Assembly: GCA_025362415.1 (NCBI GenBank)
Contig: JANYGM010000280.1
Coordinates: forward strand, 1 to 32,033
Reading direction: 5' to 3'
Length of the DNA stretch: 32,033 bases
Origin: a bacterium
GTDB lineage: Bacteria > Bacteroidota > Bacteroidia > Cytophagales > Thermonemataceae
In this document: positions 1-32,033 of the stretch, in pieces
Layout of the letters: every line of letters starts with the position of its first letter
Position numbering within the stretch: position 1 is the first letter of the stretch
The notes under the pieces: generated by a model
Databases searched by the model: none
Seen by the model: only the letters and a program-made list of their open reading frames with translations
Told to the model about the DNA's origin: nothing
Position numbers and translations under genes: made by a program

Positions 1-130
1 TCTTTTTTATTAGTGGTCTGTACCGTAGTGGAACGAAGGTCTGACCACTAATAAAAAAGAGTAAGTTCGTTTTAAAAAGAATTATGGTCAGACCTTCATT
101 GCATTACGGTACAGACCATAATTTTTTTAA
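1..130. repeat. Two inverted copies of a hairpin element (1-60 and 74-129)
   Basis: 1-18 TCTTTTTTATTAGTGGTC is perfectly complementary to 43-60; a second hairpin at 74-89/114-129 carries a reverse-complement 24-nt loop differing at about 3 positions. Confidence 0.85.
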
Positions 131-307
131 AACTGTGTACGATAGCAAATGATAGAAACAATTATTATAACAATATCAAAAAATATACCAAAATTTCCAA
201 ATAAATTTTGGTAGTTCCTCAATTCCTTGTGCTACACTAGAGAACTTTAAATACATTTGCTAATTTTCTGCTAATGTATTGCTCCTCTTTGGGGCTGGGG
301 CTATATT

Positions 308-1966
308 TTAAAACTCAAAAACCTCTTCTACGTCCCAATTTTCACGTATAGAAATTTCTTTATTGAAGAAAATAATTTGTTCGTGAGGTATGCCTTTCTG
401 ATAATCCCCACCGTCCCAACGACCATTTTTATTGCTATCCAAAATCACTCTCAAACGGTATTTTCCTCGCTCCAAATACTCTAATTTGATGTTTTTAGGA
501 TTTATCTCTTCTCTAATCACTTGATTTGCCTCACTTAATAACTGCAAAATATAGTTTGTTGTTTTTGTGTCTTTTGGTTTTAAAGTAAGTTTGAGAGAAC
601 CAAATTTTAGTGGATCTTTGACAGATAAACGCAAGTTTTGGGTTTTCAATGTTTCATTTTCCACGCTCACAAATGCACTAGAATCAATTTTTATGTTGAT
701 ATTTTGAAAAATAATTTTTTTCTTAATTTTCAGTTGCGTTTTTTGCTTATTCCATTCAAAATCTGTACTTTTTTCAATTAAAGGAGAAACATTGACTGTA
801 TCTTTATTTTTGAGATAAGAAAGTGCTTTTTCATTAAAATCTTTGACAGGTTTAGAAAAATTAAACTCCAAACCAAAATCATTTTGTATGCTTTGTCCAT
901 CACTAGGCGTAGTTTTCAACGTAAAAGGAGCATTTTTATTACTTTTTTTGCTAAAAACAATCTTAATATTTTCTTTCATACTATTTCCTGCAGAATCTTG
1001 CGCCACAACACGCAAAGGAATAGAATCATAGTATTTTTGTGGATTAAAAAACTTGATTTCTTTGCCATTTGAAGAAAGAATATAAGTTATTTTGTCATTA
1101 TCAGCAATATTGATGCCTTCAATATCCAATGTTTTCAGTCCTTCATTAAGTTCTAAAATAAAACTATTTTCTGTGTTGCTGGCACGCTTACGCATTATTT
1201 TTGGTAAAATATGGTCTTCCCTACCTAAAAAAAGTTGCACACTATCTTTATTTTGTATGAGATTTATGGAAGAAGTCAGAAAACCAATTCTTTCTTTTTC
1301 AGCATTATAAAAATTATTACTATTTTCATCAGAAAGTGCAAAAATCTTATATTTTCCTTTCCTAATATTTTCAAAGTTAAAACTTCCATTATCTTCCATT
1401 TGGGTAATATAATATGGAATATCTTTATCAACTTTCAATGTGTCATCTTCTTGGTAAAGTGCAATTATTGCTTTTGTTGGAGATTTTCCGCTTATCACGT
1501 CCTGCACTTGCCCACGTACATACAAGGAATCAATTTTACTACCTGTACTAAATGTTACTTTTGCATTTTTTGCAACATTTCCTTCCGTTATATCCTTAAT
1601 TGCTTTCCTGAAATTGAGTGTGTAAGTAGTATTTGGCTCTAAATCTTTCTCAAAAATAATGCTAATACTTGTCTTATTTTCGTTTGATTTGTACAAACTT
1701 TTGGGCGTAGGCGTGATAATCAGCTCTTTTTGGAGGTTTTCTAACTTTACCCACTCATCAAATTGTAGTGTAATCTCTTTTTTGGTAAAATTAAGGCTTT
1801 TATTTGCAGGTGTAGATGACAAAAGACGTGGCGGAAGGCTATCTTTTTTGCCTCCAGTCAGTCCGCCTGGATTAGCACAATTTTGCAACAAAAACATCAC
1901 CAAAACACTCAAAAACAATGTTTTGGTGATTAAATAAGGCATTACATTTTTTATCTTTTTATTCAT
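308..1966 (-). CDS. Ig-like (Big_5/SbsA-type) domain lipoprotein
   Basis: ORF with signal peptide and lipobox (FLLQNCANPGG), then LPPRLLSSTPANKSLNF..ITLQFDEWV..L typical of Bacteroidota Big_5 proteins; start refined to MNKKIKN (1966). Confidence 0.8.
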   Translation of the reverse strand: MNKKIKNVMPYLITKTLFLSVLVMFLLQNCANPGGLTGGKKDSLPPRLLSSTPANKSLNFTKKEITLQFDEWVKLENLQKELIITPTPKSLYKSNENKTSISIIFEKDLEPNTTYTLNFRKAIKDITEGNVAKNAKVTFSTGSKIDSLYVRGQVQDVISGKSPTKAIIALYQEDDTLKVDKDIPYYITQMEDNGSFNFENIRKGKYKIFALSDENSNNFYNAEKERIGFLTSSINLIQNKDSVQLFLGREDHILPKIMRKRASNTENSFILELNEGLKTLDIEGINIADNDKITYILSSNGKEIKFFNPQKYYDSIPLRVVAQDSAGNSMKENIKIVFSKKSNKNAPFTLKTTPSDGQSIQNDFGLEFNFSKPVKDFNEKALSYLKNKDTVNVSPLIEKSTDFEWNKQKTQLKIKKKIIFQNINIKIDSSAFVSVENETLKTQNLRLSVKDPLKFGSLKLTLKPKDTKTTNYILQLLSEANQVIREEINPKNIKLEYLERGKYRLRVILDSNKNGRWDGGDYQKGIPHEQIIFFNKEISIRENWDVEEVFEF

Positions 1967-2037
1967 TTTGAGAATACTAATGTTTGTATGATTTAATTGC
2001 AAAAATACAATATTTTTACACAACGCATAGGAAAATA

Positions 2038-2067
2038 AAAAACAGCAACTAATTAAAGTTGCTGTTT
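2038..2067 (-). terminator. Rho-independent terminator
   Basis: AAAACAGCAACT-aatta-AAGTTGCTGTTTT hairpin with T-run on the minus strand, after the 2107-2901 gene. Confidence 0.7.
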
Positions 2068-2106
2068 TCTGTTTCCTAAAAATTGAATAGGTTGTTGAAC
2101 ATCTAA

Positions 2107-2901
2107 TTATAAGTTAATCATCACACCAAAATTAAGCCCTATGCTACCAAATGGCAATACAGGAGTAATCTCTTTTCTTGGAGAGGAAGATGGTGATGAT
2201 GCTGTATTATCCACTTCTACTGAATAGGTTGTTTCTCTATCTTTTACAGAAGAACCTGCTAAAACATCTATACCATTACTAGTAAATTTTGTAATAACTG
2301 CTTTTGTAGGACGGTAAGACATAGCTGTATAGGCAATTTCTCCATATAGAGAAATTTTCTGATTTACTGCGAAATTTATGCCCATAGCACCTTTAAAACC
2401 TAATGCTATGCCACCAGTTGTTTTTCTTTCTAGTACATAGATAGATCCAGCAGTACCAGTAATCACGTCTGTAACAGAGGCAGATGCTATCACAAGTCCA
2501 GCTTTTGCATAAGGAACCATTTTCCCTTCCATAGCAGTAGAGAGGACAATATTAGGAGTGAATGCAAACGCACTACCACTTGATTCTAGCTGACTTCTAT
2601 CATTACCCCTGTCATCTTTGACTAGGTTCTTCTTTCCTACCAAATAGGAAATATCTAAGCCCAAACCAATGTTTTTGTTGAACATATAGCCAATGCCCAG
2701 TTCTCCATTAAAGCCTGTTCCATAAGAACCATTTGTGTTAAATTCAGTATTTGGGTCTTTTGAATTGCTACCATCACTTATTCTCTGTGAGCCAGAAGGC
2801 AAGGCATAACCCAAACCTGCACGTACAAAAAGTTTTTGTGCTGATGCTGTACCAGCCGACAAGCCAAGAGCCATTACGAGAGTAAAAAATGTTTTTTTCA
2901 T
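2107..2901 (-). CDS. Outer membrane beta-barrel protein
   Basis: Signal peptide MKKTFFTLVMALGLSAGTASAQ, glycine/aromatic-rich alternating strands. Confidence 0.75.
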   Translation of the reverse strand: MKKTFFTLVMALGLSAGTASAQKLFVRAGLGYALPSGSQRISDGSNSKDPNTEFNTNGSYGTGFNGELGIGYMFNKNIGLGLDISYLVGKKNLVKDDRGNDRSQLESSGSAFAFTPNIVLSTAMEGKMVPYAKAGLVIASASVTDVITGTAGSIYVLERKTTGGIALGFKGAMGINFAVNQKISLYGEIAYTAMSYRPTKAVITKFTSNGIDVLAGSSVKDRETTYSVEVDNTASSPSSSPRKEITPVLPFGSIGLNFGVMINL

Positions 2902-2967
2902 TTGATTTTTTTGTTTAGAATGTAATTTATTAACAATTCAAGCAATGTTCAAAGACCGTGCCATCTT

Positions 2968-4050
2968 TTATTTTTCTGCTGCTTTTTCTCCACAACAAGC
3001 GCAAAAAGGCAAATGAGAGAAGTTTTTGTTGCCACATTTTGGGCAGTTACTAAATAGCCCTAAACCACAATACCTGCAAAAATCAGTTACAAGTTGATAA
3101 ACCTCATTTTCTTTCTTTTTGGTTGGAATAGCCCAGTTTTTGATAAGAAAATCTTTGCCACAAGAAGGGCAAAAGTGGTTTTCTAAGGCTTTTTCTGCGA
3201 CTTCAATTTGTACGTTTTTAGCACGTTCTTGTGTAGAAATATTGAGTTCTGCACGTTTTTCTTCCAAAAACTGCTGAATTTTTTTGATAGCATAATAACC
3301 AAGTCCAGCAGAAAGGATAACGCCTACCACAGCACGTACATAACCGCCGTAGTGTGGCAAATAAGGCACTAATCCAATGAAAAACGCATACACTGAAAAC
3401 AAAGAAAAGCCTAAAAACAATGGTGCAAACTTATGTCTTCTATAACGTACAAAGAAAAAGATGCCTAACGCAAGTATAGGAGCAACAAAAAGCAATCTGA
3501 TTAAAAAAACTTTGAGTTCGTAGCTTTTTAGTTCCACATAATATTTATCTTCTGCGGATTGTTGCTCTTTGGTGATTAGTTGCTGAACAGCAAAGATTTT
3601 TTTGTTAATTACGTCTATTTCTGCTTGTCTGGCGTTTAGTTGTGTGCGCCAATCTTGTTCAATTTTAGAAAGTTCATCTAATTTTTTGACTCTTGAAGTA
3701 ACTTCTTCGTCTTTGTCTGGTGAGCCTAAGGTTTTGCGTGTTTCCACCCAATTATCAAATGATTTTTTTTCATCATTATAATTTTGTTGTGCTGTTGAGA
3801 TGGTATTTTCCACAGAACTTTTCTTTGTAACTACATTTGCCATCTCAATATTGAGCTTTTCTGTGTCTTTATTGAGGTTTGCCATTATGGCAGCATTTTC
3901 AAAATCTTTTTGCTCTGGTCTTCTGGTAGAAGTATCAAGGTCATCAATAATTCTGTTTGCCAACATTATCAGAAACCACGCCAAAATGATAGCAATAGCA
4001 TATTTGATGATGCTTGAAGTTGTTTCTAGTTTTTTACTGTTTAGTTCCAT
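2968..4050 (-). CDS. Membrane protein with coiled coil and C-terminal zinc ribbons
   Basis: N-terminal TM, coiled coil, further TMs, then CPSCG..CRYCG..CPKCG..CACCG. Confidence 0.7.
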   Translation of the reverse strand: MELNSKKLETTSSIIKYAIAIILAWFLIMLANRIIDDLDTSTRRPEQKDFENAAIMANLNKDTEKLNIEMANVVTKKSSVENTISTAQQNYNDEKKSFDNWVETRKTLGSPDKDEEVTSRVKKLDELSKIEQDWRTQLNARQAEIDVINKKIFAVQQLITKEQQSAEDKYYVELKSYELKVFLIRLLFVAPILALGIFFFVRYRRHKFAPLFLGFSLFSVYAFFIGLVPYLPHYGGYVRAVVGVILSAGLGYYAIKKIQQFLEEKRAELNISTQERAKNVQIEVAEKALENHFCPSCGKDFLIKNWAIPTKKKENEVYQLVTDFCRYCGLGLFSNCPKCGNKNFSHLPFCACCGEKAAEK

Positions 4051-4188
4051 TGGATTAGTTGTTTTTTACAGGTGTAGCCCCTAAATCCCCAAAGAGGACT
4101 TTAAACGCATTAAGGGGACTTTGGATACTTTTTTGAATAGTTTTTATTTTTGAAATAATGTACTTGTATTTACTCCCCTTGCGCTACG

Positions 4189-5145
4189 CTAGGGGTTGGG
4201 GGCTATTTTGGGGTTGGGGGCTATTTTCAGCACATAAATCAAACTAGAATAATTATCATTTCCTGCTTTAAGATTTGATACCAAACCACGCCAAAAAGCC
4301 TTTATTTTGTTCAGAAAGCTACTTTTATTGTTGTCTTTATACTCCATACTTAGCATACTGATATAAAAAGCATCATATTTCATTGGTAAAATCTTCTCCA
4401 AAGTAATATTATGCCTTTCAAAAAGCTGTTTTAGCGTACTTTTAGAAAAATGGTACAAATGTCTTGGCACATCATAAGCCGCCCAAAAACGTCCAAAAAA
4501 CTTCGCATCATCACTTTCTAAGTTCGGAACAGCAATAATGAGCCTTCCATTAGGTTTTAGGAGGCTTTTCAGATGCAAAATGGTTTTGTCTAACTCGTGA
4601 ATATGCTCCAAAACGTGCCAAAGCGTGATAATATCATACCTTTTTTCTGTTTTTATCTCAAAAACATCAGCAAAAATAGTTGTATTATTATTTTGATTAG
4701 AAAGCGTTTTTATGGCAATATTTCTAGCTTCTGTATCAGTTTCTACGCCTTCAATATTCCAATTATTTTGGGCGCACACCTCCAAAAAAGCACCTACGCC
4801 ACAACCCATATCTAGCAAATATTTTTCATTATTTTGCTGATTATTTTGCGTTGAAAATTCATTGATAATATTAAGTTTTCGTGCTAATGCACGCTCACGC
4901 ACATAATAATAAATTTTGCTAATAATGCCTTTCTGCTCGTTTGAGTGAGAAATATAATTACCAGACTGATAATATTTGACAATTCCTTCTGCGGTTGGAC
5001 GTGGACTTGTAAACACAAAATTACAGGCATCACAACGCAAAAGGTTAAATTTTTGTGCTGTGTGAGCAGTATTGTCTTCACACACCAAAAACGGACTAAA
5101 TTTTGCCTCTTTACAAACAGGACAATTTGAAACTTCTTCTAACAT
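4189..5145 (-). CDS. Class I SAM-dependent methyltransferase with N-terminal Cys cluster
   Basis: CPVCKEAKF..CDACNFVFTSPRP; LLDMGCGVGAFL; WHVLEHIHE; VPNLES..FGRFWAAYDVPRHLYHFS. Confidence 0.85.
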   Translation of the reverse strand: MLEEVSNCPVCKEAKFSPFLVCEDNTAHTAQKFNLLRCDACNFVFTSPRPTAEGIVKYYQSGNYISHSNEQKGIISKIYYYVRERALARKLNIINEFSTQNNQQNNEKYLLDMGCGVGAFLEVCAQNNWNIEGVETDTEARNIAIKTLSNQNNNTTIFADVFEIKTEKRYDIITLWHVLEHIHELDKTILHLKSLLKPNGRLIIAVPNLESDDAKFFGRFWAAYDVPRHLYHFSKSTLKQLFERHNITLEKILPMKYDAFYISMLSMEYKDNNKSSFLNKIKAFWRGLVSNLKAGNDNYSSLIYVLKIAPNPKIAPNP

Positions 5146-5323
5146 TTATTTTTTATTTTTACCACCAAGAAACAACCTACTCCTTACCACAAACCTACTC
5201 AAACTAAACGTAGTATCAAAATAAATCAGTATGGATAATACTAACTAATACCATAAACTATTGATTATCAATGTTTTGTAATATTATTTTGAACTATATT
5301 TGTGAATCACTTAATTTTATTTT

Positions 5324-5353
5324 TTTGAATAGCTATTTTTATTATTATATTTG
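5324..5353 (+). promoter_or_regulatory. Bacteroidota-type promoter
   Basis: TTTG-N18-TATATTTG upstream of the SDR gene. Confidence 0.5.
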
Positions 5354-5498
5354 CGTTAAGTTGTTGATAGGAAAAGATATGTAATATCTTGATAATCAAA
5401 AAGTACGAGTGTTATTTTTTGCAAAAACTATCAAAAAATGCTGTTGTTTATGAACTGAATCATATAAATATCACCAATAACTAAAACCGACAAAATAA

Positions 5499-6203
5499 AT
5501 GAATTTAAAAGAGGCAAAAGTCCTGATTACAGGCGCAAGTTCTGGTATAGGCTTGCAAACGGCTAAAATGCTACTTGCACAAGGTGCAAAAGTGGCTATA
5601 TGCGCTCGTAATGCAGACAAATTGCATCAAGTTGCTAAAGAAATTGGAGCTTTTGGGATTACTGCTGATGTAAGCAACGAAGATGATGTAAAACATATGA
5701 TAAATGCCATTATAAAAGAATTTGGAGGCTTTAATGTGCTGATAAATAATGCAGCTTTTGGGCATTTTGCACCACTTGTGGAGGTTTCTACGGAGAAATT
5801 TAATGAGCTTTTGGCTACAAATATCACAGGAGCAATGATGGTTGGGCGTGAGAGTGCTAAACATTTCATTGAAAATAGTTATGGAAATATTGTTAATATT
5901 TCTTCTACAGCAGGAAATGCAGGCTTTGCAAGCGGAACTGCTTATGTTGCGACCAAATTTGCGCTCAAAGGAATGACCGAATGTTGGCGTGCAGAGCTAC
6001 GCAAGCATAATATACGTGTGATGCTCGTAAACCCAAGTGAAGTACAAACCAACTTTTTGCCTAATTCTGGACGAGAGGCACGCCCAGAAAATGAAACAAA
6101 ATTAGATGCTGAAGAGATTGCACACGTTATTTTGGCTATGCTAGAAATGCGTGATAGAGGTTTTATTACGGAAGCTACCATTTTTGCCACAAATCCGCAG
6201 TAA
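5499..6203 (+). CDS. SDR family oxidoreductase
   Basis: TGASSGIG, NNAAFG, YVATKFALKG catalytic YxxxK. Confidence 0.9.
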   Translation: MNLKEAKVLITGASSGIGLQTAKMLLAQGAKVAICARNADKLHQVAKEIGAFGITADVSNEDDVKHMINAIIKEFGGFNVLINNAAFGHFAPLVEVSTEKFNELLATNITGAMMVGRESAKHFIENSYGNIVNISSTAGNAGFASGTAYVATKFALKGMTECWRAELRKHNIRVMLVNPSEVQTNFLPNSGREARPENETKLDAEEIAHVILAMLEMRDRGFITEATIFATNPQ

Positions 6204-6382
6204 ATTAGAGGTATGAAGCGTAGGTACGAAGTACGAATTTATAAAACTTTATCTTTTGTATTTCTGTAAAACAACAAATTTTTTAAAGAAAATAACTAAC
6301 TTTGTGCCTTAGATATTGAATGAAAAATACAATCATTAGAAATAAACAAAAACTTGATAATCAATGTTTTGTATTCATTCAT

Positions 6383-6410
6383 AATTCACAATTTACAATT
6401 CACAATTCAA
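6383..6410 (+). repeat. Period-7 array (AATTCAC)n upstream of start codon
   Basis: aattcac aatttac aattcac aattcaa, ending 5 nt before the ATG at 6416. Confidence 0.75.
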
Positions 6411-6415
6411 AAATA

Positions 6416-7480
6416 ATGCAATTAGAAGTTCAAAATATCATTCAACAGACAGAAAACGCTGTTGAAATTGTTTTTAATCAACCCCAAAATGCGCCACTAA
6501 GCTACAAATCTGGGCAGTTTCTCACTCTTATCATAAAAGTTGGCAAAGAAGAATTCCGCCGTTCTTATTCTATTTGTAGCTCGTATGCAACGCAACAAAG
6601 CACTATTTCGGTGCTTGTCAAGCGTGTGGAAGGGGGCAAAATCTCTAATCTTCTTAATAATTCTATCAAAAAAGGTGATTTAATTGATGTTCTTGTGCCT
6701 ACAGGCACTTTTGCACCAGAAATTTTGCCTAGTAATCAGTATTTTCTCTTTGCAGGTGGTAGTGGCATTACGCCAATGATGTCTATTTTGCAATCTGTGC
6801 TTCATACACAACCCACAAGTGAGGTATGTCTTATCTATGCAAGCAGAAATGAAGAAAATATACTTTTTAGAGAAAGATTAGAAAATTTGCAAAATGAATT
6901 TGGTAATAAACTGAAAGTTTTTCACGTATTATCTCGTCCTAGTGCTACGTGGGCAGATAATGGAGGTTTTACAGGGCGTTTGATAGCTGAAGTAGTAGAG
7001 AAAATAATGAAAGAAAATACATCAGAAAACAGAACAGAAAACCCTCTGACACTCTCTAAACAGTATTTGATGTGTGGCACTTCTGGAATGATGGAAACTA
7101 TCACGCATACTTTTGAAAAACTTGGTTTACAAGGACTTAGGAAAGAAAGTTTTGCTGTTGATTTTACACAAAAAACCGTTCCTGTGGAGTTTTCTAAGGA
7201 AAGAATTACGCAAAATATTACAGTTATTTATAATGGAAATACCTATAATTTTGACGTAAATCCTTCTCAAACTATCTTGGAGGCAGCTATGAAAAAGAAT
7301 ATTGATTTGCCTTATTCTTGCCAAAGTGGGCTTTGTACTGCTTGCTTGGGCAAATGTACGCAAGGAGCTATCAAAAATATGGAAACAGACGCACTCACAG
7401 ACAAAGAAATTGCAGAAGGCTACGTTTTGACGTGTTCTGCGCACCCAATTAGTACGGGAGTAGTCATTGAAATTGATTAG
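6416..7480 (+). CDS. Ferredoxin-NADP reductase-like / PaaE-like flavin reductase with C-terminal 2Fe-2S ferredoxin domain
   Basis: RRSYSICSS (FAD), GGSGITPMMSIL (NAD), CQSGLCTACLGKC...C 2Fe-2S; start refined to MQLEVQ. Confidence 0.85.
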   Translation: MQLEVQNIIQQTENAVEIVFNQPQNAPLSYKSGQFLTLIIKVGKEEFRRSYSICSSYATQQSTISVLVKRVEGGKISNLLNNSIKKGDLIDVLVPTGTFAPEILPSNQYFLFAGGSGITPMMSILQSVLHTQPTSEVCLIYASRNEENILFRERLENLQNEFGNKLKVFHVLSRPSATWADNGGFTGRLIAEVVEKIMKENTSENRTENPLTLSKQYLMCGTSGMMETITHTFEKLGLQGLRKESFAVDFTQKTVPVEFSKERITQNITVIYNGNTYNFDVNPSQTILEAAMKKNIDLPYSCQSGLCTACLGKCTQGAIKNMETDALTDKEIAEGYVLTCSAHPISTGVVIEID

Positions 7481-7495
7481 ATAATTTTTAGTTTT

Positions 7496-7525
7496 TTCCA
7501 AATCTTTAAGATTTGGAATTTTTTT
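7496..7525 (+). terminator. Rho-independent terminator
   Basis: CCAAATCTTTAAGATTTGG followed by a T-run. Confidence 0.75.
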
Positions 7526-7576
7526 AGGTTTAATTCATTGAATTTTCTGCAAAAATAAAAAACTTTGGACAAATAT

Positions 7577-7697
7577 AGGACTTACACAAAACCTATTAAA
7601 AACCACCCCTAACCCCTCCTAAAAAGGAGGGGGACAAACTCCTCTCCTTCCTAAGGAGGGGTTGGGGGTGGTTATAGAACTTTTTTACATAAGTCCT
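7577..7697. mobile_element. MITE-like element with GC-rich palindromic core
   Basis: Terminal AGGACTTAC..GTAAGTCCT-like inverted repeats (one end CATAAGTCCT), core CCACCCCTAACCCCTCC...GGAGGGGTTGGGGGTGG; a near-identical inverted copy at 23092-23213; TA at both ends. Confidence 0.75.
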
Positions 7698-7882
7698 AAA
7701 ATAATAAGGCAAAGAAGTATATTTATATAGTTTTATTTTTTTATATTTGATAAAAATATAAAATTTGATAAAATTTTACAAAAAATAAATGTAAATTTAG
7801 CACACTTTTAAAACTATATCAAACCTTGTGTTAGTTCACAGTGTTAGTTCACAACTGAAAACTAATCTAAATCACTTATCTT

Positions 7883-10800
7883 ATGCGTAAAATTCTCCTA
7901 AAAATCTTTGATATTGAAGATAATGAGTTTGTACAAGTAATGTTGCTTCTTGCTATGGGTTTTGCTATTGGTGTTTTTTTGGCTACTTATGATGTGGCAA
8001 CTATGACACTTTTTGTAGGAAATCTCAATGAGAAAACAGATTTGCCACTTGCCGTAATGGCTACAGGTGGCGTAGGGATAGTATTTACTTATCTTTTTTC
8101 TTTCCTACAATCCAAAATATCTTACTCACGCCTTTCTGTGGGGGTTTTATTCATTATTTTAGTTTCCCTAATTGCTATTCGTGTGGGATATGGTGAGATA
8201 ACGCCAGAAACAATGAAAAACAAAAAAGAACTTATTTTCCTTTCATTAGTGCTTATGGGTCCTTTTGATGCACTTTTATTGCTGATTTTTTGGGGAAGTA
8301 TTGCTCGTATGTTTGTCTTGAAACAACAAAAACGTATTGTGGGTGGCGTGGATATTGGGAAAGGGGTTGCAACACTTATAGCTTTCCTTACTATTCCTAT
8401 TATTTCTAACTTTTTGCCAAATACGGCAGACCTTACTTACATCAGTATTGTAGCCTTATTTATCATTATTGGTATTTATTTGGCTATCATAGCTAAATCT
8501 CCTTTGCTCGCACAAGGCAAGCAAAAGCGGGTACGTACACGAGGGGAAGAGGCAAAAAAAGTGGCTACATTTGGCATTGGAACAATATTAAAGAATAAAT
8601 ATATTGTTTCTATGATGCTTTTTATTATGTTTGCTATGATAGGAAGTAAATTTGTTGATTATACTTTTGTCAATGTAATGGGGCAACAATACCCAGATGA
8701 GAAAGATTTGCAGAACTTTATTGCCGTTTTCCAAGGGATTACGCTAGTTTTTGCCCTTATTATTCAGATTTTTGTGAGTGATTGGCTGGTAGAAACTTAC
8801 GGCTTACGGGTAACACTTCTCATAAATCCTATACTTCTGATTGTTTTTACTGCTTTATGTGCTGTTATTGGTACTTTTATGGGCTTTGAACCTGCGTCAA
8901 GTGGTTTTATTTTGTTCTTTTTGGCAGTAGCTTTGAGCAAACTTTTTACCAGCTCCCTCAAAGATGCCGTTGATGATGCTGTATTTAAGTTTTTCTACTT
9001 TCCTATTGATGCAACCATACGCTTAGACGTAATGGCACGTATGGACGGAATTATAAAAGTAGGTTCTGGGCTTATTGCAGGGCTTATTTTGACAGGAATA
9101 CAAGTTTTGCATTTTTCTAGTTTGCTTCTTTTTATCTTTGCACTTATTCCAATTATTATAGGTTGGGTTTTTGCAACAAATAGAATGTACGAAAAATACC
9201 GCATTACATTGCAAGAAACGCTGATTAGTACCAAAAACAAAGCAGTCAAAAATGTTAATAGTGAGTTTTCTATTGATAGAATGCTTTTGGGTGAAATTAA
9301 AAGCGACAACCCAGATAAGGTTATTTTTGCCCTCAAACTAATGGAAAAATTAGAGCCGACACTTTTTGAAGAAAAAATGGTTGCTTTGGCTAATAAGGCT
9401 AATTTTCCTACGGTGCAAGACTATGCAATGAACAAAATTGAGGCTCTCAACATCACACAAGAGGGTATTACTTCTTTCAAACAAATGACTGATGAAGAAA
9501 TACGCAAACAAGTAAAATCAAGAAATATCAATGATAGATTAGAAATAGCTAAGATTTTTCATACTGTTGCTAATCCAAAAAATGAATATTTATTGATAGA
9601 ATTATTGCGTGATATTGATTTTAAAGTACGTTTGTATGCTATTCACGCAGCACGAAAAATCAAAAAACCAGAATCTTGGAATATTCTCATTGATGCCTTG
9701 CCCTCTGCTTTGCTAGGAAATGCCGCTGCTGCTGCCCTGATTGCTATGGGTGATGATGTTTTGCCATTTTTGGAAGCCTCTTTCCAAAAAACAGGACAAA
9801 ATGAACATATTATGTCCCGTATTGTGCAAATTTATGGCAGAATTGGTACACCAAAGGCTATTTCTTTGCTGTGGGGCAAACTTTCGTACCCAGACCAAGA
9901 AGTCATAGAACAAGCTCTTTTTGCATTTAGTTATAATAATATCAAAGTACCAATAGACAAACACACGCTTATCAACCATATTATAGAAGTTGAAATTGGA
10001 GATGCTGCGTGGGATATTGCCGCACTTTCAGAGATAAAAGATGCTCCTTATAATGAATATCTTATCAAATCTCTCAAAGATGAGGTAGCTTATAACTTTG
10101 AAAGTATTTTTACTTTGTTGTCTTTGATATATGATTACCAATCTATACAACTTGTAAAAGATTGTTTAGAAAGTGACCAAGCAGACGGCAAAATGTTTGC
10201 TATTGAGCTTTTGGATATGTTTTTGGCTGATGAACTCAAACCAAAACTTTTTCCTATTTTGGAAGATATTAAAAATGAAGAAAAAGTAGAAAAATTGCAG
10301 ATTTATTTCCCTCGTGAAAAATTTAATTCTGTTGATGTTCTAAAACACCTTATCAGTAGAGATTATACTTTTACTAACCGTTGGACACGTGCCACCGCTA
10401 TTTATTCTCTTGGAAATACACAAGATTTGATTGGTTTGGAGGAGCTAAAAGCTAATTTATTTCACCCAGACCCACTTTTGTATGAAACTTCTGCGTGGGC
10501 AATTTGTGTACACGACCGCCCACAATATGAGGCTATGAAAGACCGTTTGCACAAAAAAGTAATGCTTGAAATTGATGAAGTAATGAAAAAAGCATTAGGA
10601 AATACCATTGAAATAATGCCTTTGAGGATACAAAAAACAATGTTTTTGAAAGAAATTGACTTTTTCCAAAATATTCCTTCTGATATTGTTTCTGAAATTG
10701 TGGAACTCATACAAGTACGCAAAATTGCAAGAGATACCATAGTTTTGCACAAAGGACAAAATGCGGAAAGTCCTATTTATGTTGTGGTTAGTGGTCGTTT

Positions 10801-11050
10801 GGCTTCTTTTGGAGATGATGATAAAATCATAAAAACTTACGAACAAAGGGAAATTTTTGGAGAAAAATTAGTGGGAGATGATGATTTTTATGAGCGTGAT
10901 ATTGTTGCCACAGAGCCTACTGTGCTTTTTGAGATAGATAAAAACCAATTTTTTGAGATGCTCACCCATAATCACGAGTTTGCACGTGGTTTTATTGATG
11001 CAGTTGGTAAACATTTTGAAGATACAATGGTGGAGGCAAAACGAGTGTAA
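7883..11050 (+). CDS. Fusion of multi-TM transporter-like domain (ADP/ATP translocase/MFS-like), HEAT-like repeats and C-terminal cyclic-nucleotide-binding-like domain
   Basis: About 12 hydrophobic segments, then helical repeats (VRLYAIHAARKI), then FFQNIPSDIVSEIVE..VVVSGRLASF..EIFGEKLVGDDDFYERDIVA. Confidence 0.75.
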   Translation: MRKILLKIFDIEDNEFVQVMLLLAMGFAIGVFLATYDVATMTLFVGNLNEKTDLPLAVMATGGVGIVFTYLFSFLQSKISYSRLSVGVLFIILVSLIAIRVGYGEITPETMKNKKELIFLSLVLMGPFDALLLLIFWGSIARMFVLKQQKRIVGGVDIGKGVATLIAFLTIPIISNFLPNTADLTYISIVALFIIIGIYLAIIAKSPLLAQGKQKRVRTRGEEAKKVATFGIGTILKNKYIVSMMLFIMFAMIGSKFVDYTFVNVMGQQYPDEKDLQNFIAVFQGITLVFALIIQIFVSDWLVETYGLRVTLLINPILLIVFTALCAVIGTFMGFEPASSGFILFFLAVALSKLFTSSLKDAVDDAVFKFFYFPIDATIRLDVMARMDGIIKVGSGLIAGLILTGIQVLHFSSLLLFIFALIPIIIGWVFATNRMYEKYRITLQETLISTKNKAVKNVNSEFSIDRMLLGEIKSDNPDKVIFALKLMEKLEPTLFEEKMVALANKANFPTVQDYAMNKIEALNITQEGITSFKQMTDEEIRKQVKSRNINDRLEIAKIFHTVANPKNEYLLIELLRDIDFKVRLYAIHAARKIKKPESWNILIDALPSALLGNAAAAALIAMGDDVLPFLEASFQKTGQNEHIMSRIVQIYGRIGTPKAISLLWGKLSYPDQEVIEQALFAFSYNNIKVPIDKHTLINHIIEVEIGDAAWDIAALSEIKDAPYNEYLIKSLKDEVAYNFESIFTLLSLIYDYQSIQLVKDCLESDQADGKMFAIELLDMFLADELKPKLFPILEDIKNEEKVEKLQIYFPREKFNSVDVLKHLISRDYTFTNRWTRATAIYSLGNTQDLIGLEELKANLFHPDPLLYETSAWAICVHDRPQYEAMKDRLHKKVMLEIDEVMKKALGNTIEIMPLRIQKTMFLKEIDFFQNIPSDIVSEIVELIQVRKIARDTIVLHKGQNAESPIYVVVSGRLASFGDDDKIIKTYEQREIFGEKLVGDDDFYERDIVATEPTVLFEIDKNQFFEMLTHNHEFARGFIDAVGKHFEDTMVEAKRV

Positions 11051-11120
11051 ATACAGTCAATTACGAATTATCAATTACGTTTTTTCTGCATTTTTGGTCT
11101 TTTAACATAGTGACACCACT

Positions 11121-11152
11121 TTTGCTAACTTAAGGAATAAGTGCTATGTTTG
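11121..11152 (+). promoter_or_regulatory. Bacteroidota-type promoter
   Basis: TTTG (11121-11124)-N20-TATGTTTG (11145-11152). Confidence 0.65.
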
Positions 11153-11157
11153 CACTT

Positions 11158-11262
11158 ATGAGCAATATAATCAAAGAAATTCTGTCTAGCATTCTCTCTA
11201 TAATACAATTAGAGGACTTTAAAAAATATTTGCAACAGAACTTTTACAATATAAAAAAATAA
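11158..11262 (+). CDS. Putative 34-aa small protein MSNIIKEILSSILSIIQLEDFKKYLQQNFYNIKK
   Basis: ATG about 6 nt after the -7 box, stop just before a terminator hairpin. Confidence 0.4.
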   Translation: MSNIIKEILSSILSIIQLEDFKKYLQQNFYNIKK

Positions 11263-11297
11263 AAAACCTTGCAAAATAAATTTTGTAAGGTTTTTTT
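11261..11297 (+). terminator. Rho-independent terminator
   Basis: AAAAACCTTGCAAAATAAATTTTGTAAGGTTTTTTT. Confidence 0.8.
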
Positions 11298-11319
11298 GTT
11301 ACCTTTGCGCTAGTAAATG

Positions 11320-11512
11320 GTAATAATTTTCTGTTTTAGGGAATTATTTTAAAAGGGAATACGGTGAAATACCGTAACTGTCCCCGCAACTGTAAGTTTT
11401 TTTTAGCGTTAGTCAATACTCTAGCCACTGTTTTAATCATTTTGAACAACAATTTAAAATGAAAATGGGAAGGCGACAAAACGTGAAACGAGTCAGGAGA
11501 CCTGCCAATTAC
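11320..11512 (+). ncRNA. Cobalamin riboswitch
   Basis: GGGAATACGGTGAAATACCGTAACTGTCCCCGCAACTGTAAG; AGCCACTG; GGGAAGGCG...GAGTCAGGAGACCTGCC; upstream of a TonB receptor. Confidence 0.93.
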
Positions 11513-11695
11513 AAAATCATTCAAAGCTTTCGGGTGAAAAGCAATGAAATCTATCACTTTTTTGATGTGTAATATATAATATGTAATGTATAATATATTT
11601 CGCAAAAATTTTGTCATATATTTTCATCAAATCTACCAAAATGTTTTGGGTGAAACAGAAATTTTTATTATTTCAGTTTTACTTCAAATACGTTT

Positions 11696-13834
11696 ATGTT
11701 TTTAAAGACATTTCTACCACCCCTAACCCCTCCTAACAAGGTGGGGGATAAAAAAATTTCCTCCTTATTAGGAAGGAGGAAAGAAAAGCTCCCCTCCTTC
11801 CCAAGGAGGGGCTGGGGGTGGTTTTACTTATGTATGCTCACTTGTGCGTCTACTTATGTATGCGCACAAACACCTAGTAATCAAAAAGATACAATTTCTA
11901 AAATTTCGGAAGAAACACTACAAACAGTAGAAGTTTCTGCATTTTCTTTGCAAAAATATAGTGTTGGTTTGAAGAAAATATCCCTTGATAGTACCAATTT
12001 GGCACTTTATAGTGGGCGTTCTGTGGGAGATTTTCTGATGATGCAAACACCCATTTATATCAAAGAATATGGCGCAGGAATGCTTGCAAGTGCCTCTTTT
12101 CGTGGGACTGGCGCAGGACACACAGCTTTTGTGTGGAATGGAGTAAGTATTGGCTCTCCTACACTTGGAGAAGTAGATTTTTCGCAAATGCCAATGTTTA
12201 TTTTTGATAATCTTTCTGTGCAGTTTGGGGGTGCATCTTCTTTATTGGGGACAGATGCAATAGGTGGCTCTATTGTGGTAGAGGGCAATATTCCTGCTTT
12301 TAAAAGCACAAATAAATACTTTTCTCCAAAACTTTTTTTACAACAAAAAATAGGCAGTTTTGGACGAAATAATACTAATTTTGGACTTGTTTTAGAGAAT
12401 AAAAATATCATTTCTCAAACAAAAATCTACCATAATACTGCCAAAAACAACTTTTCTGTTGATGGAAAAGAAAATAAGCACGCAAGTTTTAAGAATGCAG
12501 GCTTTTTACAAGAATTTGCGTTCAAATTACCCAAAAATCAATATGTTTTATTCAAAACGTGGTATCACAACGCTTTTATAGAACTGCCAAACCAGACAAG
12601 CACCCAAAAAGACCAAAATCTGCGTGTTATGGCTGATTATTTCAAAGAAACGAGCAATATCGTTTATAATGCAAAACTCGCTTACATCAAGGATATAATG
12701 TATTTTAATGAAGAGAAAACACAAACAGAACGCTTTGTAGGCACTTTTGGAGCTGATATTTCGTTGAATAATCAATTAAATATTCGTTTGGGTGGAAATA
12801 TAAATTATATTTTGATGAATGTTGATGCTTATGTAACATCAACCAACACAAAACAGCCCACAGAACTACGTAATGATGTTTTTGCACTTGTGCGCTGGCA
12901 AGCAAAAAAACGCTTTTCAATGAGTGCAAACCTACGTCAAACCTTTGTAAGTGGCTTTAAAGGTGCTTTTGCGCCAAGTTTTGGAGTAGAATACCAACTG
13001 AAGAATATACAAAAAACCACCCCCAGCCCCTCCTTTGGAAGGAGGGGAGTAGAAAAAGTCCCCCTCCTTTTTGAGGAGGGGTTAGGGGTGGTAAAAACTA
13101 CACTCATTCTTCTCAAAAGCAATATTTCTCATAATTATAGAGTACCAACACTTAATTCTCGTTATTGGCAACCAGGCGGAAACCCAAATATACGCCCAGA
13201 ATCAAGCTACAACGCTGAAATAGGTGTTTCTGCAACACACAAACGCAATAATTTTGAGTTTAAAAGTAATCTTACGACTTATCAAAATTATGTAAAAGAT
13301 TGGATTTTGTGGCATCCAAACGCTACAAACAGCAATTTTTGGACACCTGACAACTTGCGTGAGGTGCGCATACGTGGCGTAGAAATTGATGGTGCAATTT
13401 CTTATAAAAATAATCAGAATAAAATCCTAAAAAGTGCCAAAATAGGTGTTAGTTATGCTTATACGCAATCTACCAACTTAAAAGGAACTTCGGAAAATGA
13501 TACAAATTCTGAAGGAAAACAACTGCCTTATGTGCCTTTCAATAGAGTTACTGCATTTTTTGAGGTGATTTGTGGCAAAAATTTCATAAGTGGACAGACC
13601 CAATATACAGATGTGCGTTTTCTTACAACTGACAATAGTGAATTTGTCAAACCTTTTGTAGTTACTAATCTTAATTTTGGACGAAATATGAGCATTGATA
13701 TTAAAAATAAAAAACAAAAAATTAGTGTTTCAATGCAAATTAACAATGTTTTTAATCTTACTTATACCAATGTAGGCACAAATATGATGCCTCCAAGAAG
13801 TTTTGAGGTGAATTTGAGTATAATAGCCCCCTAA
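11696..13834 (+). CDS. btuB: BtuB-like TonB-dependent receptor (with two in-frame palindromic insertions)
   Basis: Plug: LQTVEVSAF..GRSVGDFLMMQTPIYIKEYGAGMLASASFRGTGAGHTAFVWNGVSI; barrel: YRVPTLNSRYWQPGGNPNIRPESSYNAEIG; preceded by a B12 riboswitch. Confidence 0.85.
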   Translation: MFLKTFLPPLTPPNKVGDKKISSLLGRRKEKLPSFPRRGWGWFYLCMLTCASTYVCAQTPSNQKDTISKISEETLQTVEVSAFSLQKYSVGLKKISLDSTNLALYSGRSVGDFLMMQTPIYIKEYGAGMLASASFRGTGAGHTAFVWNGVSIGSPTLGEVDFSQMPMFIFDNLSVQFGGASSLLGTDAIGGSIVVEGNIPAFKSTNKYFSPKLFLQQKIGSFGRNNTNFGLVLENKNIISQTKIYHNTAKNNFSVDGKENKHASFKNAGFLQEFAFKLPKNQYVLFKTWYHNAFIELPNQTSTQKDQNLRVMADYFKETSNIVYNAKLAYIKDIMYFNEEKTQTERFVGTFGADISLNNQLNIRLGGNINYILMNVDAYVTSTNTKQPTELRNDVFALVRWQAKKRFSMSANLRQTFVSGFKGAFAPSFGVEYQLKNIQKTTPSPSFGRRGVEKVPLLFEEGLGVVKTTLILLKSNISHNYRVPTLNSRYWQPGGNPNIRPESSYNAEIGVSATHKRNNFEFKSNLTTYQNYVKDWILWHPNATNSNFWTPDNLREVRIRGVEIDGAISYKNNQNKILKSAKIGVSYAYTQSTNLKGTSENDTNSEGKQLPYVPFNRVTAFFEVICGKNFISGQTQYTDVRFLTTDNSEFVKPFVVTNLNFGRNMSIDIKNKKQKISVSMQINNVFNLTYTNVGTNMMPPRSFEVNLSIIAP
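11717..11821. repeat. GC-rich palindromic element core inside btuB signal-peptide region
   Basis: CCACCCCTAACCCCTCC...GGAGGGGCTGGGGGTGG, same family as the core at 7603-7671. Confidence 0.85.
13017..13091. repeat. GC-rich palindromic element core inside btuB barrel region
   Basis: CCACCCCCAGCCCCTCC...GAGGAGGGGTTAGGGGTGG, same family. Confidence 0.88.
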
Positions 13835-13934
13835 CAGCCCCCTAACCCCAAAGGGGGGATTTTAATACAAATACAAAAAATAATTCAATAATTCAAAGTA
13901 AAATAGTTCAAATAAACAAAATAATCCAATTAAA

Positions 13935-14978
13935 ATGAAAAAAAGTAATGTTTTAGTGTTGCTAAGTGCAATAATGTTGTTTTTCTCTGCGTGTACGAAA
14001 ACTGCAGAAATAGTACCAAAAGGAAAATATGATATTGATGGTGTGTTTATTGTCAATGAAGGCAATTTTTCTGATAAAAACGGTTCTCTGAGCTTCTTAG
14101 ATGGAAAAACAGATGCAGTTATTAACCAGTTGGTTGAAGCTGAAAATGCAGGTGCAAAATTGGGTGGAACTTTCCAGTCTGCAAAAATCTATAATGACAA
14201 AATTTATGCTATTACGCAAAATGAAGACAAAATTACAGTTTTAGATGCGAATACATTGAAAATACTTGCCACTATTACAGGTATTGTAAATCCTTATGAT
14301 ATTGCGTTTTCTGGTGATAAAGCCTATGTAACATCTTGGGGTGCTTTTGCACCAATCACCTATCTAACACCTGATGCAAGTGTAAAAGTAATTAGTTTGA
14401 CAACCAACACTGTTACCAAAACTATTGGATATGGTACTTTTTTGCAAGGAATTACAGAATATGCGGGCAAAATTTATGTTGCTGATGCTGATGCCAATAA
14501 AGTTTCTATAATAGAAACGACAAACGACACAAAATCAACAGATATTACTGTGTCAGGCTCTCCTACAAGATTTGTATCTGATAGAAATGGTAAACTTTGG
14601 GTGTCGTGTGGTGGCTTGTCTAGTGGTTCAGATGCTCTACAACGCATCAATCCTGCTACAAACGCAATAGAAAAAACTGTTGCTAACCTTACTATTAGGG
14701 GGTCAGGGAGAATATCTACTTATGAAGATAAAATTTTTTATATGGAAGGGAAAAACGTATTTTCCGTTAATATTGATACTCCTATTGCACCTACAACACC
14801 AACATTTACAACGACTTACAAACTTTATGGAATGAGCGTAAGCAAAGTGAATGGAGATATTTTTGTAGGAGAATATAATTTTATAGCAGCAGCAAAAGTA
14901 GGTAAATACACCAAAACAGGCACTTTTATTAAAGAATATACAGCTGGAGTGGGTACTAGCACTTTTGTAGAAAGATAA
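13935..14978 (+). CDS. YncE/DUF5074-like beta-propeller lipoprotein (BtuG-like candidate)
   Basis: Lipobox LFFSAC; repeated propeller blades (ITVLDANTLKILATITGIVNPYDIAFSGDKAYVTSWG); downstream of riboswitch and btuB-like receptor. Confidence 0.75.
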   Translation: MKKSNVLVLLSAIMLFFSACTKTAEIVPKGKYDIDGVFIVNEGNFSDKNGSLSFLDGKTDAVINQLVEAENAGAKLGGTFQSAKIYNDKIYAITQNEDKITVLDANTLKILATITGIVNPYDIAFSGDKAYVTSWGAFAPITYLTPDASVKVISLTTNTVTKTIGYGTFLQGITEYAGKIYVADADANKVSIIETTNDTKSTDITVSGSPTRFVSDRNGKLWVSCGGLSSGSDALQRINPATNAIEKTVANLTIRGSGRISTYEDKIFYMEGKNVFSVNIDTPIAPTTPTFTTTYKLYGMSVSKVNGDIFVGEYNFIAAAKVGKYTKTGTFIKEYTAGVGTSTFVER

Positions 14979-14981
14979 TAG

Positions 14982-15165
14982 TTAGATAACGACATTGATA
15001 AATTGTATTCAGCCCCAGCGGGGCAGTATATTTATAGAAAATTAGATGTATTTTGTATTCCGCTCCAGCGGAGCGAGATATTTATAACAGTATGATTATT
15101 TTTATAGCCCTTTGGTTTATCAAGGATTACGAAAAAAATAACAAATTAACAATGTCGTTATCTAA
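14982..15165. mobile_element. MITE-like element with 16-bp perfect terminal inverted repeats
   Basis: TTAGATAACGACATTG (14982-14997) / CAATGTCGTTATCTAA (15150-15165), enclosing two CAGCGG hairpins. Confidence 0.6.
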
Positions 15166-15192
15166 GTTTTATCATTCTTCAAGCAAATAAAA

Positions 15193-15248
15193 ACAGTTTG
15201 AATATTTTTCAGACTGTTTTTTTGTGTTAGAAATTTGTGTTATATTTG
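15193..15248 (+). repeat. 56-bp direct repeat copy 1 (terminator + promoter)
   Basis: ACAGTTTGAATATTTTTCAGACTGTTTTTTTGTGTTAGAAATTTGTGTTATATTTG; 55/56 identical to 15901-15956. Confidence 0.92.
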
Positions 15249-15277
15249 TGTAAAATAACCATTTAGACACTAAAATT

Positions 15278-15883
15278 ATGGCATTTTCAGCATACAAAAC
15301 ACTAGAATTAGTACAAGATAAATACCCACAAATAGAAGTTAGAAACCAAAAATTTATTCCTAATGATTTGGAGGAATTTGTTGTAAAACCATCTTTAATA
15401 GAAGAAATAGACCTTAATTTGCTCACTTACCGTAGCAATGAATTTTATGCCACAGAAAACCTTGTTTCTCCCATACTTAGAGCAGCGTGGCGCAAATATA
15501 TGAAAGAAATAAATATGTGGACACATCAAGCCATCAAATATGATGAAGATTTGAGCGGAACGCCTGATTTTATGTTTACACATCTCAAAAAAGAACAATA
15601 TGAAGTAATGTCTTATCCTATTATCACGACAGTAGAGGCGAAAGCAGAAAATTTTGTAGAGGGTTGGGCGCAATGTATTACACAAATGCTTGCTTGTCAG
15701 AAACTTAACACAAAACCAAATGTAGTTATTTTTGGGATTGTTACGACTGGCAAACAGTGGGAATTTGCTAAATTAGAAGAAAATACCGTTACAAAAAACA
15801 TTGTTGGTTGTGATATTTATGGTTTACCAAAATTACTAGCTATGTTGGATTACTTATTGGGAGAAGCTAAAAAACAATTATAA
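15278..15883 (+). CDS. PD-(D/E)XK-like protein of unknown function
   Basis: LSGTPDFMF ... TTVEAKAENFVEGWAQCITQMLA matches the D...ExK...Q layout. Confidence 0.6.
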   Translation: MAFSAYKTLELVQDKYPQIEVRNQKFIPNDLEEFVVKPSLIEEIDLNLLTYRSNEFYATENLVSPILRAAWRKYMKEINMWTHQAIKYDEDLSGTPDFMFTHLKKEQYEVMSYPIITTVEAKAENFVEGWAQCITQMLACQKLNTKPNVVIFGIVTTGKQWEFAKLEENTVTKNIVGCDIYGLPKLLAMLDYLLGEAKKQL

Positions 15884-15900
15884 AATTTTATTGATTTATA

Positions 15901-15956
15901 ACAGTCTGAATATTTTTCAGACTGTTTTTTTGTGTTAGAAATTTGTGTTATATTTG
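15901..15956 (+). repeat. 56-bp direct repeat copy 2 (terminator + promoter)
   Basis: ACAGTCTGAATATTTTTCAGACTG hairpin + T-run + TATATTTG. Confidence 0.92.
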
Positions 15957-16000
15957 CAATAGTATAAACTAATCAAAAACCAATTTAATCAAAAACAAGT

Positions 16001-16735
16001 ATGAAAAATAACATTCCTAGCATTGCTATCAGCATTGCCATCATCATTACGGCACTTATTTTGGGTCGTGCTTTGCAAAACCGCAACAAAAAAACAACAG
16101 ATAATTTGAGCGTTACGGGTGGTTCTGCTCGTGATTTCGTTTCTGATTTGATTGTCTGGAACGCAAGTTTTTCAAGGAAAAATTTGGAACTAAAAGATGC
16201 CTACAAAGCATTAGAAGAAGATAAAACTCGCATAAAATCTTATCTCGTTGAGAAAGGCGTGCCAGAAACATCTATCATTTTTTCTGCCGTTTCTACACAA
16301 AAAGATTTCCAAGATGTAACTAATGACGAAGGTAGGAGAATTAGTAGCCGTTTTGTGGGTTACATTTTGCAACAAAATGTGAGTGTAGAGTCAAAAGAAG
16401 TGGATAAAGTAGAAATAATTTCTCGTCAGATTACAGAACTTATCAATAGCGGAATTGAGCTTACTTCCACAATGCCACAGTATTTTTATACACAACTTGC
16501 CTCATTGAAAATCCAAATGTTGGAAGAAGCCTCAAAAGATGCCAAATTGCGTGCAGAAAAAATATCTTCAAATGCAGGTGGAGATTTGGGGAAACTTCAA
16601 AACTCGCAAATGGGTATTTTCCAAATAACAGCACAAAATTCGTCAGAAGGCTACAGTTATGGCGGTGCTTTTAACACAGATTCTAAGAAAAAAACAGCAA
16701 CAATCACCGTAAAACTACAATATCAATTAGATTAA
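16001..16735 (+). CDS. SIMPL (DUF541) domain protein
   Basis: LSVTGGSARDFVSDLIVWNASFS ... KDAKLRAEKISSNAGGDLGKLQNSQMGIFQI ... ATITVKLQYQLD. Confidence 0.85.
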   Translation: MKNNIPSIAISIAIIITALILGRALQNRNKKTTDNLSVTGGSARDFVSDLIVWNASFSRKNLELKDAYKALEEDKTRIKSYLVEKGVPETSIIFSAVSTQKDFQDVTNDEGRRISSRFVGYILQQNVSVESKEVDKVEIISRQITELINSGIELTSTMPQYFYTQLASLKIQMLEEASKDAKLRAEKISSNAGGDLGKLQNSQMGIFQITAQNSSEGYSYGGAFNTDSKKKTATITVKLQYQLD

Positions 16736-16738
16736 ATT

Positions 16739-16828
16739 GTGAGTTTTGAGTTGTGAATTGTGAGTTAAATACATTTTTTTGTCGTCAAAAGATAACTCAC
16801 AACTCACAACTTACAACTCACAACTCAA
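16739..16828. repeat. Inverted pair of period-7 arrays
   Basis: gtgagtt ttgagtt gtgaatt gtgagtt (16739-16766) versus (aactcac)5-type (16794-16828). Confidence 0.88.
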
Positions 16829-16832
16829 AAAG

Positions 16833-17714
16833 ATGGTTTCAACGAAATTACAGAGTAAAAAACTGGGGAGTTATCCTTATTTTAGTGTTGTTTTGAGCAT
16901 TACTATTGCACTTTTTGTGATAGGAATTTTTAGTGTGTTGATGCTTGTCGCAAGGCAATTTAGTCAAATCATTAAAGAAAATCTAGAAATTCAAATAATG
17001 CTTAATAATGGCTTAAATGATGCACAACGCCCACAATTAGAGCAAATTCTGCTTCAAAAACCTTATATCCAAGAAGGCAAATTACGTTTTATTAGCAAAG
17101 AAGATGCCGCCAAAGAACTTGTTGGGCAACTAGAAGGAGAGAATTTTATGGAACTCTTAGGCACAAATCCGCTCAAAAATCAGTATATTATCAACATAAA
17201 ATCAGAATTTTATGAAAAAAATAAACTTGCTGAAATAGAGAAAGACCTCCGCAAAATGCCTAATATTGATGATGTTTCTTATGCAAAAACAAGTATCACA
17301 CAAACAAATAATAATATTGCAACTATAAGTTTTGTTTTGTTCACTTTTGCGCTGATTATGCTTATTGTGGTAGTGATTTTGATACACAATACTATCCGTT
17401 TGGCACTTTTTTCACAACGTCTTATCATACGTAGTATGCAACTTGTGGGTGCAACGGCAGGTTTTGTGCGTGCGCCTTTCTTGCATACAGCCGCATTACA
17501 AGGCATTTTTAGTGGACTTTTAGCAAGTGGTTTGCTTTTTGCCATTCTGAAATATCTTCAAAAAGAAGTAGCAGAACTTAGCACACTTATTCATTTGCCA
17601 AGTTTGTTTATTATCTTTGCAGCTTTGGTGATTTTAGGGCTGATTATTAGTGTTTTTAGCTCATATAGAGCCGTAAGCCACTATTTAGGAATGTCTTTAG
17701 ATGACCTATATTAG
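16833..17714 (+). CDS. ftsX: Cell division protein FtsX-like permease
   Basis: LQSKKLGSYPYFSVVLSITIALFVIGIF; RFISKEDAAKELVGQL; C-terminal four-TM FtsX layout with LIIRSMQLVGATAGFVRAPFL. Confidence 0.88.
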   Translation: MVSTKLQSKKLGSYPYFSVVLSITIALFVIGIFSVLMLVARQFSQIIKENLEIQIMLNNGLNDAQRPQLEQILLQKPYIQEGKLRFISKEDAAKELVGQLEGENFMELLGTNPLKNQYIINIKSEFYEKNKLAEIEKDLRKMPNIDDVSYAKTSITQTNNNIATISFVLFTFALIMLIVVVILIHNTIRLALFSQRLIIRSMQLVGATAGFVRAPFLHTAALQGIFSGLLASGLLFAILKYLQKEVAELSTLIHLPSLFIIFAALVILGLIISVFSSYRAVSHYLGMSLDDLY

Positions 17715-17716
17715 TT

Positions 17717-17802
17717 GTGAGTTGTAAATTGTGAGTTGTAAGTTAAAATACAATCACGACAAAAAATAACTCACAACTCACAACTCATAACTCACAACTC
17801 AA
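17717..17802. repeat. Inverted pair of period-7 arrays
   Basis: gtgagtt gtaaatt gtgagtt gtaagtt (17717-17744) versus aactcac aactcac aactcat aactcac aactcaa (17768-17802). Confidence 0.88.
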
Positions 17803-17804
17803 AA

Positions 17805-18773
17805 ATGCGTATTCTTACAGGTATTCAAAGTTCAGGGAAACCACATTTGGGCAATATTTTAGGGGCTATTGCGCCTGCTATCCAGATGTCTGTTGTGCCT
17901 GAAAATGAATCTTTTTTCTTTATTGCGGATTTTCATTCGCTTACTACTATCAAAGATGCGCAAGAGCGTCTGCATAATGTTCGTTCTGTGGCTGCTGCGT
18001 GGCTTGCTTGCGGTTTTGATGTAGAAAAAAATTATTTTTACCGCCAATCTCGTATTCCTGAGGTGTGTGAACTAACGTGGTTTTTGAACTGTTTTACCCC
18101 TTTTCCTACACTTGCCAACGCTCATTCTTTCAAAGATAAATCTGAAAATTTAGCTGATGTAAATGCAGGGCTTTTTGATTATCCTGTGCTTATGGCGGCA
18201 GATATTTTGCTTTATGATGCCCAAATTGTGCCTGTCGGAAAAGACCAAGTCCAACATTTAGAAATCACACGAGATATAGCTGAAAAAGTCAATTATCATT
18301 ATCAGAAAGAGATTTTTGTTGTGCCAAATGTACGCATAGATGAAAATGTAATGACCATTCCTGGCATAGATGGAAGGAAAATGAGTAAATCTTATAAAAA
18401 TACAATTGATATTTTTGTTTCTGAAAAAGAACTCAAAAAGCAAATAATGAGTATCGTAACAGATAGTACGCCCTTAGAAGCTCCCAAAGACCCAAATACT
18501 TGTAATGCTTTCAAAATTTATTCTCTTGTTGCAGATGCCACGCAAGTAGAACAAATGCGTCAGAACTATTTAGGAGGCAATTATGGCTATGGTCATATCA
18601 AAACTGCTATTTTGGAAATAATCTTAGAAAAGTACAATAAAGAACGCACTTTGTATAATGCTTATATGGCTAATCCTTTGGAATTAGATAGTATTTTAGC
18701 CATTGGGGAAACAAAAGCTAAAAAAATAGCACAAACCACACTTTCTCGTGTGCGTGAGGTGCTGGGATTTTAG
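17805..18773 (+). CDS. trpS: Tryptophan-tRNA ligase
   Basis: RILTGIQSSGKPHLGN (HIGH-like), KMSKS, DVNAGLFDYPVLMAADILLYDAQIVPVGKDQVQHLEITRDIA. Confidence 0.95.
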   Translation: MRILTGIQSSGKPHLGNILGAIAPAIQMSVVPENESFFFIADFHSLTTIKDAQERLHNVRSVAAAWLACGFDVEKNYFYRQSRIPEVCELTWFLNCFTPFPTLANAHSFKDKSENLADVNAGLFDYPVLMAADILLYDAQIVPVGKDQVQHLEITRDIAEKVNYHYQKEIFVVPNVRIDENVMTIPGIDGRKMSKSYKNTIDIFVSEKELKKQIMSIVTDSTPLEAPKDPNTCNAFKIYSLVADATQVEQMRQNYLGGNYGYGHIKTAILEIILEKYNKERTLYNAYMANPLELDSILAIGETKAKKIAQTTLSRVREVLGF

Positions 18774-18832
18774 GTGATTTTTAATTATGAATTTTTTAAT
18801 TATGAATGAAAAGGCTTTAATACAAAAATATT

Positions 18833-19969
18833 TCAAGATTTCTCTTTTAAAATATCTGCCCATTGTTCTAAATGAAAATCCTTAATTTCCGTAGATTTTC
18901 CTGCGTCTTCTATCAAATTTCTAGTATAAATTTTTATAAACTCTTCATAATCATCAATAAATCTCAAATAATATTTCAATGTACTCACAATTCCGTTGGC
19001 AATAATATCAATTCCTTGCGTTTTTTTGAGTTCTAAGATAGAATTAATCACTTCTTTTTCTGTTTCAGCGTTCTTAAAACCACTTTTAAAAGTCGTTAAG
19101 ATATAATAACGGTTAATTTTGGTATTGTGAGATTTTTTAGCAACATCAAAAATCAAATATTTATCTATTGGGATATTATGCTTAATTTCTATAATTTCAA
19201 ATGGCTGATTATCAAGCGTGTAAATTTCAATATCTCCAAAGCTGTGTTTGTCTGATGATGTGTGTACCTGCAAAGGAACAAGTTTTTTATCCTTGTATCT
19301 TTCAAATTTTGGCAGTAAAGCCTCATAAATAGAATAAATAGCAATTACAGGCAAACGAGAACTCAATTTTGCTTCAAAATGTTTTTCTAACATCTTGATA
19401 ATCAAATGTATATTTAGTGTTTCTAGATTTTTTGTTTCAAAATTAGCGTTTTCAAAAACTATTTGTGTAGCTTTTGCAAGTATAATCAATTTTGCAAAAA
19501 CGTACTCTAAATAATCATTAGGATTAATATTTTGGATTTCAACATCATCAAAAATATTCAAAAAACATTCTTTGAGTTGCTTATCTCTAATTTTTAAATC
19601 TAATCCTTCTATTTTTGTCCATTTTATGCGTTCTCTTGTAGCTAAAGTGAGAAAAGAACTTTCTTTATTCGCATATTTTGGAAAATTATCTTTGAAAAAT
19701 GGGGAGGTAACCTGCGTGTCTAACACTCGGGCAGAATAACCATTCTCAAAATCTGTTCTATGTAAACGTATATCCTGTGTTGGAGTAGTGATTTTTTTCA
19801 ATAAACTTGTTACAAGTGCAGAAACCAAAGATTTATTACTATCAATTTTACTAATAAGCACATCAATATTTATTTTTATACTTGAAGAAATAGCATTAAA
19901 ATCTATATTTTGAGCATTTTGATAGGCATTTTCTAAAATAGTTTTCTCTTGTTGATTGTTTTTTATCAT
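18833..19969 (-). CDS. Putative type II restriction endonuclease (possibly SacI-like)
   Basis: SFGDIEIYTLDNQPFEIIEIKHN (D...ExK); 4-bp overlap with adjacent DNA methyltransferase. Confidence 0.7.
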   Translation of the reverse strand: MIKNNQQEKTILENAYQNAQNIDFNAISSSIKINIDVLISKIDSNKSLVSALVTSLLKKITTPTQDIRLHRTDFENGYSARVLDTQVTSPFFKDNFPKYANKESSFLTLATRERIKWTKIEGLDLKIRDKQLKECFLNIFDDVEIQNINPNDYLEYVFAKLIILAKATQIVFENANFETKNLETLNIHLIIKMLEKHFEAKLSSRLPVIAIYSIYEALLPKFERYKDKKLVPLQVHTSSDKHSFGDIEIYTLDNQPFEIIEIKHNIPIDKYLIFDVAKKSHNTKINRYYILTTFKSGFKNAETEKEVINSILELKKTQGIDIIANGIVSTLKYYLRFIDDYEEFIKIYTRNLIEDAGKSTEIKDFHLEQWADILKEKS

Positions 19970-21045
19970 ACAAAAAGTTCTTGGGTAAAAGTTACTTGTT
20001 TTAGCCTTTCATTGCTAATATTTACATACTCTGGATTTATTTCAACACCTAAATACTTACGTTTGAGGTTTTTAGCTGCCACACAAGTAGTACCACTACC
20101 ACAAAAAGGGTCTAAAACTACATCATTTTCTTTACTTAAAAGCTTAATAAGTTCTTGTATAATATATAACGGATAAACAGCTGGATGTTGGTTATCTTTG
20201 GTCATTTCAACGGGGCTTTCAATTAAATCTTTTTTTAATTTATTTCCCAGAATTTTGATAATTGTAAACCCATTATTACGTATTTGGTTGTTTCTACCAC
20301 CTTCCATTCCACCATAAGCCTCTTTATGAATGCCTTTTATTTTCATTCTAAAACTATCTATTTCGCCATTATGTACTGCTAAAATCACTTCTTGTAAAGA
20401 TTTTCTAGCAGTTTCTTTTTGAGAAATTTCCAAATCTGAATTTTCAATCAATTCAAAATACTGTTTTCCTAACTTATCTGATGGCTTACTTTTACTACTT
20501 TTATTGAGGTCATCAAGATGTTTTAGATAGTTTTCCAAATCAAAATGATAATTCTTTGATTTAGCAAATATAAAAAATGGTTCTGTTGCTTGTATGAGTT
20601 TTCTTTTATCTTGTCGTGGTGTAGGATTAAGTTTAGACCACGTAATTTGGTTAATCAAAAAAACTTTTTTATCTTCAATGGCTTTGATAGCAAATTTATA
20701 AGGCAAAAGAGACAATGCGCCATTGATATATTTGTCGCCCAAATTAAATACAATAGCCCCTGTGGGCTTTGTTACTCGCACACATTCAGAGAAGATATTT
20801 AGTAAATTTTCTAAATATTCCTCTTCTGTGGCTTCGTTTCCAACACCAAAATCTCCATTTCCATAATCCCTTTGCTGAAAATATGGCGGAGAAGTTATCA
20901 CCAAATCAATACTATCTGTTGCTATTTTTTTCAGTACAACAAGGCAATCACCAATAATAATTTTATCTAGTGCATCAAATGATACATCATTACAATTATT
21001 ATCAACTAATATTTTTTCTATTGGTATTCCTGTTAATATTTCCAT
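19966..21045 (-). CDS. Site-specific DNA methyltransferase (N4/N6, TSPPY type)
   Basis: VITSPPYFQQRDYG early, DPFCGSGTTCVAAKNLKRKYLGVEINPEY late (beta-like order); start refined to MEILTG. Confidence 0.9.
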   Translation of the reverse strand: MEILTGIPIEKILVDNNCNDVSFDALDKIIIGDCLVVLKKIATDSIDLVITSPPYFQQRDYGNGDFGVGNEATEEEYLENLLNIFSECVRVTKPTGAIVFNLGDKYINGALSLLPYKFAIKAIEDKKVFLINQITWSKLNPTPRQDKRKLIQATEPFFIFAKSKNYHFDLENYLKHLDDLNKSSKSKPSDKLGKQYFELIENSDLEISQKETARKSLQEVILAVHNGEIDSFRMKIKGIHKEAYGGMEGGRNNQIRNNGFTIIKILGNKLKKDLIESPVEMTKDNQHPAVYPLYIIQELIKLLSKENDVVLDPFCGSGTTCVAAKNLKRKYLGVEINPEYVNISNERLKQVTFTQELFV

Positions 21046-21058
21046 TTTTATTGGTTTT

Positions 21059-21439
21059 TTAATTTTTCTCTTCTTTTTTCCCTCCAAAAAGTCCAAAAAT
21101 CCTGCCAAACATTCGTTTTTCAAAGTTCCAAAAAAACGTAAATTGCCCCAATAAAAAACCATAAAACAACAATAAAATCTGATAAGCGGGGAAAACAGTA
21201 GCTAACCACACACCTATACGTGTGAGTAAGGGCGTTTCAGGCGTGATGCCCAAAAACGCATAAATAGGGATTTTGACGTACATTGCAGAGAAACCCGTTA
21301 ATGCAAAAACAAGAAAAATAATTAGCACTTGCCAATTATTTTTCACGTCCCAACGTACTTTTAATTTTTCTAAAAAACTCAATATGATGTGTGATATATG
21401 ATGTATGATGTATAAATTGTGTTTTTTGTATTCATTCAC
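21059..21439 (-). CDS. Small membrane protein, DUF6787-like
   Basis: KVRWDVKNNWQVLIIFLVFALTGFSAMYVKIPIYAFLGI; three hydrophobic segments; N-terminus uncertain. Confidence 0.6.
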   Translation of the reverse strand: MNEYKKHNLYIIHHISHIILSFLEKLKVRWDVKNNWQVLIIFLVFALTGFSAMYVKIPIYAFLGITPETPLLTRIGVWLATVFPAYQILLLFYGFLLGQFTFFWNFEKRMFGRIFGLFGGKKEEKN

Positions 21440-21462
21440 AATTCATAATTTAAAATTCAGAA

Positions 21463-21924
21463 TTACAAATAAGATTTTGTTTTTATTTTGTCCATCATTT
21501 CCTTTATATGTACTTCTGCACCAAGAAAATCCTGCAAAACCGCTGCAATTTTATGGTCTTTATTGAGCAAATAAGTAACACGTTTTGGAATACGCAAAAT
21601 AGGCACAAGTGCATCATAATCAGCGCAAACCTTGCCTGTTTCATCAGAAAGCAGTTCAAAAGGAAGTTTATTTTCTTCCTTGAACCTAAGATGCGTTGGA
21701 ATATCATCACGACTAACGCCAAAAACATCAACGCCTACATCTCTAAAAACAGCAAATTGGTCACGAAACTCACACGCTTCTTTGGTGCAAACTGAAGTAA
21801 AATCTTTTGGATAAAAATAAAGAATACAAGGTTTTCCTAATAAATCTTTACTAAGTGTAATTTCTTCACCACTTGTAGAGGCAAGCGTAAAATCAGGTGC
21901 TAATTGGTTGATAGATAAAGCCAT
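21463..21924 (-). CDS. bcp: Peroxiredoxin (BCP/PrxQ type)
   Basis: APDFTLAS, LYFYPKDFTSVCTKEACEFRD, VFGVSRD. Confidence 0.9.
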   Translation of the reverse strand: MALSINQLAPDFTLASTSGEEITLSKDLLGKPCILYFYPKDFTSVCTKEACEFRDQFAVFRDVGVDVFGVSRDDIPTHLRFKEENKLPFELLSDETGKVCADYDALVPILRIPKRVTYLLNKDHKIAAVLQDFLGAEVHIKEMMDKIKTKSYL

Positions 21925-21997
21925 TTTTGAGGTATGAAGTTTGAGGTGTGAGGTGTGAAGTAAATATGACTTGACACCAAATATTTCTGATTAAAAA

Positions 21998-22306
21998 TTA
22001 CTTTTTGAGTTGTCCCATTAGGGTTTCTACTTCACTAAGTAGTCTTTCTGCTTTTTCTTTTGAATCATTTACGACTTGCTCCCCCTTCGTTTTAGCAATA
22101 CTAATATGCGCATCAGCACCATTTTTGAGGTTATTGAGGTAATTAGTTAGCTTTTCTCTTACTTTTGAAAGTTGATAAGTGAGCCTGCGACGCATTTCTT
22201 TGCCTTCACGAGGTGCATATAATAAGCCCAGGGTAGCTCCTGCTGCAGCTCCAATCAAAAGACCCAAAATAAAATGGTCTTTTTTAGGTGATTTATTTTT
22301 TTCCAT
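21998..22306 (-). CDS. YtxH domain protein
   Basis: FILGLLIGAAAGATLGLLYAPREGKEMRRRL. Confidence 0.9.
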   Translation of the reverse strand: MEKNKSPKKDHFILGLLIGAAAGATLGLLYAPREGKEMRRRLTYQLSKVREKLTNYLNNLKNGADAHISIAKTKGEQVVNDSKEKAERLLSEVETLMGQLKK

Positions 22307-22419
22307 TATTAGGTTATATTGTGGGTTAATATTGATTTTGCGTATTGATTTTCAGTAAAATTGTGTTATTGCAAATGTAGGTGTTTTTTTCAAAAAACAT
22401 ATACTTTTTTTCAAATTTT

Positions 22420-22473
22420 AACCTAAAAAACAACTTCAAAAGATAGAATACTTATGAAGTCGTTTTTTAGGTT
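22420..22473 (-). terminator. Terminator hairpin
   Basis: AACCTAAAAAACAACTTCA / TGAAGTCGTTTTTTAGGTT, 19-bp stem with one wobble position. Confidence 0.7.
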
Positions 22474-22483
22474 AATCCTCTAA

Positions 22484-23017
22484 TTATTTGCCTTTGCTGT
22501 TTACTGGCGTAATTTGCCAATGTTGGCTTGGAGTGGTTGGCTCTCTATATACTAAATTCAAACCATTTTTTCCAGTTGTTAGAATTACCATAGGACCTGA
22601 ATTGACGTTATTGATGCTATACAGCCCTTTTTTACCTTCTACAGGTTCTATATTCCACAGTTGCAGTCCATCTTCTTTGCTATTCACCTTTACTAAGCGC
22701 AAAAGCATTTTATCATCTTCTACAACTAATGCCAAAGCTTTAGTTTCTCCCAGAAGTTTTGTAGTGAAACGGTAATGTCCTTCCTTTACTGCCGTTATTT
22801 GCCAATATTGCCCTGTAAAAGTACCCGTTTTACCCATTTGGATTTTATCCTTTTTGCCATCATTAAGAATTTCTAATGATTTGGTATTTTTCAAAGAATC
22901 ATTGGTCAAACGGTAAAAACCTTTGCCAAAAGTCGGCAGTTGTGCAATAGCATTTTTTTGAAACGCCACCAAACCTACTACACAAGCCACATAAATAAAT
23001 ATTTTTTGGATTTTCAT
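22484..23017 (-). CDS. Secreted RICIN/beta-trefoil-like protein
   Basis: Signal peptide MKIQKIFIYVACVVGLVAFQKNAIAQ; three related segments with QYWQI / QLWNI / QHWQI. Confidence 0.65.
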   Translation of the reverse strand: MKIQKIFIYVACVVGLVAFQKNAIAQLPTFGKGFYRLTNDSLKNTKSLEILNDGKKDKIQMGKTGTFTGQYWQITAVKEGHYRFTTKLLGETKALALVVEDDKMLLRLVKVNSKEDGLQLWNIEPVEGKKGLYSINNVNSGPMVILTTGKNGLNLVYREPTTPSQHWQITPVNSKGK

Positions 23018-23091
23018 ATAAAAGTATAATAATAAGTAATTGTGAATTTTTAATTGTGAATACATATAAAATTTTAGCAACTGTTTAGGTT

Positions 23092-23213
23092 AGGACTTAC
23101 GCAAAAAAGTTCTAAAACCACCCCCAGCCCCTCCTTAGGAAGGAGGGGAGTTTGTCCCCCTCCTTTTTAGGAGTGGGTTAGGGGTGGTTTTTAATAGGTT
23201 TTGCGTAAGTCCT
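23092..23213. mobile_element. MITE-like element, inverted copy of 7577-7697
   Basis: AGGACTTACGCAAAA ... TTTTGCGTAAGTCCT; TA at both ends; reverse complement aligns end to end with 7577-7697. Confidence 0.82.
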
Positions 23214-23257
23214 ATAGGTAATAAACCTAGTCATACTCGTACTTCAAACTTCGTACC

Positions 23258-24499
23258 TTAGAGAAGGTTGGGCAAAATAATAATTACTTCTGTTCCAATA
23301 TTGATTTCACTTTGTAATGTTACATTTCCTTTCAGTTTTTGTAAACAATTTTTTACTACATACAAGCCTACACCAGAGCCTTTGGAAGTAGCATTATGTT
23401 TGAAAAACATTGTAAAAACCTTATCCTGCACGTTTTTTTCTATTCCTTGTCCGTTATCAGAAACAATTATTTGCAAATTTTTATTTTCTTGTTGCGTGAT
23501 TTTAAATAAAATATTTTTCTTAGAAGTTTTATTTGCAAAGGAAATAGCATTATCTATCAAATTTTGCATAATTGTACGTATCAAATAACGGTCACTCACA
23601 AACAAATCAGGTGCGTTTATTTCCATCTGAAAGTCAATATTTTCACGCATAAAATCCTTAGAAAACTGTTGTTTTACCTTTGTAGCAAGCTCGTGAACAT
23701 CTATTTCTGTTACTTCTACATCTAAATATTTGATTTTGGTAACTTCCAACAAAGTAATCAAAATTCTATTCAATTTTTCAGAATTTTCTGCAATCATACC
23801 CAAATAACGCTGTGCATTTTCGTCTTGTAGCTCCACTTTTGCCAGATTAGAAAGCCCAATAAGTGAAGCAATAGGTCCACGTAAGTCGTGAGAAGCCCTA
23901 TAAACAAATGTATCTAGTTCTTTTACAGAAGTATTAAATTGTTCTTCTAACTCTCTATGTTCTGTCATTTCCTTCAACAATTCTTCATAAACTTCCTGCA
24001 ATTCTTTGGTACGGTCAGAGAGTTGTTGGTCTAAATATTTGCGGTATTCTATTATTTCTGTATTATTTTGAAGAAGTTTTTTTATTTCAAATTGATATTT
24101 TTGTTGAGAATGGATATTTGCTAATAATTTTTGTATATTTTCCAAAATAAGCGTATCAGAAACAAATTCTTTATACAAAAAATGATGTGCGCCAAGTTTC
24201 AATCCTTCTTCTATTTGAGCGTTTTGAGCAGGTGTAGCAAGCAAAATAATTCCTACATTATCAGGGAAAAAATGCCTTCTAACGGCTTCTACAAAACTTT
24301 TTATGTCCAAATTAGGTAAACTCAAATTTATCAAAATAACATCAATACTTTCCCAAACAATAGTATTACTTAGCATACCCCGCAAAGTATTCTGATGCAA
24401 AAGTGATAATTTTATTTTATTTTCTTTCACTTTTTCTGATAAAGATAAAAATAGCTTACTATCTTCATCAAGAAACAATATTTTTGGAGTGCTTGCCAT
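23258..24499 (-). CDS. REC-like / histidine kinase protein
   Basis: N-terminal receiver fold; FVYRASHDLRGPIASLIGLSNLA (HisKA); NLIDNAISFA, DNGQGI, GSGVGLYVVK (HATPase). Confidence 0.9.
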   Translation of the reverse strand: MASTPKILFLDEDSKLFLSLSEKVKENKIKLSLLHQNTLRGMLSNTIVWESIDVILINLSLPNLDIKSFVEAVRRHFFPDNVGIILLATPAQNAQIEEGLKLGAHHFLYKEFVSDTLILENIQKLLANIHSQQKYQFEIKKLLQNNTEIIEYRKYLDQQLSDRTKELQEVYEELLKEMTEHRELEEQFNTSVKELDTFVYRASHDLRGPIASLIGLSNLAKVELQDENAQRYLGMIAENSEKLNRILITLLEVTKIKYLDVEVTEIDVHELATKVKQQFSKDFMRENIDFQMEINAPDLFVSDRYLIRTIMQNLIDNAISFANKTSKKNILFKITQQENKNLQIIVSDNGQGIEKNVQDKVFTMFFKHNATSKGSGVGLYVVKNCLQKLKGNVTLQSEINIGTEVIIILPNLL

Positions 24500-24670
24500 T
24501 ATAGAAAGGTATGAAGTAAGAGGTACGAAGTACGAGTGTAAAACTCTGATTATTAAGTTATAGAAATGTTATGGTTTGCGTTATGTTACAAATATAAAAA
24601 CAATTTCTTTTACAATACGTTTTTATTTAGAAAACATTATTTTTTTAGCTATTTTTCCATTCTCTTTATT

Positions 24671-25657
24671 ATGAAAAAATTTCAAGATAATCAGCTTATG
24701 CAGGCACGCACACGCACAGATGCACCAGCAGACAATGCCATAAAAATGCTTTTTGCCACACTTGCGCCTACACAAACCTATGAGTGGCTACAATGGTTCA
24801 CCACAGAGAATACCAATATTCCTTCTGATTATCAAAATATTAGCCATTTTTTTGATAATAACTGTTCTTTGCCTATTTGGGCAGATTTGGAGAAAATGAA
24901 AAAAGCAAGTTTGTTTTTTGAGAAAAATAAAGAAAATATTTTATTTACGCTTGGAACTTACTCATTACCATATTGTTATGCCGCCAAAAATGGTGTAAAA
25001 GTGCTATTTCTCTCCAAAAGATTACAAACAGATGCAAAAAAACGCTTAGAAGAAACGGCTAATTTTCTTATCAATATTACTTCAAAAGATATTTTTTCAG
25101 AGAATATTTTACAGAATAAAAATATCTCAAAAGGTGTGTTTTTGTGTCTTAAAACAAGGCTTTTACACGCTTCCATACGACATTTTGTAGTAAATAAAAC
25201 GGTTTGGAATGCTACAGAATGGGGAGAACCTATCAACCAAGAAGATATGGCAGGCACTAATTTGTCGTTTTCTTATATTATTTTACAAGGACTGAAAAAA
25301 ATGAATATTTCTTTTACTGATGAAGAGGCTGAAAATTATTTACATCTTTGGAATGTAATTGGGCATTTTTTGGGTGTTGAAGAGCAGTTTTTGCCTGATA
25401 CTATGAAAGAATCTTTTTGGTTGGATAAACTTATTTCAGAAAGACAGTTTGCACCAAGTGAGGAAGGAAAAATACTTACAAAGGCATTATTGGCAGTTTT
25501 TGAGGAAACGGTAAGTAGTTTTTATAACAAAACCGCTATTGCACAAATGCGTTTTTTGTTGGGTGATAAAATTGCAGATATGGTTGATGTGCCAAAATCT
25601 ACGCTTTTTAGTGGTATTTTAGCTGGAGTAAGAACGAAAAATTTATTTTTAAAGTAA
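24671..25657 (+). CDS. Oxygenase MpaB-like (DUF2236) protein
   Basis: FTLGTYSLPYCYAAKNGVKVL..SKR; LLHASIRHFV; GEPINQEDMAGTNLSFSYIILQGL; LWNVIGHFLGVEEQFLP. Confidence 0.75.
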   Translation: MKKFQDNQLMQARTRTDAPADNAIKMLFATLAPTQTYEWLQWFTTENTNIPSDYQNISHFFDNNCSLPIWADLEKMKKASLFFEKNKENILFTLGTYSLPYCYAAKNGVKVLFLSKRLQTDAKKRLEETANFLINITSKDIFSENILQNKNISKGVFLCLKTRLLHASIRHFVVNKTVWNATEWGEPINQEDMAGTNLSFSYIILQGLKKMNISFTDEEAENYLHLWNVIGHFLGVEEQFLPDTMKESFWLDKLISERQFAPSEEGKILTKALLAVFEETVSSFYNKTAIAQMRFLLGDKIADMVDVPKSTLFSGILAGVRTKNLFLK

Positions 25658-25698
25658 AAAAGAGAGAGAAAATAAATATTTATTTTCTCTCTTTTTTA
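25657..25698. terminator. Bidirectional terminator
   Basis: GAGAGAAAATAAAtatTTATTTTCTCTC flanked by A-run and T-run between convergent genes. Confidence 0.8.
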
Positions 25699-25716
25699 AG
25701 ATTTTCACATTTATTC

Positions 25717-25938
25717 CTAAGCCAGAACAGGTACATCTATTTGATACATTTCAGAAATAATTTGTTTGATAAGTGCAACACTGTCACTAGCAAGTATAAG
25801 ACTTGCGTTTGGGTTTTCCAAATCCGTAAGGCTCAAACCTTTCTCACGAAAATGTCCAAAAATTTTCATTGTAACTCTCTGCCACGCTACAGGGGTAATG
25901 TTTTCATCACACCATTGTTTTATGATAAGTGCTTGCAT
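25717..25938 (-). CDS. Small protein, tandem paralog A
   Basis: IKQWCDENITPVAWQRVTMKIFGHFREKGLSLT, aligns with the adjacent ORF. Confidence 0.65.
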   Translation of the reverse strand: MQALIIKQWCDENITPVAWQRVTMKIFGHFREKGLSLTDLENPNASLILASDSVALIKQIISEMYQIDVPVLA

Positions 25939-25989
25939 AAATTTATTTTTTTAATTATTTGTACTCATTCATTTGGTGAATGTCCTTAC

Positions 25990-26229
25990 TTATTTGTAAA
26001 CGACCTCTCCGTAGGGGAGTTCAATCTCATACATAGCCACAATAGAAGTATAAACTAACTCAAAACTTTCTTCATCTAAAAAAGTATTTTCGTTTGGGCT
26101 GTTTATTTCAGTAATAGAAAAGCCTTTTTCCTTAAAAAAGTGAAGGTTTTTCATAGCAACTCTTTGCCAAGAGGCTGCACTAATGTTTTCATCACACCAG
26201 TTTTTTATTTTGAGCGCATTATATTTCAT
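25990..26229 (-). CDS. Small protein, tandem paralog B
   Basis: IKNWCDENISAASWQRVAMKNLHFFKEKGFSIT. Confidence 0.65.
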   Translation of the reverse strand: MKYNALKIKNWCDENISAASWQRVAMKNLHFFKEKGFSITEINSPNENTFLDEESFELVYTSIVAMYEIELPYGEVVYK

Positions 26230-26470
26230 ATATTTATTTTATTTGGATTCTCACAAATATACAGAAAAAATTACCATCTAAAATTATTTTAACAATTATT
26301 TTTCAAATAGTTATAAAATAGTGAAAAATTTTATTCATCTAGTTCAAAAGTAATTCTTTTTTTGGTTAAAACTAAGTTATTTAGCTCAATAACCTTATTT
26401 TGCTGCTCAATGTTTAATAAAAAACGGTAAATATTTTGTATTTACTAGGAGCTAAAGACTCATAATTTAC

Positions 26471-27739
26471 TTATTTACGCCAATTATCTACCACTAATTG
26501 CCAAATAGTAGCATATTCTGTATAGCGTGCAAGTACATAATGCTCGTCTGTATAAGCATTTGCACGTCTAGAAAACGTAAAAATAGCTTTTGCAAAAGAA
26601 GGGTGATTAAGGTAAGTCCATTGAACTACATCACGTCCTTTAATAGTTTCTGTTGGTGTTCCGAGTAAAACAAAAACCATTCCCATATCAGTTTTCCAAC
26701 CATCTTTATGCGTTGAAAAGGTCAAATTAGCCTCTTTGATACGTTGATAATAGCGTTTTATCAAATTTTTAGCATTTATTTCATTTCCCTCTGCCAAAAT
26801 AAGGAAAAACTTATCTAATTCTTGCTTAATATTGTTCTGTTTATCATTTTTATTATCATTTTTGTCTTCCTTTTTATTGATAATTTCTGAAAATTTTTCT
26901 ATTTCATTATTTTTAAAAATATAGGTTAAAGCAGCAACCAAGTCCGTTTTTTCTGCTATTTTAGGGAAAAATTTATCTTCTATTCTTAAACTCAAACCAT
27001 AAAAATCAGCGGTATCTTTTTTGAAAAAACATAGTCCTTTTTCTGTAAAACTAATATTTTCATTCGTTTTATTGATTTTGAAAATGTCTTCTACTTTTTT
27101 GGGGATATTGGCATTTTTAGTCAAATTCATTGGAGTAAGTGCCATATCTGTTTGAATGTCAGCATCTTTATAAAAGAAATTTCTAATAAGAATTTCCTTT
27201 TTTGCAATATTTTTGACAGAAAACATTTCATTTTGAAAAACATAACCATCAAAGCAAGGAAACTCACTTTTTTGTAAAAAAACTGCAAATTCATCACGCA
27301 GACGTGTGTTTGTAAAATTTATTTTTAGGTCAAAATTGTATTTTGTATTATCCAAAATATTCATCATCTCAAAAAATAAAATAGCTGTAGCAATGTTTTG
27401 ACGTGCTATTTGGAAATAAAACTTAATCCCGTCCTCTTCTTTGGTAATTTGTTGTGGAATTATTTTTGTTGATGTAGGTTTTGCTGACCTATAATCTTGT
27501 GCTATATAATATTCAAAAACAAAATTTTTGGTAATATTTTCTGTTTGTTGCCAGTCTTTAAGGTCGTTTTGAAGGCGTACATACACACGCAAACTATCCC
27601 CATTATGTAAAGAAAGCATTTTTAGGCGAAATCCGTGCTTGTTGGTGGCGTTTTCTATTTGCGTATTTATTTGTGCTTTTATTTCAAAAACAGTATAGCA
27701 AAAAACACAGAAGAATGCAATAAATATTTTTATTTTCAT
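26471..27739 (-). CDS. GWxTD domain protein
   Basis: Signal peptide; DGWKTDMGMVFVLLGTPTETIKGRDVVQWTY. Confidence 0.85.
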   Translation of the reverse strand: MKIKIFIAFFCVFCYTVFEIKAQINTQIENATNKHGFRLKMLSLHNGDSLRVYVRLQNDLKDWQQTENITKNFVFEYYIAQDYRSAKPTSTKIIPQQITKEEDGIKFYFQIARQNIATAILFFEMMNILDNTKYNFDLKINFTNTRLRDEFAVFLQKSEFPCFDGYVFQNEMFSVKNIAKKEILIRNFFYKDADIQTDMALTPMNLTKNANIPKKVEDIFKINKTNENISFTEKGLCFFKKDTADFYGLSLRIEDKFFPKIAEKTDLVAALTYIFKNNEIEKFSEIINKKEDKNDNKNDKQNNIKQELDKFFLILAEGNEINAKNLIKRYYQRIKEANLTFSTHKDGWKTDMGMVFVLLGTPTETIKGRDVVQWTYLNHPSFAKAIFTFSRRANAYTDEHYVLARYTEYATIWQLVVDNWRK

Positions 27740-27787
27740 TTGTTTTGGTAAAATTATTTTCGTGAAATTACAAAAAAATAACTATAT

Positions 27788-27818
27788 TTTGTATATAAAA
27801 CATTATTTTGTATATTTG
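27788..27818 (+). promoter_or_regulatory. Bacteroidota-type promoter
   Basis: TTTG-N19-TATATTTG, about 20 nt before the ATG at 27839. Confidence 0.7.
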
Positions 27819-27838
27819 AGGAAACAAAATAAAATTTT

Positions 27839-28147
27839 ATGGAAACTCTTATTGTTCATATCAAAGAAAAACGTGATATAAAAGCTGTAAAATCTTTTCT
27901 TTCCACTATTAAAAGTGCAAAAGTTATTGAACAAGATATTGTGAGTAGTTTAGTAGATAACTTGCTCTTAAACAATAACTTAGAAAAATCAGAAAATAAT
28001 ATAAAAGATTTAGCTAACTTTGAAGATGGTACTTATAAAACAGGGGATAAACCTAGTGATTTTGTAAGTCATAAAACACCTATTAGTGAAGATGAAGCAG
28101 AAAAACAATACCAAGAGTTACGCAAAAAAGTATGGAAACTAAGATGA
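27839..28147 (+). CDS. Putative antitoxin of a VapBC-like pair
   Basis: Small ORF with ATGA overlap (28144-28147) into a PIN-domain reading frame. Confidence 0.6.
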   Translation: METLIVHIKEKRDIKAVKSFLSTIKSAKVIEQDIVSSLVDNLLLNNNLEKSENNIKDLANFEDGTYKTGDKPSDFVSHKTPISEDEAEKQYQELRKKVWKLR

Positions 28148-28520
28148 TACTTTGTGATAGCAATATAGTTTTTAGATATCAAAGAAACCATATTTTAATT
28201 ACCAACGAATTAGACAAAATAGGTTTTGAAAACCTTGCTATCTCTACTGTTACAGTTTGTGAGATGTACTTTGGTATGCTACTAAAAGAGAAACGATAGA
28301 AACAATACGTAAATTTAAAAAATTTTATCTTGATAAAGAAGTTTCACTAAAAGTGGAAGAACTAATGTCAGAATATAGAGATAAACTTGCTATGCCTGAT
28401 GCACTAATAGCCGCCACCGCTATATGTAATAACCTCAAAATCTTTACATTAAACAAAAAAGATTTTGAATTTATCAAAGGAATTGAATTTTATAAGCCTA
28501 CACAAAAGATGCTGTCTTAA
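28144..28520 (+). pseudogene. VapC-like PIN-domain toxin, frameshifted
   Basis: MILCDSNIVFRYQ...STVTVCEMYFG in one frame to TAG at 28297-28299; ETIRKFKKFYLDKEVSLKVEELMSEYRDKLAMPDALIAATAICNNLKIFTLNKKDFEFIKGIEFY in another frame. Confidence 0.8.
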
Positions 28521-28545
28521 ATGTATGAGCCAAAATATTTTATCT

Positions 28546-28830
28546 CTAAAAAATAGTTACAGAAATATCCAAAGTAGTGGCATTGATAGTTTCACCCAAT
28601 CCAGAAAAGGCTATCAGTTGGCTTATTTCTACATAATTGAGTTTTTGGCTTATTTCTACATAATTGAGTTTTATGCTTTTCCCTATACCAAATTTTTGGT
28701 CAGCTTTGAGCGCACCCATTGTGCAAAAACCTGCACTACTGCAACCCTGCCCAAGTATCTGCCCAAATTCTAAGCAAAAAATAAGCACTAATAATGATTT
28801 TAAAAATATTTTTGAAATTGATTTTTTCAT
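28546..28830 (-). pseudogene. N-terminal remnant of a secreted/outer-membrane protein
   Basis: Signal peptide, GQGCSSAGFCTMGALK motif, then early end at 94 aa; contains a perfect 27-bp tandem duplication. Confidence 0.45.
28619..28672. repeat. 27-bp perfect tandem duplication
   Basis: (TGGCTTATTTCTACATAATTGAGTTTT)x2. Confidence 0.95.
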
Positions 28831-28931
28831 AAAATTTTACAAGATAAAATATAAAGCATTTTTTATAATAGTTTTGCTACAAACACTTTAGATAGTCTAA
28901 TTGTTATTTTTAATTTAAAATATTTGTTTTT

Positions 28932-28962
28932 TTTGCATTTAGCTATTTTTTAGCTACTTTTG
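28932..28962 (+). promoter_or_regulatory. Bacteroidota-type promoter of GTPase operon
   Basis: TTTG-N19-TACTTTTG. Confidence 0.65.
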
Positions 28963-29010
28963 GCAAAGATTATACATATTAAAGAAATTAAAAATCTAGT
29001 ATAGAAGCCT

Positions 29011-29970
29011 TTGGAACAAGAAGCAAATAATAGTGGTAAGAAAGTAGACGTTTTTTTTGAAATGTTTGAGGAAGCCTTGCGCCAAGAAAATCAGCGTTTG
29101 AAAATTATCTATGAAAAGCAACTTGAAGGCATCAAAGAAGAACTCATTAAAGCAAATGCCAATATTCCAGAGGTTGTTGCCCCTGTGGTAGATAAAAAAG
29201 TAGAAGAATTTAAAGTTGAATTTGATGGACAATCTGGAAAAATGGTTACGACTGCCATAAAAAAACAAATAAAAGAATCTCAACCAGATATCATAGATGC
29301 ACTTTATCCTATTATGGGAAAACTTATTACTAAGTTTTTGCAAATAGAATTAGAAAAACTTTCTGAAGGTATCAATAAACAAATTGAAAATACTTTTTCT
29401 GTAGAAAGTATGAAAAGGCAGGTTTTTAGTATTTTTGGTATCAAACAAGATGCACAAATTCTCAAAAATGCCAACAAACCAAATGTTGAAGAGGCGTATG
29501 TGATAGAACAAGATTCTGGAATGTTGCTTGCAGAATATACACACAATGATTCTGTGGACAATGATATGGTAGCAGGTATGATTACGGCTATAAAATCTTT
29601 TGTGAAAGATGCTTTTTATCAAGATGGAGAGTTGGATATGATAGAATATGGCACTTTTAAGATTATTCTCTACAATGCACGCAAATATTACCTTGTGGCT
29701 GCCCTAAAAGGAGTCGTAGATTCTACTTATAAATATAGAGTTCTTGATTATTTGAAAGTTTTTGACGAAAATTATCTTTCCAAAATAGAAAATCAGGGAA
29801 ATCAATTAGACAATAAAGCTGCGTCAGATGCTCTTACAGCACATTTTGATGCCTTTGAAAATTTTAATACAAGCACTAACACCTTTAACACACTCAATAC
29901 TAAATTAAATAAAATAGATGAAACAATTAAGCAAAAAAGTCATTTTAATTGGAAATTTTGGCGTTGGTAA
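29011..29970 (+). CDS. Coiled-coil protein with roadblock/longin-like C-terminal domain
   Basis: TTG start; AYVIEQDSGMLLAEYTHND..DNDMVAGMITAIKSFVKDAF...IEYGTFKIILYNARKYYLVAALKG. Confidence 0.6.
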   Translation: MEQEANNSGKKVDVFFEMFEEALRQENQRLKIIYEKQLEGIKEELIKANANIPEVVAPVVDKKVEEFKVEFDGQSGKMVTTAIKKQIKESQPDIIDALYPIMGKLITKFLQIELEKLSEGINKQIENTFSVESMKRQVFSIFGIKQDAQILKNANKPNVEEAYVIEQDSGMLLAEYTHNDSVDNDMVAGMITAIKSFVKDAFYQDGELDMIEYGTFKIILYNARKYYLVAALKGVVDSTYKYRVLDYLKVFDENYLSKIENQGNQLDNKAASDALTAHFDAFENFNTSTNTFNTLNTKLNKIDETIKQKSHFNWKFWRW

Positions 29971-30424
29971 AACTTCGCTTACTAATGCTTTTGTTCATAA
30001 AAGATTTTCAGAAGACTACCTCACCACGCTTGGCGTTAAAATAGACAAGAAAACCATTGAAATACTTGCTCAAAATGATGACGAAGAAGATACACAACTA
30101 ACATTACTGATTTGGGATATTGCAGGGGAAGTGGCGCAAGAGAAAGTAAATAAAGCCTATTATCTTGGTTCTCACGGGATTATTTATGTTTTTGATGTTA
30201 CAAGACCTTCTACTTTTGAGAAAATGAAAGAAGATTTGGCATACGTAGCCACAATTTTGCCAAAAGCACAAGTAATTGTAGTTGGAAATAAAGTTGATTT
30301 AATTGATGTAAATACACTTGATGCAGATTTAAAATATGACTTTCTTTCTTCTGCAAAAACAGGAGAAAATGTGGAAAAAATGTTTTTGGAACTTAGTAAA
30401 AAAATTATTCAAGAACCAGCGTGA
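29918..30424 (+). CDS. Rab/Ras-like small GTPase
   Basis: GNFGVGKTS (G1), TTLGVKIDKKTIEI, WDIAGE (G3), GNKVDL (G4), SSAKTGENVEKMF (G5). Confidence 0.9.
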   Translation: MKQLSKKVILIGNFGVGKTSLTNAFVHKRFSEDYLTTLGVKIDKKTIEILAQNDDEEDTQLTLLIWDIAGEVAQEKVNKAYYLGSHGIIYVFDVTRPSTFEKMKEDLAYVATILPKAQVIVVGNKVDLIDVNTLDADLKYDFLSSAKTGENVEKMFLELSKKIIQEPA

Positions 30425-30927
30425 TGAATAAGCAAAAAAAAAATTTAAAGGAGCTAACAGAAATGCTGTCAATGCTCAAAAATATAGATAGAGATGAGCA
30501 ATTAGATGCAAACGACCTAGCATTTATAAATAGCGAAATTTCTCTTTGCAAAACTACTTTCAAAGTAATCTTAGTTATACTTTTGCTTATAAGTATTCTT
30601 GCATTATGGTTGTTTAGTATGTATTTTCAGATTATAACCTCTATTATGCTTAGTATTCCTTTCTTTGCTTTTTGTATTCTTATTTGTTGGGTAGTTAAGA
30701 AAATTCAGAGAAGATTAGAGTTAGACCTTGAAAATGGCTTTAAGGAATTTTCAAAAGATGTTATTACTAAGAAAGATTATACCAATGAATTACGATATTT
30801 TTACATCAATAAGGAAAAACATTTCGTAAGCAAAGAGGATTATGATGATTTTGAAGTAGGTGAGACCATTATAATAGGATTTTTACCTATTAGTAAAACA
30901 ATAATTGGTATTGCAAAAATAATTTAA
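30421..30927 (+). CDS. Two-TM protein, tandem paralog 1
   Basis: QLDANDLAFINSEISLCKTTFKVILVILLL ... YFYINKEKHFVSKEDYDDFEVGETIIIGFLPISKTIIGIAKI; ATGA overlap with the GTPase. Confidence 0.75.
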   Translation: MMNKQKKNLKELTEMLSMLKNIDRDEQLDANDLAFINSEISLCKTTFKVILVILLLISILALWLFSMYFQIITSIMLSIPFFAFCILICWVVKKIQRRLELDLENGFKEFSKDVITKKDYTNELRYFYINKEKHFVSKEDYDDFEVGETIIIGFLPISKTIIGIAKII

Positions 30928-30986
30928 AGTGAATTATATACATATCTAGCAGCTCAAAAAACCAACTACTAATCAAAAATAAATTT

Positions 30987-31442
30987 ATGAATAATCAAGG
31001 GAAACTTAACGCAAACGACCTAAAATTTGTAGAAAAAGAACTTAGTAATTATGGGCTTGCCTACAAGATTATTCCTGTTTTTCTTCTTTTGATGTATTTT
31101 TTTATGATTTGGGTTTCTGGTGAAGCCTTTAATAGTGTGTTTTCTATTATTTTTGTCGTGATGTTGGTTCTTTTTTATGGTTTGGCTTATTGGTTACTCC
31201 AAAAACAACAAAAAATACTAGAAATAGACATTCAAAATGGTTTTAAAGAAATTATAATGGGCGTAATTAGTGATAAAATATCAAAGAAAAAATCTCTAAT
31301 TTTTAAAATTAACAAAGAGAAATATATTATAACAAATGAGCATTATATGGCTTTTGAAGAAAATGACAAGGTAAAACTAGAGATTTTGCCTATTAGCAAA
31401 ACGGTCATTAGCATTATTAAGATTGAAAAAAACAATGAATAA
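30987..31442 (+). CDS. Two-TM protein, tandem paralog 2
   Basis: KLNANDLKFVEKELSNYGLAYKIIPVFLLL ... IFKINKEKYIITNEHYMAFEENDKVKLEILPISKTVISIIKI. Confidence 0.75.
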   Translation: MNNQGKLNANDLKFVEKELSNYGLAYKIIPVFLLLMYFFMIWVSGEAFNSVFSIIFVVMLVLFYGLAYWLLQKQQKILEIDIQNGFKEIIMGVISDKISKKKSLIFKINKEKYIITNEHYMAFEENDKVKLEILPISKTVISIIKIEKNNE

Positions 31443-31657
31443 ACAAGAAAATCTTACATCAGAAAATATTGCTTTTTTAGAGAAAACTATCAAAAATGGT
31501 ATGCTTGGTATGCAAATAAGGGTGGTATGCTTTATACATTGATAATATCCGTTATTTAGCAGACTACAAGCAATACAATAGTTTTAGCACAAAAGAGAAT
31601 GTACAAATAGAAGTTACACCAATGCGCAAAAAGTTGCTTAAAATTGTTAGAACTTAG
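31435..31657 (+). pseudogene. Decayed third paralog of the two-TM family
   Basis: N-part MNKQENLTSENIAFLEKTIKNGMLGMQI (31435-31542) and C-part YIDNIRYLADYKQYNSFSTKENVQIEVTPMRKKLLKIVRT (31535-31657); TM segments missing. Confidence 0.7.
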
Positions 31658-31890
31658 AAAAAAATAATAGTTTTTTTACCACATAGGCACATAGAAAACA
31701 TAGAAATACAAGGATTTACAAGTGTAAATAAAAGCCTTTCAAAAGTGGCTTAAAACTATCTGTATAAGTGTTTTTCCTCTGATTTTATAACTAAATTCCC
31801 TTCTAAAATATCTTTTTTATCCAAAACATTTACATTGAATTTCAAAGTACATATTTTTCTAAAAAAATATTTAAACCTCTACTACTCACA

Positions 31891-31915
31891 GAAATACTCA
31901 AGTATTTCTTTTTTT
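31891..31915 (+). terminator. Rho-independent terminator
   Basis: GAAATACTCAAGTATTTC followed by a T-run. Confidence 0.65.
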
Positions 31916-32033
31916 ATGTCCAATTTTTATTACTTTTGCGCTAGGCAAAATCCCAGTAATGTTAATTTCTAATTTCGTCCAAGTATTTTTTGATATTTTG
32001 AGCAAAAATTATTTGACTATATGCTGTAGTTTC

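Follow-up and report, generated by a model that had tools for sequence, protein, structure and literature searches.

A REPIN-like palindrome in frame within a BtuB-like receptor gene, and a DUF559 nuclease as its candidate mobilising enzyme

The window analysed here, a 32,033-nt stretch of contig JANYGM010000280.1 from a metagenome-assembled genome (MAG) of the family Thermonemataceae (Bacteroidota), encodes a TonB-dependent, BtuB-like receptor whose reading frame holds two palindromic elements (Table 1). The receptor scored below the cut-off of the TIGR01779 BtuB model; nonetheless, given the riboswitch upstream and a DUF5074 protein encoded downstream, its neighbourhood would fit a corrinoid-uptake operon. 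Further along the window, 57-nt direct repeats (98% identical; 15192-15248 and 15900-15956) surround a 201-aa ORF at 15278-15883, possibly another mobile unit.

Table 1. Positions of the receptor gene, its palindromic elements and related features in the window
Feature	Position	Strand	Basis
TonB-dependent receptor, BtuB-like, host gene, 712 aa	11696..13834	+	PF07715 plug and PF00593 barrel
Cobalamin riboswitch RF00174, 108 bits, upstream of the receptor	11301..11523	+	Rfam, window
REPIN-like palindromic element with a 75-nt core, within the receptor frame	13017..13091	+	sequence, fold, family alignment
Left half of the core: head CCACCCCCAG 13017-13026, hairpin CCCCTCCTTTGGAAGGAGGGG 13027-13047	13017..13047	+	sequence, family alignment
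Spacer between the halves, 12 nt	13048..13059		
Right half of the core, inverted: hairpin CCCCCTCCTTTTTGAGGAGGGG 13060-13081, head TTAGGGGTGG 13082-13091	13060..13091	-	sequence, family alignment
First copy of this family, in frame, 105 nt with three hairpins; in the signal peptide, with MFLKTFL before it and FYLCMLTCASTYVCAQ after it	11717..11821	+	
MITE with TAGGACTTACGCAAAA-type ends, core 7603-7671 as cargo, intergenic	7574..7704	.	
Second MITE of the same kind, core 23118-23187 as cargo, intergenic	23085..23216	.	

Each half of the element joins a conserved head (CCACCCCYAR) to a small hairpin (CCCCTCC..GGAGGGG), the two halves standing inverted to one another. The 75-nt core translates as TTPSPSFGRRGVEKVPLLFEEGLGVV and folds into a single long hairpin (RNA MFE -58.5 kcal/mol, z -8.0), with none of 200 shuffles as stable; the first copy folds at -65.2 kcal/mol (z -6.4). 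A sequence-only reading of this DNA had described a 75-nt in-frame core, a frame that stays open for about 740 nt beyond it and strong GC-rich hairpins in the transcript, all of which held: the boundaries are exactly those in Table 1, the stop lies at 13834, 743 nt further on, and both elements fold stably. Its picture of two in-frame insertions in one receptor needs amending, as both are indeed in frame but derive from one dispersed family, and 13017-13091 lies in the barrel while 11717-11821 falls in the signal-peptide region and not in the mature protein. Several copies of the family, in two other loci (L097 and L118) as well as at 11717, immediately precede the hydrophobic core of signal peptides.

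All 12 aligned receptor homologues skip 13017-13091: a turn of a few residues in them corresponds to a segment 26-28 residues longer in the present receptor, which points to an insertion and not to a sequence inherited from the ancestor. An AlphaFold2 model of the receptor (mean pLDDT 77) shows a loop at residues 443-465 with pLDDT below 50, joining strands 428-441 and 465-482, and this loop is predicted to be a short turn, probably periplasmic judging from how short and long connections alternate. The earlier suggestion that the insert forms a loop between beta-strands is thereby borne out by both the homologue alignment and the model, in which the flanking strands are intact. What was found is not a decaying gene interrupted in a core strand: plug and barrel domains are both matched by Pfam and the whole frame is open. 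Genomes of the same family were considered for an empty receptor site at the DNA level and rejected, because an exact-pattern search found the element in none of them and the closest receptor homologue shares only 42% identity; a scan of the genome contigs with the receptor gave zero matches.

The element belongs to a family with the layout AACCACCCC..hairpin..spacer..hairpin..GGGGTGGTT, whose half-site pattern matches 231 times (117 + 114) in the 3.45-Mb MAG, the reversed control giving 0. A census of 792 kb of this MAG, which is an 82% complete assembly, found 103 clusters of 59-153 nt, 54 of them within two MITE families and 49 solo. One MITE family is represented twice in the window, and the second likewise bears the palindrome core as cargo, often at contig ends. 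Solo cores recurrently end in AA..TT, and neither an exact target site nor a constant target duplication was found in the copies aligned.

Counting a copy as lying within a gene when 80 or more codons were open on each of its sides, on one strand and regardless of frame, we found 28 solo clusters within genes in the 792 kb, all 28 frame-open and none broken, and no MITE-borne copy (0 of 54). Without the four of these 28 that consist of a single 17-nt half, 24 full-size copies remain, again all frame-open, so that the frame retention claimed by the sequence-only reading holds for the receptor copy and for the full-size in-gene copies alike. Pfam assigns the host genes to class I tRNA synthetases (LeuRS, CysRS and IleRS-type), RsmA, RsmF, QueA, MetH, MutS, EPSP synthase, Mur ligase, AcrB, and ABC and MFS transporters. 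Some in-frame copies have core lengths that are not divisible by 3; ends must therefore vary, and the element does not by itself fix the frame. The simplest cause of frame retention would be selection, that is, purifying removal of out-of-frame copies, and the inserts are presumably translated. Single enzymes, such as MetH (L076) and LeuRS (L133), hold several separate in-frame insertions, including tandem TTPNPSFxGGE units.

DUF559 nuclease domains also occur in frame at two places in the MetH of this genome. One has the present element on either side and is the only DUF559 so flanked in this 82% complete assembly; the other lies between repeats of a different palindrome family. The repeats around the latter are related to a family of the form CCCCCTAACCCC..AAAGGGGG, which in the window occurs at gene ends (13831-13857 and 4192-4227). 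DUF559 was present in 122 of 248 sampled Bacteroidota genomes, often within frames of 850-1480 codons, and its hosts by Pfam are LeuRS (at two sites), MetH, RecG, HsdR, HsdM, type ISP enzymes, UvrD-like helicases, a B12-dependent mutase and others. The peptides flanking the domain are encoded by the repeats. Matched repeats stood on both sides of DUF559 at 55 of 81 Bacteroidota loci versus 4 of 242 cross-locus controls, and random controls from the same locus rarely attain the matched-repeat score; the other 26 loci, among them the RecG inserts and several LeuRS inserts, show no clear paired repeat. The DUF559 model (pLDDT 90) matches the folds of NGO0050 (3hrl) and of the I-Bth0305I catalytic domain (3r3p, E 1.7e-4), and weakly that of Vsr; a profile search also matches 3r3p (E 8e-7), and all 42 copies compared share the residues D55, E66, D68 and H72. 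Pfam scans of the hosts found DUF559 alone between host domains, with no intein Hint domain. Among open-access papers on DUF559, titles and abstract excerpts contain no link between the domain and repeats.

Occupied and empty sites can be compared in LeuRS, where the linker between NWIGKSVGA and FTTRPDT measures 31 aa in two species of one genus and 188 aa in a third, whose linker consists of repeat-DUF559-repeat at the same position with the ends AAACCTCACC..GGTGAGGTTT. A fourth species has a linker of 150 aa with a degraded DUF559, and other species of the genus have intermediate linkers with other short repeat-like inserts. The same LeuRS site is occupied by the present element in the genome studied here, and one MetH linker holds DUF559 domains of two different clades in different genomes. 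Seemingly other short in-frame palindromes, for example TCGAGCGCAGTCGAGA, lie in the LeuRS linker of sister species (L359-L374), which suggests an insertion hot spot.

The association of nuclease and repeat extends beyond this genome. The DUF559 domains most closely related to the MetH copy (60, 57, 52 and 50% identity) come from other genomes and hosts, and most of them have the same CCACCCC head. We then assembled a fresh test set of 80 GTDB loci, chosen solely by protein similarity to the DUF559 clade of the MetH copy and not all independent, since several are from Pontibacter and Hymenobacter. Head and hairpin occurred within 300 nt at 56 of these 80 loci, at 5 of 82 loci with other (mixed) DUF559 and in 15 of 841 background windows, and the hairpin arm at 70/80, 14/82 and 35/841, respectively. 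The strict head pattern was present at 29 of the 80 clade loci, and the other common head, CCTCACCCC, at none. The clade spans about a dozen phyla, and 23 of its 26 loci outside Bacteroidota were positive, including Acidobacteriota, Nitrospirota, Planctomycetota, Marinimicrobiota and Desulfuromonadia (phyla as given in record titles). The heads vary in orientation relative to DUF559, mostly pointing inward; those of solo elements point outward. Over all DUF559 and their repeats the correlation was weak (Mantel test, rho 0.075, reached by 18 of 2000 permutations), probably as a result of many decayed flanks. Repeats with CCTCACCCC numbered 95 sites in DUF559-positive genomes and 4 in negative ones, a partly circular comparison that we set aside because some positives had been chosen for such flanks.

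Taken together, we consider it likely that the palindrome at 13017-13091 is a mobile REPIN-like element in non-autonomous form, with a DUF559 nuclease as its most likely cognate enzyme. Weighing against this are the single DUF559 flanked by the present element in the 82% complete assembly, the 26 of 81 loci with no clear paired repeat, the heads that mostly point inward around DUF559 but outward in solo elements, and the varying ends of the copies. With somewhat less assurance, we favour the broader view that REP-like palindromes and homing-type DUF559 nucleases form a new class of mobile element, found in about a dozen phyla, which inserts in frame into conserved genes, carries its nuclease as an internal domain and leaves dispersed non-autonomous hairpins.

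The foremost alternative is an ordinary REPIN moved by a RAYT (a Y1 HUH transposase) that we missed, with DUF559 a passenger in repeat-rich DNA. The REPIN architecture is identical, and six PF01797 (Y1) proteins are encoded in a genome of which 18% is missing. However, each of these six genes (L067-L072) has its own distinct and unrelated palindrome family at its flanks, and the CCACCCC repeat borders none of them (0 of 6 in this 82% complete genome); we therefore found no cognate RAYT, and rejected the six as partners. The co-variation of DUF559 type and repeat type over about a dozen phyla also counts against a passenger role, and we regard this explanation as unlikely. At the start of the window (14-118), the inverted palindromes TGGTCTGTACCGTA..GGTCTGACCA are the repeat that flanks the Y1 transposase L072, an ordinary RAYT-REP pair.

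It is distinctly unlikely that the element is a selfish insert resembling Rickettsia palindromic elements (RPEs), mobilised by an enzyme that is unknown or extinct, and that the repeats around DUF559 reflect insertion nearby. RPEs are palindromes found in frame in unrelated protein genes (PMC10969869; PMC3733652), and in-frame insertion into unrelated metabolic genes, as seen here, is their hallmark; REPs of the CGTC type, some of them intragenic, are without a known mobilising enzyme (PMC3733652). Nearby insertion sits poorly with paired repeats that flank most DUF559 genes, far above controls, and with a 9-nt head that is kept the same across phyla. We hold it improbable that the elements are retained for their usefulness, as domesticated linkers or mRNA hairpins: though DUF559 inserts in LeuRS persist in several related genomes with intact domains and decayed flanking repeats, presence and absence differ within one genus and unrelated hosts are hit. 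Translational bypass, of which the mitochondrial byp hairpins are a case, RNA splicing or protein splicing could remove the inserts from the mature protein and would suit strong GC-rich hairpins in AT-rich genes and insertions in essential enzymes, but every in-gene copy is frame-open at any length, which neither bypass nor splicing needs, and Pfam scans of the hosts and Rfam in the window revealed neither an intein nor an intron family, making this highly improbable.

Mobilisation by DUF559 may proceed as follows. We propose that the autonomous form is a repeat-DUF559-repeat unit, often inserted in frame, so that the host protein would contain, as an internal domain, a small endonuclease of the Vsr/I-Bth0305I type. 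The nuclease would recognise the repeat ends and nick or cut them, driving the copying of the element into the break through homing-like repair or a hairpin intermediate, and short copies could result when the nuclease is lost or when the repeat pair itself is copied directly. The receptor gene would have received one such non-autonomous copy, which may survive because it reads through in frame and because the 26-28 residues it adds lie in a flexible turn that connects two barrel strands. DUF559, classed as a domain of unknown function, thus becomes a candidate mobilising enzyme for at least one repeat class. If true, this would explain the nuclease domains and the proline- and glycine-rich stretches within LeuRS, MetH and RecG, and would offer a way for mobile DNA to reshape essential proteins without splicing.

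Among known systems, the closest likeness is to REPIN/BIME with RAYT (TnpA-REP), with which the present family shares two inverted short palindromes, an asymmetric conserved 5' head, dispersal in many copies, a long hairpin and one enzyme gene bearing the matching repeat at its flanks. RAYT genes are flanked by REPs with a GTAG tag (PMC6006769, PMC3733652), whereas here the tag is absent, the conserved head is AACCACCCC, and the partner would be DUF559 (Vsr/EDxHD-like) rather than any of the six PF01797 genes of the 82% complete genome; REPs are also mainly extragenic, while solo copies of the present element are largely intragenic and in frame. RPEs (likened here by description) and intragenic CGTC or GTAG REPs share the in-frame palindromes in unrelated functional genes and differ in that a candidate enzyme is identified here and that other phyla are concerned. 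EDxHD/Vsr-like homing endonucleases such as I-Bth0305I resemble DUF559 in a nuclease fold with conserved acidic residues and, together with inteins, in occupying conserved sites of essential genes, in placing the nuclease in frame with the host and in presence or absence among close relatives, as with the empty and occupied LeuRS of one genus. They differ from it in that no self-splicing intron or intein domain was found with DUF559, which instead has palindromic repeat borders and dispersed short non-autonomous copies. MITEs, too, combine short non-autonomous elements with what seems to be an autonomous counterpart; for the solo core, however, a constant terminal inverted repeat plus target duplication was not found, and the two true MITE families merely carry it. 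By analogy, then, the system most likely behaves as a REPIN would if a homing-type nuclease took the place of the RAYT.

Follow-up and report, generated by a model that had tools for sequence, protein, structure and literature searches.

Group 1 Rup systems were described computationally in 2014 by Wuichet and Sogaard-Andersen (PMC4316618). They comprise a coiled-coil protein, a DUF protein, a Rab-like GTPase that lacks the catalytic Gln, and an output enzyme carrying a conserved Gln that, as the authors proposed, would be supplied in trans; the DUF protein often has a membrane helix and an OmpA domain, although these are not obligatory (PMC4316618). At that time the second conserved Rup protein was a domain of unknown function, the GAP was unknown, and no Rup GTPase had been characterised (PMC4316618). 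No experimental work on Rup GTPases after 2014 was found in the literature searched, from which subscription journals were mostly absent. Among eukaryotic systems, Mon1-Ccz1 grips residues F33 and Y37 of Ypt7, and the helix equivalent to helix a1 described below forms the GTPase-binding surface in Mon1-Ccz1 and TRAPP (PMC5216073). The longin and roadblock folds are related by circular permutation and bind GTPases in a similar way (PMC3521125).

The locus compared here with these systems lies in a stretch of 32,033 nucleotides (contig JANYGM010000280.1), hereafter the window, and consists of a gene for a 319-aa protein (P1) and a gene for a small GTPase of 168 aa. The ORF coordinates confirmed the 53-bp overlap between the two genes that the first-pass annotation of the window had claimed (Table 1). 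The overlap is real, because the in-frame ATG of the GTPase was kept at the equivalent place in 8/8 genomes of the window's family; the P-loop begins 11 residues after this ATG, which is the expected spacing, and the TTG start of P1 is consistent with the start points of its relatives. A strong promoter had also been proposed upstream of the pair. The motif was present, but the window contains 12 matches to the same pattern, TTTG-N19-TACTTTTG, where 4.6 would be expected, and for that reason the support for promoter strength is weak. Upstream of the pair there is a short ORF on the opposite strand (28546-28830, -) with an internal repeat, KLNYVEISQ, present twice. Elsewhere the window encodes a protein of 1055 aa that combines HEAT repeats with a cyclic-nucleotide-binding domain (7883-11050, +), an N6/N4 DNA methyltransferase (19966-21162, -) and a GWxTD-domain protein with a signal-peptide-like start (26471-27739, -).

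Table 1. Features of the P1-GTPase locus, in window coordinates
Feature	Position	Strand	Evidence
Candidate Bacteroidota-type promoter, TTTG-N19-TACTTTTG	28932..28962	+	Exact pattern match
P1 gene (319 aa, TTG start at 29011)	29011..29970	+	ORF; relatives in 334 candidate loci; AlphaFold, Foldseek
P1 N-terminal predicted coiled coil	29014..29430	+	Long helices, pLDDT about 50-83
P1 predicted longin/roadblock-fold domain, order b-b-a-b-b-b-a-a	29482..29850	+	AlphaFold and Foldseek
Predicted helix a1 of the domain, P1 residues 184-201	29560..29613	+	Most conserved P1 segment
Two-frame overlap, P1 C-terminus ..FNWKFWRW and stop with GTPase N-terminus to P-loop	29918..29970	+	
Rab-like small GTPase gene (Rup Group 1; 168 aa, ATG start at 29918)	29918..30424	+	Pfam Ras 8.3e-30; best PDB match Rab14
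G1 P-loop GNFGVGKT	29951..29974	+	G12, V16, G17, K18 in 80/80 (best 80 of 334)
Switch I FSEDYLTT	30005..30028	+	F30, Y34 in 80/80 (best 80 of 334)
G3 WDIAGE	30113..30130	+	W66, D67, G70 in 80/80 (best 80 of 334); Glu71 replaces catalytic Gln
G4 NKVD	30287..30298	+	N124, K125, D127 in 80/80 (best 80 of 334)
G5 SSAK	30347..30358	+	S145, A146 in 80/80 (best 80 of 334)

The earlier reading of the 168-aa protein as a Rab/Ras-like GTPase agreed with all searches. Besides the Pfam Ras match, the 60 best PDB matches were Rab-type GTPases, with single-sequence and profile searches in agreement, and the motifs named in that reading (GNFGVGKTS, TTLGVKIDKK, WDIAGE, NKVDL and SSAKTGENVE) were all found. 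Glu at the position of the catalytic Gln was likewise correctly read, and it occupied position 71 in 12/12 sequences of the first alignment. Among the best 80 of 334 relatives this position was more variable (E 33, N 21, T 11, K 6, S 4, Y 3, V 1, Q 1), the single Gln71 being that of locus L076. The missing catalytic Gln is a Group 1 Rup trait, and therefore E71 is a feature of the family and not a peculiarity of this protein. In our reading of the alignment, F30 and Y34 of switch I would correspond to F33 and Y37 of Ypt7.

Sequence searches with P1 gave little. No family reached its cut-off when the window P1 was searched against Pfam and NCBIfam, PDB sequence searches with P1 and with its profile returned coiled-coil-type noise only, and matches of P1 or its relatives to DUF4924, DUF6120 and apolipoprotein were judged to be coiled-coil noise as well. 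A viral fold library gave nothing at E <= 0.001, with weak matches to giant-virus longins and synaptobrevin. Twelve of 63 P1 members matched Pfam Fuz_longin_1 (first longin of FUZ/MON1/HPS1) and 5/63 matched Intu_longin_1 (INTU, CCZ1, HPS4), all below the curated cut-offs and among related members, so that these matches are not independent of one another.

The AlphaFold model of P1 (63 sequences, monomer, overall pTM 0.50; residue numbers are P1 numbers minus one) left the coiled coil loosely modelled, while the following domain reached a pLDDT of 79-97 per 10-residue block, mostly above 90. The best PDB match of this domain in Foldseek was 5ldd, the Mon1-Ccz1-Ypt7 complex, with an E-value of 3.3e-5; the match covers one P1 domain with a TM-score of about 0.5 by target. 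The next matches were AP sigma, Rag, Ego3 and Ragulator chains, all of them with longin or roadblock folds. With a b-b-a-b-b-b core in the model and longin/roadblock chains as its best structure matches, P1 is confidently predicted to consist of a coiled coil and a longin/roadblock-fold domain. Thus, the roadblock/longin-type partner suggested by the first-pass annotation was recovered by modelling, and both the coiled coil and the AYVIEQDSG...MVAGM region were located where they had been placed. Two helices modelled with high pLDDT after the last (fifth) strand, at model residues 237-260 and 267-279, favour a longin over a roadblock arrangement, and a weaker helix predicted before strand 1 leaves some doubt. 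Within the domain, the predicted helix a1 had a mean conservation of 0.85, compared with 0.40-0.66 in the rest, and its residues G189, M190, T192, A193, K195 and F197 were present in 80/80 of the best 80 of 334 relatives. No Arg of P1 was kept above 58/80 in the same set, and an arginine finger in P1 is unlikely for this reason.

The pair resembles two further groups of described systems. With Mon1-Ccz1, TRAPP and FUZ-INTU it shares the predicted longin-type fold with a conserved a1, the sub-threshold Mon1/Fuz Pfam match, and a Rab-like partner with both switch I aromatics. It differs in that P1 is a single bacterial gene, which would give a homodimer if P1 dimerises, instead of a heterodimer, and in that nucleotide exchange is putative; moreover, the window GTPase has Leu at the position of Ypt7 K38, where 31/80 of the best 80 of 334 relatives have Lys. 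With MglA/MglB and the actinobacterial conservons it shares a small GTPase next to a roadblock/longin-type partner and a tie to two-component-type signalling. However, the G motifs of MglA are other than those of the window GTPase, and MglB matches Pfam Robl_LC7 whereas P1 does not: this family was neither among the window P1 matches at E-values up to 1 nor among the families listed for its relatives. A whole-genome search with Robl_LC7 hit contig C373 only, where a canonical MglA and two MglB-like proteins are encoded in one gene run (locus L144, 1556-3648). The source genome therefore encodes MglAB separately, and the pair is, as proposed earlier, distinct from the canonical MglA/MglB arrangement.

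The gene neighbourhood of P1 was surveyed at three scales. P1 was found in 12/59 genomes searched, including the window's own, and the GTPase gene adjoined it in 12/12. In a scan of 84,980 species, 334 P1 relatives were obtained, of which the best 80 were used for neighbourhood counts; these were nearly all from Bacteroidota (e.g., Raineya, Thermonema, Roseivirga, Polaribacter, Lacinutrix and Kordia) and included two gammaproteobacterial assemblies. The GTPase gene lay directly downstream of P1 in 79/80 of these loci, showing that the pair is conserved together; the exception was Thermoflexibacter ruber, where the GTPase gene stands beside the output gene on another contig. The pairing is far beyond chance, since both proteins are kept in related genera and are always neighbours there. 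The first-pass annotation had named two findings that would refute its idea, a partner without a roadblock/longin fold and a pair that is not kept together; both were checked, and neither was obtained. Of the same best 80 of 334 loci, 78 had an output gene next, in third place, and 71 had a small coiled-coil gene upstream. In nearly all relatives the P1 and GTPase genes lay near each other or overlapped, with spacings that ranged from overlaps of 8-14 nt to gaps. Only 13/297 sampled genomes of the phylum had P1, indicating that the system is patchy. At greater distance, Nostoc (a cyanobacterium) and Mesorhizobium (an alphaproteobacterium) match all four profiles, with the coiled coil first, then the P1 domain, the GTPase and the output module. 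In the Mesorhizobium record these are annotated, in turn, as a hypothetical protein, an OmpA family protein, a Rab family GTPase and a cyclase. The P1 domain also starts OmpA proteins: in distant P1 proteins of 590-640 aa it precedes a membrane helix, and an OmpA domain was present in 4/4 of those scanned.

All four parts of the system were found in the source genome, split over three contigs of an assembly that is 82% complete and in 499 contigs. The first-pass annotation had thus seen the P1-GTPase core of the unit and missed the usual third and fourth genes, which lie on other contigs. In most loci examined, the output module consists of an N-terminal domain followed by a histidine kinase with a receiver, while in the window's family the output enzyme is a SpoIIE phosphatase. 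The N-terminal domain was modelled with a mean pLDDT of 95 and matched PAS/LOV domains in Foldseek, so the output sensor is predicted to have a PAS fold. Its signalling helix carries a QxRN motif, with Q in 78/79 and N in 79/79 sequences. The output module of the source genome lies on contig C23 (L103), where VQQERND is combined with a SpoIIE domain, and shares 42% identity with its counterpart in the nearest relative. Because of this clear relative, a histidine kinase of the window (23258-24499) was set aside as output module on its domain order and its distance from the pair. The coiled-coil gene was found on contig C394 (L143) with an E-value of 1.5e-20, away from the pair. In the stretch L143, 2643-3758, a gene for a 236-aa coiled-coil-like protein directly follows it, also in related genomes, in which the two coiled-coil genes precede ComF-like genes; the 236-aa protein is possibly a fifth component.

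Judged by these sequence features, the P1-GTPase pair is the core of a Group 1 Rup system, and the proposal of an undescribed system does not hold: its features, the missing catalytic Gln included, are those set out in 2014. The window GTPase has eukaryote-like G1-G5 motifs and no catalytic Gln after the G3 DxxG; P1 is equated with the DUF protein by description and gene context; the cytoplasmic coiled-coil protein gene is present, though not adjacent to the pair in this organism; and the L103 output module has the conserved N-terminal Gln. On the other hand, the window P1 lacks the membrane helix and OmpA, the components of the organism are spread over three contigs with a SpoIIE phosphatase as output, the P1 tail is dual-coded with the GTPase P-loop, and two lineage-specific membrane genes follow the pair. 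The latter (30421-30927 and 30987-31442, +) encode predicted membrane proteins that share about 36% identity, and the first gene overlaps the GTPase stop. They have no assigned family and were rejected as system parts, being paralogues of each other, absent from the relatives' neighbourhoods and matched elsewhere only weakly, in a few genomes of the order.

The overlap itself is dual-coded. In the window's family the P1 stop TAA arises from P-loop codons 17-18 of the GTPase (GGT AAA), and P1 ends in F-N/D-W-K/Q-F-W-R-W. Among 8 genomes, 10/13 GTPase codons for invariant residues up to codon 18 were unchanged, compared with 2/49 outside (Fisher p 1.6e-7). Codons 19-21, just 3' of the P1 stop, vary, as do the same GTPase codons in relatives without the long overlap. 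The few changes seen within the overlap are conservative in P1 (S/G, N/D and K/Q); taken with the codons frozen up to the P1 stop, they suggest that the P1 tail is under selection as protein. As the window P1 has neither the membrane helix nor the OmpA domain seen in other lineages, we would guess that this aromatic, basic tail serves as a membrane contact or anchor.

The best explanation, and in our judgement a probable one, is that the locus is a Group 1 Rup core in which the longin a1 helices of P1 drive the GTPase cycle, with the output enzyme downstream. P1, with its coiled coil and longin-fold domain, would form a dimer, whose paired domains would bind the GTPase at its switch regions through their a1 helices and so drive its cycling between GDP and GTP; as with Mon1-Ccz1 and TRAPP, the most likely role of P1 would be that of an exchange factor or a loading platform. 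The GTP state should be long-lived, because the GTPase is without the catalytic Gln. In its GTP form the GTPase would engage the PAS sensor and the QxRN signalling helix of the output module and alter the activity of the output enzyme, in this genome a SpoIIE/PP2C-type phosphatase encoded on another contig. The membrane helix and peptidoglycan-binding OmpA domain of many P1 relatives suggest that the switch may receive information on the envelope or on position in the cell. The P1 of the window's family is soluble, with its tail as a possible membrane anchor. Points against this explanation are that the Pfam longin matches are sub-threshold, that the Foldseek matches cover one domain and include both of the permuted folds, that the P1 model is that of a monomer, and that the window pair has no adjacent output gene.

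The direction in which P1 would act on the GTPase does not follow from its fold alone, since MglB, the closest studied bacterial fold relative of P1, is a GAP with GEF activity also reported. P1 could in the same way be mainly a GAP that pins the switch loops, speeds hydrolysis and turns the system off. The similar GTPase-binding mode of the two permuted folds (PMC3521125) is compatible with such a role, and so is the lack of a well-conserved Arg in P1, as in GAPs without an arginine finger. However, MglB works by repositioning the catalytic Gln and Arg of the GTPase itself (PMC4316618), and that Gln is present in 1/80 of the best 80 of 334 relatives; the best fold matches are moreover the exchange-factor longins Mon1 and Ccz1, and we regard the GAP role as unlikely. 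Those Foldseek matches also include AP sigma, Ragulator and Ego3 chains, in line with P1 as a non-catalytic scaffold or effector-type platform, Ragulator- or adaptin-like, with the QxRN of the output module supplying the Gln and acting as GAP. The output Gln, kept in 78/79, fits the Gln-in-trans proposal of 2014 (PMC4316618), but the model places it on the long helix that follows the PAS core, where signals are usually relayed, and its contact with the GTPase is hypothetical; we give this arrangement a limited but real chance.

A long overlap that is kept in the window's family, with an unusually frozen sequence, would permit a programmed +1 frameshift producing a P1-GTPase fusion. Yet the in-frame GTPase ATG is retained throughout that family, relatives have the same two genes with short overlaps or gaps, and the codon freezing does not extend past the P1 stop, as would be expected from dual coding, making a fusion very improbable. 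That the best solved-structure matches of the GTPase are eukaryotic Rabs might point to recent acquisition from a eukaryote, with no relation to bacterial Rup proteins. This is scarcely credible, as the gene belongs to a bacterial set of four parts that is conserved in Bacteroidota, Cyanobacteria and Pseudomonadota, and the structure database may contain few bacterial relatives.

To our knowledge, the identification of P1 as a predicted longin protein with a GEF-like surface and the predicted PAS fold of the output sensor are new, as are a P1 without OmpA and the dual coding of a P1 tail within the P-loop codons of the GTPase. A longin/roadblock domain beside a Rab-like GTPase provides a testable candidate for the missing Rup regulator, and named environmental species with the intact four-gene neighbourhood are ready test systems. 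The longin domain is also relevant to the question of whether the partnership between longins and Rabs in eukaryotic trafficking is older than eukaryotes themselves. We suggest, tentatively, that a bacterial longin, by way of its a1 helices, is a genuine exchange factor of a Rab-like GTPase and is wired to a two-component or phosphatase output. If this is true, the longin-GEF/Rab pairing of eukaryotic membrane traffic would have a working bacterial counterpart, without vesicles.
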